Source of the DNA: Chthoniobacteraceae bacterium
Lineage (GTDB): Bacteria > Verrucomicrobiota > Verrucomicrobiia > Chthoniobacterales > Chthoniobacteraceae
Reading direction: 5' to 3'
Length of the DNA: 64,000 nucleotides
Assembly (NCBI GenBank): GCA_028293625.1
Contig: JAQGOL010000034.1
Location: 124,001 to 188,000, forward strand
The notes under the pieces were generated by a model. The model made no database searches. It had not been told where the DNA came from and saw nothing but the letters and a program-made list of their open reading frames with translations. The position numbers and the translations under genes were made by a program. Position 1 is the stretch's first letter. Each line of letters opens with the position of its first letter. Shown here piece by piece: positions 1 to 64,000 of this stretch.

Positions 1-83
1 TCGGAGTTTGGAATGAGGTTGATTTGCTGGGCGGATGCCGAAGCGATCAGCCACATGGTCGCGATCAGGAGGGGAAATTTCAT
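1..83 (-). CDS. Secreted protein, N-terminus only (cut by window edge)
   Basis: Reading the minus strand from an ATG at 83-81 gives an open frame of 27 codons that runs off the left edge. It encodes a classic Sec signal peptide: Met-Lys-Phe, a hydrophobic core (PLLIATMWLIA) and an Ala-rich Ala-X-Ala cleavage zone followed by Gln-Gln. The mature part is not in the window, so no function can be given. It diverges from the phosphopantetheinyl transferase gene. The call rests only on the signal-peptide pattern and could be a chance frame. Confidence 0.55.
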   Translation of the reverse strand, partial: MKFPLLIATMWLIASASAQQINLIPNS

Positions 84-270
84 CAGGGAACCCGCGCCAC
101 AATGGCGGCGCGACTTTCACAGTGCCAGCCTTCTATTGAAGCAAAGGCGCGACATGGCCCGGAGAGGCCGTCGCATTTTGCCAGGTGAAACCGGAGGGAG
201 CGCGGATTGTGAGAAATACGCCGATCGCCTGATCAAGTATAAGTCGTTTTCCCGCGAAACTTGACCCCCT

Positions 271-299
271 TTCCAAGCGGGAACCGGCCCGGCTATACT
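271..299 (+). promoter_or_regulatory. Possible sigma70-type promoter of the Sfp-type gene
   Basis: TATACT (294-299) is a good -10 element 46 bp before the ATG at 345. With a 17-bp spacer the -35 would be TTCCAA (271-276), a poor match. The better-looking TTGACC at 261-266 is 27 bp away, too far to pair with it. This is a weak prediction. Confidence 0.3.
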
Positions 300-344
300 G
301 CCAAGCATCGGAGCGGCTCGTGAGCGTTTCAACTCCATTGATTT

Positions 345-1148
345 ATGTCTGATTCCGAACAGATCTGGCGTTATCCGCCCAATTTGCCCGTGTTGGAAGC
401 CGACGATATTCACGTCTGGTGCGGCATCCTTGATCAACCAACACGCTCCTTCCGGGAACTGGAGCAGACCCTCTCCCTGGATGAATTGGGCCGCCTTCAG
501 GAAATCCCGTCGGCCATCCTGCGGCAACGTTTTATCGCCGCCCATGGATTAATGCGAAAAATTCTGAGCCGTTACCTTGCGATCCCGCCAAGACAAATCG
601 AGTTTTTCTATGACCGTCGGGGAAAACCGTGCCTGGCCAACCAAAATGGCGACCGCCTTGAATTCAACATCGCGCATTCCCGCTCCCTCGCACTCTATGC
701 GATCACAAAGAATCGCGAGATCGGCATCGATGTGGAATACCTCAGGCAGCTTGAAAAGGCCGGAATTATTGCAAGTCAGTTTTTTTCATTCCGTGAAAAT
801 GCCGAGCTTCGGGCGCTTTCACCCGAGCTCCAGCTGGAAGCGTTCCTGAGCTGCTGGACTCGGAAGGAGGCATACTTCAAGGCTCGCGGCATCGGGATTA
901 CGGAATGCGCCGCGCAAGTGGAAGTGACATTGCACCCCGGGCAAAAGGCACGTTTATTGAGCCTCGAAGGCGATGCCGGTGCGGCCGCTGACTGGGCGAT
1001 TCATTCACTGGCGCCCGCCCCAGGCTACGTCGGGGCGGTGGCGATTAAAAATCCTCGGGCGCGCCTTACCTGCTGGCAATGGCCCGGAAACGCGGAATCA
1101 ACCCTCCCACGCGCTTGCCGAAATGCCCTGCGCAGCCAGAGAAACTAA
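345..1148 (+). CDS. 4'-phosphopantetheinyl transferase, Sfp type
   Basis: 267 residues. Enzymes of this family transfer the phosphopantetheine arm of coenzyme A to a serine of carrier proteins (ACP, PCP) in the cytoplasm. Two family motifs are visible: IGIDVE with the Mg-binding Asp129 and Glu131, and WTRKEAYFKA beginning at Trp171, with Lys174, Glu175 and Lys179. Length and motif order fit the Sfp/Gsp/AcpT group rather than the short AcpS group. No PKS, NRPS or fatty-acid synthase gene lies in the window, so the carrier protein it serves is unknown. The ATG at 345 follows a 260-bp non-coding gap. The family call is firm, the substrate is not. Confidence 0.9.
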   Translation: MSDSEQIWRYPPNLPVLEADDIHVWCGILDQPTRSFRELEQTLSLDELGRLQEIPSAILRQRFIAAHGLMRKILSRYLAIPPRQIEFFYDRRGKPCLANQNGDRLEFNIAHSRSLALYAITKNREIGIDVEYLRQLEKAGIIASQFFSFRENAELRALSPELQLEAFLSCWTRKEAYFKARGIGITECAAQVEVTLHPGQKARLLSLEGDAGAAADWAIHSLAPAPGYVGAVAIKNPRARLTCWQWPGNAESTLPRACRNALRSQRN

Positions 1149-1202
1149 ATCGCCCGCCTTTCCCGCCTTCTCAGAACGGCGGTTGCGTGAGTTGGCGAGT
1201 GC

Positions 1203-2471
1203 GTGTTTAGATTGACCTTCACCCCTGTGCGCTACTTTAAGGTTTCAATTCTCATCGGCATTCTCGTTACCCTCGGCATCGTAGCTTTGTACGAAACGGG
1301 CATGGTGCATCGGCTCGACGTCTGGCTTGCAGCCTTGTTGGCGCAAAACGCTCCATTCCCCGGTGACGACCGCGCTGTCCAATATGCATTGGCCATCTTT
1401 TTTGGCCTGGGAATCGCCTGGACGACCATCGACATCAATCGGCCCGTGCTCAAATTCGTGATCGCGGCGGGCGCCATTATCGAAGTTCTGGCCGCCGTCT
1501 GGGTGCTCGGTTTGCGCGGCATCGTTTTTTCTCCGTGCGCCAGTCTCCTGGCCATCAGCGGCAGCTTTGTACTCGGATTCGCCTATTCATGCAGTGAAGC
1601 CGGGATGCGTAAACGGGTGGCGCGCGCCATCTTCGGTGACCGCATTTCCAAACGCACTTTAAGTGCAATCGTCGACTCGGATATGCCGCTGAAATTTGAA
1701 GGCGAAAAGCGGCATGCCAGCGTGGTCGTATGCGAGATTTTCAACCACGAGACCCTCGCCGAGGCGTTGCCGGTCTCTGATTATGTGGCGATGCACAATG
1801 CGTTCCTGCGTAACGCGGCCGATCTGCTGGTCGATCGCGGCGGGTACCTCGACGAGTGCGATGGGGAAAGTCTCCGCGTTGTCTTCGGCACCCCGCTGGC
1901 CGACGAGGAGCACGCCGCCACCGCTTGCGAGGCTGCCCTGGCGCTGGCCGAACGGCTCGATGCCGTGAATGGCGAGTGCGTTCGGATCTGGCATCAGATT
2001 TTTGATTTCCGGATCGGCATCAACTCCGGCGAACTTGTGGTGGCCGCTTACGGTTCGAGCCGGCTCGGCAGCTTTAGCGTGGCGGGCGAACCGGTCGAGT
2101 TTGCGCGCCGGCTTTGCGCCGCGAACACGATCTACGGCTCCGGCCTGCTGATGGGCGCCACGACTCTTGGCAGTGTGGAATCCCTCGTGGAAGTGCGGCC
2201 GATGGAATTAATCCAACGCTATCCGGACGATCACAGCCGTGAGGAGGTTTACGAACTGCTCGGGCTCCAGGGGAAACTCAGCGAAGAAGAACACGCGCGC
2301 CGCGATCTTTTTTGGAAAGGGATCATCTATTACCGGCAACAGCTCTGGGATGAAGCGCTCACCTTTTTCCATAGTGCCCGCCGCCCGGACGGTTCGGATG
2401 GCCCGGTGGAATTTTACATCCGCCGGATTGAACAACTCCGCGAGGGATTGCCGGCGCTGGAAGCCAGCTGA
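1203..2471 (+). CDS. Membrane-anchored class III cyclase-like protein with altered active site
   Basis: 422 residues from a GTG start. About four hydrophobic segments occupy residues 13-130. A class III adenylate/guanylate cyclase homology domain follows (about 170-330), then a short helical tail with a TPR-like pattern. The fold is recognisable from VVFGTP and the stretch ending in FARRL. The key positions differ from the consensus. The first metal Asp (usual F-x-D-I) is Glu178 in VVCEIFN, the second metal Asp (usual GD) is Glu222 in DGESLRVVFG, and the usual Asn of the VNxAxR motif is Glu (PVEFARR). The protein may be a receptor-like pseudocyclase or an unusual enzyme. It sits 24 bp upstream of recR. 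Confidence 0.8.
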   Translation: MFRLTFTPVRYFKVSILIGILVTLGIVALYETGMVHRLDVWLAALLAQNAPFPGDDRAVQYALAIFFGLGIAWTTIDINRPVLKFVIAAGAIIEVLAAVWVLGLRGIVFSPCASLLAISGSFVLGFAYSCSEAGMRKRVARAIFGDRISKRTLSAIVDSDMPLKFEGEKRHASVVVCEIFNHETLAEALPVSDYVAMHNAFLRNAADLLVDRGGYLDECDGESLRVVFGTPLADEEHAATACEAALALAERLDAVNGECVRIWHQIFDFRIGINSGELVVAAYGSSRLGSFSVAGEPVEFARRLCAANTIYGSGLLMGATTLGSVESLVEVRPMELIQRYPDDHSREEVYELLGLQGKLSEEEHARRDLFWKGIIYYRQQLWDEALTFFHSARRPDGSDGPVEFYIRRIEQLREGLPALEAS

Positions 2472-2495
2472 GAGTAAGCGAGAAATAAACCTTCC

Positions 2496-3101
2496 ATGAA
2501 ACGCGCGGAATACCCCCCCACTATCAAGGCCCTTATCGGTGAACTTAAGCGGATGCCCGGCGTTGGACCCCGCAGCGCTGAGCGGATCGCGCTCTGGATG
2601 ATTCAATCTCGGGATGCCCATTCCCTTGAGCTCGCCCGGGCCATCACGGAAGTCACCAAGACCATTCAGCCTTGTTCAAAGTGCGGTTTCTTTTCAATCA
2701 GCCCGGTCTGCGAGGTCTGCGAGGATCCGGAACGCGATTCGACCGCACTCTGCGTAGTGGAACAGCCCACCGATATTCTTCCCCTGGAGCGCACCGGCGC
2801 GTTTCGTGGAAAATATCATGCGCTCGGGGGGCGGATCTCGCCGTTGGATCACGTCGGACCGGAAGACCTGCGCATTGACGCATTGATTGAGCGCGTCAGG
2901 ACTGAAAAACCAAGCGAGATCATCCTGGCCCTCGGCGCGGATGTGGAAGGCGAGGCAACTTCCAACTATATCGCCGCGCTGCTGCGGCAGACGCCGGTGC
3001 TGATCAGCCGGCTGGCACAGGGACTCCCGGCTGGTGGCGGTCTTGAACACGCGGACGAACTCACCATCAGTCGGGCGCTTTCGGGCCGGACCCGGCTCTA
3101 A
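2496..3101 (+). CDS. recR: Recombination mediator RecR
   Basis: 201 residues, the normal RecR length. RecR works with RecO (and RecF) to load RecA on single-stranded DNA at gaps during recombinational repair. The N-terminal helix-hairpin-helix is seen in MPGVGPRSAERIAL. A four-cysteine zinc finger follows (CSKCGFFSISPVCEVC), then a TOPRIM domain starting near the ALCVVEQPTDI segment. The ATG at 2496 matches the usual N-terminus. No dnaX or YbaB-family gene is adjacent, unlike the arrangement in many bacteria. The photolyase gene follows after 16 bp, so the two DNA-repair genes are probably co-transcribed. Confidence 0.96.
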   Translation: MKRAEYPPTIKALIGELKRMPGVGPRSAERIALWMIQSRDAHSLELARAITEVTKTIQPCSKCGFFSISPVCEVCEDPERDSTALCVVEQPTDILPLERTGAFRGKYHALGGRISPLDHVGPEDLRIDALIERVRTEKPSEIILALGADVEGEATSNYIAALLRQTPVLISRLAQGLPAGGGLEHADELTISRALSGRTRL

Positions 3102-3117
3102 ACGCCGAGGCGTTTTT

Positions 3118-4509
3118 ATGAGCGTTGTCATCCATTGGTTTCGTCGCGATTTCCGGCTGAACGATAATACGGCGCTTTATGCCGCGCGAGCCACCGGCAA
3201 CCAGGTGGTCCCGGTTTACATCCTCAGCACCTGGAAAAAAGAGCATGCATGGACCGGAGCGCCCCGTCAGGAGTTCCTTTGCGGTTCACTGCGCGCACTG
3301 GCGGGCGGCCTTAAGGAAAAAGGCGGCCGGCTTCTGATTCGCCAGGGCGCCGCGGATCTGGAACTGGAGAAACTCGCACGCGAATCCGGCGCCACCGCCA
3401 TCTATTTCAACCGCGATCCCGACCCTTTCGGCCGCGCGATGGAATTAAAAGTGGAACAAATGGCCATCCGTCTTGGGCTCAAGGTCCATGCCTGCAAGGA
3501 CGCTGCCATTCACGAGCGCGATGAGGTTCAAACCAAGTCGCGCACGCCGTTTCGCGTTTTCACCCCATACTCCAAAGCGTGGCTCAAACTCGACAAGCCC
3601 GCGCCAGGCCCGGCCATTGAACGTTTGTCCACGCCTGAAAATCTCTCAAGCCTGGAGCTGCCGACGCTCGCCACGTGGGATTTGGAAAAACCCGCGACTA
3701 TCATCATCATTGAACCCGGTGAACCCGCCGCGCGCCGGCGGCTGCAGCAGTTTCTCGACGGTCCTGTGTTCCAATATCCGGAACGGCGCGATCTTCCAGC
3801 CGAAGGCGGCACGTCGCGGCTTTCGCAGGACCTCCGGTTTGGACTCCTTTCGATCCGTGAAATCTACGCCCGCTGTGGCGAACAGGCACTCAATACAACC
3901 GCGGACCGGCGCCGCAGCATTGCCGTATTCATTAATGAACTCATCTGGCGCGAGTTTTACATGCAGGTGCTCTGGCATTTCCCGCAGGTGCTTGATCACG
4001 AGTTTCAGGAAAAATATCGCGGCATGACGTGGGGCGAATCCGCGGAGAACTTCGACCGCTGGTGTGCGGGCATGACCGGATTCCCCATCGTGGATGCCGG
4101 TTTGAGGCAAATGCTCGGATCCGGTTTCATGCATAACCGGGTCCGGATGATCGTGGCGATGTTCCTGGTCAAAGACCTGCATCTCTCGTGGAAGGCCGGC
4201 GAGAAATGGTTCATGCAACATTTGGTGGATGGCGAGATCGCAAGCAACAATGGCGGCTGGCAATGGAGCTCAGGCACCGGCACCGATGCCGCGCCTTATT
4301 TCCGAATCCAGAATCCGTGGAGCCAGTCACGGCGGTTTGATCCCGAAGGCGCTTACATCAAACGCTGGGTGCCGGAATTGCGCGACGTAGCTCCCGCCAG
4401 GCTTTACGCGCCGCCCGCATCCGGCATTGCTTTGGCCAAAAACTATCCCCTCCCCATCGTTGATCATTCAAAAGAACGCGATGTGACGCTGGATATGTAT
4501 AGACGCTGA
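3118..4509 (+). CDS. phrB: Deoxyribodipyrimidine photolyase, class I type
   Basis: 463 residues. Photolyases use light, FAD and an antenna chromophore to split cyclobutane pyrimidine dimers. The N-terminal Rossmann-like antenna domain begins with [18 protein letters not shown]. The C-terminal FAD domain shows [17 protein letters not shown] and [16 protein letters not shown], both typical of class I CPD photolyases. The frame is open from 3034, but the ATG at 3118 is chosen because it starts right before the antenna-domain strand and clears the end of recR by 16 bp. A cryptochrome or (6-4) enzyme cannot be fully excluded without modelling. Confidence 0.95.
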
Positions 4510-4535
4510 TCTCACGGCCCCGTGTATTCGCCAGT

Positions 4536-6461
4536 ATGTTTTCCCCGGAATCGATTTATCAAATCATCACTCGCGCCCCGGGACCGGTGGGCGCCCTGCC
4601 GTTAACCGATGAAATGCTGCGCCAAAGCCCAAGCGGCGACATTTTCGGGCTTACGCAAAATGTCGGCATGGGCTGGGAGCCCGGCGCCGTGGCGGGCAAA
4701 CAATTTTTGATCCTGAGCACCCAGGGCGGCTTGCGCGCGCCGGACGGAAAGCCCATCGCGCTCGGTTATCACACCGGGCACTGGGAGATCGGCTTGCTGG
4801 TGAAGGCCGCCGCGGACGAGCTGCGCAAACTTGGGACCGTCCCCTTTGCCGCGTATTGTTCCGATCCGTGCGACGGCCGCACCCAAGGGACGACGGGAAT
4901 GTTCGATAGCCTCCCTTTTCGCAATGACGCCGCCCTCGTCTTCCGGCGCCTGATCCGTTCCCTGCCCCGGCGTGTTGGGGTCATCGGAATTGCGACCTGC
5001 GACAAGGGATTGCCTGCCATGATGATGGCATTGGCGGCAATGCACGACCTGCCATGTGTGCTCGTCCCGGGCGGCGTTACCCTGCCACCGACCAATGGCG
5101 AGGATGCCGGAGCTGTGCAAACCATCGGCGCCCGGTTTTCCCGCGGTTTTCTTTCCCTATCCGAGGCGGCCGAACTCGGCTGCCGGGCGTGCGCTTCCCC
5201 CGGGGGCGGCTGCCAGTTTCTTGGCACTGCGGCGACGGCGCAGGTGGTGGCCGAAGCGCTTGGAATGGCGCCGACCCATTCCGCCCTCGCGCCCTCGGGC
5301 CAGCCTGTCTGGACTGATCTCGCCGTGCGCGCCGCCCAGGATGTCAGCCAGCTTGAAGCACGCGGGATCACGATGCGCGACATCCTGACCCCGGCGAGCA
5401 TCCGGAACGCCATGGTCGTGCACGCGGCCTTTGGCGGCTCAACCAATCTACTGCTGCACATTCCCGCCATCGCGCACGCGGCCGGCCTGCCCCGGCCCAC
5501 GGTGGAAGATTGGATTTCAGTCAATCGCAGCGTGCCCCGGCTGGTCGATGTCCTGCCCAACGGGCCGCAGCATCATCCGACCGTTCGCGCTTTCCTGGCA
5601 GGCGGCGTCCCGGAAGTGATGCTGCATTTGAGAAAGCTCGGGCTGCTCGACACCTCCGTCCTCACCGCAACCGGGCTTACCTTGGAGGAAAATCTTGTGG
5701 CGTGGGAAAGCTCCGAGCGCCGTCTCCGGTTCCGCGCAATCCTGCAGGAACAGGACGGCGTCAATCCTGAGGATGTTATCATGTCTCCGGAACAAGCGCG
5801 TGCCAAAGGCCTGACCGGGACCGTCGTATTTCCCATCGGCAATCTCGCCCCGCAAGGTTGTGTGATCAAAAGCACGGCGATTGATCCAAGCGTGGTCGAT
5901 GCCGATGGGGTTTACAGAAAGCAAGGGCCGGCCCGCGTTTTCCCCAGTGAAGCCTCCGCCATTGCCGCGATCCGCGAGGGACGCATCCAGGCCGGCGACG
6001 TCATGGTGCTGGCCGGAGTCGGACCGATGGGCACCGGCATGGAGGAAACCTATCAGGTCACTTCCGCCCTTAAACATCTTCCCTTTGGCAAAACCGTCGC
6101 CCTTCTCACCGACGCCCGCTTTTCGGGCGTCTCCACCGGCGCATGCATCGGCCATATCGGACCAGAAGCGCTTGCGGGCGGACCGATTGGCAAGCTGCTC
6201 GATGGCGACTGGATCTCGATCGTGGTCGACCGGATCAATATGAACGGCACCGTCGATTTTACAGGCGAAGGCGAACGCCGGTTTTCTCCCGAGGAAGGGA
6301 GCCGCGTTCTGGCCATGCGTGCCATCCGTCCCGATCTCGCCCCGCACACCGCGTTGCCCGATGACACCCGGCTCTGGGCCGCGCTCCAGCAACTCGGAGG
6401 CGGCACGTGGGGTGGCTGCGTTTACGACGTGGAAAGCATCCTGGCCAAACTGCGCGAGTAA
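4536..6461 (+). CDS. YjhG/YagF-type dehydratase (D-xylonate dehydratase family)
   Basis: 641 residues of the IlvD/Edd Fe-S dehydratase superfamily. It is closest to the YjhG/YagF branch (about 655 residues), which converts D-xylonate to 2-keto-3-deoxy-xylonate. Branch signatures include [12 protein letters not shown] near the start, [48 protein letters not shown] and a C-terminal [13 protein letters not shown]. The cysteines in SDPC, ATC and GGGC are the probable cluster and metal ligands. No xylose dehydrogenase, lactonase, aldolase or sugar transporter is nearby, so the pathway must be completed elsewhere. It follows the photolyase by 26 bp. Substrate choice is inferred from the subfamily only. 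Confidence 0.92.
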
Positions 6462-6473
6462 AAGGTCAAGCGG

Positions 6474-6674
6474 CTACTTTTTCGATTCCTGAACGGATTT
6501 GGATCCGAGCCACCAGTGCGCGATTGCAAAACCCATTGTTGTTTTGATATCGGGCGTGATTCCAGCCGCCGAGACCATGGCTTGTGCCCGCTCGAACGAG
6601 GCGAGCGCCGCGCGATGGAATTTTGCTTCTGGAATTTTAAGACGCACCAAGCCTTTGCGCTCATGGGATAGCAT
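6474..6674 (-). CDS. Small hypothetical protein
   Basis: 66 residues from ATG at 6674. The composition is ordinary for a soluble protein and the codon choice resembles the neighbouring genes, so it is more believable than the other short frames here. A central helix-like stretch (FHRAALASFERAQAMV) is followed by a hydrophobic FAIAHWWLG segment. It lies convergent to the dehydratase gene, and its start is only 17 bp from the 20-21 bp repeat array. It could be the remnant of a longer gene broken by the repeats, because the frame is closed by a stop just upstream. I do not recognise the family. Confidence 0.42.
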   Translation of the reverse strand: MLSHERKGLVRLKIPEAKFHRAALASFERAQAMVSAAGITPDIKTTMGFAIAHWWLGSKSVQESKK

Positions 6675-6691
6675 ATCGCCGACAAGATGCT

Positions 6692-6960
6692 CTCAAACCG
6701 GTGCGCAACTGCTCAAACCGGTGCGCAACTGCTCAAACCCGATGCACGACTGCTCGGACTCGATGCGCGACCGCTCAAACGTGGCGCACGACTGCTCGAA
6801 CCCGATGCACGACTGCTCGACCCCGATGCACGACCGCTCGAACTGATGTGCAGCCGCTCAAACCCGACGCACAACTGCTCGGAATGATGCACAGGCTGCT
6901 CGAACCTGGCGCACGACCGCTCGGACTGACGCAGATCTGCTCGGACCCAATGCGCCGGCG
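6692..6960. repeat. Thirteen degenerate tandem repeats of 20-21 bp
   Basis: Units start at 6692, 6712, 6732, 6753, 6774, 6795, 6816, 6837, 6857, 6878, 6899, 6920 and 6940. The first two copies are identical (CTCAAACCGGTGCGCAACTG). The rest follow CTC-RR-AC-N4-ATGCACGACYG, with CTC at every start and a strong (A/C)CTG or CCG end. Most units are 21 bp, but four are 20 bp, so any encoded heptapeptide repeat changes frame along the array. There are no spacers, so this is not a CRISPR. The rest of the gene-free stretch (6675-7068) shows nothing else recognisable. Confidence 0.9.
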
Positions 6961-7068
6961 GCGGAGATGTTTGTCCTTCCAGGCCAGCCAGCAGAGCGTT
7001 AAGGCGCCTGCATTCACGAGTGCATCCGGCCAACTTTACGCGGCGAGGCTTTCATTACCGCCCCGGCC

Positions 7069-8394
7069 TTATTCGAGTGGAGCCCTGAATCGGCTCGGGT
7101 TGAACGCCATCATCGGGATGGCGGGCGCGGCGGGCACCGGGGCGGCGGGCGCAGGTTCACTTTTGGCTTTAAGCAGTTTTTCAAGAGGAATGAGAAAATC
7201 GGCTGTTATCGGCACGTTGAGGTCGTCCTCGTAATGGGCCAGCGTGACCAGGCGGCTTAACATGTCGAAATTCTCAAACAACACGCGCGCCGGTGTCTCG
7301 CTGAGCTCCGAGCCGGCCACTCCGATTTGACGGGCGCATTTTACGCGGTCCGCGGCGCTGGGATGAGTGTCGAAGATGTTTGTTTTCGACGCGCTGATCT
7401 CCAGTTCGACTTTTGCAATTTGCTCCGGGGCGAGTCGCGCCGTCCGGTATTCAATCAGCACCGGGAGATTATCGGGCAACTGAAGTTGCTTTCGCCAGAC
7501 ACGGGCCATCTCGCGGTGGATCTCGCCAAGTACTTTGCCGAGCACTCCCAGTTTGATCATCGTCGATTCCAGTGCCGCGCTCCCGGCAACACTCATTTGA
7601 ACCCGATCCGCATCGTACTCCATCTGGCGCAAAAGCAGCCCGCTGATGGCATGTCCGATGATCATTAAAACCCAAAGCACGCCGCGCGAAATCCAGACGC
7701 CAAATCGCGCGCATCCAACCATAAAGCCAACCCATGAATTCTCCGTCTGCCCCCACGAAGCGATCACGTCATCCCAGGCGTCGCGCTCGTAAATGACCCT
7801 CGCAAACCATCCATTGACGCTCCGGATCAAATAACTGAGGCGCATGCCGGCCCCTTGTCGAAAATGCCCGAATTCATGCGCGATCACACCGGCCAGCTCG
7901 CGTTCGGAAAGCCCGGCAATCAGCGGCATTCCCAAAGTGAGAATCAGGCCGTTGCCGAAAAATCCGCTGAAACCGCGATCGAAACCGGCTGATGCGTTGA
8001 GATCGCAATTGAGCTCGATTCTTCGCGGCTCGGACGCGCCGACAGCACGGCAAACACGCTGAACCATCTGGTAAACGCGTGGTTCAACCAGTGGATTAAG
8101 CGCCAGCGGTTGCATTTTGGGCGCGCGCCGGGCAAAGAGCGGCTTGATCATAAAAAACGCAACCGAGCTGCCGACCAGCAGGGGCGTTGCCGAGCAAATG
8201 ACCTTGATAATGAATCCTCCCTTCGAGTAGCCGGTCGGCCACTCCCAGATAGCGGTAAAATAATGCACCCCAAAGTAATAGACGCCGTAGGAAGCGAGGG
8301 CGGTCAGGGCGGCGTAAATGCACGGCAGGATCACCATGGCGGCCGTCACGAGCGCCAGGCCAAGTTGATAGATCGCTGACGGACGGGCATTCAT
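7069..8394 (-). CDS. Integral membrane M48 family zinc metalloprotease
   Basis: 441 residues. The protein starts with two or three hydrophobic segments (about 13-100) and carries the zinc-protease motif HEFGH with His173, Glu174 and His177. A long hydrophobic segment follows (VLWVLMIIGHAISGLLL) and then the EYDADRV element supplying the third ligand. This layout is that of the HtpX/Ste24-like M48 peptidases, membrane-embedded quality-control proteases. The tail is Pro/Ala-rich and probably disordered. It diverges from a second, soluble M48 gene at 8556. The substrate is unknown. Confidence 0.88.
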   Translation of the reverse strand: MNARPSAIYQLGLALVTAAMVILPCIYAALTALASYGVYYFGVHYFTAIWEWPTGYSKGGFIIKVICSATPLLVGSSVAFFMIKPLFARRAPKMQPLALNPLVEPRVYQMVQRVCRAVGASEPRRIELNCDLNASAGFDRGFSGFFGNGLILTLGMPLIAGLSERELAGVIAHEFGHFRQGAGMRLSYLIRSVNGWFARVIYERDAWDDVIASWGQTENSWVGFMVGCARFGVWISRGVLWVLMIIGHAISGLLLRQMEYDADRVQMSVAGSAALESTMIKLGVLGKVLGEIHREMARVWRKQLQLPDNLPVLIEYRTARLAPEQIAKVELEISASKTNIFDTHPSAADRVKCARQIGVAGSELSETPARVLFENFDMLSRLVTLAHYEDDLNVPITADFLIPLEKLLKAKSEPAPAAPVPAAPAIPMMAFNPSRFRAPLE

Positions 8395-8438
8395 CGGATC
8401 AAACTCACCGGCAGGTCAACAAACTGTCAACGTTCTAT

Positions 8439-8462
8439 TAATCGTAATCGTAATCGTAATCG
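8439..8462. repeat. Four perfect TAATCG hexamers
   Basis: TAATCG is repeated four times without interruption (8439, 8445, 8451, 8457) in the 161-bp space between the two divergent M48 genes. The same word in inverted form (CTTAATCGTAATC / GATTACGATTAAG) makes the hairpin arms at 37580-37653, so it is probably a dispersed extragenic element of this genome rather than a local accident. Confidence 0.85.
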
Positions 8463-8535
8463 CCGTTCCGCTCCACGCCCCGCGGGCGACCAATCATGAC
8501 GGAGTGAAGGAACAAGCAGCGCCGTCATTGACCTT

Positions 8536-8547
8536 GAACATATGTTC
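8536..8547. promoter_or_regulatory. Perfect 12-bp palindrome, possible operator
   Basis: GAACATATGTTC is its own reverse complement and ends 8 bp before the ATG of the soluble M48 gene, where a repressor would block transcription or translation. Its form (GAAC-N4-GTTC) equals the LexA/DinR box of Gram-positive bacteria. The motif reported for Verrucomicrobia LexA is, as I recall, TGTTC-N4-GAACA, the opposite arm order. The protein that binds here is therefore uncertain. Confidence 0.45.
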
Positions 8548-8555
8548 GATGTTGA

Positions 8556-9767
8556 ATGAGCATCCGCGTGAATTCTGAAATCGCCCCTGTCCACGAGCCG
8601 CTTGAGCCGCTGCCATATCACCAGAAAATTGTCGATTATTTCAAAGCGGAGGAAGGCGAACTTTGGAAATGGTTCACCTCCGCCGAAGCCCAGACCGGTC
8701 ACGCGGAATTGCTGCGTCTGGAGTTGCTCAAACAAACATACCGGCTCGAACCCGGCGAACACCCGGAGCTTTACGGATGGGCAAGCGAAGCGTGCCGGAA
8801 TCTCGGGCTTTCCATCCCGGTTACGCTTTATCAGGCAACGCAATCGAGGGAACTCAACGCCGCGCTTCTGCATTTGCCAGGCGAAGCGCACGTAGTCCTG
8901 AGTGGACCGTTGCTGACCCTGCTCGGTCCGATGGAAATGCAGTCGGTGCTTGGCCATGAACTCGCGCATTATCATCTCTGGAACCGGGATGGTGGCGAGT
9001 TCCTCATTGCCGACCAACTTCTGGGGTCCCTGGATCCGCTTGCCTCGGCTTCCCATTCCCAAACGGCGCGCCGTTACCAGCTTTACACGGAGATTTTCGC
9101 CGATCGCGGTGCGTTGCAATCCACCGGCGACCTGAATGCAACCGTCGCGGCGCTTGTCAAGGTGCATACCGGGCTCGCATCGGCCAGCGGCGCCAGCTAT
9201 TTGCGCCAGGCGGACGAAATTTTTGAAGGAAGCGAGACGCGCAGCGAAGGAACAAGTCATCCCGAAGCGTTTATCCGGGCACGCGCTTTGAGGCTTTGGG
9301 CCGAGCGCGACCCGGAGATGGAGAGCAAGATCGTCGCGATGATCGAAGGCGAGCCGCGTCTTGAGGAACTCGATCTTCCCACCCAAACCCGCCTTAGTGC
9401 GCTCACCCGGCGCCTGATTGAGCAGCTCCTTCGGCCGGCTTGGTTTCAAACTCCCCTCACCCTCGGCCACGCCCGGCTTTTTTACCCTGATTTTAAACCC
9501 GCGTCGCAGGATGACCCGGATCTCGCCAAACTTCTGGAGTCGCGCGATGCCAAGCTCAATGAATACCTCGGGTTTGTGCTTCTCGATTTCGCCGTGATCG
9601 ATCCCGAGCTCGAAGATCTGCCTTTGGCGGCGGCCATCGAATGGAGCCGGCGCATTGGAATCGGTGAACTCTTCGACAAGCTCGCCAGCAAAGAGCTCAA
9701 GCTGAAGGCGCGCGACTTTAACAAGCTCAAGAAGGAAGCCGCCGGGATGCTGCTCGACGCAAAATAA
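8556..9767 (+). CDS. Soluble M48-like zinc metalloprotease, first gene of helicase operon
   Basis: 403 residues without a clear membrane segment or signal peptide. The catalytic motif is HELAH (His134, Glu135, His138), and the third ligand fits Glu179 in EIFADRGA, as in M48 peptidases. The C-terminal half (about 210-400) is helical with no domain I recognise. Unlike most M48 enzymes it appears cytoplasmic. The gene lies 24 bp upstream of the pseudokinase-helicase-nuclease gene on the same strand, so the two are very probably one transcript. A perfect palindrome lies just before its start. A role in activating, trimming or removing the helicase protein is a guess from position alone. Confidence 0.82.
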   Translation: MSIRVNSEIAPVHEPLEPLPYHQKIVDYFKAEEGELWKWFTSAEAQTGHAELLRLELLKQTYRLEPGEHPELYGWASEACRNLGLSIPVTLYQATQSRELNAALLHLPGEAHVVLSGPLLTLLGPMEMQSVLGHELAHYHLWNRDGGEFLIADQLLGSLDPLASASHSQTARRYQLYTEIFADRGALQSTGDLNATVAALVKVHTGLASASGASYLRQADEIFEGSETRSEGTSHPEAFIRARALRLWAERDPEMESKIVAMIEGEPRLEELDLPTQTRLSALTRRLIEQLLRPAWFQTPLTLGHARLFYPDFKPASQDDPDLAKLLESRDAKLNEYLGFVLLDFAVIDPELEDLPLAAAIEWSRRIGIGELFDKLASKELKLKARDFNKLKKEAAGMLLDAK

Positions 9768-9791
9768 GCCGCTGCTCCGGTCCATACTATC

Positions 9792-12700
9792 ATGCCTCCA
9801 TTTCTCAACCTGCTGCGCGCCGGACTCGAACACGGTGGATTTGAAACCGACGACGTCCTGCGAATCGTCCTGCCGCTCCTGCGCCAGGTGCAAGTCACCC
9901 ACGATGATGGCAAAGTGGCTCCCCTGCGAGGGCTCGATTCGATCACGCTCAGCGAAAACGGCACATTTCAATTCGACCCGGAAAAAGCGAAAGAGCCGTC
10001 TGATCAAAAGGCGCGAGTGGAGGCGGTGCAAAACCCGGTTACCACGGCGCTTCAGATTGTCGGGCAAGCCAGGGTAACAACTGAAGTGGGGGCAGGCTCT
10101 GCCACCATCACCAACCTGGAAGTGGGCCAGGACGAGGGAGCCGGAATGACTCACCCGATTTTTTTAACGGGTTACGTCGCATGGGAACAGATGCTCCAGC
10201 ATCACGACGCGCTCACCGACATTTTCTCCCTCGGGATGCTGATAGCCAGCCTAGCATGCGGACTCGATTTTACCGACCCGGACGATCTCAATCTTTTTGC
10301 TTCCAACCGGAACGACCTTTTTAAGCTGAACTCGCGGCTGCATCCGGTGCTCGCGGCGGTGATTACGGAGATGACCGAGCTCAACCGGCACCGGCGCTCG
10401 CCCGATCTGCCAACGCTCATCCAGCGGCTGGAAAACTACAGGGATCAGCCGGTCAACGTCGATTTGCGGCAGCTCCCCGGATTTGCTGATTCAGGTGTGC
10501 CGGGCCGGCGAAAAGTCATTCAATCCCATCTGCGCGACCGGCTTTTTGAAATCTCGCGTCGCAATCGCCTGGTCTACTTCCGGCCCACGCTCCAGACGCT
10601 CAACCTGACGGTCGCCTCGGTGCCAATGGTGCTCGATCTGCGGAGTGTCCGGCTTGAGCAGCTCTTTGTTTGGCACCCGGCGCTTGCCTCGGAGATCGTG
10701 GAAGGCAAACCGATGGCACTCGGAAAATACCTGCGCTTTGAAGATCAGCCTTATTTGCCGGGTGTGCTCGATAAACTGATCGCCGAGGCGCGCCGGGACC
10801 GAGCCGAATTTGGCTTTGCCCAGCTCCGGTTGGTCCTTTGTTTCCTGCATTGGCATAATTTGAAGGAATCGCCCGAGGAACGGATCATCTCGCCGCTGTT
10901 GCTGATGCCGGTTGAGTTGAGCCGCAAAAAAGGGGTGCGCGATCAATACGTGCTGCTTCCCGGCACAAGCGAAGCCGAAGTGAACCCGGCGCTTCGGCAT
11001 CATTTGCGCCAAGTCTACAACTTGCAGCTGCCCGAGACGGTCGACCTGCGTGAAACGAGCATGGAAGCCTTTCACGAGCAGCTAAAAGCGCAGATCCAGG
11101 CAAGTGAACCGGGCGTTACCCTTAACAGGATTGATAAACCGCAGATTGAACTCATTCACGAGCGCGCCAAGCAGCGGCTCGATCAATTCCGGCGACGGCA
11201 GAAATTGAAGGACGCGGGCAAACAGCCGCACGAACGCTTCGATTACAGTTACGAGCGGGAAAACCTCAAGCCGCTCGGCCTCCAGATCTTTCAACAAAAG
11301 ATCAAGCCTTCGCCCCTGCCGCATCGGGAAACCGCGGGCGCACTTCCCAAACCGCGTTTGCCGCAAATCGTCGCGGCGCCCGGACGCGAAACCGGCCGTG
11401 ACGCCTTTGCATTAAAATCAGGAAGCGGCGCCAATCGTTACGTCTGGGACTTTGACCTCTGCTCGATGACGCTGGGCAACTTTAATTATCGCAAGATGAC
11501 CTTGGTGCGCGATTACGCGCGGCTCATCGATAGCGACATGGCGAGTGAGGCTTTCGATCGGACATTCTCGCTCGATCCGAAATCGCTCGCTGACGACGAG
11601 GCTGTGCAAGGCGTTGTGCCGATCGAGGATCAATGGCTCGTGGTTCCAAGCGACGCGACGCAAGCCTCCGCGATCGCCAAGGCGCGCACGGGCGCCAGTT
11701 ACATCATCCAGGGCCCTCCCGGCACCGGCAAATCGCAGACAATCACCAACCTGATCGCCGATTTTGTGGCCCGGGGTAAACGGGTGCTTTTTGTCTGTGA
11801 AAAACGCGCGGCAATTGACGTGGTTTATTACCGTCTGAAACAGCAGGGCCTCGATGAACTCTGCTGTCTGATTCACGATTCGCAAACCGACAAAAAGGCT
11901 TTCATTCAAAACCTGCGCCGAACCTATGAAGGCTGGCTCTCCGGACAGGATGACGGCGAAATGGCGCGCGATCGGCGTATGGCTACGGTCCAGGCTATCG
12001 AACGCGAGCTGGATGGGCTCGAGCGTTTTTCCAATGCGATGGTCACGGTGCCAAGTCCGACCGGCATCACAGTTCGCAGGCTCTTTGACAGGTTGCTCGA
12101 ATTGCGCGCCCATGAGACAGCGCTCGATGCCCGGACCGCCGAGCATCTGCCCGACTACGCGCTTTGGCTCAGGCACGGCGCGCTGGCGCACCGGCTCGCC
12201 GCGGCACTCGGCGAGCTGAATCATGAGCCGATGTTTGCCGCGCATTCGTTCCGCTGGCTGGCTGAGGCTGTCATTCGCGCGGAGCGGCCACTGGAGACCC
12301 TGGAATCCGGCATCGCCCACGCACGCAAACTGATCGAGGAACTTGAGCAGGCTTTAACCGATAGCGGATTGCCGGAGGAACAGTGGGATGTATTGGAAAA
12401 AATCGGGACACTGCTGGAGTTCGCCCGCCGGATTGAACCGCTTGCGGCACGCCATCAACTTACCCTGCTCGATCCGGCAAGCCCGCTGGCGCATTCGTTT
12501 GCTGAACTGACCCGGGAAATCGAAACACGCACCCGTTTGGTCACCCTGGCGAAGGAAAAAACCATCGGCTGGGGCGATTGGAAAACCACGATCCCCCCGG
12601 GCGACGTCCCCGCCGCGCTCGCACAGGCGCGCGCCATGGAGACCTCCTTCTGGCGCTTTTTCCAACCGGCATGGTGGAAGCTGAAGAAGACGATCGAGCG

Positions 12701-14939
12701 AGCATACGATTTCTCCAGACACGCGATCCGGCCGCTGTTTTCGCAAATCCTCAGCGAGCTGGCGGCCGAACTGGAGGCGGAGGCTTCCCTTGCGGCATTG
12801 AATGACGAGATTCGCGCGAAGTTCGATTCAACACTCCCCGTGCAACTGGCGGCCGAACTTGCGGAGCTTCAGCGTCCGGCCGATCCGGTGGCAAAAGCGT
12901 TTCGGCAACTGCTTCTTCAGTCCGCGGATGCGGATGAAACGGTTGTCCGGCTCGCGAATCTTGCCCCGCGCTATGAAGAGCTTCACGAAGCGCTCTCGGA
13001 AGTTGTCCACGATTACGGAAAGCACGGTTTTGCGGCACTGGGTCAGGCGCTGACCGATCTGGATGAGGCAAGCGGCGATCTGCCCGATCTGCTGCCTGTG
13101 CTAAGCGAATTGATCGAAGCGCCGGCCGCGTTTTCCCATGCGCTCCGGCAGCTCTTCCTCACGCCCGATCAGATTGAAGCCGCGGCTGCCCGGCGCAGCC
13201 TCGACGCGTTCTATCGAAGCGAACGCTGGCTGTCGCGCTGCGATGGACGCGTCATTTCCCAGCACATGGACCGGGCGGCATCGTTGCAGAACGATTATTT
13301 CTCCCATAACGCCACCGTGCTCCGGGCCGAAGTGCGGCGGCGTTTCCGTGAAAACGTGCAGATCTCCTCTCAACCAGCCGGCGGTCTGACACCCGAGGAG
13401 AAGTTGTTTAAAAAGGGCTACACGGCGGGACGGCGCGCCCTTGAGCACGAGTTCGGCAAATCGATGCGTTACAAATCGATCCGCGAACTGGCGGCAGGCG
13501 AATCCGGGCAGGTTGTCTGGGATCTTAAACCGATCTGGTTGATGAGCCCGTTGAGCGTGTCGGACACGCTGCCGCTTGAAACCAATGCGTTTGATGTCGT
13601 CATATTCGATGAGGCAAGCCAGGTGCCCGTCGAAGAAGCCGTTCCCGCGCTCTACCGCGCAGCGCAGGTCATCGTCGTTGGAGACGAAATGCAGCTTCCT
13701 CCCACCACATTTTTTGCCGGAGCCCGCGGTGCCGATGAAGAGAGCGTCGAGGTGGAGGAAGCCGGCGAACAGATCAGCATCCCGCTCGATGCCGACAGTT
13801 TTTTAACCCAGAGCGCGAGAAACCTCCCGTCGACCTTGCTTGCATGGCATTACCGGAGCCGGTCTGAAGCACTGATCAGTTTCAGCAACGCGGCGTTTTA
13901 CGCGGGCAACCTCTTTACCATCCCCGACCGGCATATCGCGGTCGATTTGCAGGAAACGCCCCCGGCCCTCCCCGCCACGCCGGCCGTGCAGGGAGCTGAT
14001 CAGCTTCTGGCAAAAAGCATCAGTTTTCATCGGATGGAACGCGGTGTTTACGAGCAGCGCCGGAATGCGGTGGAAGCCGCTTATATCGCGGAGCTTGTGC
14101 GGGAGTTGCTTCGGCGAAACACGGAATTGAGCCTTGGAATCGTGGCGTTCAGCGAAGCCCAGCAAGGCGAAATCGAGTCCGCGCTTGAAACCCTGGCAGG
14201 CGAGGACACCGAGTTTGGCGCGTTGCTTGAAGCGGAGATGGTTCGCGAAAAGGATGAGCAGTTTTGCGGGCTCTTTATTAAGAACCTTGAAAATGTCCAG
14301 GGCGATGAGCGCGACATCATCGTGTTAAGCATTTGTTACGCGCCGGCAAAAGATGGCCGGATGCTCATGAACTTCGGGCCGATCAACCAGCGCGGCGGCG
14401 AGAAACGGCTCAACGTCATCTTCAGCCGCGCCAAGCATCACATGGCGGTCATCAGCAGCATCGGTTATGAAGCGATTACCAACGATTTCAACGACGGCGC
14501 GCATGCCTTGAAGAATTACCTGCAATACGCCGAAGCAACTTCACGCGGCGATCGTGCCAATGCGCAGCTTCTCCTGGAGAGCCTTAACCCACTCAGCCGG
14601 AAAACACTCAATTCCGGCATCGCCACGCGCGACACGGTGATCGAACAACTGGCGGCCGCCCTGCGCGCCCGCGGCCATACGGTCGCTCTTCACGTCGGCC
14701 AATCCCGTTTCCGCTGCGACATGGCGGTGAGCAAACCCGGCGGCACCGAATATCTCCTCGGGATCTTCATTGATTCCAAGGCGCACTATTCAAATCCCGA
14801 TATCCTTGAACGTTATATCACCCAGCCATCCATCCTTCGCGCGTTTGGCTGGAAAACGACGCTCATCCTCGGCCGCGACTGGTTTTTCGAACCTGAAGCC
14901 GTCCTGGAACGAATCGATCGGCTGCTTCAGGCGGGCTAA
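9792..14939 (+). CDS. Pseudokinase / DUF4011 / superfamily 1 helicase / nuclease fusion
   Basis: 1715 residues. (1) Residues about 1-230 resemble the C-lobe of a Ser/Thr kinase: YVAWEQ in place of Y-x-APE, DIFSLGM starting at Asp143, and a closing Arg near 199-202. The glycine loop, the HRD and the DFG motifs are absent, so it is a pseudokinase. (2) A DUF4011-like segment starts near 236 (RDRLFEISRRNRLVYF). (3) A COG1112-type helicase follows, with Walker A GPPGTGKS at 641-648, a long helical insertion, and Walker B IFDEASQ with Asp1273-Glu1274. (4) A Vsr/MTES_1575-like PD-(D/E)XK nuclease end contains Asp1643, Asp1661 and Lys1663. The parts recall Mokosh-type defence proteins (kinase plus helicase), but here the nuclease is of another family and in the same chain. 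Confidence 0.85.
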   Translation: MPPFLNLLRAGLEHGGFETDDVLRIVLPLLRQVQVTHDDGKVAPLRGLDSITLSENGTFQFDPEKAKEPSDQKARVEAVQNPVTTALQIVGQARVTTEVGAGSATITNLEVGQDEGAGMTHPIFLTGYVAWEQMLQHHDALTDIFSLGMLIASLACGLDFTDPDDLNLFASNRNDLFKLNSRLHPVLAAVITEMTELNRHRRSPDLPTLIQRLENYRDQPVNVDLRQLPGFADSGVPGRRKVIQSHLRDRLFEISRRNRLVYFRPTLQTLNLTVASVPMVLDLRSVRLEQLFVWHPALASEIVEGKPMALGKYLRFEDQPYLPGVLDKLIAEARRDRAEFGFAQLRLVLCFLHWHNLKESPEERIISPLLLMPVELSRKKGVRDQYVLLPGTSEAEVNPALRHHLRQVYNLQLPETVDLRETSMEAFHEQLKAQIQASEPGVTLNRIDKPQIELIHERAKQRLDQFRRRQKLKDAGKQPHERFDYSYERENLKPLGLQIFQQKIKPSPLPHRETAGALPKPRLPQIVAAPGRETGRDAFALKSGSGANRYVWDFDLCSMTLGNFNYRKMTLVRDYARLIDSDMASEAFDRTFSLDPKSLADDEAVQGVVPIEDQWLVVPSDATQASAIAKARTGASYIIQGPPGTGKSQTITNLIADFVARGKRVLFVCEKRAAIDVVYYRLKQQGLDELCCLIHDSQTDKKAFIQNLRRTYEGWLSGQDDGEMARDRRMATVQAIERELDGLERFSNAMVTVPSPTGITVRRLFDRLLELRAHETALDARTAEHLPDYALWLRHGALAHRLAAALGELNHEPMFAAHSFRWLAEAVIRAERPLETLESGIAHARKLIEELEQALTDSGLPEEQWDVLEKIGTLLEFARRIEPLAARHQLTLLDPASPLAHSFAELTREIETRTRLVTLAKEKTIGWGDWKTTIPPGDVPAALAQARAMETSFWRFFQPAWWKLKKTIERAYDFSRHAIRPLFSQILSELAAELEAEASLAALNDEIRAKFDSTLPVQLAAELAELQRPADPVAKAFRQLLLQSADADETVVRLANLAPRYEELHEALSEVVHDYGKHGFAALGQALTDLDEASGDLPDLLPVLSELIEAPAAFSHALRQLFLTPDQIEAAAARRSLDAFYRSERWLSRCDGRVISQHMDRAASLQNDYFSHNATVLRAEVRRRFRENVQISSQPAGGLTPEEKLFKKGYTAGRRALEHEFGKSMRYKSIRELAAGESGQVVWDLKPIWLMSPLSVSDTLPLETNAFDVVIFDEASQVPVEEAVPALYRAAQVIVVGDEMQLPPTTFFAGARGADEESVEVEEAGEQISIPLDADSFLTQSARNLPSTLLAWHYRSRSEALISFSNAAFYAGNLFTIPDRHIAVDLQETPPALPATPAVQGADQLLAKSISFHRMERGVYEQRRNAVEAAYIAELVRELLRRNTELSLGIVAFSEAQQGEIESALETLAGEDTEFGALLEAEMVREKDEQFCGLFIKNLENVQGDERDIIVLSICYAPAKDGRMLMNFGPINQRGGEKRLNVIFSRAKHHMAVISSIGYEAITNDFNDGAHALKNYLQYAEATSRGDRANAQLLLESLNPLSRKTLNSGIATRDTVIEQLAAALRARGHTVALHVGQSRFRCDMAVSKPGGTEYLLGIFIDSKAHYSNPDILERYITQPSILRAFGWKTTLILGRDWFFEPEAVLERIDRLLQAG

Positions 14940-15054
14940 GAGCCGGATCAGTCCCTCCGGGCCTCGACTACGCGCATCATTCCAGTAAAGTGCGGTCTCG
15001 TCCGGCCTGGAGAGAGCCCGTGCTCTGTTGAATCTCCCTGGCAGCGGCCATTTT

Positions 15055-15903
15055 ATGATCCTCCACGTCCCCCGCCGCCATTTCTTGCCGCAGAACACAA
15101 ACGTGTCTGCCGCACTGGTTCCGGCGTGGAGAGGCTTGTTGTGCGTGTTTTTGGCAACCGTGCATCTTCTCTTGAATGCCGGATTCGCGGCGCCGCCCAC
15201 CTCGGCAGTGCCCGTTTCCGACGGAATCATGCTGCCGCGCAACCGGGCCAACCTCAGCATCCCGGTTGAGGCACGCGTGCGTGAACTCCATGTGGAGGAA
15301 GGGCAGACCGTTCACAAAGGCGACATCCTTGCGATCCTCTATACGGAGTCGGAGGAACTCGCGTGCGAACGCGCGGCGGCCCAGCTTAAACGCGCCGAAG
15401 TCATTCACCGCTCCAAGTTGAAGTTGAAAGAGACCAATGGAGTGGCCGAACTCGATCTCATCGGCGCCGAAGTCGATCTTGAACTGGCGAAAATCGAACT
15501 GCGCCGTTCCCGGGCCGAGTTGCGTGATAAGACCCTGTTCGCGCCGTGGGACGGCCAGGTATTGCGTCTCTTAAAAAGCGCGGGCGAGACGGCCAATCGC
15601 GGGGAAAAAATCATCGAGCTGATCGATTACTCGACCATCTACATCGACGTTTATCTCGATGCGCAATATCTCAACGTCGTCCGGCCCGGCCAGCGCGCCA
15701 ATATCTCCGGGGACGCCGTCGGTCCACTCCCGGCTCTCGCCACGGCGCTCATGGTTGATCCCGTGGTGGAACCCGGCAGCGGACTTACCCGGGTACGGCT
15801 TCAAATGCCAAACGCGGATCTGCGCATTCCGACCGGCCTGCCGGTGAAAGTGGCCTTTGCGGTGGATGAAACCGCGAAAACGGCGGGAAGTGAATCAAGA
15901 TAG
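15055..15903 (+). CDS. HlyD-type membrane fusion / adaptor protein
   Basis: 282 residues from ATG 15055; an upstream in-frame TTG at 15028 would add nine. The N-terminus has a basic start, a hydrophobic segment (GLLCVFLATVHLLL) and an Ala-rich cleavage zone, so the protein is exported or anchored. A biotinyl-lipoyl-like half domain (VRELHVEEGQTVHKGD) leads into an alpha-helical hairpin of about 70 residues. The second half-domain (TLFAPWDGQVLRLLKSAGE) and a beta-barrel segment close it. This is the standard architecture of the periplasmic adaptors of tripartite pumps and type I exporters. It is the first of three HlyD-like genes at this locus, and no ABC or RND transporter gene is next to it. 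Confidence 0.85.
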   Translation: MILHVPRRHFLPQNTNVSAALVPAWRGLLCVFLATVHLLLNAGFAAPPTSAVPVSDGIMLPRNRANLSIPVEARVRELHVEEGQTVHKGDILAILYTESEELACERAAAQLKRAEVIHRSKLKLKETNGVAELDLIGAEVDLELAKIELRRSRAELRDKTLFAPWDGQVLRLLKSAGETANRGEKIIELIDYSTIYIDVYLDAQYLNVVRPGQRANISGDAVGPLPALATALMVDPVVEPGSGLTRVRLQMPNADLRIPTGLPVKVAFAVDETAKTAGSESR

Positions 15904-15961
15904 CGGCTGGTCCGCGCTTGCGCCCGCTTCATCCAGGGCTAAAATCGCAGCGCCCCGCAAA

Positions 15962-15989
15962 AAAATCGACCTGCTACGGGCTCGATTTT
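15962..15989. terminator. Inverted repeat with T-run, terminator-like
   Basis: The arms AAAATCGA (15962-15969) and TCGATTTT (15982-15989) are perfect and separated by 12 bp. They lie 59 bp after the HlyD stop codon and 39 bp before the sigma-factor ATG. A-rich and T-rich flanks fit a bidirectional weak terminator. An operator for the sigma gene is the alternative. Confidence 0.4.
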
Positions 15990-16027
15990 CAGACAAGAAC
16001 GCCCCCTTCCTTCGTGCTTCGAGCAGG

Positions 16028-17836
16028 ATGAACATCGAAAAGTTACGCACCCTTTGGGACGAGCACGCGAAAGCGGTCTACGCCTATCTGCTGCACCTCA
16101 CCCGAAATGAGGCCGACGCGAGCGATTTTCTTCAGGATCTTTTCTCACGGCTCGCGCGTCAGCCTGAGTTGCTTGACAAACTGCATGGGGAACCGCGCGG
16201 TTATTTATTGCGGCTTGCCCGCAATACTGTTGTCGACCAGGTGCGCCGGCATCAGGCCAGGGAACGGGTTTTTGAAAAAATCAATGCGTTGAGACCGGCC
16301 GAATTTGCCGAGGCCGAAGATCCCGACAATCCCCTTTTGCGCGATGCGCTGGCGGATGCGCTGGCTCAATTGCCTCTTGAACAGCGCACGGTAGCCCATG
16401 CGCGGCTTTGGAAAAAACAAACACTCGAGACGATCTCAAGCGAGCTCGGGATTTCAATCAACACGGCCGCGAGCCGATACCGTTATGCATTAGACAAAAT
16501 GCGCGAGCGTCTTCGTTACCTTTATGAAGACCTCGTGCCGAGCGCCGTCCAAAAAGCCATCCCTGCCATGAATCAAAAACCGAGGAATCCATTCCATCGT
16601 TTCGAGGAGCCGATCATCCAGCCGCTCGAAGCGCGCCGGGTTCCCTCGGCGACCGGGGCGGGTTTTGCGCTGCCGATTTTGCCCATGCCCGATGACCATT
16701 CGCACGAGGAAGGAATCGAGCACTCGATGGAGCACCCGGCGGAGACAGATCATATTGAGGAAATCGAGCCGCTTTTTGACGGGCACGACCCGCATTTTGA
16801 CGATGCGCATCTGGAGGCGTTCCTCCATATCGACACCACAAACGTGCATCTTCCCATCACTTTTGATCATGTGATGCAAACCGTGGGCAAAGAAAGCGCG
16901 CCCGCCGCTTCCAGCGACCATGACATCGTTTGGGCAATGGAGACGCTTCAGCCTGCCAACGCGCAGATCCAATTGATCCATAACCAGATTTTGTTGAACC
17001 CGGCGGATGACGGGCATGTTTCGGATCAGCCAATTACCACGGGAACGGTTTTGACCGGAAACGGCGGTTCGCTTCTCTCCTCGTTTAATTTAACCGTCAA
17101 CAACACCGCTTCTTTCACACTGGCGACGGTCAACGACGCTGGAAAGCTGACCGTGGTGGTTGCCAATCACGAAAGCGATCCGGCGCCCGAGCCGATCCCC
17201 GCTTCGGATACCGTTGCAGAGCATACCGATCTGAAAACCACGATGCCGGAAACGCCGGAGGATACCAATGAATCCTCGGGGGAAGCACCGCATTCGGGAC
17301 ACATAGTTGTGGCCACCCACGAAACTGTTGCAGCCCCGGTTCTTGACCACCCAACGGTTCTTTCTAAGGAAGTAACAGTTAAGCCCGGTCTCCAGGTGAC
17401 GGATTTTCACCAGATCGAGCACCCTGAGAACGCGCATTCCGAGACGGCGCCTCCCGTCGTTCACGAAGTTGATTTGCCAGAACCAGCGACCGGCGTCTCC
17501 TGGCATGCCCATTCCGAGCATCCGATTGTTTCGTTGGATCTCGATCCCGCGCCGAATCCCGTGGAGCAGCATCCTGCCGATTTTGCCCAGCACCCGGTCG
17601 CGGTTGACCAGTGGGTGCCGGTTCATGACGATTCGGGCGATGCCATCCCGGATGACCTCGGCAGCCACCGTATCGAGCCCATCGAGCTTCAATTGGAAAA
17701 ACATCCCCTTGATATCGCGGATCCGGGCGCGTGGACCACACCGCCTCTCCGCGGCAGCGCAATTGCCATGGCCGCAACAGGTTCCATTCTATTAAGTAAC
17801 GAAGAAAAATCGCGTAGACGGAACGAACGCGACTAA
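16028..17836 (+). CDS. ECF sigma factor fused to LEPR-like His/acid-rich protein
   Basis: 602 residues from ATG 16028. Residues 1-175 are a sigma70-family ECF factor: region 2 is visible in YAYLLHLTRNEADASDFLQD, and region 4 in LPLEQRTVAHARLWKKQTLE with the helix-turn-helix ISSELGISINTAASR. Without a stop the frame continues through an internal ATG at 16568 into about 420 residues rich in His, Glu, Asp and Pro. This part opens with IIQPLEARRVPSA, which resembles the LEPR-XLL motif at the start of large surface proteins of Planctomycetes and Verrucomicrobia. It ends with a small hydrophobic stretch (GSAIAMAATGSILL) and a basic tail. It may be a true fusion or two products from one frame. It lies between HlyD-like genes. 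Confidence 0.82.
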   Translation: MNIEKLRTLWDEHAKAVYAYLLHLTRNEADASDFLQDLFSRLARQPELLDKLHGEPRGYLLRLARNTVVDQVRRHQARERVFEKINALRPAEFAEAEDPDNPLLRDALADALAQLPLEQRTVAHARLWKKQTLETISSELGISINTAASRYRYALDKMRERLRYLYEDLVPSAVQKAIPAMNQKPRNPFHRFEEPIIQPLEARRVPSATGAGFALPILPMPDDHSHEEGIEHSMEHPAETDHIEEIEPLFDGHDPHFDDAHLEAFLHIDTTNVHLPITFDHVMQTVGKESAPAASSDHDIVWAMETLQPANAQIQLIHNQILLNPADDGHVSDQPITTGTVLTGNGGSLLSSFNLTVNNTASFTLATVNDAGKLTVVVANHESDPAPEPIPASDTVAEHTDLKTTMPETPEDTNESSGEAPHSGHIVVATHETVAAPVLDHPTVLSKEVTVKPGLQVTDFHQIEHPENAHSETAPPVVHEVDLPEPATGVSWHAHSEHPIVSLDLDPAPNPVEQHPADFAQHPVAVDQWVPVHDDSGDAIPDDLGSHRIEPIELQLEKHPLDIADPGAWTTPPLRGSAIAMAATGSILLSNEEKSRRRNERD

Positions 17837-17916
17837 TTTGCAACTCCTCGCTGAAAAGCTGCTTGAAGAGGGAGAAGCCCGGTGGCATTTGCCGCTTTCG
17901 GTTTTTCTAACTCCCT

Positions 17917-19701
17917 ATGCTTCTTGCCGGCGACTCCCCAGCGCAACGCTCTTCACTGCCGGAATTCCGGAGTGAAATCGATCTGCCTGCAAGCTGGCTC
18001 GGAATTGCCCTCGATTCGGGGACGCCGGATTTTTTCGAAAAGCTTCTGGCCCATCTCATCGTTCAAAGCGGAGCGACCGGTGCGGGCATCTGGCTGATTG
18101 TTCAAACCGCGCGTGGCAGCGGGCTTTCTTACAAAGCCAGCCGCGGTTATCCTTCCACCGAACCTGCGTGGAACGGCTGGATGAAGGAACAGGTCCGCAC
18201 TTTGATCACTTCCCGGCGGCCGCTCGTGATCCCGGCCAATCCCAATGGATTCCCCAAGACGCCTTCCATTTTTGTTCCCCTTGTGTGGGAAGGAACCGGC
18301 CTTGGCGTTATCCTCGTCAGCGGGCCGGACCTGAGTCTCGAGGAGATCACGCGCCTGGGCACGCTGGCAGGCTGGGCCACGCGTCTGCATTTGCGCCGGC
18401 CCGAGCCCGTCACGCCCGCCCCGGATCTCGCCAATGCGTTGCTGGCGAGCCCGCATTCCGCCGAATGGCCGGGAATTTTCGCCTCGCATTTGCGCACAAA
18501 AAGCGGGGCCTGGCGTGCGAGTCTTTTACACGAACAAAACGGCCAGTGGCGCATGATGGCGGTCTCGGGCGTGGTTGAGGTAAAACGCCGCACGGCCGAA
18601 TCCCGCGCGATTGAACAAGCATTTGCAAAGCGGGCCGCATCGACCGGGGACGCCGAGCACCCGATCATTGCGCTGCGTTTTGAAGCAGCCCCCGGCTGGG
18701 GCGCGCTTTTGGAGTTTGAAAAGCATGCCGCCACCGATGCGGTCGTGGGAAATCTGGCTGACGTGATGCGCATCGGCGGTCTCGTGCTGCCACGGATGCA
18801 GATCCGAGGCTGGCGGCTGGCAATTTCCCGCCGCCTTTTGGAACAGCGAAACGCGGCCTCACCAAAGGCCAGCCGTTGGGTGGTCGCCGCGCTCGCGACC
18901 TTGTTTCTCATTGCCGGATGCATTCCGGTGGTGGAGACATTTGAAGGCGATTGCGAACTCCAGCCGGCCCAGCGTTTCGCGGTCGTTGCTGAAGTCGAGG
19001 GGCGCATCCAATCCATCGACGTTCAGGAAGGCGCGCTGGTTCATACCGGGCAAACGCTCGGGCAACTCGAAGTCGGCACGCTTAAAACGCGATTGGAAGT
19101 CGCTCGCGAACAGGTCATGGAACAGGAAGCGCAAGCCCGCCGCTCCCAGGGACTTCAGGATATGACCGGCTATCGGCTTGCGAAGTTGAAAACCGAGCAG
19201 AACGCCCAGGAAGCCGCCTCGCTCACCGAGGATATCCGTCGGTCCACGCTTCTCGCCCCCATCGACGGCAAAGTGCTCACCAAAGATCTGGCTCAGAAAC
19301 AAGGAACCGTCCTGCGGCTTGGTGACACGTTTTGTGAGGTAGGCGGACTCAATGCGTGGAATCTTCAGGTCGCGCTCAATGAAGAGGATCTAAGCGCGTT
19401 TTTGCACGCGCTTCAAAAAAACGGGCAGCTGGCGATCGCTTATCGGCTCAAGGCGGGGTCGAGCGTGGCGCTCGCAGCCAAGGTAAATTCGGTGGGGCAG
19501 ATCAGCGAAATGGCTTACCCGATGGATGGGAAAAATGTGATCTATATCACCGTTCCCGGCGTGGAGATCCCGGAGGAACTCTTGAACGATCTGCGTCCGG
19601 GCTTTTCGGGCCGGGCTCGAATCGAGGGGCACCGGCGTCCCTGGGCGCTCATTTCGACCCGGCGACTGGCGCAATATCTCAGGCTTCACTGGTGGTTATG
19701 A
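17917..19701 (+). CDS. GAF-like and HlyD-domain membrane protein
   Basis: 594 residues. The N-terminal half (about 30-300) looks like one or two GAF-type sensor domains (VQSGATGAGIWLIVQTARG; LVWEGTGLGVILVSG). A single membrane segment follows at about 320-345 (WVVAALATLFLIAGCIPVV). The C-terminal part is a HlyD-type adaptor: lipoyl half domains VEGRIQSIDVQEGALVHTG and LLAPIDGKVLTKDLAQKQG around a short helical hairpin. The sensor half should be cytoplasmic and the adaptor half periplasmic. The stop codon overlaps the next gene's ATG (ATGA at 19698-19701), showing translational coupling with the M50-HlyD protein. I infer that the two products act in one envelope complex. Confidence 0.82.
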   Translation: MLLAGDSPAQRSSLPEFRSEIDLPASWLGIALDSGTPDFFEKLLAHLIVQSGATGAGIWLIVQTARGSGLSYKASRGYPSTEPAWNGWMKEQVRTLITSRRPLVIPANPNGFPKTPSIFVPLVWEGTGLGVILVSGPDLSLEEITRLGTLAGWATRLHLRRPEPVTPAPDLANALLASPHSAEWPGIFASHLRTKSGAWRASLLHEQNGQWRMMAVSGVVEVKRRTAESRAIEQAFAKRAASTGDAEHPIIALRFEAAPGWGALLEFEKHAATDAVVGNLADVMRIGGLVLPRMQIRGWRLAISRRLLEQRNAASPKASRWVVAALATLFLIAGCIPVVETFEGDCELQPAQRFAVVAEVEGRIQSIDVQEGALVHTGQTLGQLEVGTLKTRLEVAREQVMEQEAQARRSQGLQDMTGYRLAKLKTEQNAQEAASLTEDIRRSTLLAPIDGKVLTKDLAQKQGTVLRLGDTFCEVGGLNAWNLQVALNEEDLSAFLHALQKNGQLAIAYRLKAGSSVALAAKVNSVGQISEMAYPMDGKNVIYITVPGVEIPEELLNDLRPGFSGRARIEGHRRPWALISTRRLAQYLRLHWWL

Positions 19702-21836
19702 ATTCGACGGAACGCCGGATTGGATTCAAGCTGCGAAACGACCTTCAGGTTTCCCACCAGCACCGCGATGGGATTGATCGCGCGGTGATAAAAGATCCGC
19801 ATTCGCTCCGTTTTTTTGAGATGGCCTGGAGCGATTACCAGCTTGCCATGACGGTTCAAAACGGCGGCACGGCGCCCGAAATCGTTGAGCAATGGCGGCG
19901 CTCGTTTCCCGAGTTGTGTGATGGAATCGAACAGGAAGCGCTGGAGCGGCGGGCTGAACGCCTCTGCATCGCTACACGACGGCTCGGGCTCGTGGAAGAA
20001 AGCGGACCACTCCGCGCGACACCGGCGGCGCTTGGCTGGGGCGCATGGCTTCTGCGGTGGGTCCGTTGGATTGGCGCCCCGATGGCCATTCGCATCCGGC
20101 TTTTTGATCCCGATGCTTTCCTGTCGCAAATCGTGGCTCGATGGCGCCCGCTTTTTTCCCTTCCCGCGCTCTTCCTCGCCTCGGTCTTTGTGATCGTCTC
20201 ACTGATTGCCGCCCTCAGCCGGTTCGATGAGATGGAATTTCACGCCGAATGGTTTCACATCTGGCAGAACCTCGCGGCCCTTTACCTCGGGATCCTGGTT
20301 CTGAAGGTCGTTCACGAAAGCGGGCACGCGCTGGTTTGTAAAACGCTTGGCGGCCATGTGCATGAAGTCGGTGCGCAATTGCTCGTTTTTCATCCCACTT
20401 TTTTCGTCGATGTCTCCGACACGTGGATGTGGCCGGACCGGCGCCGGCGGATCGCAGTGGCCGCGGCTGGATTCGGCGCCGAAATGATCGCCGCCGCGTT
20501 TCTTTTCTGGCTCTGGAGACTTCTCTCTCCCGGGTTCGCCCGCGATCTCTGTCTGAACCTCATGTTCATCGCCAGCGTGAGCGCCGTGCTTTTTAATATC
20601 AACCCGTTGATGCGTTATGACGGCTATCACATGCTCGCGGATTTGCTGCGCGAACCGCGGTTGCGCCAGAAAGCCTTTGCCTCGATCGGGCTCACCATCC
20701 GCCGGTTCTTTTTTGGTAAAACACTCGTGCCGGTCGTTTTTGAAAAACATCAAACCGTATTTACGATCTACGGCATCCTGAGCACTACCTACCTCATTTG
20801 GATCGTAGTCGCGGTGGGCGGCTTTTTACGACATCTTCTGGCGCCTCTCGGCTTGGAGGCGGGCGGCCGCGTTCTGTTGGCCGCGTGGCTTTGCTCGATG
20901 CTCCTCCCGCTGCTCGGCTTTTTTGGCAAAATCATCCGCGATACATTGCAGCTCAGTGCCCCGGAGCGGCGCCGTCCCATCGTGGTCTGGGCCAGCCTGA
21001 TTTCCACGGCGATCTTTGCCGCGTTCATGCCGTTGCAAATCCGCGTGGAACGCGAATGTGTGGTGGAGGTGGCCGCGGCTGGCGTTGTCCGCGCATCGCA
21101 GGCCGGTTTTTTAAAGGAGGTTCTCGTTCGCGAGGGAGAACGCGTCAAAAAAGGACAACTTCTTGCGCGGCTGGAAAATCGATCCCTTGCACTTACGAAA
21201 ATAAAGGCTGAGATCGAGGTCGGATTAACCAAAGTCGCCCTCATGAGCGCGGTTGGCGGCAATCAATCGGGACATGTCCAGCAAGGGATGCGCCGTTTTA
21301 ATGAGGCACGGGCCAACGAATTGGAAGCCGCGCGGCGCAGCGGCACTTTGGAGCTTTTGAGCCCATGCGACGGCGTCGTGCTGACCCGGCTGCTGGAACG
21401 CAAACACGGTCAATTCATCCGTCCCGGCGAAGAAGTCATCAGTGTGGCTCCGGAAAATACGCGCGAAATCATGCTCCCATTGACCGAGAAAGAAGCGCGC
21501 CGTGTTAAGGAAGGGGCTTGGGTGGAGTTTCGTGCCAAGGCGTTTTCAGAATCAAAATTCACGGGCCGCATCAGCACGGCTCCACTACGGATCAAGGGTG
21601 GCGATCTCCCGCGTGCTCTCACGGCATTGGCCGGGGGCGATATCACGGTCGACGCAAGCGGCAAAGTTTTCTCCTCTGAAGTCACCCATGTGAGCAGGTT
21701 CATTGTCGAACCGGCCGATCCGCGGCTCAGACAAGGTTTGAGCGGACGCGCCCGGCTCGATTGCGGCACCCTTCCCGCCGCGCGCTGGCTCTGGGAAAAA
21801 GCGCTCGATGCCATTCATCTCGAGCACCGAATGTAA
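19698..21836 (+). CDS. M50 (site-2) protease with HlyD domain and PqqD-like N-terminus
   Basis: 712 residues. The ATG at 19698 is chosen because it overlaps the preceding stop as ATGA; a GTG at 19692 is the alternative. Residues about 1-110 form a small helical-winged region like the PqqD/RRE domain that binds leader peptides. The membrane protease core shows HESGH with His206, Glu207 and His210, and NINPLMRYDG with Asp308 as the third ligand. Several further membrane segments follow. After about residue 450 comes a HlyD-type adaptor (VVRASQAGFLKEVLVREGE; LLSPCDGVVLTRLLE). Similar proteins are annotated as peptide zinc metalloproteases of the YydH type in peptide-export loci. No ABC exporter is visible nearby. 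The likely role is processing or exporting a partner protein. Confidence 0.87.
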   Translation: MNSTERRIGFKLRNDLQVSHQHRDGIDRAVIKDPHSLRFFEMAWSDYQLAMTVQNGGTAPEIVEQWRRSFPELCDGIEQEALERRAERLCIATRRLGLVEESGPLRATPAALGWGAWLLRWVRWIGAPMAIRIRLFDPDAFLSQIVARWRPLFSLPALFLASVFVIVSLIAALSRFDEMEFHAEWFHIWQNLAALYLGILVLKVVHESGHALVCKTLGGHVHEVGAQLLVFHPTFFVDVSDTWMWPDRRRRIAVAAAGFGAEMIAAAFLFWLWRLLSPGFARDLCLNLMFIASVSAVLFNINPLMRYDGYHMLADLLREPRLRQKAFASIGLTIRRFFFGKTLVPVVFEKHQTVFTIYGILSTTYLIWIVVAVGGFLRHLLAPLGLEAGGRVLLAAWLCSMLLPLLGFFGKIIRDTLQLSAPERRRPIVVWASLISTAIFAAFMPLQIRVERECVVEVAAAGVVRASQAGFLKEVLVREGERVKKGQLLARLENRSLALTKIKAEIEVGLTKVALMSAVGGNQSGHVQQGMRRFNEARANELEAARRSGTLELLSPCDGVVLTRLLERKHGQFIRPGEEVISVAPENTREIMLPLTEKEARRVKEGAWVEFRAKAFSESKFTGRISTAPLRIKGGDLPRALTALAGGDITVDASGKVFSSEVTHVSRFIVEPADPRLRQGLSGRARLDCGTLPAARWLWEKALDAIHLEHRM

Positions 21837-22007
21837 CCGTGCCGGCAATCAGACGGCCGCTTTTGAATGGCTGCATTTTTCCTTCCGATCCTTTAGACAA
21901 AAGTTTCCACGCACTTCGTTTCCTCTGCGAAGAGTCCGCGCTCGATTGTTGTAAAGCTTCCTGAAGCGGACCGCAAAGTCCTCCGAACCCTGCACTCACC
22001 CTCCCTC

Positions 22008-25000
22008 ATGAAACGGATTCTATTAACTTCCTACTCGGTGCTCGCCGTCCTGGTCACTTCGCTCGGAGCGGCTCCGGCGAAAGTCTCCCTGACCACGCCC
22101 ACTTTCACAATCGGCCCGGTTCACCGGCGTCTGATTAAAGTCAATGTGCCGCCGGGGTTTGATTCCGTGACACTGGAAGTTTGCACCAATCTCAAGCGGG
22201 CTGAATGGAAACCGGTCGGCACCAAGGCGACAGCCAGCCTCGCAAGCGTCGTTGAGTTCAAGCTTGAGCGCGCTGTCTCCCGCCGCTTTCTTCGAGTTAA
22301 CGCGAAAGCCACTGCACCTGTCGCCGAGGATATTCAGACCGGGCCAAGCATATTCCTGGCGGATCCCGCGGCAGTGGCCAACGGAGCCTTTGCGTCCGGC
22401 AACGCCTTGCTTTCATCAAACAGCTTCGCTGCGGACTCCAAAAGCGGCGGCGAGGAGGCGCGCACTGTCTCTGAATCCGATATCTGGCGCGTCTCAGGCG
22501 ACAGACTCTATTTCTACAACGAACTTCGCGGTTTACAGGTCTTCGACATTAGCGAACCGGACTCCCCCGCGCTTCTTGGACAACTTCGCGCCAACGGCTA
22601 CGGCGATCAGATGTATCTGCTCGATGCCGGCCATGTCGCCCTGCTCACGCATTCCCCATCTGGTCTCGACGTCGATAGCAGCTCCCTTATCCTGGCCGAT
22701 GTATCGACCGGGAGACCGAAGAAAATTGGAAACGCTACCTACCCCGGATGGCTAAGGGAAAGCCGGCTGGTGGGCAAGGTGTTGTATGTCGTCTCGGAAT
22801 CTTATTATAACTCGGGCGCGGCGCTGCAGGTTACTTCGTTTGATCTCAGCGATCCGGCTCATCCGATCAAACGCGATACGCTCTCCCTCGGCGGCTATGG
22901 CGGCGTCATCACCGCAACCGATCGGTTTCTTTTCGTAACACGCTACTCGGAGACGGACTGGGATCATTCGCTTGTCGACATCATCGATATTACCTCGCCC
23001 ATCGGAGCGATAAAAAAGACGGGCACGATCGCCACCGCCGGCATCGTGAATGACAAATTCAAGATGCAGCTCAAAGGGGATACGTTCACGGTCGTCTCGG
23101 CGATTTCCCGGCGAACAGTGTGGGAGAATGGAGGAAATATCACGGTCCGCAATTCAAAGACCGCGGTTGAGACCTTTTCATTGAAAAATCCGGCCGCACC
23201 TGTTGCCCTCGGCAATATTAACCTTGGAATCGGCGAATCGGTTCGCGCCACACGTTTTGACGGTAACCGGCTTTATGTAGTGACCTTCTTTAGCATCGAT
23301 CCGCTCTGGGTTGTCGATCTTTCAATTCCCAAAAGCCCCGCATTACTTGGGGAACTTGAAGTACCCGGCTTTTCGAGCTACATCGAGCCGCTGGGCGACC
23401 GGCTTGTCGCCATCGGCAATGTCAATGGCAGGGTTGCCGTATCCCTTTTCGATGTCAGTGATCCGGCGCATCCCGCCTCCCTGAGCCAGATCCCGCTCGG
23501 CGATGGGTCATACTCCTATAGCGAAGCGAATTGGAACGAGAAGGCCGTCAACGTGGTGCCCGAGGAGAACCTGATCGTAGTTCCCTATTCAGGATACGAT
23601 GCCAACAGCGGCTACGCCTCGCGCGTCCAGCTCATTGACTTAAACCGCGACGCGTTGACCAAACGCGGCATCATTGAACATCCTTTTGCCGCGCGGCGCA
23701 CCGCGGTGGTAGGCGACCGGTTGCTGGCCATCTCTTCCTCAAACCTTGTGACAGTCGATTTCCTGGATCGCGACAAACCCAAGGTCACATCTGACGTGGA
23801 AATTGCCTGGCATGTTGATCGTGTATTTCTCGCCGACAATTATCTGGTGGAGCTTGGGAATGCCACGGGCTGGAATCCAGGCAGCCAGCCAACCATCACC
23901 GTGACTACGGCTTCCGCGCCGGACGGGTCCCTCAACGTAATCGATCTGGATAAGATTCCGGTGATTGGCTCTGCCATGCGGGATGGACGGCTCTACATCG
24001 CGCAGCAGAATACAAGATCGTATTACAACGGCTATATTACTCTTCTGACAACTACTGCAACGGCCGGCGTGACGCTCGCCCCCGATGACTTCACTGTTTC
24101 AGTCTACGACCTTACCAAGCTTCCCGCCGTTACTCTTCTTGGAAAAACCACCACAAAGGTCGGTTTTAATCTCAATTACGGCGCGCAGCTCAAAGCCGTC
24201 TGGCCTGCTCCCGGAATCCTCGTCTGGATGCGGCCACAGGATAGCTGGAACTACTGGTGGGGCGGGATCGTTTACAATAATTTTTCTTCCAACCTGGGCG
24301 TTGCCAATAGCAGCTTACTGACTTCCGCCGCTGACACCTCTCTCTCCAACGCATCCGCGTTCGCCAGCAATAATACAATCATCGCCGGCAGCCTCATCCT
24401 CCCAGCGATCCGCTGGTATCCCTACTATCAAGGCGACCAGGGCGGCACCGAAGCCGCCGTATTCGACGTAAGTTCCCCGAACACGCCGGTTTTCGCCTCC
24501 ACGTTCGATCTCCGCACCGGCGCAACAACAGACTGGAGCGACCCTTTTGTCAGCGATGGCAAACTCTATGTCAGCTCCATGGCCTATTCGAATGCCGAAG
24601 TCGTCGATCCTAAACTAAACAGCACCGATCTCACCGTGACGCCGAGAGCCGGCCGCCAGTTCATGAGAGTAGTTGGCTTCGATGGACCCAAGAAACCGCT
24701 CATTGGCCCTGAAATCAATATCCCCGGCCGGCTGATCGGAGTTCCGCGATTAGGCACGATGCTCTTAACGTCCGGGCCGCTCTATACAGACACGTTGAAA
24801 CCCTCCGGCGACCGCGCCATTCACGCCAGCAAATTTGACGGCGCCGCCGCTCACTTCATCAGCCAGATCCCGCTTCCCTTGTCGAATGGCGGTTATGCAG
24901 TCGACGGCGAAACTACCTTGGTCAACCTACCCGGGCAAACCACGCCGGCAGCCAAGCCCTCCATCCAAGCCTGGACCATTGACGGCAATGGCAAATTCCA

Positions 25001-25250
25001 GCTTGCGAGCACGACCGAGACCGATTCCTACGGCAACCTCGTTACTCTCCATGGGCTCGCCTTACTCGGATGGGGACCCGCCCAGCATCTCTACGACGTC
25101 ACTGATCCGGGTAAACTCATCGACCTCGGCTTTTTTACGAGCGCCGGCTCATATAGTGCCACCGTTGAAAACTCGGACGCCAATCCGGCGCGCGGTCTTT
25201 GGGAAGCTTCGGGCGACTACGGCGTTTCCTTTATCGAGTTCGGCAAGTAG
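22008..25250 (+). CDS. Secreted beta-propeller domain protein
   Basis: 1080 residues. An N-terminal Sec signal peptide (MKRILLTSYSVLAVLVTSLGAAP) precedes a small beta domain. Several LVIVD-like repeats follow of the type FDISEPDSPALLGQLR, FDLSDPAHPIKRD and FDVSDPAHPASLSQ. The segment VPGFSSYIEPLGDRLVAIG matches the Beta_propel (PF09826) family hallmark. It is probably a periplasmic or surface-associated propeller of unknown ligand. It follows the M50-HlyD gene by 171 bp on the same strand, making it a conceivable export client, although an ordinary Sec signal is present. A strong terminator at 25277-25310 ends the transcript. Confidence 0.85.
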   Translation: MKRILLTSYSVLAVLVTSLGAAPAKVSLTTPTFTIGPVHRRLIKVNVPPGFDSVTLEVCTNLKRAEWKPVGTKATASLASVVEFKLERAVSRRFLRVNAKATAPVAEDIQTGPSIFLADPAAVANGAFASGNALLSSNSFAADSKSGGEEARTVSESDIWRVSGDRLYFYNELRGLQVFDISEPDSPALLGQLRANGYGDQMYLLDAGHVALLTHSPSGLDVDSSSLILADVSTGRPKKIGNATYPGWLRESRLVGKVLYVVSESYYNSGAALQVTSFDLSDPAHPIKRDTLSLGGYGGVITATDRFLFVTRYSETDWDHSLVDIIDITSPIGAIKKTGTIATAGIVNDKFKMQLKGDTFTVVSAISRRTVWENGGNITVRNSKTAVETFSLKNPAAPVALGNINLGIGESVRATRFDGNRLYVVTFFSIDPLWVVDLSIPKSPALLGELEVPGFSSYIEPLGDRLVAIGNVNGRVAVSLFDVSDPAHPASLSQIPLGDGSYSYSEANWNEKAVNVVPEENLIVVPYSGYDANSGYASRVQLIDLNRDALTKRGIIEHPFAARRTAVVGDRLLAISSSNLVTVDFLDRDKPKVTSDVEIAWHVDRVFLADNYLVELGNATGWNPGSQPTITVTTASAPDGSLNVIDLDKIPVIGSAMRDGRLYIAQQNTRSYYNGYITLLTTTATAGVTLAPDDFTVSVYDLTKLPAVTLLGKTTTKVGFNLNYGAQLKAVWPAPGILVWMRPQDSWNYWWGGIVYNNFSSNLGVANSSLLTSAADTSLSNASAFASNNTIIAGSLILPAIRWYPYYQGDQGGTEAAVFDVSSPNTPVFASTFDLRTGATTDWSDPFVSDGKLYVSSMAYSNAEVVDPKLNSTDLTVTPRAGRQFMRVVGFDGPKKPLIGPEINIPGRLIGVPRLGTMLLTSGPLYTDTLKPSGDRAIHASKFDGAAAHFISQIPLPLSNGGYAVDGETTLVNLPGQTTPAAKPSIQAWTIDGNGKFQLASTTETDSYGNLVTLHGLALLGWGPAQHLYDVTDPGKLIDLGFFTSAGSYSATVENSDANPARGLWEASGDYGVSFIEFGK

Positions 25251-25276
25251 CGGGCAAACTATTTATGCGTGCGGAT

Positions 25277-25310
25277 GCGGCGGGCCTCGATTGGCCCGCC
25301 GCTTCTGTTT
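25277..25310 (+). terminator. Strong rho-independent terminator
   Basis: A perfect 10-bp GC-only stem (GCGGCGGGCC / GGCCCGCCGC) with a 6-base loop (TCGATT) is followed directly by TTCTGTTT. It begins 27 bp after the stop codon of the beta-propeller gene. Confidence 0.87.
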
Positions 25311-25418
25311 ACCGCATAACGCGTCCGATTACGGACGTTCCGCAGTGGTTTAAATGGATAATCAGACTGGTAATTCATACCGGTTTTAAAACATTCTGAG
25401 ATTTTCCCAATCGCCACC

Positions 25419-26084
25419 GTGCACGACACGACTTCCTCCCTTCCCTCGTCTCTGGCTTCACAGAACCTGGCCGCTCCCTTAAGGCGATCGCGAACAAATG
25501 TCGTCTTGATCGACTTTGAGAGCGTGCAGCCTAAAACGCTTGCCCACCTCAATCACGAGCACTTCCGTGTCCTCGTCTTTGTTGGTGCCAGCCAGGCTAA
25601 AGTGCCGTTTGAGATTGCCACCGCCATGCAATGCATGGGAACCAAAGCCGAATATGTCAAAATCTGCGGCCACGGTTCCAACGCGCTCGACTTTCACATT
25701 GCCTTTTACATCGGGCAGATCGCGGCGGCAGATCCGGACGCTTTTTTCCATATCATTTCCAAGGACACAGGGTTCGATCCGCTCCTTCAACATCTCAAGA
25801 CAAAGAAGATCTTTGCCGCCCGTCGCGAAGCCATCACGGAAATCCCGCTGGCCTCCCCGGGCACTAAAGAAATGCTCGAGATCGTCCTCGCAAAATTTCA
25901 AAACGCTAAATTTTGCAAGCCCGGCACCGTGGATACCCTGGCAAATTCGATCCGCTCGATGCTGCAGAATCGATGCGCCATGCCGGAGATTGCTGAGCTG
26001 ATTGCAGCTCTGGCAGCCAAAAATATCCTCAGGATTAGCGGAAGCAAAGTCACCTATCCGGCGGCTGTAAACAACGCCAGTTAG
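25419..26084 (+). CDS. PIN-like domain protein
   Basis: 221 residues from a GTG start; no earlier ATG is available in frame. The body from about residue 28 has the order of acidic motifs of PIN/NYN-type RNases: VVLIDFESVQ, then NALDFHIAFYIG, then ISKDTGFDPLL. Each supplies an Asp that could bind catalytic metal. The C-terminal 60 residues are helical and may be a winged-helix-like cap. Such proteins are often RNases, but this group is not tied to a specific substrate. No antitoxin-like small gene is adjacent, so a VapBC-type toxin role is unlikely. A hairpin (CGTCCG-ATTA-CGGACG, 25322-25337) lies in its upstream region. Confidence 0.75.
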   Translation: MHDTTSSLPSSLASQNLAAPLRRSRTNVVLIDFESVQPKTLAHLNHEHFRVLVFVGASQAKVPFEIATAMQCMGTKAEYVKICGHGSNALDFHIAFYIGQIAAADPDAFFHIISKDTGFDPLLQHLKTKKIFAARREAITEIPLASPGTKEMLEIVLAKFQNAKFCKPGTVDTLANSIRSMLQNRCAMPEIAELIAALAAKNILRISGSKVTYPAAVNNAS

Positions 26085-26605
26085 CTAACCCATTTGCTGG
26101 AATAGCCGCGAATCAGCGCATTTCAGCCAAAGATTCTGCTCCCTGAGCTTGCGGATTCTGCCTTGATTGGCGTTCAATTGCGATTCCCCAAGTATCGACC
26201 AAGAGTGCTTTACATGCTCGCAATAGCTAAATAGTGGCGCATAAGCCTGGGCCCTTCTTCGGAACCATCATCCTTCTGCAAAGATCACTTGGCTGCACTG
26301 CTTTTTATCGGACCGGTGTCCGGCAGCTTTACCACTGCACGATATCGCGTTTCGATAGAATGACCGATATTTTTTGATTCCTCAGGAAGTAAAAAATGCT
26401 TTCCATAAATATCCAACAATTCACGATTTTAAGCATCGAATTTTCGGCGCGCGATTATTTTCAAATAGTTGTTAGCATTTGATTTTCATTCGCTTTGGCA
26501 GCCCGCGGCAGCACCCGTTTTTGTACTCCCCTTTGCGCCTGCAGCACTTACAACTGCGCTTTTTAGGCTGCCCACAGCAAACCACAAAACCGCGTTACAG
26601 ACTTT
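26085..26605. other. 521-bp AT-rich intergenic region, no gene seen
   Basis: No frame here resembles a protein. The stretch 26340-26480 is much richer in A and T than the neighbouring genes. It holds short T-runs and a weak inverted repeat (ATATCG ... CGATAT followed by TTTTT, 26342-26376) that could end the PIN-gene transcript. The promoter for the 6-kb kinase gene must lie here, but I cannot pick a convincing -35/-10 pair. Confidence 0.6.
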
Positions 26606-29600
26606 ATGCCCACTAAAAATGCCGCTTTGCCTTCGGATAACCGCCAGGACGAGCTGCTTTACCAGAGTGAGCAGACGTGCGTGGTGCGCAAGTTTCTTCA
26701 GGACGCGGCGCGCACAGCGGTCATCTGCAAGGAATTTCTCGGCGCTGAAGCGCTTAAGCGGCAACGGCACGAGCTTCGAATTCTTGAGCGTCTAAGTGGA
26801 TGCCAGGGGGTGCCGCAATTAGTTTCCGGGCCGGTCTCCGGCAATACGATAGTAATGGTCGATAGCGACTGCGTACAGCTGGTGGAAGCGGTTTGTATCA
26901 AGCGATTGGAGCCTGCGGAGCTTTTGGAATTTGCACTGCGTCTGACGCGCATTGTTGCAACGGTTCATCGCGCCGGGATTATTCATAAGGATATTAACCC
27001 GGGCAATATCCTGATTCACAGCAGCGATCAAAGCCCGTTGCTTGTTGATTTCAGCATCGCCACCACCTTCGCCGAAGAGCATCCCGGCTTTGCCCATCAT
27101 CACGAGATCGTTGGCACACTTGCCTATATTGCGCCGGAACAAACGGGCCGGACCGCCCGTACTGTCGACCAGCGGGCTGATCTCTATTCACTCGGCGCGA
27201 CGCTCTATGAACTCGCCGTCGGCCATCCGCCTTTTGAAAGCGCCGATCCGCTTCAACTGATCCACGATCATACAGCCCGCCGGCCCAAACCGCCTATCCT
27301 ATTGGATCCGCGGATTCCGCGGCAGTTCTCCGACATCATGTTGCGGCTGCTGGAAAAGGAACCTGATCTTCGTTATCAAAGCGCCGAGGGATTGGCGCGA
27401 GATCTCTCTCGATTATCCCAGGATCTGCAGAGCGGCGGCGGGGATCCTTTCCAGTTAGGCGAACGTGATTTCCCCATTCGTCTTTCGGCGCCGTCGCGTC
27501 TTGTTGGACGCGATGTGGAAATCGATTTGTTGCGGTCCGCCTTTGAAGGTGCGTTGAACGATCAGGGCCGCGGTGTGCTGGTAACGGGAGCTCCGGGCAT
27601 AGGCAAGACCGCGCTGATTAATGAACTGCGGCCGATGGTCACCGCGCGGCGAGGCTGGTTTGTGACAGGGAAATTTGATCAATACCGGCGCGATCAATCC
27701 GCGGATGCCGTCCGGCAGTCATTGCGCGCATTGGGGCGTCTTCTATTGGCCGAGCCGGAGGAACAGCTGGTAGTTTTGCGGGTCCATATTCTGCGCGCGT
27801 TAGGTCCAAATGCCGGGTTGATCGCCGCGCTGCTGCCAGAGTTCTCTACTCTGCTCAACATTTCTCCTGAAACCGCGACAGGCGATCCGGTTGAGACCGA
27901 AGTCAGGTTGCGTCTGACCGTGCTTGAGTTGCTTCGCTCGATTGTCTCGCCAAGCCGTCCGCTTGTCATGGTTGTGGACGATCTTCAATGGGCCGGCTCG
28001 GTTCCCATTCATTTTATTGAATCAATCCTCATGGACGGCCGCGTTCGAGGCCTGTTGCTGGTTGGCGCGTACCGGGAGAGCGAAGTGGATGAAACCCATC
28101 CTCTGGCAACTGTTTTGCCACGTTGGGAACGCCTCGGTTCAGCACCCCTTTCTATTCGCTTAAAGAATCTTCCTCCTCTCTATCTTGGAGTTTTGCTGGA
28201 GGAAATGCTCCGGCTCCGGCCGCGCGATGCGGCAAGGCTTGCGGAGGCGGTGGGGACCCGCACCGACGGCAACCCGTACGATACAGTCGAAATGGTCAAC
28301 GCATTGCGGCGCGACGGAACATTGGTGCCAGGCGATGACGGATGGAGCTGGGATCCAAGAACAATTCGTCATTATATCGGCCGGGGCGATGTCGTCGACC
28401 TGCTTGCGGCGCGCATGGAAATGCTGCCTCTTGAGACCCGCTCGCTTCTGGGAATCATGGCCTGCCTTGGCGGCGAGGTGGAACTCGATTTGCTTCAAGC
28501 CGCCAGCGGCGTCGAAAGCGCCGCCCTGGAAACATACCTGACATCCGCTCTTGAGGATGGCTTGTTAATCATGGAACAGACCGGCAGCAACGCGGTCCGC
28601 TTTCGCCACGATCGTGTCCAGCAAGCTGCCTACCATCGCATGGATCCGGCGGCGCGCCGTACGCTGCACCTTGGCATTGCAAGAAGACTCGCCGCCATTC
28701 CCGCACTCGGAGCCGAAGCGGCGGAGCAATATCTGCCTGCATTCGAAACCGTTTCCGATGCGGAGGAATGCCGCCGCGTATTGTCGCTCTTCCGCGACGC
28801 CGCAACCAATCTCCGCCTGATCAACTATGTCATGGCTGAACGCTTTTTGGCGGCCTCGATCGCACTTTTAGTCTTCGCACCGGACGAAAAACTGCTCCAC
28901 ATCACGCTCGAAACTGAGCATCACGCCGCGCTATACAGCCTCGCACGCCACGACGAGGCCGATGCCGTCTACGCTTCCATCGAGCGCCGCGCTTCCGATC
29001 CAAGACAATTGGCCGATGCCGCCGGCGTGCAGATGAACAGCCTTTGCAACAGGGGGCGCCATCAGGAAGCCGTGGCACTGGGGCTTGATTTATTGCGGCA
29101 GCTGGGACTGGAGCCGCCCCGCGATAACAACAACGGAGCCCTCGATGCACAATTAGACGTCCTGTATCGCTGGATCGCCGAGGACGCCCAATCCGAGGAA
29201 CTGCGTCGTTCCGAAGCAACCGGGCCTCTGGTCTTGTCAGCAGCGCGTGTAGCCAACCGCATGATGGCGCCCGCCTTTTTCAGTAACCCGTCCATATTCG
29301 CCTGGCTCATACTTGAAAGCCAGCGGCTTTGGGCAAAGCATGGCCCTTGCGCGGCCCTTGTGGCCAATATCAGCCCGGTCGGCTCGGTCACCATTGCTTT
29401 GCGACAGGATTTTCGCACAGGTTATATCGCGGCACGGCGCGCACTGGCGGTGGGCGAGAGCCGCGGATACGAACCGGAAACGTCCTGGGCGCGATTTTGC
29501 TTCGCACTTTTTGCAATCCCTTGGTTTGAGCCGCTGGAGCATGTTGTGCAGCAGGCGCAGCGCGCACGGGAAGGGCTGCTTCATGGAGGCGACCTGCAGT

Positions 29601-32600
29601 TTGCCTGCTTTACCCATTACACCTCAATCTCCGCACTGCTTGATTGCGCGCCCACCCTTGAAAACTGCGCTTCGGAAGTAGAAGCCGCGCTGACGTTTGC
29701 CGCCCGTACCGGCAATGATTACATTGCCTCCTGCTTTATAGCCTACCGGCAACTAATAAAGGCCCTGCGGGGAGAAACCGAGATCGTTGGCCGATTGGGC
29801 GATGCTACTTTTAATGAGCTGGAGCACTTAAGAACGCTTGGAGCCAATCCGCTCGCAGCTTCCGTTTTCCATGTCAACTGTGCGCTGGCCGCCGTGCTGT
29901 TTGATGATGCCGATGGACTAAAGCAGCACGCCGCGGCGGCGATGCCACTGCTCCCTTACGTGCAGGGATTCTATCACACCAGCACGGCCAATCTGCTCCA
30001 GTCCATTACTCTGGCAGACCGGGCACGGGCTGGCGCTCCTGAACAACGGACTCCGCTCCTGGCTGAACTCGATCGATGCCGTGAATGGATCGCCCATCGC
30101 GCCGCAGACATTCCGGAGAATTTCCTCAACCTGCTGAACTTGGTCGACGCCGAGCGCGCCTGGGTAGTGGACGATTTTCGCAAAGCGGCTTCTGCTTTTG
30201 ACGCAGCGCAACGAGAGTTTACGGAACATCAGCGCCCGTGGCATCAGGCACTGATCGCCGAGCGTGCCGGGCTCTTTCATATTGCCTATGGAATGGAGCA
30301 CGCGGGCCGGAATCTATTGGCCGAAGCTTACCGTCGTTATGAAGACTGGGGTGCGACCGCGAAAGTGTTGAAGCTGAAGCGGGATCATTCATTCCTGCGC
30401 GGGGATTCAGCAACGCGGCGCCCGAATGGCCCGCACCGCACAAGCTCCGTATCAGCGGAAGCGATCGATCTGCTTGCCGTCGTGCGCGCCTCGCAGGCGC
30501 TGAGTTCAGAGACAAGCCTCTTTCAACTTAAACGCCGAGTAGTTGAACTCCTTGGTGCGATGACAGGGGCCACGACAGTTCTGGTCGTTTTGCGCGAGGA
30601 TAACGCTTCGGAATGGATCCTGCCGGCCACAGCGGATCAAAGCGGAGAACTTGTTTCAGTCGAAGAAGCCGGTGCGCGAGGCCTGCTCCCGCTCTCAGCG
30701 TTCCGTTATGCGGAGCGGACTCAGGAACCATTGCTCGTAGAAGACGCCACGCGCGATGACCGCTTTGCCCATGACTCATATGTGGCGGGCCTTGAGCAAT
30801 GCTCGTTGATGCTCGTGCCGATCCTCAACCAGGGAATCTCCCGCGCACTCTTATTTCTTGAAAACAGGCTGAGCCGGGGAGCCTTTTCAACCGACCGGCT
30901 CGACGCCGTCATGCTCATTGCCGGACAGCTGACGGTCTCCCTCGACAATGCGCGGCTTTATGCCTCGCTTGAACAAAAAGTGGCCGACCGCACCGAGGCA
31001 TTGGCGAACTCGCTGGCATTGACCCGCGCAACATTGGAGTCGACCACCGACGGCATCCTTGCCACCGATGGCAATGGAAAAATAACCGGCTTTAATGAAA
31101 AATTCCTCGAGATGTGGCGTATGCCACGCCACCTCACCGAGTCCGACGAGGAACAGCCTTTTCTTGAAATAGGCAGCCGGCAATTGAAAGATCCACAGAG
31201 TTTCTTTCTCAAAGTAAACGATCTCTACTCGGACCCGGAATTGGAGACATTCGATCTCCTTGAATTTGAGGATGGCCGGGTTTTCGAACGCTATTCCAAG
31301 CCCCAACGCATCGAGGAACGGAGCGCGGGCCGTGTCTGGAGTTTTCGCGATGTGACCGAGCGTAAACGCATCGAAGACGACCTCAGGCAGACACAGCTAT
31401 CAGTTGAACGCGCTGTCGACGCTGTCTGGTGGCTCGATCCGCAAGCGCGCTTTGTATATGTCAATGAAGCGGCTTGCAAATCGGTCGGCTATTCGCGCGA
31501 GGAACTGCTGAAACTTAGACTCCCTGATATTGCCCCGGCCAGCACGATGGAGAAGTGGCCGGATCTGTGGAAGGGAAGCCACCTAAAGGACAAATTCGAA
31601 GATGAGCACCGCTCAAAGGATGGCAGGACGTTTCCGGTGGAAGTGACAATTAATCGCATCACGTTTCTTGATCGCGAGGTGGCGTGCGTTTACTCCCGTG
31701 ACATTACTGAACGCAAACGCGCCGAAACTGAGCTTGCTCATATTCACGGGCGGCTGCTTGATCTCTCCCGCCAGGCTGGCATGACGGAGGTCGCCACAAG
31801 CGTGATTCACAACGTCGGAAACGTTCTTAATAGCGTCAATGTTTCTTACTCGATCATCTCAAAGAATATACAGGGTTCGAGCATCGAGCACGTAGCCAGT
31901 GTCGCCGCCCTGCTGCGCGCGCAGCGAGACAATATCGGATCATTTCTCACGACAACCCCGCAGGGAAAAGAACTTCCAGGCTTCATTTGCGACCTGTCTG
32001 AACAGCTCATTGAAGAACAGGAAACCACCCTCGACGAACTTCATCAGCTTGGGAGAAACATCGAGCATATCAAGCAAATCGTAGCCATGCAGCAGAGCTA
32101 CGCCACGGTTGGCGGGGTCCGCGAAAAAATGACGCTTGAGAGTGTTGTTGAAGACGCCATCCGCTTTAACCAGTCCGGACTCGACCGGCACCGAATTGAA
32201 ATCATCCGTCAGTTTGCGCAGTTGCCTCAAGTTTCCATCGAGAAGCATAAAGTTCTGCAAATCCTCGTCAACCTGGTAAGGAACGCAAAGCACGCACTGA
32301 CCGACGCAGCCCGGGCCGATAAGCGGCTGATTGTGCGCATTGCCGGGGACGCGCAATGGCTGACGGTAAGTGTGAGCGACAACGGGATCGGCATTGCCAC
32401 GGAAAACCTGACCCGCATCTTTGCTCACGGCTTCACCACAAAAAAAGACGGCCATGGTTTTGGCCTTCACAGCGGTGTGCTTGCGGCAAAAGAAATGGGC
32501 GGCCGGCTGAGCGTCCTCAGCGACGGACTGGGCACCGGCGCCACCTTCACCCTTGAACTTCCCAATGTGCTCAATGGAACCTCCTCTGATTCCTCCGAAT

Positions 32601-32620
32601 TTATCAATGCCCTTGCTTGA
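26606..32620 (+). CDS. Ser/Thr kinase - AAA ATPase - GAF - PAS - histidine kinase
   Basis: 2004 residues. Domains in order: (1) a PknB-like kinase (about 15-270) with [10 protein letters not shown] as the catalytic loop, DFSIAT in place of DFG, and APEQTGR. (2) An AAA_16-type ATPase (about 300-560) with Walker A GAPGIGKT near 328-335 and [10 protein letters not shown]. (3) A long helical, TPR-like region. (4) GAF (about 1295-1455). (5) Two PAS domains near 1470 and 1600. (6) A histidine kinase with phospho-acceptor His1735 in [11 protein letters not shown] and an ATPase lobe ending DNGIGI and [16 protein letters not shown]. This is the trifunctional kinase/ATPase/sensor histidine kinase architecture known from several phyla. 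The Gly of DFG is Ile-Ala here, so kinase activity is not certain. The gene overlaps the next kinase gene. Confidence 0.93.
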
Positions 32621-33962
32621 AGTGACCAAGCCCGAGGCTCTCAATGTGAACCGGCGCATCCTGCTCGTTGATGATAACGAGGCGATTCACGATGATTTTC
32701 GAAAGATCCTTGGCGTTAATGAGGTCAAAACCAGGTTTCAGGCAAAGGCCGCCGCGTTTTTCGGGGCTCCGCTTCCAACTGTCACCCGCGCCACCTTTGA
32801 ACTGGAGTTTGCCTTTCAAGGCCAGGAAGCTTTTGAACAAGTCCAAACCGCCGTTAATAACAATCGCCGGTTTGCCATGGTTTTCATGGATGTCCGAATG
32901 CCGCCGGGATGGGATGGCTTGGAAACCACACTCAAACTATGGAAGATCGATCCTGATCTTCAAATCGTCATCTGCACTGCCTACTCGGATTATTCCTGGG
33001 AACAGATGATGGGGATGATCACAACGCCGGAGAGACTTCTTATCCTAAAAAAGCCGTTTGACGGCATCGAAGTCTTGCAGTTCGCCCACGCATTGACTGA
33101 AAAATGGTCGCTTGTTCAAGCCGCCCGCACCAATACGGAATTGCTTGAAAGAACTGTCAGTGTCCGCACCAGCGCGCTCGAAGCTGCGATGAAAGTCGCC
33201 CTCCAGGAACGCGACAATGCGCTCGAATCGGCAAAGGTCAAAGCCAGTTTTCTCGCCAATATGAGCCATGAACTCCGGACCCCGATGAACGGGATCATCG
33301 GAATGACCGACTTGCTCTGCGACATGAATCTCGATGCGAAACAACGCGAATTCGTAGATATGATTTTACTGAGCGCGCGCTCGCTTCTTACCACCGTCAA
33401 CGACATCCTTGATTTCTCAAAGAGTGAATCGGGCAAGATGAGCTTTGAAGTCATCCAGTTCGATTTAATGGATCCTATCAACGCTACTCTGAAGCTGCTA
33501 AGTGAACGCGCGCAACGTAACGGAATCGAACTTACGGCGCTGATAGAACCTGGAGTGCCGACCCAATTGCAAGGTGATCCTGACCGATTGAGGCAGGTGA
33601 TGGTCAATCTCGTGGGCAATGCAATCAAGTTTACCCCCGCCGGCAAAGTAACCCTTGTTGTTTCCCTGCAATCCGACACAAACACGCACGTAACTCTGCA
33701 TTTCTGTGTCACGGATACCGGCATTGGGATTGCCGCCGCCGCGCAACCGCAACTCTTTGAACCTTTCGTTCAAGCCGATCTTTCCACCACGCGCAAATAC
33801 GGCGGCACCGGACTTGGCCTGACGATCTGCCGCCAGCTAGTCGAGCAAATGGGCGGACAGATTGGTTTTACGAGCGTTGAGGGAGAAGGTTCGCGGTTCT
33901 GGTTTGCCTTGCCATTCCGATATCAGCAAAACCCGGGAGGCGCCTCCCCGGGCCGCTGCTGA
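32607..33962 (+). CDS. Receiver domain - histidine kinase hybrid
   Basis: 451 residues from ATG 32607, overlapping the end of the previous kinase by 14 bp; an in-frame TTG at 32553 and ATG at 32574 are alternatives. The N-terminal receiver starts [13 protein letters not shown] and carries the phospho-acceptor Asp95 in MDVRMP. It has about 40 extra residues between the first helix and the second strand. A coiled linker leads to a HisKA dimerisation helix with His221 in [13 protein letters not shown] and an HATPase lobe ending [19 protein letters not shown] receiver placed in front of a kinase suggests it takes phosphate from the upstream protein and relays it. The output regulator is not in the window. 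Confidence 0.93.
33932..33952. repeat. GC-rich near-palindrome at the 3' end of the kinase gene
   Basis: CCCGGGAGGCGCCTCC followed by CCGGG is palindromic apart from one extra C. It lies inside the last codons of the kinase gene. No T-run follows, so it is at best a transcript-end stabilising hairpin. Confidence 0.4.
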
Positions 33963-34106
33963 TCGGCGCATGGACGCACTGAACTTTACAACAAACGGCG
34001 AGACTGCACCGTGCGATCGCCGCGCGCAGAGCAGCTTCATTCCTCCATCGACTCTCAATCGAGGATTGCGTTACAAGGTTCAGCCGCCAGCCACCACCTT
34101 TCCACG

Positions 34107-34487
34107 ATGAAAAATCAGCTCCTTGGCCTCTATACCTCCATCTATTACGTTGATGACCTCGCTCGCGCCAAAAAGTGGTATATGCAGTTCCTTGGCCAGG
34201 CTCCATATTTTGATCAGCCATTCTACGTCGGATTCAACGTCGCCGGTTATGAGCTTGGACTCATGCCCGTCTCCGACACAAAGCGCCTTCAAAAGGGTTC
34301 CGTTAGTTATTGGGGTGTGCGGGACATTTTGAGCGCCTCCGCTGAACTGGAGTCTCACGGGCACCAACTTTTCGACCCGATTACTGATGTCGGTGATGGG
34401 ATTAAAGTGGCGTCGCTCTTGGATGCGGATGAAAACGTCGTTGGGCTTATCGAAAACCCACATTTTAAACCGGGCGCGCCAAAGTAA
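34107..34487 (+). CDS. VOC (glyoxalase/bleomycin-resistance) family protein
   Basis: 126 residues, a single vicinal-oxygen-chelate unit. The opening YTSIYYVDDLARAKKWYMQFLG is the family signature. The end (VGDGIKVASLLDADENVVGLIENP) gives the second half of the fold with a closing Glu, a likely metal ligand. Members include glyoxalase I, dioxygenases and antibiotic-binding proteins; nothing here identifies the substrate. The frame opens at 34011, but the ATG at 34107 gives the usual N-terminus. It sits alone between the kinase pair and the pqi operon. Confidence 0.85.
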   Translation: MKNQLLGLYTSIYYVDDLARAKKWYMQFLGQAPYFDQPFYVGFNVAGYELGLMPVSDTKRLQKGSVSYWGVRDILSASAELESHGHQLFDPITDVGDGIKVASLLDADENVVGLIENPHFKPGAPK

Positions 34488-34591
34488 CCGGTTTGGGGTC
34501 CCTCATGGTTGCGGGTTGACGCCGATGCCAACCGCGCCAAAGGTCAGGCTTGCTCTCCACCCCATCGAATCCCAATCTGCCTGGTGAAGTC

Positions 34592-35272
34592 GTGACAGCT
34601 GAAGGCGATTGCCATCCGGGCGCGCCTGCAACCGCTTCCGACTTGCCGGTGGCGGAATCTGCGCATGCGTCCCGCATCATAGCCTGTCATGACTGTGATA
34701 CGCTGTTTGAGATGCCCGGCCTTGCGGTGGGCCAAAGTGTTATCTGCCCGCATTGCGCCGCCAGGCTCCAAACGTTTCGCCCCAATTCGCTTCACCGTTC
34801 CGCGGCGCTGGCGGTCAGCGCGGCCTCCTTCTTTTTTGTCGCCAACTTCTTTCCATTTATTGAACTCAAAGCCGGCGGCCAGAGCACGCGCATCATTCTC
34901 GCTCAAAGCGTTTCGGCCCTTCAGGCCCATGGCAGCCCATGGCTCGCGCTCGCGGTTGCCGTTTTCATCCTTGGGGCGCCGACGATCTCCATCTGCGGAA
35001 TTCTCTACGTCTTGCTTCCCCTGCTTCGCGGCCGAACTCTTCCGGGCGCCATTCACGTCTGCCGCTGGGTCTACGGCAGCGATCCGTGGAACATGATTGA
35101 AGTCTTCCTGCTCGGCGTGCTCGTTAGCCTTATGAAACTTGGCGATATTGCCACCGTCACACTCGGCATTTCGTTCTGGGGATTTACCGGACTCATTATC
35201 TGCCTCACCGCGTCGCTCGCCGCCATCGACCGGCATGAACTCTGGCATCGACTGGAGACGCTCAGATCGTGA
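34592..35272 (+). CDS. pqiA: Paraquat-inducible protein A, first PqiA unit
   Basis: 226 residues if started at GTG 34592; a TTG at 34550 would add 14. It begins with a zinc ribbon (CHDCDTLFEMP ... CPHCAARL) followed by four membrane segments. The PqiA signatures are VANFFPFIELK and DPWNMIEVFLLGVLVSLMKL. PqiA is the inner-membrane partner of the PqiB/PqiC tunnel that moves lipids between the two membranes. In E. coli PqiA holds two such units in one chain; here they are separate genes. Its TGA overlaps the GTG of the second unit (GTGA at 35269-35272), so translation is coupled. Confidence 0.88.
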   Translation: MTAEGDCHPGAPATASDLPVAESAHASRIIACHDCDTLFEMPGLAVGQSVICPHCAARLQTFRPNSLHRSAALAVSAASFFFVANFFPFIELKAGGQSTRIILAQSVSALQAHGSPWLALAVAVFILGAPTISICGILYVLLPLLRGRTLPGAIHVCRWVYGSDPWNMIEVFLLGVLVSLMKLGDIATVTLGISFWGFTGLIICLTASLAAIDRHELWHRLETLRS

Positions 35273-35892
35273 CCGTTTTTCATAGCGAATCGGCCGCCGC
35301 CCGCGGACTTGCCATTTGCCATGGATGCGACAAACTCCAACCTGTTGCTTCCATCCATTGCGGCCGTTGCGGAGCCACATTGCATCTGCGCAAACCGCAC
35401 AGCGTGCAACGCACGTGGGCGCTGACCGTCACCGCCATCTTCCTTTATCTGCCCGCCAATCTGCTCCCGATGATGCGCACATCCGGATTTGGCGGCGGCG
35501 AAGAAAAAACGATTCTGGGCGGGGTCGTGCTTTTCTGGGAACACCGTGCTTATCCCGTTGCGATCATCATTTTCACGGCAAGCGTGGTCATTCCGATCCT
35601 TAAACTAATTGCCATCGTGACGCTTTGCCTTTCCACCCGGAGCTGCTCGCAGCCTCGTGCAATGACCCGGCTTTACCGATTAACAGAACTCATCGGCCGC
35701 TGGTCGATGGTCGATGTCTTTGTTGTGGCCGTCCTGGTTGCCGTTGTGCAATTGGGATCCCTGATGTCGATTGAGCCCGGCCCGGCAGCGGTGGCATTTG
35801 CCGGAGTTGTTGTCGTCACCATGCTTGCAGCCATGTCCTTTGATCCGCGCCTTCTCTGGGACGCGGCCAACCGTCCCACGATTCAGCCATGA
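35269..35892 (+). CDS. pqiA: Paraquat-inducible protein A, second PqiA unit
   Basis: 207 residues from GTG 35269. A zinc ribbon (CHGCDKLQPV ... CGRCGATL) is followed by four membrane segments. The signatures YLPANLLPMM and IGRWSMVDVFVVAVLVAVVQLG are those of the second half of E. coli PqiA. It presumably pairs with the first unit to rebuild the full inner-membrane component. The stop overlaps the start of the PqiB gene as ATGA (35889-35892), so all three cistrons are chained by overlapping stop/start codons. It acts in the inner membrane with its ribbon in the cytoplasm. Confidence 0.9.
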   Translation: MTVFHSESAAARGLAICHGCDKLQPVASIHCGRCGATLHLRKPHSVQRTWALTVTAIFLYLPANLLPMMRTSGFGGGEEKTILGGVVLFWEHRAYPVAIIIFTASVVIPILKLIAIVTLCLSTRSCSQPRAMTRLYRLTELIGRWSMVDVFVVAVLVAVVQLGSLMSIEPGPAAVAFAGVVVVTMLAAMSFDPRLLWDAANRPTIQP

Positions 35893-37565
35893 GCGAAACC
35901 TCTCCTCCGCCCACTCTTCCGCCGGTATTTCCCAAGGCGGTTATCATTAAAAAAAGCCGGCAACTCTCGCCGATCTGGATCATTCCCATCGTCGCGGCAT
36001 GTCTTGGCCTCTGGCTTGTCTGGCAGCATTTTTCCGCCAAAGGACCGCTCGTGGAAGTGCAGTTTGAAACTGCGGAAGGAATTGTTTCCGGCAAAACGTC
36101 CATCATGTGCCGCAGTGTCGGCGTCGGCATCGTGGAAACAGTACGGCTCGACGCGAATATGAAAGGCGTTATCACGACCATCCGGATCGATCACGCGGCG
36201 GCCAATGTGTTGAAGAGCGATACTCGTTTCTGGGTGGTCCGGCCGCGCTTTGGCGGCACAGGGATCTCCGGTTTAAGCACGATAGTCTCGGGCACCTATA
36301 TTGAACTTGATCCCGGTCTCTCAAAACAGACGGCACGCAAGTTCATCGGACTTGAAAACCCGCCGGTGACTCCCCAGGGGGTCCCCGGCCTGCATATCAC
36401 GCTCGTAGCCGATGAAGGCGGCTCGCTTGGTCCTGGCTCTTCCATCTCTTATAAAGGGATTAAAGTAGGCAAGATAGAGAGCCGCGTCTTCAATACTCAA
36501 AAAAGCCGGGTCGAATACGGCGCCTTTATTGAAGGCACATTCGGTAATCTGGTAAGCGAACGTTCCCGGTTTTGGAATGTCAGCGGCATCGATCTTGATG
36601 TCAGCGCCGCCGGCGTCCGCCTGCGCACCGGCACGCTCGAATCGCTCGTGGCGGGCGGCGTCGCGTTCGATTCCGCCGAGATCGATATCCACGCCAAACA
36701 AGCTGGGGACGGCTTCATTTTTCCTCTTTATAAAAGCCACGACGATACCGAGGATACTTCGCTTAATCCACGCCTGACCTACCTGTTACTTTTCAAGGAT
36801 AGCGTCCGCGGGCTTAGCAAAGAGGCGCCTGTTGAGTTCCGTGGCATACGGATTGGCACCGTGGAAGACATCTCCTTTGACTTTCTACCCAACGATCCTG
36901 AGCATCGGGTGCCGGTTCTTATCAAACTCGACGCATCCGTGCTTGGGAACTTGCCAAAAGACGATCTATCCGCCGGCCCGGGCGTAATTGCACAGAGTGT
37001 GCGAACCGGGCTGCGCGCCACATTAAAGACGGGCAGCCTGCTTACCGGCCAGCTATTCGTGGATCTCGACTTTCAAAAAGAAGGCCCCTCAGCCGAAGTT
37101 GTGATGGTGGAGGGTTACAGAACCATTCCCACCATTTCCTCCGGCCTGGGCCAGCTCCAGGACAAAGTCACGGCCTTACTCGACAAGTTTCAGGCGTTGC
37201 CCCTCAATGAAACCGTCACAAACGCCAACACCGCTCTGGCCGAAATCAAAGACATGGCCGTCGTTGCAAAAGGGACAGTTGCCGAACTCAATGGCGCCGC
37301 CGCGAATCTTGACAAACTGTTAGCATCTAAAGAAACGCAAGCGCTTCCCGCGGAGTTAAAAAGTTCGCTCACTTCCCTGCGCAAAACATTGGATGGATTT
37401 AACCAGAACTCCTCTGTCTACCGTGATCTGGCGACAACCATCCAGGAGCTAAGCAGCGCTTTGCGGGCAATCGACTCCCTTGCAACCACCATCGAACGCA
37501 AACCGAGTTCGCTACTCTGGGGCAATCCAAAAGGAAACGTCTCTCCTCCCCGAGCCAAACCCTAA
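35889..37565 (+). CDS. pqiB: PqiB-type MCE-domain intermembrane transport protein
   Basis: 558 residues. After a short cytoplasmic start, one membrane helix (SPIWIIPIVAACLGLWLVWQ) anchors the protein. Three MCE domains follow, near 45-135, 155-250 and 285-400; the first opens with GPLVEVQFETAEGIVSGKT. The C-terminal 150 residues are helical, matching the needle that lines the central channel in E. coli PqiB. The protein forms a hexameric tube across the periplasm for phospholipid movement. Length and three-domain layout match PqiB rather than single-domain MlaD or seven-domain LetB. It is coupled to pqiA by an ATGA overlap. Confidence 0.92.
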   Translation: MSETSPPPTLPPVFPKAVIIKKSRQLSPIWIIPIVAACLGLWLVWQHFSAKGPLVEVQFETAEGIVSGKTSIMCRSVGVGIVETVRLDANMKGVITTIRIDHAAANVLKSDTRFWVVRPRFGGTGISGLSTIVSGTYIELDPGLSKQTARKFIGLENPPVTPQGVPGLHITLVADEGGSLGPGSSISYKGIKVGKIESRVFNTQKSRVEYGAFIEGTFGNLVSERSRFWNVSGIDLDVSAAGVRLRTGTLESLVAGGVAFDSAEIDIHAKQAGDGFIFPLYKSHDDTEDTSLNPRLTYLLLFKDSVRGLSKEAPVEFRGIRIGTVEDISFDFLPNDPEHRVPVLIKLDASVLGNLPKDDLSAGPGVIAQSVRTGLRATLKTGSLLTGQLFVDLDFQKEGPSAEVVMVEGYRTIPTISSGLGQLQDKVTALLDKFQALPLNETVTNANTALAEIKDMAVVAKGTVAELNGAAANLDKLLASKETQALPAELKSSLTSLRKTLDGFNQNSSVYRDLATTIQELSSALRAIDSLATTIERKPSSLLWGNPKGNVSPPRAKP

Positions 37566-37579
37566 TCCCCCCTTCCCTC

Positions 37580-37653
37580 CTCTTAATCGTAATCTCTCCT
37601 GCCTTCGTGATTGAAACCACGGCGCGCTAATGCCGGACGATTACGATTAAGAG
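37580..37653. repeat. Perfect 15-bp inverted repeat with TAATCG core
   Basis: CTCTTAATCGTAATC (37580-37594) and GATTACGATTAAGAG (37639-37653) are exact reverse complements separated by 44 bp. The pair sits between pqiB and pqiC, 11 bp before the pqiC start. It shares the TAATCG word with the tandem run at 8439-8462. It could attenuate expression or be a mobile palindromic repeat. Confidence 0.85.
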
Positions 37654-37664
37654 ACTACAACACC

Positions 37665-38222
37665 ATGAAACCCAGCCTACTCTTCGCCCTGTTAGTCCTC
37701 ACCGGGTGCAGCACTCCCGAGCACTATTACCGTCTCAGTGCCGACGGTCCTGCCCCAGCGACCGGCTCCGGCTTTTCGCTTGGAGTTGGCCCGGTTGTCC
37801 TTCCCGATTACATAGATCGCGGAGAGCTTGTCTTCCAAAGTTCCGATACCAAGTTCGAGGTTCCGTATGAACAACGCTGGACCGGTTCCCTGCGCGATAC
37901 CACCACCCGGGTCGTGGCCACAAACCTCGCTCGCCGCCTTGGCACCGGAAATTTGCACACCTATCCGTGGCCTCCAGGCACACCGCTCCGTTATCAGGTC
38001 CGCATTGATGTGCGCCAGTTTCACGCCCGTTCCGGCGGGGACGCGGTCCTTGAAGCCTCTTGGGCCGTTGAAGATGGCCAATCCGGCGCCGTCCTCCGCC
38101 GCCAGGCGGCCAATCTCACCGAGCCGGTTACTCAAAAAGGATACGATGGAATCGTGGCCGCCCAAAGCCGTCTCCTGAGCCAATTGGCCCGGAGCATAGC
38201 CCAATCCTTCCCGGCGCACTGA
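37665..38222 (+). CDS. pqiC: PqiC-type outer-membrane lipoprotein
   Basis: 185 residues from ATG 37665. A short lipoprotein signal ends in the lipobox LVLTGC, so Cys16 is the lipidated residue. The mature part has the ABC-auxiliary/PqiC pattern: YYRLSADGPAPATG, VVLPDYIDRGELVFQ and a long middle strand set. PqiC forms an octameric ring on the outer membrane that docks the PqiB tube. It is separated from pqiB by 99 bp containing a large inverted repeat, unlike the overlapping upstream genes. A terminator follows 15 bp after its stop. Confidence 0.85.
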   Translation: MKPSLLFALLVLTGCSTPEHYYRLSADGPAPATGSGFSLGVGPVVLPDYIDRGELVFQSSDTKFEVPYEQRWTGSLRDTTTRVVATNLARRLGTGNLHTYPWPPGTPLRYQVRIDVRQFHARSGGDAVLEASWAVEDGQSGAVLRRQAANLTEPVTQKGYDGIVAAQSRLLSQLARSIAQSFPAH

Positions 38223-38236
38223 TTGGCAGGTTCACA

Positions 38237-38271
38237 TGATGCCGTTTATCATGCACGGCATCAGTTTTATT
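38237..38271 (+). terminator. Rho-independent terminator of the pqi operon
   Basis: A perfect 9-bp stem (TGATGCCGT / ACGGCATCA) with a 9-base loop is followed by GTTTTATT. It starts 15 bp after the pqiC stop codon. Confidence 0.75.
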
Positions 38272-38374
38272 GGATCAGACGGCAGCGATCATGCATCACT
38301 TTGTTTGCATTGTTGCAAACCCACGATTTTCCGGCACCCTGTTTTGGATCCCCTGATCCCTACAGCTCTGCCTT

Positions 38375-41300
38375 ATGTTCTTTTGTCACCGTCGCGCTCC
38401 GATCGTTCTGTTTTTAGCGATCCTTCTGCCGCGGCTTTTATTTGCTCAGGCTGGCGGTTTGGATAGCGCTTTTAATGCAGGAACGGTGCTTAATGGGACG
38501 GTCCCGGGAACCGTTCGCGTAGTGAAAGTGCTTAGTTCAGGCAAGAGTTTGATCGCCGGAGAGTTCACTTCCATCAATGGGAATCCGCATGGCAGCATTG
38601 CCTTGCTCAATAGTGACGGTTCGCTCGACTCCGATTTTAACGGGACTGCCAACGGAATCGTTCACGCGATCCTGGTGCAGGCCGACGGGAAAATTTTAAT
38701 CGGCGGAGAATTCACTAAATACAATGGCGTCAGCCGCAACCGCATCGCCCGGCTCAGCAGTATTGGCGCGCTCGACACCTCTTTTAACCCCGGCACTGGT
38801 TTTGACGGACCGGTTTACGCCCTCACGGGCACACTGAGCATCTACGCCGGAGGCGATTTTTCCACGTTCAACGGCGTCAGCCGGAGTAGGATCGCGCAAC
38901 TGGCGTTCACGGGCGCCTTATTCCCGACCAACATAACCGGCGGCGCTAACGGAGCAGTTTACGCGCTGATTACTGTAAATGAAGCGATTGGGGGAAGCAC
39001 TTCACTCTACGCCGGTGGAGCCTTTACCACATTCGGCGGCGTGAATCGAAACCGACTTGCCAAGGTAACTTCCGCCACGGTGGACTCCACCTTTAATGCT
39101 TCTGGCGGTCCCAATGGCCCGGTCTATTCGCTGGCATTTATGGGCAGCTCCAACTCAAGCGTGCTTTACTTCGGAGGCGATTTCACCAGCGTGGGCGCAA
39201 TTAATCGCGGCCGAATCGCTCGCTGGACAACCACTCAGCTTGGCGCGAGTCCAACGATTTTGGACCCGGCATTCAACTTCTCGATCGATGGAATCTGCCG
39301 AAGTCTGGCCGTGACCGGCACCCTATCAAATCCCCAGGTTTATGCCGGGGGGGACTTTACCAACATCAACGGCCAGCCCCGGAGCGGGATCGCGAGGCTG
39401 AGCTTTATTTTGGAGTCTCCGATTGGCACCACCCGCTATTGGAATTTGGATAATAGCTATGGCTCAGCTAATGGAGTTAATGGAACCGTTTATCAGATCG
39501 AGGTTGCCAATGATGGCAAAGCCTTGGCCGGCGGTGCGTTTACCACCTTTGCCGGTGTAGCCACGCCCCCCGTCGTCCGGCTTTATAGCGACACAGGAAA
39601 TCAACTTCCCGCTGCTCCAGGCGGCCTTGTTGTGCGCACCCTCAGCAACACTCAGATTTATGCGCAGTGGTCCGCCAGCCTGAGCGCCTCCACTTACACG
39701 CTCGAGCGCAGTGCCGACGGCGTAACGGGTTGGAGCCAGATTTACACAGGGGCTAACACGCAGCGCTATGAAAACGGTTTGATACCCGGAACCGCTTATT
39801 TTTATCGGGTGACCGCCACCAATTCAAACGGCAGTAGCGCGGCTTCCCCAGTCGTCAGCGCAAACACGAATCCCACCGCATGGAAGGGCGCGGGAGCGGT
39901 GGAGCCCCTGCCCGCCGCGGGGTTCACTGACGGCGTTATTTACGCCATCGTGCCCCAGCCTGATGGGAAAATTCTTCTGGGAGGCTCTTTTAAAAATGTT
40001 CTTGGTGTTGCCCGGCAATCGATCGCGCGGCTGCTCCCTGATCGTACTCTGGATCCAAGTTTTAACCCCGGCACAGGCCCGGACTATGCGGTGAACCGGA
40101 TTGCGCTGCTTCGGGATGGACGAATTTATATCCAAGGGAGCTTTGGCATCGTTTCGGGCGTAAACCGCGCCGGCCTTGCCCGACTGCACGCCGATGGTTC
40201 GCTCGATCCGACATTTAACGCGGGCAACGGAGCCTCTGGCACCTACGACATGGTCATCGGTGCGGATGACAGGCTCCTCGTCACTGGGAGTTTCAGCGGC
40301 TTCGATGGCGGCTTTAATGGAACCGGGCACTACAACCTGGTGCGGCTGAATCTCGATGGGTCCGTTGATCTGACCTACAATGTGGGCCTCTCCACAATAC
40401 CCTCCGCCATTGCGTTGCAATCTGACGGCCGGCTTCTTATTACAAGCTTCTTTGGCAGCGCCAATGGGATCGATTTCAGCGGCCATCTGGCCCGGCTCAA
40501 TGCCGACGGCAGCCTGGACACGGATTTCAAGGCCAATATCACAAGCATACTGAACATTATTGCACTGCAAAATGGAGGCATTCTTGTCACGACCTACGCC
40601 TCCGGCCCCCCAGGTTCTCCACGGAATGGAACGACGTTATTGAATGCCGATGGCACGCCCAACCCCGCTTTTTCCGCCCCCGCTTTCGATGGGACTTCGG
40701 ACTTCGTTGCCGCTCAACCCGACGGCAAGTTCATTGTGGCCGGCAGCTTCATGGAGATCGGGAATGTCACACGATGGAAATTGGCCCGGTTTAATGCTGA
40801 CGGCTCCGTTGATGCCACGTTCGATCCGGGTGCCGGCCCGGGCAGCGGCAGCATCGGCGCCATGGCCGTCCTCGGCGATACGGGACTGCTGGTTGCTGGC
40901 AGTTTCACCTCCTTTGGGGAGAGCACGCATGATTATCTTGTCTATCTCAAAGGGGACGGCAACGCGGCTCCCCCGCCCGCTGTCGAACCGTTGCTCGCCA
41001 CATCGCCCAGCAGCAGCAGCCTGCGGCTTTCCTGGAAGGATGGCGCGGGCGAATTCTCGTATCATCTGGAACGCAGCCTCGATGGCGTTGGCGGCTGGAA
41101 CACCATTGCGGACCTCCCATGGGATTCCACCACCTTTACCGATACTGGACGCATCGCCGGCACCGAATATTTCTATCGGTTGCGCGCGTCCAATTCCGCG
41201 GGCAACTCTCCGTTCTCCGCCAATCTCGCTGGACGAACGCTCTCACTCTATAGCCAGTGGAAACTTGATTACGGTTTCTCGACAACGGAACCGGACAGCT

Positions 41301-41590
41301 CCGATGGCGATGGGGATGGAGTCAGCACCCTCATGGAATATGCGCTTGGGCTCGACCCAAAGAGCCCTCAGTTTGACGGATTGCCAGTCAACCAGCTTCT
41401 CAACGGAGCTCTTGCCTTAAGCTACCGGCGCTTCCGCTCCGACGTGCTTTATCTGGTGGAAACCTCCACGGATCTCGAAACCTGGACGACGGTTGGTGTC
41501 ACACAAGGCGCCGGCCCCTTTCCTATCGCGTGGACACTCACCGGCAATGCTTCTCAGAAATATCTGCGCCTAAAAGTAACCGTGCCATAG
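38375..41590 (+). CDS. Secreted delta-60 repeat protein with fibronectin III domains
   Basis: 1071 residues. The signal peptide is APIVLFLAILLPRLLFAQA. Two delta-60 repeat blocks follow, with units such as DGKILIGGEFTKYNGVSRN and RIARLSSIGALDTSFNPGT. One fibronectin III-like domain follows the first block (about 410-500), another follows the second (about 870-960). The last 120 residues hold SDGDGDGVSTLMEYALGLDP, a calcium-binding-like motif, and a final beta domain found again at the end of the RCC1 giant. This composition is typical of large surface or secreted proteins of Verrucomicrobiota. The ligand is unknown. The gene is monocistronic and convergent with the CotH gene. Confidence 0.88.
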   Translation: MFFCHRRAPIVLFLAILLPRLLFAQAGGLDSAFNAGTVLNGTVPGTVRVVKVLSSGKSLIAGEFTSINGNPHGSIALLNSDGSLDSDFNGTANGIVHAILVQADGKILIGGEFTKYNGVSRNRIARLSSIGALDTSFNPGTGFDGPVYALTGTLSIYAGGDFSTFNGVSRSRIAQLAFTGALFPTNITGGANGAVYALITVNEAIGGSTSLYAGGAFTTFGGVNRNRLAKVTSATVDSTFNASGGPNGPVYSLAFMGSSNSSVLYFGGDFTSVGAINRGRIARWTTTQLGASPTILDPAFNFSIDGICRSLAVTGTLSNPQVYAGGDFTNINGQPRSGIARLSFILESPIGTTRYWNLDNSYGSANGVNGTVYQIEVANDGKALAGGAFTTFAGVATPPVVRLYSDTGNQLPAAPGGLVVRTLSNTQIYAQWSASLSASTYTLERSADGVTGWSQIYTGANTQRYENGLIPGTAYFYRVTATNSNGSSAASPVVSANTNPTAWKGAGAVEPLPAAGFTDGVIYAIVPQPDGKILLGGSFKNVLGVARQSIARLLPDRTLDPSFNPGTGPDYAVNRIALLRDGRIYIQGSFGIVSGVNRAGLARLHADGSLDPTFNAGNGASGTYDMVIGADDRLLVTGSFSGFDGGFNGTGHYNLVRLNLDGSVDLTYNVGLSTIPSAIALQSDGRLLITSFFGSANGIDFSGHLARLNADGSLDTDFKANITSILNIIALQNGGILVTTYASGPPGSPRNGTTLLNADGTPNPAFSAPAFDGTSDFVAAQPDGKFIVAGSFMEIGNVTRWKLARFNADGSVDATFDPGAGPGSGSIGAMAVLGDTGLLVAGSFTSFGESTHDYLVYLKGDGNAAPPPAVEPLLATSPSSSSLRLSWKDGAGEFSYHLERSLDGVGGWNTIADLPWDSTTFTDTGRIAGTEYFYRLRASNSAGNSPFSANLAGRTLSLYSQWKLDYGFSTTEPDSSDGDGDGVSTLMEYALGLDPKSPQFDGLPVNQLLNGALALSYRRFRSDVLYLVETSTDLETWTTVGVTQGAGPFPIAWTLTGNASQKYLRLKVTVP

Positions 41591-41610
41591 GCAAAAACCG
41601 CCCGGCCATT

Positions 41611-41629
41611 ATCCCGTTCTCTGCGGGAT
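41611..41629. terminator. Weak hairpin between convergent genes
   Basis: ATCCCG / CGGGAT with a 7-base loop lies in the 38-bp gap between two convergent genes and overlaps the stop codon of the CotH gene. No good T-run follows on either strand, so it is only a possible terminator. Confidence 0.3.
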
Positions 41630-44600
41630 TAATGCGAGACCGCTCGGAAAAACTGTTTCCCTTCATTTGCGCTGGCGGGCACCACCAACTCTGCGCGACC
41701 GTCGGTTCCAATCGTAAAAGCAAGCGCCTCGCTCCAACCGATAAGGTCGGCCGATTTTTCAAGCATGTAAGGAGCGCCGGGCGTGCCGCGGATCGAAAGA
41801 CGAACCTGGGCAGCCTCACGAAGGATGCCCAGCATCGTCGGGGGTTGCGGGATGAAACGGGCGGTCACACTCGTTGCGGCACTTAGCGCGAGCGAAATGG
41901 TGGCATTATTCGGAAGCCCGGGCACCCCGCTCCAACCGGCAAACTGATAACCCGGAGCCGGTACCGCGCTAAGGGTGATCGGCGTGTTCTGGAAATAAGT
42001 GCCGCTCCACGGATAAGGCGAGAGGGCATTGGCGCCTGGCAGCTGCGAATTGACCAGCAACCGATTGACGCGCACGGAGCCGCGGACCGGGTCGCTGACA
42101 TTGACGGTAAGCGGCAAGCTGCCTCCCAGCGCGAAGGTGGAAATGAAATGCTGACGCACATTGGCGGAGCGGAGCGCCGCGAAATCGCGCACCACCTGCA
42201 CACGGCTTTGCCACGTCGCCACGGAAGCGCCATTGACCTGCCACCGGCGATGATGCTCAGCCATTGCCGGTTGAAGCTCCGCCTTCATCGCATCAAGCAA
42301 CGCCGTCGCGCGCGCCGGCTGAAACCACGAGTTCAACAGATCCGCGGCTGTATTGATGAAATCACGCTTGAACTCCGGATTGGTCAGCAAGCGCCGCAGA
42401 AACGCCGTTCCCCACGCATTATTGAATCCGGATCGGCCGGTTGGCGAAATAGCCACCGCGAGCGTGTTCTCAGTCACCCCGGCGCTCCACATGTGGCCAA
42501 GCCCAAGGTCGACATCGAAGAGAAACCAGCGCCAACGCCCATCCTTGCCGCGACCCAGCGTGGCGTCCGGTTGGGCAAGCCGGCGCCGCCAAACGCGCGT
42601 GTTGTTCTGCGGCCAATCAGCGTTGGCGTAAAAAATCTCGCAGAGCTGGTAATGAAGAAAACTGTCGGTATCGAGCCGGGCGCGGACGTAATCGTAATTG
42701 GCTTGGATGGCGAGATTGTGAGTCTCCGCATAATTGCGCAGGTCGATGAATGCCTGCTCGTCTCCCGGCTGGCCTTCGTCGAGCGAGCCCGCGCCGGAAA
42801 GAATCACCACCTCGTCATCATCAACGCCATAATGTGCCTGCACATAACGCGCATCCTGCTGCTCCCTCAGGGTGAGCACGCCCCAGTATTCGCCATCGAG
42901 ATAAATCGAGGTGGGGCGTGAGGACATCAGATCGACTCCGAGGCCGGCCGCCAACCGCGCGGCAAAGTCATCGCGCATGATCGCGCCATCCCAATCATTT
43001 CCAAAATTGCGCAGCCGCAAATGGCGGAAAAGAGTGAGCGGCAAACCGTCCCCAAGTTTTTTCAGGCCGGCAAAGATCGGGAACGCAATGGCATCCTCAG
43101 GCGATTCCTCGCCCCGCGCCTTGATGCCAAATGATTTCTGCCGGAACGAACGCGACGACTGCCCCTGAATGTCGATGACGGCCGGCTCAGCGAAGCCGGG
43201 CGATCCGTCTGCGTTAAAAAACTCAAGATGCGCCGCGCGTTCCCAGGCGCCGCCGCGTTGCGTATAGTTCGCCGGAGTATGCCCGGTAAGCGCCTCGCCC
43301 GGATGTGTGGCGACATATTGGTCGAAGATGGAGCCGAGCATATAGATGCCACTCGCGTAGTCAAAAAGCCCGGCCGGCGGCGTCGCGATCGCAAGCGTTG
43401 GCAACCCATCCGAGCGCGTGGCATCGGCGCCGACAAAATAAGTGTGCGTGGTAATGGGTCCGGGCAATCCGCCGGCCCGAAAGCCCCGCGCCCGGACGAC
43501 CGTCGCTTTGCGCACCTCGCCCACGGGCGGTTTCCAACCATCCGTATGCTGATTCACCGTCGCGGTGCCTTGAATCATCGAAATCCCATTCGGCGCGCCC
43601 AAACGGCTTGCGATCGTCAACGGTCCAGTAACCGCCGCCGACGCCTCGCCAGGCTCCGAACCATCCAGTGTGTAGCGAAGCGTCACGCCTGGCTCGGTGG
43701 TTGAAAGCGCAATCGCAAGCGTGTTGCCGTAAAATCCGCCAGGTATCGAGAACCCGGGAGCGTCAAAAACAAGGCTCTCGTAAGGCGCCGCCGGTGTGTT
43801 CGAGCGGCCCGGGGTCGGTTCGGCAAAAAATTTCCACGCTCCTGTCGCGCTCGGGAAACGGCCGCTGCTCGTGTCGCGCGCCAGGCGCACAGCGGGCGAT
43901 ACGTCGGCCTGCGTGCCGTCGGGTTTGGTCAGCGTGAGCGATTCGCCCTCCGACTTGAGCGAAAAGTTCGTATGCAACGGCGTGGCGGCGCCTTTGCGAT
44001 CCTTGCCGGAGGCGAACACAACAAGGTAACCGCGCGGCGGAATGGTGACCGCTGGAAATATCCATTTAAACGGCATCCCCGGCTGATCCGAGAGCCCCCA
44101 GCCTGCAAGTGGGGCCGGTGCGCTGGTGCCGTTGAAGATTTCGATCCAATCGGAGGAATCACCGTCTTCATCATGCAGCGAATCATTATTTACCGAAACA
44201 ACTTCGTTAAGGACCACTCCGATGTTGAGCGGTGTCAATACGCCGGTGATTGCGTCAATTTCAAAAATGCGTGGCCCGGTTGAGTTGGTTCTCGTGAACT
44301 CGATCCTGAAATCGTCCCCAACCACCGCACCATCAGCAAAAATCCGCGTCACATCGCCGTCAAAACCGTTGTTATCGAAGAGATCAACCTGCGTTCCTTC
44401 GACAAAAAAGCGCACCAACTCAGTGTCACGCTCCGCACTTGGACCATCGCCGGAAAGTCCGAGGCGATACCCGGAAAGCGTCAATGGCTCACTGGTGTGC
44501 CATTCGATAAAATCAACGGTCTCCCCGCCATCGCCCATAATGAGGTTGCCATTGTCCGCAACGCCCCCATCGCCGAAGATAAAATCCTCCGGCTCGACCG

Positions 44601-45378
44601 GTCCGTTGTTGTTTCCAAAGGCGTCTTCGACCGAGTCGCTGCCCGATACGCGGCTGCTCACTTTAAAAACCGAGGAGAGCCCCGGCCCCTCGTCATCCAG
44701 CGCCGCCCCCGCCCGTCCGGTCACTGAATTTGTCGCCGCGTTAAAAGCAATCCGGTCAAGGAAGTTGCCGTTTTGCTCACCCGTTGTCCCCTCCGCGTCG
44801 AGTTCGACCAAACGGGCGCCGGCGTTTGAGGCACGCGTTATTTCAAGCCGGAATGCGCGCAGATTGGTCGCGGGAACGGCAAACGCGCTCTCCTGGATCA
44901 AGAGCGGCACATTGGTATTGCCTCCCGGACCTCCCGGAATCGTCCCCCCGGAGATTTGGGAAAACGTCATTCCGTCACTGCTTGCGAGGAGCCGAAACGA
45001 AGCGGCGCCCCTGGAAGGACTTGCGGCATTATCCTGAAAAAGCAACAGCGAGATGCTCGCAAGATTGACCGGCGCCGGCGTCTGCCACTGGATGGAATCA
45101 AGCGCACCGGCCGGCACCCCATCCGCAAAGATCACATGGGTCGGCTCGACCCACCCATTCGTTGTCGAAAAGCCGAGTAAAGAGCGCGGGTCCGCATTGC
45201 CGGCGCCATTGTGCAAGGGCGTCGAGACAATGACGCGGGTCCCCTGTGAAATATCAAAAAGATCGCTCGTGACGCCTTCGCCTCCGGCGGTGCTGAAGAC
45301 CGGCGCCGCGCCACCTTTTGAGACCGCAAATAAAAGGGCGAACAGGACAATTTTCAGCACGGATCGCATCGGCGGCAT
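41629..45378 (-). CDS. CotH kinase-like / lamin-tail domain surface protein
   Basis: 1249 residues from ATG 45378; a GTG at 45393 and an ATG at 45369 are alternatives. A signal peptide (VLKIVLFALLFAVS) leads an unnamed module of about 370 residues (45300-44230) that also makes up the neighbouring PEP-CTERM protein. Then come a lamin-tail domain (SSDWIEIFNGTSAPAPLAGW), a chitobiase-like beta domain (GVTLRYTLDGSEPGE), a CotH kinase-like domain (43200-42450; RWFLFDVDLGLGH) and an InlB B-type repeat (AVPAPGYQFAGWSG). CotH proteins of spore coats are atypical protein kinases; activity of bacterial multidomain versions is mostly unproven. It is probably secreted or surface-bound. Confidence 0.88.
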   Translation of the reverse strand: MPPMRSVLKIVLFALLFAVSKGGAAPVFSTAGGEGVTSDLFDISQGTRVIVSTPLHNGAGNADPRSLLGFSTTNGWVEPTHVIFADGVPAGALDSIQWQTPAPVNLASISLLLFQDNAASPSRGAASFRLLASSDGMTFSQISGGTIPGGPGGNTNVPLLIQESAFAVPATNLRAFRLEITRASNAGARLVELDAEGTTGEQNGNFLDRIAFNAATNSVTGRAGAALDDEGPGLSSVFKVSSRVSGSDSVEDAFGNNNGPVEPEDFIFGDGGVADNGNLIMGDGGETVDFIEWHTSEPLTLSGYRLGLSGDGPSAERDTELVRFFVEGTQVDLFDNNGFDGDVTRIFADGAVVGDDFRIEFTRTNSTGPRIFEIDAITGVLTPLNIGVVLNEVVSVNNDSLHDEDGDSSDWIEIFNGTSAPAPLAGWGLSDQPGMPFKWIFPAVTIPPRGYLVVFASGKDRKGAATPLHTNFSLKSEGESLTLTKPDGTQADVSPAVRLARDTSSGRFPSATGAWKFFAEPTPGRSNTPAAPYESLVFDAPGFSIPGGFYGNTLAIALSTTEPGVTLRYTLDGSEPGEASAAVTGPLTIASRLGAPNGISMIQGTATVNQHTDGWKPPVGEVRKATVVRARGFRAGGLPGPITTHTYFVGADATRSDGLPTLAIATPPAGLFDYASGIYMLGSIFDQYVATHPGEALTGHTPANYTQRGGAWERAAHLEFFNADGSPGFAEPAVIDIQGQSSRSFRQKSFGIKARGEESPEDAIAFPIFAGLKKLGDGLPLTLFRHLRLRNFGNDWDGAIMRDDFAARLAAGLGVDLMSSRPTSIYLDGEYWGVLTLREQQDARYVQAHYGVDDDEVVILSGAGSLDEGQPGDEQAFIDLRNYAETHNLAIQANYDYVRARLDTDSFLHYQLCEIFYANADWPQNNTRVWRRRLAQPDATLGRGKDGRWRWFLFDVDLGLGHMWSAGVTENTLAVAISPTGRSGFNNAWGTAFLRRLLTNPEFKRDFINTAADLLNSWFQPARATALLDAMKAELQPAMAEHHRRWQVNGASVATWQSRVQVVRDFAALRSANVRQHFISTFALGGSLPLTVNVSDPVRGSVRVNRLLVNSQLPGANALSPYPWSGTYFQNTPITLSAVPAPGYQFAGWSGVPGLPNNATISLALSAATSVTARFIPQPPTMLGILREAAQVRLSIRGTPGAPYMLEKSADLIGWSEALAFTIGTDGRAELVVPASANEGKQFFRAVSH

Positions 45379-45438
45379 GGGCAAACCGTTCACGGGGTTT
45401 TTGCGATCAACTCCGCGCGGTGGTTCAGAGCGCCGATA

Positions 45439-46659
45439 TTACCTCCGTGGCCGGCGCAACGCGAGAAGACCTGCGCCGCTTAAAAGCGCGACAAGCGCGG
45501 ACGGTTCAGGAACGGCTGCCACGATCGCGTCGATCTCAAAAATCCGTCCACCACTCTGCGTGGTGCGCGTGAACTCGATCCGGAAATCATCGCCGGTGAC
45601 CGCGCCCCCGGCGAAAAGCCGGGAGACATCGCCATCAAAGCCGTTGTTATCAAAAAGATCGACCTCAACGCCTTCAATCAGGAAGCGGACCATTTCGGTA
45701 TCACGGTTTGGATCCGTCCCATCGCCCGAGAGGCCGAGCTTAAAACCGGCGAGCCGCACGGGCGAGGAAGTGTGCCATTCAATAAAGTCGACCGCCTCGC
45801 CTTCGTCGCCAAAAACGGCATTGCCATTATCCACGGCGCCTCCGTCGGCGAAGATATAATCCTCGGGCTCAATGGCTCCATTGTTATTGCCCACGGCATC
45901 GATCGGGGAATCGGAACCGATTCCCGGGCTCGCTCCGCCGGCGGTGATCAATCCGGGCCCTTGATCATCGGACTGCGCGGCACCGCGGCCCGTGAGCGTA
46001 TTCAAAGCGTAATTAAAGGCCAGCCGATCAAGGTAAGTGGCGGCAACCGGCACCGCAGCCGACCCGGAAGCATCAAGTTCAAGGACGCGGACGCCTTGGT
46101 TTGTCAATCGTGTGACTTCAAGGCGAAACGCGCGCACGGCGTTCGTGGTTCCCGTGAGCGCATCATCGTGAATGAGAAGCGGTATATTGGCGTTGGCACC
46201 GTTCACATCGCTTGGGATTGTGCCGCTTGAAACCGCGGAGAAATTCACTCCATCCTGGCTGGCGAAAAGGGCATACGAAGATGCGCCTCGTACTGCATTG
46301 CCTGCGCCATCCTGCTGCAAATGCAGGTCAATGCTTGAAAGATTAATCCAGCCCGGTGTCTGCCATTCAATAAAATCGACCGTGCCCGCGCCGGGGCCAT
46401 CCGAAAAAAGCGAATGGTTTGTTTCCACAAAACCGCTGATTCCACCAAATGCCGAACGCGGATCCGACTCGCCGGCGCCATTGTGTTGCGGAGTCGAAAA
46501 GATGACCTGGTTGCCCTGCAATATATCAAAGATATCAGTGGTGATCCCTTCCCCGCCCGGTCCATCCGTGGTGAAAACGGGTGCCGCGTGAAGCGCCGCG
46601 CCAATCCCAAGCGCACAGAGAGTAACAATGGAGGAGACAAGAAAATGGTGTTTGTTCAT
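45439..46659 (-). CDS. PEP-CTERM sorting-signal protein
   Basis: 406 residues. The signal peptide is FLVSSIVTLCALGIGAALHA. The last residues VPEPSALVALLSGAGLLALRRP form the tripartite PEP-CTERM signal: PEP motif, membrane helix, Arg cluster. In other bacteria this signal is processed by exosortase, and the protein is released to or beyond the cell surface. The whole mature part is homologous to the N-terminal module of the CotH gene 60 bp downstream. Shared lines include VDLFDNNGFDGDV and GDDFRIEFTRT. No exosortase gene is in the window. The two genes are on the same strand and may be co-transcribed. Confidence 0.9.
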   Translation of the reverse strand: MNKHHFLVSSIVTLCALGIGAALHAAPVFTTDGPGGEGITTDIFDILQGNQVIFSTPQHNGAGESDPRSAFGGISGFVETNHSLFSDGPGAGTVDFIEWQTPGWINLSSIDLHLQQDGAGNAVRGASSYALFASQDGVNFSAVSSGTIPSDVNGANANIPLLIHDDALTGTTNAVRAFRLEVTRLTNQGVRVLELDASGSAAVPVAATYLDRLAFNYALNTLTGRGAAQSDDQGPGLITAGGASPGIGSDSPIDAVGNNNGAIEPEDYIFADGGAVDNGNAVFGDEGEAVDFIEWHTSSPVRLAGFKLGLSGDGTDPNRDTEMVRFLIEGVEVDLFDNNGFDGDVSRLFAGGAVTGDDFRIEFTRTTQSGGRIFEIDAIVAAVPEPSALVALLSGAGLLALRRPRR

Positions 46660-46953
46660 TTGGTTGGTGGAACCGGAGCGCGGGGGGACACGCAGGGAGG
46701 GTCGAGTTCACGCTACATAAAGCCCCGGAGTCAAGTCGTAACATGGCAAGTTGTTCGCCATTCTGTCCACTCACCGTAATCAAGCTTAGCAGCGCATTAT
46801 ACGGCACAGAGAGACACAGTCATTTGCAAAGTTCGGCGGCCAAAACCGCCATGGTGGCTCGGTGGCGGCATGCGCAGTCGTTCCAGCGGTTTCGCTCATG
46901 TTAGAATTTTGTGCTTCTGCGTTATCAAAATGCGCGGCATTGATTTCAACCAT

Positions 46954-48084
46954 ATGAGCTCCTCCAAAGAATGGATCACGCGCGCCGGCTTGTTGTTTAC
47001 CGGCATTTTTGCGGGGTGGTTTGCAAAAACCGGGACCGTGAGCCAATCGGGCAACCTCCCTCACCCGGCCAAAACCACGGTTGTCAGAGCCGAAGCGGCG
47101 ATTGCCCAAGCAGATAAAGATCGCCCCATTCCGGCAGCCTCAAGCGCCAAAGCGAATACGATCAAAACTCGATTTGGACTCGCAATGCTCCAAGGCTCTC
47201 CGTTCCGGCGGCAGGCCGATTTTTTAAAGGAACTTGAGAACCTCACTCCTGAAGACGCCGACGGAGTTCGAAAACTCTTTGGCGAATTCGACAGGCAAGG
47301 AATGGAGTTTCCCTATGAGTGGAGCGCATTTTATCAGCGCTGGGGCCAGGTCGATCCTGCCCGCGCAATCGAGCATGCCCTGGCTGATCCCGGCGTCGGT
47401 TGGGCTCCGGGCGCAATGAAGGATGCATTTAATGGTTGGGCGTCACGCGATCCCGCCGCTGCCGCCGCCTGGCTGCAGGCGCATCCGGAGTCGCCTAATT
47501 TTGATTCCGCTTTTCTGGGATATGTCGCGGGATTCGCCGGCCAGGATCTCCAGGGAGCCACCCGAATGGCGCTCGAATCGGTGCCGTCCAACCATCATGC
47601 AATCGGCAAAGTGGCCGAATCGCTGGCCGAAGCCGCCGTGCGCCAGGGACAGCTGCGCGGAATGGAATCGTGGTATGACGGACTGCCGGACCACGGCGAC
47701 GGCGCACTTAAACGAGCCGCTTTCGGCCATGTTTATTGGCGCGAAAAACATGCGGGTCAGGAAGTGGCGTCCGAGTGGCTCGCGTCCCAGGCCTCCAATC
47801 CCTGGCGCGGCGATCAGCAATATGGCGAGATGGCTGAATGGCTCGCCAACCGCGATCCGGATAAGGCGCTCGGCTGGATGGCAAACCTGCCGCCTTCTCC
47901 GACTGATGGGACCTGGCCCGGAATGGGACGCGTCCTGCGCCGCTGGAGGGAAACCAATCCCCAGGCCGCCGATGCCTGGATTCAAACCCGGCAGCCCGGC
48001 ACTTTTGGCGATTACGCCCGCGCCACTTATGAAAAGCTTCTTAAACCGGCCGTCCCCGTGGTTCGCCGTCTGCCAGCGCAGTAG
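46954..48084 (+). CDS. Hypothetical membrane-anchored helical-repeat protein
   Basis: 376 residues from ATG 46954; the frame is open from 46870 and ATG 46930 is an alternative. A hydrophobic segment (AGLLFTGIFAGWFA) near the start acts as signal or anchor. The rest is built from short helical units with Trp-Ala and Asp-Pro landmarks: YQRWGQVDPARAIEHALADP, WASRDPAAAAAWLQAHPES, WLANRDPDKALGWMANLPPS. This pattern is common in Verrucomicrobia proteins of unknown function and resembles TPR/SEL1-like scaffolds. No catalytic motif is visible. It diverges from the PEP-CTERM gene across a 294-bp gap in which I see no clear promoter. Confidence 0.75.
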   Translation: MSSSKEWITRAGLLFTGIFAGWFAKTGTVSQSGNLPHPAKTTVVRAEAAIAQADKDRPIPAASSAKANTIKTRFGLAMLQGSPFRRQADFLKELENLTPEDADGVRKLFGEFDRQGMEFPYEWSAFYQRWGQVDPARAIEHALADPGVGWAPGAMKDAFNGWASRDPAAAAAWLQAHPESPNFDSAFLGYVAGFAGQDLQGATRMALESVPSNHHAIGKVAESLAEAAVRQGQLRGMESWYDGLPDHGDGALKRAAFGHVYWREKHAGQEVASEWLASQASNPWRGDQQYGEMAEWLANRDPDKALGWMANLPPSPTDGTWPGMGRVLRRWRETNPQAADAWIQTRQPGTFGDYARATYEKLLKPAVPVVRRLPAQ

Positions 48085-48096
48085 CAGACGAAACAG

Positions 48097-48128
48097 CTTC
48101 GGCGCCCGCCTGAAGATCTCCCTTTTTT
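48097..48128 (+). terminator. Probable terminator between convergent genes
   Basis: CTTCGGCG pairs with CGCC-T-GAAG (one bulged T), and TTTTTT follows at 48123-48128. It begins 13 bp after the stop of the helical-repeat gene. The loop as drawn is very small, so the pairing is approximate. Confidence 0.45.
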
Positions 48129-48145
48129 CGTCTATCGACTCGCCG

Positions 48146-50764
48146 CTAAATCAATGCCTTGCGCAGAAGCCACATTTTCACAACCTGTGTCAGGACCACA
48201 TAGCACAAAACCGTGACCAATAGGATCGGCCAGTAAAGCGCCGGGAGCGGAGTAAAGCCAAGGGCGGCGGACACGGGCGAGAATGGGAGCCACATTGCAA
48301 TCGCCATGACGAGGATGGTCGTCATGGTGACCTGCCAGCTTGCGCGTCCGTGAATGAACGGCAGCTTGTTGGTGCGGATGACGTGGATAATCAGGGTCTG
48401 AGTGATGAGCGATTCCACAAACCAGCCTGTTTGAAAAAGCGAAGCGCGGGCCGGATCCCAGCACCCGAAAAGATAGAGCATCACGAAGAAAGTGGTGTAG
48501 TCGAAGATCGAACTGATCGGGCCGATAAAGAGAACAAACTTGCGGATATCGCCGATCTGCCACGGCCGCGGTTTGGCGGTCTGCTCCGGGCCAACGGTAT
48601 CAGTCGGAATGGGGACCTGTGAAAAGTCGTAGAGCAGATTATTGGTGAGGATCTGGATCGGCGCCATCGGCACGAATGGAAGAAACGCGCTGGCGCCAAG
48701 CACACTGAACATGTTGCCGAAGTTGGAACTGGCGCCCATGCGGACGTATTTGAGGATATTGACGAACACTTTGCGTCCTTCAATCACGCCGTCATCCAGC
48801 ACCATGAGGTCCTTTTCCAAAAGGATGACCGCCGCTGCGGCTTTTGCGATGTCGACCGCCGAGTCGACTGAGATGCCGACATCCGCGACGTGCAGCGCGG
48901 GCGAGTCGTTGATGCCGTCGCCCATGAACCCGACAACATGCCCCTTTTGCTGGAGTGCGCGGATGATACGTTGTTTGTGGGCGGGCGACAGCCGGGCAAA
49001 AATATGTGCGCTCTGCACTGCCTCGGCGAGCTCCGCTTCACTCATTGCTTCCACCGTGCTGCCAACCAGGATGTTGTCCGCATTTAATCCGACCTCGCAG
49101 CATACCTTGCGCGTGACAAGATCGTTGTCCCCTGTCAGCACCTTGATTGTGACCCCATGCGCTTGGAGCGCCTTGATTGCTTTTGCAGCCGAATCTTTCG
49201 GCGGATCGAGAAAGGCGATGTAACCTTTTAATATCAGGTCGCACTCGTCGTCTTTGGTAATGTGCGGATGCTCGCCGAAATGCTTGTGGGCAACGGCCAG
49301 CACTCGGAATCCGTCGGCGCTTAGTTCCTGGTAATGCAGAGTGAGATCGGCGGCCCGCTCGGCTTCCAATGGAAATACCTCCCCGTCAAGTTCGTAGAAA
49401 GTGCAGCGGGGAAAGATCGCTTCGGGCGCTCCTTTGGTGAGAAGCTGATGATCCTTGTCAGGTTTTTCCACGACGACAGACATCATCCGGCGCACAAAAT
49501 CGAACGGGATCTCATCGACCTTGCGATAACCCTCCAGGCGCTCCTGCCTGGCGTCCTGATGATTCAAGACCGCACGGTCCAGGACGCTCTTTAAGCCCGT
49601 CTGAAAATGGGCGATGAGGAACGCGTCAAAAAACACGCTCTCGTTCTCCTTCTTCATCACATCGCAGTGCCGCTGCAGGATCACCTGATCCATGGTAAGC
49701 GTGCCGGTCTTGTCCGTGCAAAGGACATCCATCGCGCCGAAGTTTTGGATCGCGTTGAGCTGCTTGACGATGACCTTCTTGCGCGACATCGCCAGCGCCC
49801 CTTTTGAAAGGCAGACCGAAACAATCATCGGCAACATCTCGGGAGTCAGCCCCACGGCAACCGCGATTGAAAAGAAAAACGCCTCGTGCCAGTTGTGCTT
49901 GGTAAATCCGTTGATGAGAAAAACCAGCGGCACCATGACTGCCATGAAGCGGATCATGAGCCAGGTAAAATCCTTTAACCCTTTATCAAAACTCGTCTCC
50001 ACCGGATCGCCGACAATGCTGTCCGCCATGCTCCCAAAATAAGTCCGCGCACCCGTTGCCAGCACAATCACCGTCGCGGCGCCACTCTCCACGCTCGTTC
50101 CAAGAAAACAGAGATTGGAAAACTCAAGCGGCGGCAGATCGGCGCGCGTTTCCCGAATCTCAAATTTTTCCACCGGCAACGATTCCCCCGTGAGCGCCGA
50201 CTGGGTGACAAAGAGATCCTTGACGGCAATCACCCGCACATCAGCGGGAATCATGTCCCCGGCGGAAAGCGTGACGATATCGCCCGGAACCAGTTCTTTG
50301 AGCGGAACTTCCTCCACCGTGCCCCCGCGCATCACGGCGGTGGTCACCGTGATCATCTCTTTCAATTTTGCCGCCGCTGCATCGGCACGCAGCTCCTGCA
50401 CAAAACGCAAAGTCACTCCAAGGATCACCATGAGCGCCATGACCGTACCCGCCCGCGCATCCCCGGTGGCGAATGAAATGCCCGCGAGCACCATCAGCAG
50501 GATGACCAGCGGATTGCGCGCCGCCGTCAACAGCCGCCACGGCCATCCGCGGTGTTTTTCTGAAACGACAACGTTTGGGCCGGTTTCCTCCAAACGCTTC
50601 GCCGCTTCGGCTTTGCTCAATCCGCCGGGCGCCGTTTTCATTCGACTGAAGACCTCCGCGGTCTCGACCTTTGCCATCTCGGCAAGGAGCGGGGAAAACT
50701 CGATGGAATGAAGGCTGGCCGGTGAAACGCCGGCAGAAAGCCTGGAAATTAGATTCGGTAACAT
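48146..50764 (-). CDS. mgtA: Magnesium-translocating P-type ATPase
   Basis: 872 residues, the usual length of MgtA/MgtB type P3B ATPases that import Mg2+. The phosphorylation motif DKTGTLT has Asp351. The actuator motif is LTGESLPVEK, and the hinge is GDGINDSPAL. The ion-path helix carries VFSFVLGASAFLPFVPM-like residues around SVLGASAFLPFVPMAPIQ, and the N-terminus starts in the cytoplasm before the first helix pair. It lies downstream of hmp on the same strand with a 198-bp gap. That leader shows no structure I can assign as an Mg2+ sensor, although MgtA genes often have one. Confidence 0.94.
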   Translation of the reverse strand: MLPNLISRLSAGVSPASLHSIEFSPLLAEMAKVETAEVFSRMKTAPGGLSKAEAAKRLEETGPNVVVSEKHRGWPWRLLTAARNPLVILLMVLAGISFATGDARAGTVMALMVILGVTLRFVQELRADAAAAKLKEMITVTTAVMRGGTVEEVPLKELVPGDIVTLSAGDMIPADVRVIAVKDLFVTQSALTGESLPVEKFEIRETRADLPPLEFSNLCFLGTSVESGAATVIVLATGARTYFGSMADSIVGDPVETSFDKGLKDFTWLMIRFMAVMVPLVFLINGFTKHNWHEAFFFSIAVAVGLTPEMLPMIVSVCLSKGALAMSRKKVIVKQLNAIQNFGAMDVLCTDKTGTLTMDQVILQRHCDVMKKENESVFFDAFLIAHFQTGLKSVLDRAVLNHQDARQERLEGYRKVDEIPFDFVRRMMSVVVEKPDKDHQLLTKGAPEAIFPRCTFYELDGEVFPLEAERAADLTLHYQELSADGFRVLAVAHKHFGEHPHITKDDECDLILKGYIAFLDPPKDSAAKAIKALQAHGVTIKVLTGDNDLVTRKVCCEVGLNADNILVGSTVEAMSEAELAEAVQSAHIFARLSPAHKQRIIRALQQKGHVVGFMGDGINDSPALHVADVGISVDSAVDIAKAAAAVILLEKDLMVLDDGVIEGRKVFVNILKYVRMGASSNFGNMFSVLGASAFLPFVPMAPIQILTNNLLYDFSQVPIPTDTVGPEQTAKPRPWQIGDIRKFVLFIGPISSIFDYTTFFVMLYLFGCWDPARASLFQTGWFVESLITQTLIIHVIRTNKLPFIHGRASWQVTMTTILVMAIAMWLPFSPVSAALGFTPLPALYWPILLVTVLCYVVLTQVVKMWLLRKALI

Positions 50765-50962
50765 TTTCGCAGGAAGAACAAATCACGCTGCCGCCACCCC
50801 GCACCGTGCGATCCGTTTATCCTGAAAAGCGAGAACAACCGGTTAACCCATCCCTCGTTGCCCGTCAAAAAGGGCTTCACTTAATTTGCCCCATTTCAAC
50901 GAGCCTCGCGCTTTTGTTCCCTAAGCGAATCCCTGCACTCTCCGCGAAATAAAACAGCGTTC

Positions 50963-52213
50963 TCAAACCGGGCATCGGTTAAGCCGCGGCTTTTCAAGTT
51001 CCTGACGAGGACCAAAAAACTCAAAATGCGTTTGGGCCGGGGGCATTCCCCACGCGAGCAACTGATGGTAGATGCCGGCCATGAACGGTTGCGGCCCGCA
51101 AAAGTAATAATCCCCATCGCGATCCGGCACGAGCGACTCGATTAGCTCCGCATCAATGAACCCGAGGCTAAGCCGCTGATCCGCGGTAAGTTCCTCTTCG
51201 GTGGCGTCATTGTAGCGATAACGAACAACGAGGTTCCGATGGGCTTTGGCCAGCGCATCCAGAGTTCCTTTAAAAGCGTGCGTCCCCGCATTCAGACTGC
51301 CATGGATGAAAACAACCTGGCGCTCGGGAGTCTGTTCCAAAGCACTCAAAAGGATGCTCATGATCGGGGTAATTCCAATTCCGCCTGAAAGCAGAACCAA
51401 TGGCCGCGTATGATGCTCGCTGGGATCAAGGATAAACTCCCCGCACGGCGGTCCCACTTCCAGATGGGCTCCGACTTGCACCGCCTGATGAAGATAGTTG
51501 GAAGCGAATCCGTCGGGCTTGCTCGCCTCGATCGCCAGTTCCCGTTTTACGCTAATGCGAAACCAAGGCTGGCCCGGTTTGTCCGAAAGACTGTAATTTC
51601 GCATCGTGGTATGCCCGCACGGGCTCGGCACCCGTACCGTGATGTATTGCCCTGGTTTAAAGGCAGGCACGCCACTGCCATCCGCTGGTTCCAGATAGAA
51701 GGAAGTAATCACGTCGTTCTCCGGTTCTTTTCTCACCACACGAAACGTTTTGAATCCCTCCCATCCATGCGGCATGTCGCGATGCTCGTGGTAAATCTGT
51801 TGCTCCCGGCCAATGAAGATGTCTGCTAGAAACCCATACGCTTCTCCCCATGCCGCGATTACTTCATCGGTGGCTCCTTCCCCTAAAACCTCGCGGATCG
51901 AGGCGAGCAGGTTGCTCCCTACAATTGGATAATGCTCCGGCTTGATCTGCAGCGATGCATGCTTCTGGGCGATCAATTCCACCGCACCGCCCAACACCGT
52001 CAGATTATCGATGTTCGCCGCATACGCGCAAATCGCCGCTGCGAGCGCTTTTTGCTGCGCCCCGGCCGCCTGATTTGCCGAATTGAAAAAGGGAGCCACC
52101 TCGGGGTTCTTTTCAAACATCCGCCGATAGAAATGGCGGGTCAGCGCTTCGCCGTGCTCCTCAAGAATCGGAGCGGTCGATTTCACAATTGCGATTGTCG
52201 ATTCGGTCAACAT
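50963..52213 (-). CDS. hmp: Flavohemoprotein, nitric oxide dioxygenase
   Basis: 416 residues. Hmp converts NO and O2 to nitrate using NAD(P)H, FAD and haem. The globin domain (1-140) starts MLTESTIAIVKSTAPILEEH, like E. coli Hmp, and has the proximal His85 in AQKHASLQIKPEHY. The FAD domain carries MRNYSLSDKPG (the RxYS motif). The NAD domain has LLSGGIGITPIMSIL and ends YYFCGPQPFMAGI and a C-terminal FEFFGP. It is divergent from nsrR, with a candidate NsrR site immediately before its ATG, so NO-dependent derepression is expected. Confidence 0.95.
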   Translation of the reverse strand: MLTESTIAIVKSTAPILEEHGEALTRHFYRRMFEKNPEVAPFFNSANQAAGAQQKALAAAICAYAANIDNLTVLGGAVELIAQKHASLQIKPEHYPIVGSNLLASIREVLGEGATDEVIAAWGEAYGFLADIFIGREQQIYHEHRDMPHGWEGFKTFRVVRKEPENDVITSFYLEPADGSGVPAFKPGQYITVRVPSPCGHTTMRNYSLSDKPGQPWFRISVKRELAIEASKPDGFASNYLHQAVQVGAHLEVGPPCGEFILDPSEHHTRPLVLLSGGIGITPIMSILLSALEQTPERQVVFIHGSLNAGTHAFKGTLDALAKAHRNLVVRYRYNDATEEELTADQRLSLGFIDAELIESLVPDRDGDYYFCGPQPFMAGIYHQLLAWGMPPAQTHFEFFGPRQELEKPRLNRCPV

Positions 52214-52217
52214 GCTG

Positions 52218-52240
52218 AATGGGTATTTAATTTACCTATT
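52218..52240. promoter_or_regulatory. Candidate NsrR operator
   Basis: A 23-bp imperfect palindrome, AATGGGTATTT-A-ATTTACCTATT, lies between hmp and nsrR. It agrees with the NsrR consensus (AAGATGYATTT-N-AAATRCATCTT) at about 8 and 7 of 11 positions in the two halves. It starts 4 bp from the hmp ATG, so a bound regulator would also cover the hmp ribosome-binding region. Confidence 0.45.
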
Positions 52241-52308
52241 AACGGCAAGATTTCTTTCGTCCGCCCATCAAATACCGTATTCCCTCTCCTGGCCGCCGAT
52301 TCTCGCCC

Positions 52309-52776
52309 GTGCAACTCACCTATCACACCGACTACTCACTGCGGTTGCTTACCTATCTCATCTGCCGCCCTTCCCGCTGCGTCACGACCCGGGAAATGGC
52401 CGAGTTTTACGGAATCTCGCTGCATCATCTCACCAAAGTCGCCAAAGCTCTCACCAAAGCCGGATGGCTGACGACAACCCGGGGCAGCGGTGGCGGCCTC
52501 ATGCTTGCCGCCCATACGCCCGGTGCAAAAATCGGGGAAATCGTGCGATGCACTGAAAACACGGATCTCGTGGAGTGCTTTAATCCGGCTACAAACAGCT
52601 GCCCGATTCATCGCTGTTGCGAGCTCAAGTCGATCCTTTTTCAGGCGCGGCGTGCTTTCTTTGAAGTCCTCGACTCGTTCACGGTGCAGGACCTGGCCCG
52701 CTATTCCGCGGAAGTAAATCAGTTGATTGGCGCAAAACCCGATCCCGCGATATCGGATGCGCAATCTGACTGCTGA
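52309..52776 (+). CDS. nsrR: Rrf2-family NO-sensing repressor NsrR
   Basis: 155 residues from GTG 52309. The N-terminal winged helix-turn-helix (MQLTYHTDYSLRLLTYL, then TTREMAEFYGISLHHLTKVAKAL) is typical of NsrR. Cluster ligands fit Cys90, Cys98 and Cys103 (Cys104 adjacent) in VECFNPATNSCPIHRCC, the spacing of NsrR [Fe-S] proteins. NsrR represses NO-detoxifying genes until NO destroys its cluster. The context is decisive: hmp diverges from it and nnrS follows after 5 bp. Auto-regulation through the shared 95-bp region is likely. Confidence 0.92.
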   Translation: MQLTYHTDYSLRLLTYLICRPSRCVTTREMAEFYGISLHHLTKVAKALTKAGWLTTTRGSGGGLMLAAHTPGAKIGEIVRCTENTDLVECFNPATNSCPIHRCCELKSILFQARRAFFEVLDSFTVQDLARYSAEVNQLIGAKPDPAISDAQSDC

Positions 52777-52781
52777 CGCCG

Positions 52782-53957
52782 ATGTCCATGGTTCGTCCCC
52801 CCTCCTTTTTTGAACTCTGCCGCGCTGAGCCATTCCGCATTTTTTTCCCGCTCGGCCTGCTTGTGGGAATCTCAGGCGTATCACTTTGGCCGCTCTACTT
52901 CTCCGGGCTCCACAAGTTCTATCCCGGAGTGATGCACGCCCGCATGATGATTGAAGGGTTTCTGGGGGCGTTTGTCCTCGGTTTTCTCGGCACTGCGATG
53001 CCGCGGCTCACAGGCACCGGCCCGTTTTCGCGCTTGGAATTAACCACGCTGCTTGCCCTCTACATCGGCGCGGTCGGCACGCACATCGCGGAACGTTACC
53101 TGGCAGCCGATTGCATTTTCCTCGCGCTGCTGATCACGTTTGCCCTCCTGATGGGCAAGCGATTTACGCGGCGCACAGATCTGCCGCCACCAGGGTTCCT
53201 ATTGGTCATTTTCGGTTTCTTCAATGCGATTGCGGGGACGGCGCTCCTTATCCATGGCAGCCTCGGCGAAGGCTCTGCGCACAGCGCACTATTCGGCACT
53301 CAACTTCTCTATCAGGGTTTTGTTCTCTATCTGGTGCTTGGCGTTGGCGGCTTCCTGCTGCCGCGCTTCCTGCAATTACCCGAGCCTGAATTTCCTGAAT
53401 CGCGCACACCTTCACCGGAATGGAATAAGCGCGCCGCATTTGCCCTCGCCATTGGATTCCTGCTGCTGGCCACGTTCGCGGCCGACCTTTGGGCGCCGCG
53501 TTGGATGGCACTCACACGCGCCATCCTGGCGGGCACCTTTCTATTCACGCAAATTCCGTTTCATCGCAACGTCATCCCGCGCCTGACACTCACGGCTGGC
53601 CTGCTCGCCGCGCTTTTTTTCATCGTCATCGGGCTGGTCTTTCCGGCGCTCTGGCCGGCCCAGCGGGTCGCGGCTGATCACATGGTTTTTATCGGCGGAT
53701 TCACTCTATTAACGCTCACCGTCGCCACGCGCGTGGTGCTCGGGCACGGCGGCCAGAGCCATCTTTTCACGACCGGCCTCCCTTTTCTCAAAAATACAAT
53801 CCTCCTGCTCCTCGCAGGAATGATTCTTCGCGTGGCAGGCGATTTTATCCCGGCAAATCGCGGTTCATTGCTCAGTTATGCCTCTTATCTCTGGATGTTC
53901 GCCGCCATCCTCTGGGGCTGGTGCGTCCTGCCAAAGGTGCGGATCTCCGATCAATAA
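52782..53957 (+). CDS. nnrS: NnrS family membrane protein
   Basis: 391 residues with about 12 hydrophobic helices and little else. NnrS signatures are present: AEPFRIFFPLGLLVG near the start, HARMMIEGFLGAFVLGFLGTAMPRLTG, and late LTVATRVVLGHGGQ. NnrS is a haem-copper-type inner-membrane protein linked to resistance against NO, probably by preventing iron-dinitrosyl damage; its chemistry is not settled. It is translated right after nsrR (5-bp gap) and so shares its promoter, making an NO-response unit with hmp. Confidence 0.93.
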   Translation: MSMVRPPSFFELCRAEPFRIFFPLGLLVGISGVSLWPLYFSGLHKFYPGVMHARMMIEGFLGAFVLGFLGTAMPRLTGTGPFSRLELTTLLALYIGAVGTHIAERYLAADCIFLALLITFALLMGKRFTRRTDLPPPGFLLVIFGFFNAIAGTALLIHGSLGEGSAHSALFGTQLLYQGFVLYLVLGVGGFLLPRFLQLPEPEFPESRTPSPEWNKRAAFALAIGFLLLATFAADLWAPRWMALTRAILAGTFLFTQIPFHRNVIPRLTLTAGLLAALFFIVIGLVFPALWPAQRVAADHMVFIGGFTLLTLTVATRVVLGHGGQSHLFTTGLPFLKNTILLLLAGMILRVAGDFIPANRGSLLSYASYLWMFAAILWGWCVLPKVRISDQ

Positions 53958-54296
53958 TCGGGCCAGGCAAAGCAGCACTCATCCCAGCCGCATGCTTGGC
54001 GGTGGTAGCGGTGACCCATCCCATCGCGGCCGCACTTCCGCCGTTGTCCGCGATAGGTCCTCCGAAGGCGGCAAACGCATCGCCGTGCCGCGCCCCTCTC
54101 CATCCGGTGTCCGCGATCATATATCTGGCGTCCGCGGCACTCCCGCCGTTGTCCGCACTCCTTCCGCCGCGCGCGGCAAACAAATTGCCGTCCCACGCCC
54201 CTTTCCATCCGGTGCCCACAATCAAATATCTGTTGTCCGCAATGTTCCGGCACATGTGGGCAGTACAAGCGCCGGAGCACAAATCGCGCAGCAACA
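53958..54296. other. 339-bp intergenic region holding a tandem duplication
   Basis: Several short frames cross this region on both strands, but none has a recognisable domain. Most of the region is the 105-bp repeat described separately. The flanks 53958-54033 and 54244-54296 show no other feature. Confidence 0.6.
54034..54243. repeat. Two 105-bp direct tandem repeats
   Basis: Unit 1 is 54034-54138 and unit 2 is 54139-54243. Both begin ACTYCCGCCGTTGTCCGC and share CGGCAAAC, CCATCCGGTG and ATATCTG blocks in the same order. Divergence is about one base in five. The period is a multiple of three, so 35-residue repeats appear in the frames crossing it, but differences are spread over all codon positions. 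Within each unit, GTCCGC recurs, suggesting an older, shorter repeat. Confidence 0.85.
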
Positions 54297-57200
54297 CTAT
54301 GGCAATGTGATTTCCACTTGGTAGAAACGCTGTCCGCTCCCCGGAGATAGATCGGTAACCGTCCGCTCGGTGCCATTATCGTTTGCCGTGAAATCAGCCA
54401 ATGGCGTCCACGCCGGGTCGGTCAGCGTCGCCTTGTATTTGACGCTGTAGGTGCGGCCAGCGACTAGTGGGCTGAAGATGATCGCCGGCTGGCGCGCCCC
54501 CAACTCGACCCGCACGTTGAAACGCGAGCGCGCGTTGGTCGGAACCAGCCCCGAGACATACTCCAGGAGGTTGCTTGTCCCATCTCCATCAGGATCGGCC
54601 AGATCCGCTGCGGCCCCGGCATTCTCCGCGGTCCCGAAATAAAGCATCCGCCAGCTTTCCGGGACCGTGTTGATCGTGAAATTCTGCGTCACTTCGGTGA
54701 AATAGCCGAGCGCATCATAAATGCGGCCTTTCAAAATATGGACGCCCCCGGTCGAGGGGCAGGTCAGAGGGATGGAAGCGGATGCTCCCGGCGCGGAGAC
54801 GAGGACGTCATCAATCAGGAGTGCGTAGGTGAGCGGCAGGCTCGTGTCGGTCCAGTTGGCAAAAGCCGCCGTCAACGCGGCACCCGCGTTCATTGGCAAA
54901 CCCGGCGTTAACGTCAACGTCCCGCCCACAGGAGGGACGATGTCGGCGGGCGTGGTCAAGGTCAGGTCCGTTCCGTTGGTGGTGCCTCCGGCGGTGGTGG
55001 CGCGGACCCGGAAATGATAGGTGGTAAGCGGCGTGAGGTAGATGAGATTGGCGCTGAACGCAGTGTCGCCGCCGCCGGTTGCGCGCACGCCGGTTACGGT
55101 GCTACCATAATTGGTGTCGAGGCCATAATCGAAAAAGACCGTAGCGCTTCCGCCGGCGGCATTGACGGTGCCATTGAGGATCGCGCTGCCGCTATCGAGA
55201 TTCGTCGCCGCAAGCGTGACAGCCACGGGGAAAGGCGGCGAAGCGACAAGGCCCAGGCTGTGATCTCCGGCTGGACCGGTGAAGGCGGCTGTGTAACGTT
55301 CGCCGGTGGCCAAAGGGGTGCCGCTCACCACCACCGGTACGTTGCTTTGTCCTTCCGGAGTATTGTTGCCCAGGGCGAAGGCGAAATTTGATCCCCAAGC
55401 CGCTACCGTCCCGTCAGAGCATAGAGCCAGACTGTGATTCCTGCCCGCGGCTACGGCGATGACCGTCTGGCTGGCGAGCAGACCGGTCGTGCCCACGGTT
55501 ACCGGCACCAGGCTGTATACGACACTGTTGTTGCCCAACTGGCCGTACTGGTTGCCACCCCAAGCCGCCACGGTGCCATCCGAACAGAGGGCCAAACTAT
55601 GACTCCCGCCCGCAGCCACCCCGATGACTGTCTTTCCGGAAAGTATCCCCGTTGTGCTGACCCGCACCGGCGCAGCATAAGAAAATCGGCTATTGTTTCC
55701 CAGCGATCCATAAGTGTTGGCCCCCCATGCCACCACTGTCCCGTCGGAGCAAAGCGCGAGACTGTGACTGCCGCCTGCGGCCACCGCAATGACCACCTTG
55801 CCTGAGAGCACATCGGCAGTGTTTACCGCCACAGGCACCGGACTGTTGCTGCTGCCACTGTTGCTGTTGTTGTTACCCAATTCTCCGTTGCGGTTGAATC
55901 CCCAAGCCGCAACCGTCCCATCCGAACAGAGCGCGAGACTGTGAAAATGGCCTGCGGCGATTGCCACCACCATCTTGCCTGCAAGCACGCCCGAGGTGGA
56001 CACAGCCACCGGCTCCTGACTCATGGGCATACTGCTGTTTTTATTTCCCAACTGCCCGAGGGCGTTGTCTCCCCAGGCGGCCACCGTGCCATCTGAGCAG
56101 AGCGCCAGACTGTGAGACTGTCCCGCGGCCAGCGCGATGACCGTCTTGCCTGCGAGAATCCCTGAAGTGATTACAGCCACCGGCACATTACTGCTGATCG
56201 CGCTATTGTTCCCTAACTGGCCGCTGCCGTTGGACCCCGAGGCCACCACGGTTCCATCTATACAAAGTGCGAGGCTATGACGCGCCCCTGCCGCCGCGGA
56301 AATCACGCTCTTGCCAGCGAGCACCCCGCTCGAGAAGACATCGACCGGCAAACTGCCAACCATCGAATTGTTAATGCCGAGTTCGCCACTGATGTTGTAA
56401 CCCCACGCAACCGGCCGGGTCACAGCCCATTGGAGTACGAGGTCGTTGCCGGTCCCACCGTAGTAATTGGCGAAGAACCGGTAATCGACCCCGCCATAAC
56501 TCAGCGTCACCGCCTGCCCCTGCGCCAGATTGTTGAACCTGCCAACGATGAGACCAGGCCCGGTGTTCTTTACCACCATCAGGCTCGTGCCAGGCGTGGG
56601 CGCGAAGTTCAGAGTGGCGTCGAACGTTCCGCCTTCGGCGATGGCGGGATTGGCCGTCACGGGCACCTCGGAGGCCGAATTGTAAGTGGCGGCGACCATA
56701 ATGGGCGTGGTGAAAGTGCCATCCGCAGTGCTGGGCGTGCTGAGGGGGTTCTTGGCGGTCAGCCGGTAATGGTAGGTGGTGCCGGACATGAGACCGCTCA
56801 GGCCGGCGCTCACAGTCTGCGCGCTCATCCCATCATTGGGAGCCAGGGAGACGCCGGCGATGCTCCCGTAGCTGGTATCCAGGCCATACTCGAAGTAAGC
56901 AGTGGCGGCGCTGCCGTTGGGATTGACGGTGCCGCTCAGGGTGACACTGGTGGGGGTGAGGTTTGATTTCGCGAGGCTAGTAACCAGAGGGAACGGGGAC
57001 GAGGCGATGAGGCTGAGATTATGACGGGCATATCCGCTAAACGCGGCCGCGTAGCGTTCCCCAGTCGCCAGGGGACTGTTGCTCACCGCCACCGGCACCT
57101 TGCTTTGTATAGTCGTATTATTGCCCAACTGGCCGAAGGAGTTGGAGCCCCAGGCTGCCATCGTGCCGTCCGAACACAGGGCCAGGCTTTGAGAAGGGCT

Positions 57201-60200
57201 GGCCGCGATTGTGAGCACCCGCTTTCCGAAGAGCACTGAAGCGGTATCCACCGCCACCGGCGTGCTGGTTGAGATCAAGCTGTTGTTGCCCAACCTACCG
57301 TCCTCATTGTATCCCCAGGCCGCAACTATCCCGTCGGAACAGAGCGCAAGACTGTGACTGCCGCCCGCGGCCACCGCAATGACCGTCTTACCGGAGAGCA
57401 CGCCGAGAGTATTCACCGCCGCCGGCACTTCGCTCAACTGACCATAGTTGTTAGATCCCCAAGCCGCTACCGTTCCGTCCGAGCAGAGCGCCAGATTGTG
57501 AGAACCCCCAGCCGTTATCGCGATGACGAATTTGCCCGAGAATATGCCCGCGGTGTCCACGGCCACCGGCATCTGGCTGTTGGAGGTGGAGTGGTTGCCC
57601 AACTCACCGGAGGAATTTGATCCCCACGCAACCACTGAGCCATCGGAGCAAAGGGCCAGACTGTAATAATTTCCGGCAGCCACCGCGACGACGGTCTGAC
57701 CAGCGAGGACCCCGGAGGTATCCACCATGACCGGCACCTTGCTCTGTGTCGTGCTGTTGTTGCCCAATTGGCCGGAGCTGTTGTCGCCCCATGCCGCCAC
57801 CGTTCCATCCGAGCAGAGTGCGAGGTTGTGGCTTATTCCCGCAGCGATGCCGATGACGGTTTTACCCGAGAGAGCGCCCCCTTTCTCTACGGCCACCGGC
57901 GTTGTGCTAGCGGTCGTGCTGTTGTTGCCCAATTGGCCGGAGCTGTTGTCGCCCCATGCCGCAATGGTCCCGTCGGCGCAAAGCGCCAGACTGTGACTCG
58001 AGCCCACATCCAGAATGGTGATCGTCTTGCCCAAAAGCACGCCGGTTGAGAGCACACTGACCGGGACAAGCCGGGTCGTGGTGCTGCCGTCGCCGATTTG
58101 GCCGGTGCCGTTGTAACCCCACGCGACCAGCCCGCTCGCAGGCCATTGGAGCACGAGATCGTTGCCTTTGCCTCCGTGGTAATTGGCGATGAACCGGTAA
58201 TTGATTCCTCCGTAACTCAGCGTCACCGCCTGTCCCTGGCTCAGATTGCTGAACGTGCCATTGATGAAAGCCGGGCCGGTGTTCTTCACCACCATCAAGT
58301 TCGTCCCGGTCGGCGGCGCGAAGTTCAAGGTGGCGCTAAAAGTGGCGCTTGAGGCCGAGAATCTATCCGCCGTGACGGGTACGTCGGAGGCCGAAAGGTA
58401 AGTCGCAGCCACATCGCTCGAGGTGCTAAAAGTGCCGTCCGTGGTGCTGACCGTGCCCGCGGCGTTGGTGGCGGTAAACCGATAGTGGTAGGTAGTGCCA
58501 GGGGGGAGGCCCGTGAGGTTGGCACTCACCTTCTGCGCACTGAGACCGTCGTTGGGGACAAGCGTGACGGCGGCGGTGCTCCCGTAGGCGGTGGTGGCGC
58601 CATATTCAAACTGCGCGGTCGCGGCGCTGCCGTCCGGATTGACGATGCCGTTCAGGAGCACACTCGATTTGGTCACATTGGTCGCAGCAAGCCTGGTGAC
58701 GACAAAGAAAGCCGGCGAAGCGATAAGACCAAGGTTATGGTCAGCGTCGGCGCCGCTGAAGACAGCCGCGTAGCATTCGCCGTTAATGGTCGGACTGCTC
58801 ACTGCCACCGGTGCCGAGCTATTGATCCTGCTATTGTTCCCAAGCTGCGCAGATCCGTTGAATCCCCACGTCGCGAGCGTACCGTCCGAGCATCGCGCGA
58901 GGCTATGGTAAATTCCCGCATCCACGCTGACAACGGTCTTGCCGACAAGCACGCCGGCGGTGCCCACTAGCACCGGCACATTGCTCTGTGCTGTGCTGTT
59001 GTTACCCAACTGGCCATAGCCGTTGTGGCCCCAGGCCGCCACGGTGCCATCCGAGCAGAGCGCCAGGCTATGAAGGCTGCCTGCGGTCACCGCCACGACG
59101 GTCTTGCCCGAGAGCACCCCGGAGGCATTCACCATCGTCGGCACCAAACTACTGGTGGTGCTGTTGTTACCCAACTCGCCATAAGAGCCGTCTCCCCAAG
59201 CTGCGACCGTGCCGTCGGAGCAGAGAGCCAGATTGTGGGCACGGCCTGCGGCCACTGCGATAACCGTTTTGCCGGAGAGCACGCCGGCCGTGTTCACCGC
59301 CACCGGCACCGGACTGCTGATGGTGCTGTTGTTACCCAACTCGCCATAATAGCCTCGTCCCCAAGCTGCGACAGTGCCGTCGGAGCAGAGCGCCAGACTG
59401 TCGTTATCGCCTGCTGCCACCGCGATAACCGTTTTGCCGAAAAGCACGCCGGCCATGTTCACTGCCACTGGCACCGAACTCGAACTCGGGACGAGGTTAG
59501 TTCCCAGTTGGCCATCGCCGTTATATCCCCAAGCCGCCACCGTTCCGTCCGAACAGAGCGCCAAACTGTGATTTGCCCCTGCGGCGACTGCCACGACTCT
59601 CTTGCCAGAGAGCACGCCGTCAGTGTTGACCGCCACGGGCACCAGGCTGGAGGTGGTGCTGTTGTTACCCAATGTGCCGCCGTCGTTGGAACCCCAAGCC
59701 GCCACAGTTCCATCGATACACAACGCCAGACTATAAGAGCGCCCTGCCGCCACGGAGATGACCGTTTTGTCCGCGAGCACCCCAGTCGAAAGCACATCGA
59801 CTGGCACGAGTCTGTTCGTCGTGCTGCCGTCACCGATTTGACCGTAATCGTTGGCTCCCCACGCGGCCGGCCTCGACCTGGCCCACTGGAGCACGAGATC
59901 GTTGCCGGTGCCGCCGTAGTAATTGGCGATAAAACGGTAATTGAGCCCGCCATAGCTCAGCGTCACCAACTGCCCGTGCGCCAGGTTGCTGAACTTGCCG
60001 TTGATGAAGTCCAGTCCGGTATTATTCACCACCGTTAGGGTCGTGCCAGTCGGCGGGGCGAAGTTGAGTGAGAGAGAGACCGTAATACCGGTGGCTGCGT
60101 AACCGTTGGTGGTAAACGGTACGTCGGCAGCGGTCGCATAGCTGACGGCCAATGGATTCGGAGCCGTGCGAGTGATTGTGACATTATAAATCTTTGTTGT

Positions 60201-62330
60201 TATGCCATCCTGCGCAGTGACGACGATGTTCACGGCAAGATTGACCCCGTATCCAAGGGCGATCACTCCACTGGCGTCGCCGGACGCAACGGGGTCGCCG
60301 TTGACCTTCACGGTGGACGAGCCTCCTGCCACCGTCGGGCTGAACGTGGCCGCGCCGGAAGTCACGCTCGCCGTATAAGTGGTGATGTCGCTTGAGAAAA
60401 GCGGACTGAGAGCCCCGGTGCCAAGGACGAGATCGGTGAGCGCTGGCACCGTGGTGAGAGTGGCGTCCGGCGTCACGGACGTGCCGAAAGCGTCCGTGGC
60501 GGTGATGCGGTAGTGATAGGTGGTGCCCGGCATCAGGCCTGTGAGGTTGGCACTCACATTCTGGGCGCTGAAGTCGTTGTTGGGGGAAAGAACCAAACTG
60601 GCGCGGCTTCCGTAGCTGGTGGTAGTGCCATACTCAAACTGCGCCGTCGTGGCGGGGCCATTGGGAATGACCAAGCCATTTAAGGTCACATTGGTTGCGG
60701 TCAGATTGGTCGCCGCAAAGGTGGTGACCAAAGGGACAGCCGGCAAGGCAATGAGGCCGAGGCTGTGACTGCCATGGGAGCCGTTGACGGCGGCCACATA
60801 GCGTTCCCCGCTGGCCAGCGGAGCGCTGCTTACTGCCACGGGCACGGAACTGCTGGTTGTGCTGTTATTGCCCAACTGCCCGCTTTGGTTCCCACCCCAG
60901 GTCGCGACTGTTCCATCCGAGCAGAGCGCGAGGCTACCCTGGCTTGCCGCCACTCCCACAATTGTTTTGCCCGAGAGCGCACCTGCGGTCTCGAGCGCCA
61001 CGGGCACTATACTTCTGAACGAACGATTATTGCCCAACTGGCCCGACTCGTTATTTCCCCAGGCCGCGACCGTGCCATCGGAGCAGAGCGCCAGACTGTG
61101 TGAATCGCCTGCCGCCACAGCGACAACGATCTTGCCGGAGAGTGGCCCCGTGCGGATCACCGCCACGGGGATCGCACTTTCAAAGTAAGAATCGTATCCC
61201 AACTGCCCGTTGTAGTTGGAGCCCCAAGCTGCCACCGTACCGTCCGAGCAGAGGGCAAGACTGTGTTTACTGCCAGCCGAGACCGCCACAACCTTCTTTC
61301 CGGAGAGCACGCCTGCGGTATTGACCCGCACCGGTATTGAACTCCTCAGCGCACTGTCGTTACCCAACTGGCCGTTATAATTGGATCCCCAGGCAACCAA
61401 TGTCCCGTCCGCGCAGAGTGCGAGACTGTGTGCGCCCCCAGCCGCCACCGCCACAACCGTTTTGCCCGCAAGCACTCCCGTGATGTCGACCGCCATCGGC
61501 GCCATACTGAAGATACTATTGTGGTTGCCCAACTGGCCGTCATAATTGGATCCCCAGGCAGCCACCGTTCCGTCCGAGCAGAGCGCCAGGCTGTGAATCT
61601 GCCCCGCTGCGACCGAAACCACTCGCTTGCCCGCGAGCACCCCGGAGGAATTCACGGCCACGGGCACCAAGCTTTGCACCGTGGTGTTTTGCGTCGCACT
61701 ATAGTTTCCCAATTGGCCTCTGTCATTGGCTCCCCACGCCGCCACGGTTCCATCCGCGCACAGCGCCAGACTGTGGGATAGTCCCGCCGCCACGGAGATG
61801 GGCGTCTTTCCAGCGAGCACCCCGGTCGAGAGCACATTCACCGGCACGAGTCGGTTCGTCGTACTGCCGTCGCCGATTTGACCGTAGTCGTTGGCTCCCC
61901 ACGCGACCGGCCTCGACCTGGCCCACTGGAGCACAAGATCATTGCCCGTGCCTCCAAAGTAATTGGCGATGAAGTGGTAATTGATCCCGCTGTAAGTCAG
62001 CGTCACCGCCTGCCCCTGCGCGAGGTTGCTGAAGGTGCCAGTGACGAACCCCAGGCCGGTATTATTTACCACCGTCAGGTTCGTGCCCGTCGGCGGGGCG
62101 AAGTTAAGCGAGGCGCTGAACGTCGCTCCGGTGGCCGAGAAACTACCCTCAGTGATGGGCACATCGCCCGCCGAATTGTAGGTCGCGGCGACGTCGGCAT
62201 CGCACGGTTGTACCCATAGGAAAAACAGTGCGAAAAGAAAGAAGATCCCTTTGATTGGACACAGCCGCGGCACGACGATTGTACGGGCACAAGGTGAGGG
62301 GCGACACGCATCATGAGCTGGGATAATCAT
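54297..62330 (-). CDS. Giant secreted RCC1-repeat protein, four propeller modules
   Basis: 2677 residues from ATG 62330; GTG 62369 or GTG 62273, which would leave a normal-length signal peptide, are alternatives. The signal core is IFFLFALFFLWV. Four modules follow, beginning near 62200, 60135, 58400 and 56690. Each has a roughly 90-residue beta domain (LNFAPPTGTNLTVVNNTG ... GGTGNDLVLQW). Each then has seven RCC1-type units of the form VAAWGSNYNGQLGNNS, SLALCSDGT, making complete seven-bladed propellers, 28 units in total. A fibronectin-like domain comes next (TLNGLVIPNGPATTAQFEYG). A cadherin-like domain is added after the first module. The end contains DPDGDGTSNLLEYVSGLVP, shared with the delta-60 protein. 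Probably a surface adhesin or binding scaffold. It seems to stand alone in transcription. Confidence 0.9.
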   Translation of the reverse strand: MIIPAHDACRPSPCARTIVVPRLCPIKGIFFLFALFFLWVQPCDADVAATYNSAGDVPITEGSFSATGATFSASLNFAPPTGTNLTVVNNTGLGFVTGTFSNLAQGQAVTLTYSGINYHFIANYFGGTGNDLVLQWARSRPVAWGANDYGQIGDGSTTNRLVPVNVLSTGVLAGKTPISVAAGLSHSLALCADGTVAAWGANDRGQLGNYSATQNTTVQSLVPVAVNSSGVLAGKRVVSVAAGQIHSLALCSDGTVAAWGSNYDGQLGNHNSIFSMAPMAVDITGVLAGKTVVAVAAGGAHSLALCADGTLVAWGSNYNGQLGNDSALRSSIPVRVNTAGVLSGKKVVAVSAGSKHSLALCSDGTVAAWGSNYNGQLGYDSYFESAIPVAVIRTGPLSGKIVVAVAAGDSHSLALCSDGTVAAWGNNESGQLGNNRSFRSIVPVALETAGALSGKTIVGVAASQGSLALCSDGTVATWGGNQSGQLGNNSTTSSSVPVAVSSAPLASGERYVAAVNGSHGSHSLGLIALPAVPLVTTFAATNLTATNVTLNGLVIPNGPATTAQFEYGTTTSYGSRASLVLSPNNDFSAQNVSANLTGLMPGTTYHYRITATDAFGTSVTPDATLTTVPALTDLVLGTGALSPLFSSDITTYTASVTSGAATFSPTVAGGSSTVKVNGDPVASGDASGVIALGYGVNLAVNIVVTAQDGITTKIYNVTITRTAPNPLAVSYATAADVPFTTNGYAATGITVSLSLNFAPPTGTTLTVVNNTGLDFINGKFSNLAHGQLVTLSYGGLNYRFIANYYGGTGNDLVLQWARSRPAAWGANDYGQIGDGSTTNRLVPVDVLSTGVLADKTVISVAAGRSYSLALCIDGTVAAWGSNDGGTLGNNSTTSSLVPVAVNTDGVLSGKRVVAVAAGANHSLALCSDGTVAAWGYNGDGQLGTNLVPSSSSVPVAVNMAGVLFGKTVIAVAAGDNDSLALCSDGTVAAWGRGYYGELGNNSTISSPVPVAVNTAGVLSGKTVIAVAAGRAHNLALCSDGTVAAWGDGSYGELGNNSTTSSLVPTMVNASGVLSGKTVVAVTAGSLHSLALCSDGTVAAWGHNGYGQLGNNSTAQSNVPVLVGTAGVLVGKTVVSVDAGIYHSLARCSDGTLATWGFNGSAQLGNNSRINSSAPVAVSSPTINGECYAAVFSGADADHNLGLIASPAFFVVTRLAATNVTKSSVLLNGIVNPDGSAATAQFEYGATTAYGSTAAVTLVPNDGLSAQKVSANLTGLPPGTTYHYRFTATNAAGTVSTTDGTFSTSSDVAATYLSASDVPVTADRFSASSATFSATLNFAPPTGTNLMVVKNTGPAFINGTFSNLSQGQAVTLSYGGINYRFIANYHGGKGNDLVLQWPASGLVAWGYNGTGQIGDGSTTTRLVPVSVLSTGVLLGKTITILDVGSSHSLALCADGTIAAWGDNSSGQLGNNSTTASTTPVAVEKGGALSGKTVIGIAAGISHNLALCSDGTVAAWGDNSSGQLGNNSTTQSKVPVMVDTSGVLAGQTVVAVAAGNYYSLALCSDGSVVAWGSNSSGELGNHSTSNSQMPVAVDTAGIFSGKFVIAITAGGSHNLALCSDGTVAAWGSNNYGQLSEVPAAVNTLGVLSGKTVIAVAAGGSHSLALCSDGIVAAWGYNEDGRLGNNSLISTSTPVAVDTASVLFGKRVLTIAASPSQSLALCSDGTMAAWGSNSFGQLGNNTTIQSKVPVAVSNSPLATGERYAAAFSGYARHNLSLIASSPFPLVTSLAKSNLTPTSVTLSGTVNPNGSAATAYFEYGLDTSYGSIAGVSLAPNDGMSAQTVSAGLSGLMSGTTYHYRLTAKNPLSTPSTADGTFTTPIMVAATYNSASEVPVTANPAIAEGGTFDATLNFAPTPGTSLMVVKNTGPGLIVGRFNNLAQGQAVTLSYGGVDYRFFANYYGGTGNDLVLQWAVTRPVAWGYNISGELGINNSMVGSLPVDVFSSGVLAGKSVISAAAGARHSLALCIDGTVVASGSNGSGQLGNNSAISSNVPVAVITSGILAGKTVIALAAGQSHSLALCSDGTVAAWGDNALGQLGNKNSSMPMSQEPVAVSTSGVLAGKMVVAIAAGHFHSLALCSDGTVAAWGFNRNGELGNNNSNSGSSNSPVPVAVNTADVLSGKVVIAVAAGGSHSLALCSDGTVVAWGANTYGSLGNNSRFSYAAPVRVSTTGILSGKTVIGVAAGGSHSLALCSDGTVAAWGGNQYGQLGNNSVVYSLVPVTVGTTGLLASQTVIAVAAGRNHSLALCSDGTVAAWGSNFAFALGNNTPEGQSNVPVVVSGTPLATGERYTAAFTGPAGDHSLGLVASPPFPVAVTLAATNLDSGSAILNGTVNAAGGSATVFFDYGLDTNYGSTVTGVRATGGGDTAFSANLIYLTPLTTYHFRVRATTAGGTTNGTDLTLTTPADIVPPVGGTLTLTPGLPMNAGAALTAAFANWTDTSLPLTYALLIDDVLVSAPGASASIPLTCPSTGGVHILKGRIYDALGYFTEVTQNFTINTVPESWRMLYFGTAENAGAAADLADPDGDGTSNLLEYVSGLVPTNARSRFNVRVELGARQPAIIFSPLVAGRTYSVKYKATLTDPAWTPLADFTANDNGTERTVTDLSPGSGQRFYQVEITLP

Positions 62331-62369
62331 CGCAATGCAGGATACACAGGGGAGCTGAATTTGGGACAC

Positions 62370-62853
62370 TTTGAGGAGATACGGTGGGGACGGCTAAGCC
62401 GTTAGCACCCTGCGGTCAATAAGCAATCAGATGCGTAGTTTTGAGTTGAAAAACATCGTCCGCAGGACGGATTACTTTGGCGATGGATACCGCGTTCCGT
62501 TAAATTTCAGTCCGAACGGGGCCTCTTTCCTCACGTTGATGTTCCATATAAATGATGCCCCTCCCCAGAGCCTCCCTTTCGTCTCAAGTCCAAATAATTG
62601 CGGATCCACCTGCGTTGAAAGCAGCGTGTTACGTCCTGCGGCGGCGGGCCAAGAAACCATTCTACGTTTGGCTTCCCGCTTCCTCACGACATTGCGCAGC
62701 AGTGAATCGAAAGTTCGATTCTTCCAGTTTGACATTCGCACGCAATTCCCCCTTTTTGCGCGTCGTATTTCCGGAAAATCCTGGTTTCCGGCAACGCGGA
62801 TCAGCCTGGCTCTCTTCAACTAATAGAAACCCACCCCAATCAAACCAAATCTC
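62370..62853. other. Region without a convincing gene
   Basis: Frames of 106-130 residues exist on both strands (for example 62431-62823 + and 62472-62819 -). None shows a domain, signal peptide or codon pattern like the neighbours. The promoter of the RCC1 giant should lie in the first 100 bp, but I see no clear match to a -35/-10 pair. Confidence 0.55.
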
Positions 62854-62892
62854 ATCGGAAGCACTGCAATAGCGCTCACTCTCCTAATTTCA

Positions 62893-63258
62893 ATGAACGG
62901 CTGCGCATCAATCATGAGCGGGCCTCGGAAGAATATCACCATCAACTCGAATCCACCTGGAGCGCACGTTAGCGTCGCGGACAAGAAGGGACGCGAAGTA
63001 GCTGCTTTGACGACACCATGTGTTGCCAATCTGAAACGAAGCGCAGGATTTTTTGTCGGTGCAAGCTACGTCGCAACTGTCGAAAAACCCGGCTTTCAGA
63101 CTCAGCAATTCAAGATTGGTCCAACAGCCAATCCATGGACACTTGGCAACATACTTATCGGCGGTCTTGTCGGCATTCTGATCATTGATCCTGCGACCGG
63201 CGCTATGTTCGGGTTGACCCCCACCGAAATCACCGCGCAACTGGTGCCAAGCCGTTAG
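62893..63258 (+). CDS. PEGA-like lipoprotein; true start probably upstream
   Basis: 121 residues from ATG 62893. This ATG falls inside a lipoprotein signal. The same frame is open back to 62827 and encodes a hydrophobic core and lipobox (IALTLLISMNGC), with Cys4 of the ATG version as the lipidated residue. No ATG, GTG or TTG exists in the 66 upstream bases, so the start must be a rare codon (ATC at 62854 is placed well) or the sequence has an error. The mature part has a PEGA-type pattern (ITINSNPPGAHVSVADKKG), often used to bind cell-wall material, and a hydrophobic Gly-rich stretch (ILIGGLVGILIIDPATGAMFG). Its role is unknown. Confidence 0.7.
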   Translation: MNGCASIMSGPRKNITINSNPPGAHVSVADKKGREVAALTTPCVANLKRSAGFFVGASYVATVEKPGFQTQQFKIGPTANPWTLGNILIGGLVGILIIDPATGAMFGLTPTEITAQLVPSR

Positions 63259-63542
63259 AGGCGAGCTGATTCATTTCGACAAGAGCCGGGGCGTTTTTGA
63301 CAACCGGGCAAGATGATAGACTTCGAGGACTTGGTCCAACGCCGCTTCAATTAAGCCCCGGCGCACCATCCTTTCCGCCCAGGCTTCCGGTGCTGCGCGT
63401 AACGATGGCCTTACCCGTTTTCTACGCTCGTATCAGGTCAATATAGCTGGCCAGCTATTCATTTTCGCCCTTCACGGTGGCGCAAAAGCGGCCAATCCAA
63501 CCGGGCAACCGGCAGTTCTATTTCGATGGCGTTAACCACTTT

Positions 63543-64000
63543 ATGAAAAAACATTCTCCACCAATCAAGGCGTCAATAGCCGCGCTCCTCATGGCGGCCA
63601 GCTTTCCTGGCTGCAACAAACCTGCCGATCGGCCAATCTCCCAGGCGGCCCCGGAGCCGATCCCGGCATCTGAGCCGGCTCCTGCAGTGTTGACATCGCA
63701 ACCGTCTCCGCCCCTTGTTCCCTCCGCAACACCTCCACCGGCGACACCTGAACCCAATTACCTCGCCCCGGATGGCGTCTTTTTCGTAACAGCCGCGACA
63801 TCTGTCATGACCGACGACGGCATTACAGGTCTGCGTCCAGGAACGCGTGCAATCAAGCAGCCTGATGGCCGCTACCTGGCCGAAGGACATTTGATTGAGC
63901 TTCGACCTGACCAAATTACCAATGATTTGCGTGTCGCGGCTCGTGTCACGGGAGTTGACCAATCTGTTCAGGCAAAGATCAAGCAAGCGAGTGCGGTTCA
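63543..64000 (+). CDS. Proline-rich lipoprotein, partial at window end
   Basis: An open frame of 152 codons runs from ATG 63543 to the end of the window without a stop. The start is a basic n-region (MKKHSPPIKA), a hydrophobic core (SIAALLMAASF) and Pro-Gly-Cys, so Cys23 is a probable lipidation site. A Pro/Ala/Ser linker of about 55 residues follows. A compact domain then begins at PDGVFFVTAATSVMTDDG and contains LRPGTRAIKQPDGRYLAEGH, reminiscent of a small beta-barrel (SH3-like) fold. The C-terminus is cut off. The 284-bp gap before it (63259-63542) shows nothing I can assign. Confidence 0.7.
   Translation, partial: MKKHSPPIKASIAALLMAASFPGCNKPADRPISQAAPEPIPASEPAPAVLTSQPSPPLVPSATPPPATPEPNYLAPDGVFFVTAATSVMTDDGITGLRPGTRAIKQPDGRYLAEGHLIELRPDQITNDLRVAARVTGVDQSVQAKIKQASAV

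Follow-up and report, generated by a model that had tools for sequence, protein, structure and literature searches.

An ECF sigma factor with a conserved extension box in a SecA-free variant of the M50/HlyD module in Verrucomicrobiota

Clusters of M50-HlyD, GAF-HlyD and HlyD proteins around a secondary SecA were described in Planctomycetes and Verrucomicrobia by Kamneva et al. in 2015. An ABC transporter is missing from this module, SecA was proposed as the ATPase and the M50 protein as the pore, and the biological role of the module was called completely unknown (PMC4452313). A link between an M50 protease and transcription is found in IutY, an ECF sigma factor with a C-terminal extension that the protease RseP sets free (PMC8999054). 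EpeP, also an M50 protease, has been suggested to cut its peptide and to export it as well (PMC10885120). The locus described here, part of a 64,000-nucleotide stretch (the window) of a Chthoniobacteraceae genome, carries features of each of these systems.

The four consecutive forward-strand genes reported in the initial annotation are all present (Table 1), and the last two are coupled, as described there, by an ATGA overlap at 19698–19701; the M50-HlyD gene has an alternative GTG start at 19692. The sigma factor and its extension occupy an open frame that spans 15857–17836. No ABC exporter, SecA or TolC is encoded in the four-gene locus. Upstream, at 9792–14939 on the same strand, lies a gene for a 1715-aa DUF4011/superfamily-1 helicase/MTES_1575 endonuclease protein related to the anti-phage ProA and Hhe models, whose cut-offs of 1500 and 2000 bits it misses by a wide margin, scoring 680 and 470 bits, respectively. 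Just 3' of the locus, at 22008–25250 (+), a 1080-aa beta-propeller protein (PF09826, 1.2e-58) is encoded, which is not common to the other sigma-linked loci.

Table 1. Position of the genes and of the predicted elements within them (numbering of the window).
Feature	Coordinates	Strand	Basis
HlyD / RND-type periplasmic adaptor, 282 aa	15055..15903, ATG 15055	+	RND_mfp 8.9e-30, over cut-off; HlyD_D23
ECF sigma factor and long C-terminal extension, 602 aa in a single frame	16028..17836	+	sigma70-ECF 2.7e-18
In-frame ATG at sigma/extension junction, possible internal start	16568..16570	+	Met in 7/7 orthologues
Box EEPIIQPLEARRVPSATGAGFALPI in sigma extension, LEPR-like, candidate recognition element	16604..16678	+	conserved in 7 sequences
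C-terminus of sigma extension: Ala/Gly-rich, weakly hydrophobic segment with basic tail	17735..17833 (approximate)	+	hydropathy
GAF-type domain(s)-TM-HlyD protein, 594 aa	17917..19701	+	RND_mfp 4e-17
RRE/PqqD-like domain - M50 intramembrane protease - HlyD, 712 aa from ATG	19698..21836	+	M50/daptide models
Predicted RRE/PqqD-like domain of M50-HlyD, about first 100 residues	19698..19991	+	AF2, Foldseek

Three of the four window parts belong to the known module, with the same M50-HlyD, GAF-HlyD and HlyD cluster and the same lack of an ABC transporter; the sigma fusion is the added piece. Thus, the export part of what had been proposed as an undescribed system had already been described in 2015, where it adjoins a second SecA and lacks an ABC pump (PMC4452313). 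The window locus differs from that module in that neither the locus nor the genome has a secondary SecA, the locus has no TolC, and the M50 protein falls in a separate clade. The M50-HlyD module is widespread in Planctomycetota and Verrucomicrobiota, many loci having no sigma gene, and occurs in three arrangements: with SecA and often TolC (e.g. L056, L058, L218, L227), with TolC and no SecA (e.g. L039), and, as in the window, with the sigma factor and neither SecA nor TolC. The second arrangement is represented in the window's own genome by a further copy (G000:C24, L039 5311–12145) adjoining purH- and pdxJ-type genes. Its order is GAF-HlyD, HlyD, M50-HlyD, TolC; it shares the three module proteins with the window, with M50 proteins that are 34% identical, and differs in the presence of TolC, the absence of sigma, the gene order and the M50 clade. 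This paralogous copy also identifies the GAF part by homology: the region has no Pfam match of its own in the window protein, which is called GAF because the C24 paralogue, aligned with it over the length, matches GAF_2 at 1.2e-7. An AlphaFold2 model of the window protein (pLDDT 82.7) compared with the PDB matches AcrA, MexA and MacA over its HlyD part, all of the matches listed being membrane-fusion proteins.

The initial annotation had suggested that repeated co-occurrence of all four genes in other genomes would support a system, and such co-occurrence was observed. Of the 213 genomes of the order that were searched, seven (G000, G001 and G003 of family f1, G068 and G071 of f12, G099 and G105 of f6) encode the sigma factor with its extension; they span at least three families within one Verrucomicrobiota order. 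The f12 and f6 pairs are each close together, so the independent lineages number about five. Named records of genus-mates comprise Chthoniobacter-labelled and Spartobacteria MAGs. In all seven, HlyD stands first and precedes sigma, and wherever the contig continues it is followed, without exception, by the GAF-type HlyD and then M50-HlyD; three loci end with their contig, inside GAF-HlyD (G071), the sigma extension (G099) or M50 (G105). BLAST comparison of loci from different families found only these four genes, with their antisense shadows, in common, and the constancy of the four genes amid differing flanks indicates that they form a cassette. The sigma-linked (A-type) proteins form one clade with support of 100 in a tree built from 102 M50-HlyD sequences; the only clade member without a visible sigma gene (L170) lies on a short contig whose sequence begins shortly before the M50 gene. 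The cassette therefore looks to have arisen once and then been kept or moved as a unit. A possible ECF-like element, CGTC.TAT.CCC, is seen upstream of HlyD in L153–L156, a hint common to two families; no such element is found upstream of HlyD in the window.

Co-occurrence of this kind lends good support to the idea, put forward in the initial annotation, that a sensor, an adaptor, a protease and a dedicated sigma factor make up a system of their own. It also bears on whether the HlyD proteins might instead work with an ABC or RND exporter whose gene lies elsewhere, the neighbourhood being coincidental. The genome does encode numerous ABC transporters at other places, and several TolC-like proteins, including the TolC of the C24 locus. 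However, no HlyB-type exporter in the genome scores over the curated cut-off; of the three HlyD domains of the operon, one is joined to the M50 part and one to the GAF part, and the cassette is conserved in several families despite changed flanks. We consider service to a distant exporter highly improbable.

The sigma part, about residues 1–167, matches Sigma70_r2 (4.6e-12) and Sigma70_r4 (1.8e-7) in Pfam and has no sigma3 region, the composition that defines ECF factors. It is joined without a stop codon to an extension of about 420 residues, and this architecture is identical in the seven genomes, with extensions of some 400–650 aa. Pfam and curated-model searches found no recognised domains or repeats in the extension. 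It is little conserved apart from one box, its only strongly conserved part, with the pattern [IL]I.[PT]L...[RK]RVPS and the consensus SERLI.PLEPKRVPSVAPG, in which I, L, R, V, P and S are invariant in all seven sequences. Nothing convincing resembling the box was found elsewhere in the same genome, in 57 relatives or in a 388-genome sample of the phylum; the next matches, in G028 and G013, lie deep within large proteins and look like chance. Since an in-frame Met is present at the junction in all seven orthologues, with A-rich start-like codons, the extension may also be made as a separate protein; a Shine-Dalgarno-like AGGAG at a good distance from the internal ATG is seen in L041 only. At the C-terminus, the best 19-residue hydropathy is 0.95 in the window protein and 0.79–1.25 over the extension C-termini, so that the segment, judged by its sequence, is too weakly hydrophobic to be a clear transmembrane helix of the sort expected for IutY-like release. 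A plain membrane tether of sigma is weakened as an explanation, because hydropathy gives it no support.

The initial annotation had described a LEPR-like protein in one frame with the sigma factor, LEPR-XLL being a mark of large surface proteins. The protein in question is in fact the sigma factor's own extension and no large surface protein in its own right. The resemblance itself stands in part: the box is conserved and recalls LEPR-XLL (LEPRxLLSA) in its position-by-position shape, while the NCBIfam LEPR-XLL model (NF012209) matches neither the extension nor the box even at E<=10, and membership of that family was rejected on this basis. Against a home-made profile built from seven LEPR-type boxes, the window box scores 8.4 bits, a value equalled or exceeded in 4 of 4000 shuffles; those of the other orthologues score lower or similarly, two of them unimpressively. 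As the curated model fails to match, the box is called LEPR-like here, not LEPR-XLL. LEPR-XLL surface proteins share with the window extension the shape of the box and a short hydrophobic C-terminus with basic residues. They differ in matching NF012209, in having repeats and in carrying the box near the start of a large surface protein, among its first tens of residues, and not behind a sigma factor. Among the 57 relatives, six genomes have LEPR matches, and four of these six also match M50-HlyD, numbers too small to be informative.

Proteins of the LEPR type adjoin related modules. Six Planctomycetota loci (L210, L223, L230, L235, L237, L240) have a small gene between HlyD and GAF-HlyD, which encodes a PilZ (c-di-GMP type) protein by Pfam in both cases tested (L210 8400–8831 and L230 2050–2493), and in several of the six a large surface-type protein is encoded directly upstream. 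That of L210 passes the LEPR-XLL model, and that of L237 carries VEARILLSA, with no NF012209 match among the matches listed; both end in a short hydrophobic segment with basic residues, and the upstream proteins of L230, L235 and L240 end similarly. In G008 (C91; L161, L247, L248) a secondary SecA gene is immediately followed by a LEPR-XLL frame, whose length of 22,555 aa depends on the correctness of a draft assembly. The presence of a PilZ regulator in the same slot and of LEPR-type proteins upstream was counted in favour of an explanation in which sigma and module work together.

These neighbours, the shared C-terminal ending, the LEPR-like score of the box and the junction Met also speak for the extension, or a separate protein started at the junction ATG, being cargo that the module exports. 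An unexported extension would then hold sigma, and transcription would follow export, a logic similar to that of FlgM export in flagella. Against this, NF012209 is unmatched, the extension has neither repeats nor a recognised folded domain, a Shine-Dalgarno-like site accompanies the internal ATG in a single locus, and the cassette has no export ATPase or TolC. The only SecA_DEAD match in the genome (E=7.8e-118) falls in a frame of 991 aa, and SecA-driven export was rejected for want of a second SecA. Export of the extension as cargo is, in our estimation, on the unlikely side; it differs from the mechanism that we favour, docking of the box on the M50 protein and release of sigma, only in the events after recognition.

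The partner proposed for the box is the M50-HlyD protein, which matches the daptide HExxH protease model at 2.5e-43 and the YydH/LiaK epipeptide protease model at 2.2e-12, both below the models' own cut-offs, Peptidase_M50 at 27.8 bits over a cut-off of 27.2, and HlyD_3 at 2.6e-12. The site is intact (HExxH/NPxxRxDG), HExxH and NPLMRxDGY being invariant in A-type proteins, and these two motifs, the second with its Asp, together with the match to Peptidase_M50 place the enzyme among site-2-type proteases. An AlphaFold2 model of the N-terminus, built from 27 sequences, has pLDDT above 90 over residues 10–100, which form three strands followed by three helices. The top Foldseek matches of this domain, with probability 1.00 and E-values of about 1e-3 to 2e-2, are PqqD and RRE domains of TbiB1 in complex with their leader peptides, and the best PDB sequence match is PqqD 3g2b at a marginal E=0.063. 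By its predicted fold, the N-terminus is a leader-peptide-binding RRE/PqqD domain. RRE domains bind leader peptides and hand them to an enzyme. The combination of RRE, M50 and HlyD in one chain would thus be suited to the recognition and cleavage of a peptide segment and perhaps to its onward transfer, and the sigma box is the only conserved candidate for such a segment in the operon. The domain aligns across the M50-HlyD family in Planctomycetota and Verrucomicrobiota, loci without sigma included, which indicates that it did not arise for sigma.

The existence of so many sigma-less loci suggests a simpler arrangement, as does the occurrence of regulatory C-terminal extensions in at least 26 ECF groups (PMC8999054). 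The sigma factor could be an ordinary co-transcribed regulator: the module would do its usual job in export or processing, sigma would regulate the operon, and the extension would be a cytoplasmic regulatory sensing domain. However, the extension has no recognisable sensory domain, the fusion is strictly linked to the cassette across several families with no other common neighbour, and the same operon encodes both a predicted peptide-recognition domain and a protease. We regard this ordinary arrangement as unlikely.

The data presented above have led us to propose a model in which the cassette is a self-contained variant of the M50/HlyD module, whereby the RRE domain of M50-HlyD docks the box in the sigma extension and the M50 site trims, cuts or holds the extension. 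Sigma would thereby be freed, or relieved if the extension goes outward. The GAF-HlyD protein would act as a cytoplasmic/periplasmic sensor and HlyD as adaptor, release of sigma following the state of the export complex and of the GAF sensor, and the freed sigma would switch on a regulon that probably includes its own operon and the cargo. Any export would call on a TolC encoded elsewhere in the genome to complete the channel. Access of M50 to the extension would depend on the weakly hydrophobic C-terminal segment, and we infer both the cleavage and the cargo. To docking followed by cleavage and release of sigma we would give an even chance. A broader statement, that sigma is a client of an export machine whose RRE-bearing protease-adaptor recognises the leader-like box and cuts or exports the extension, is offered tentatively, at somewhat less than an even chance.

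Each proposed step has a precedent in IutY/RseP or EpeP. IutY (ECF243; PMC8999054, PMC5411451) is, like the window protein, an ECF sigma factor with a C-terminal extension, and the M50 protease is its established activator, a role that is a proposal for the window sigma. IutY functions with a membrane anti-sigma in siderophore cell-surface signalling, whereas the window extension has no anti-sigma domain; and the window M50, unlike RseP, is fused to RRE and HlyD and encoded in the same operon as its presumed client. The EpeP/YydH epipeptide and daptide HExxH proteases have the M50 fold of the window protein, to which, as to EpeP/YydH, peptide cleavage and export are attributed by proposal. In contrast to those systems, no small precursor peptide was found at the window locus, HlyD and RRE are fused to the protease, and sigma is the candidate substrate.

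The sigma-fused cassette without SecA, TolC or ABC transporter is a new form of a known module of untested function. The RRE domain on the M50 protein and the conserved box of the sigma extension provide a concrete candidate recognition pair for a common module, and suggest that gene expression is tied to export in some Verrucomicrobiota. If this is true, leader recognition known from peptide natural products (RiPP-style) would also drive transcription control and perhaps, in view of the LEPR-XLL neighbours of related modules, the export of giant surface proteins.
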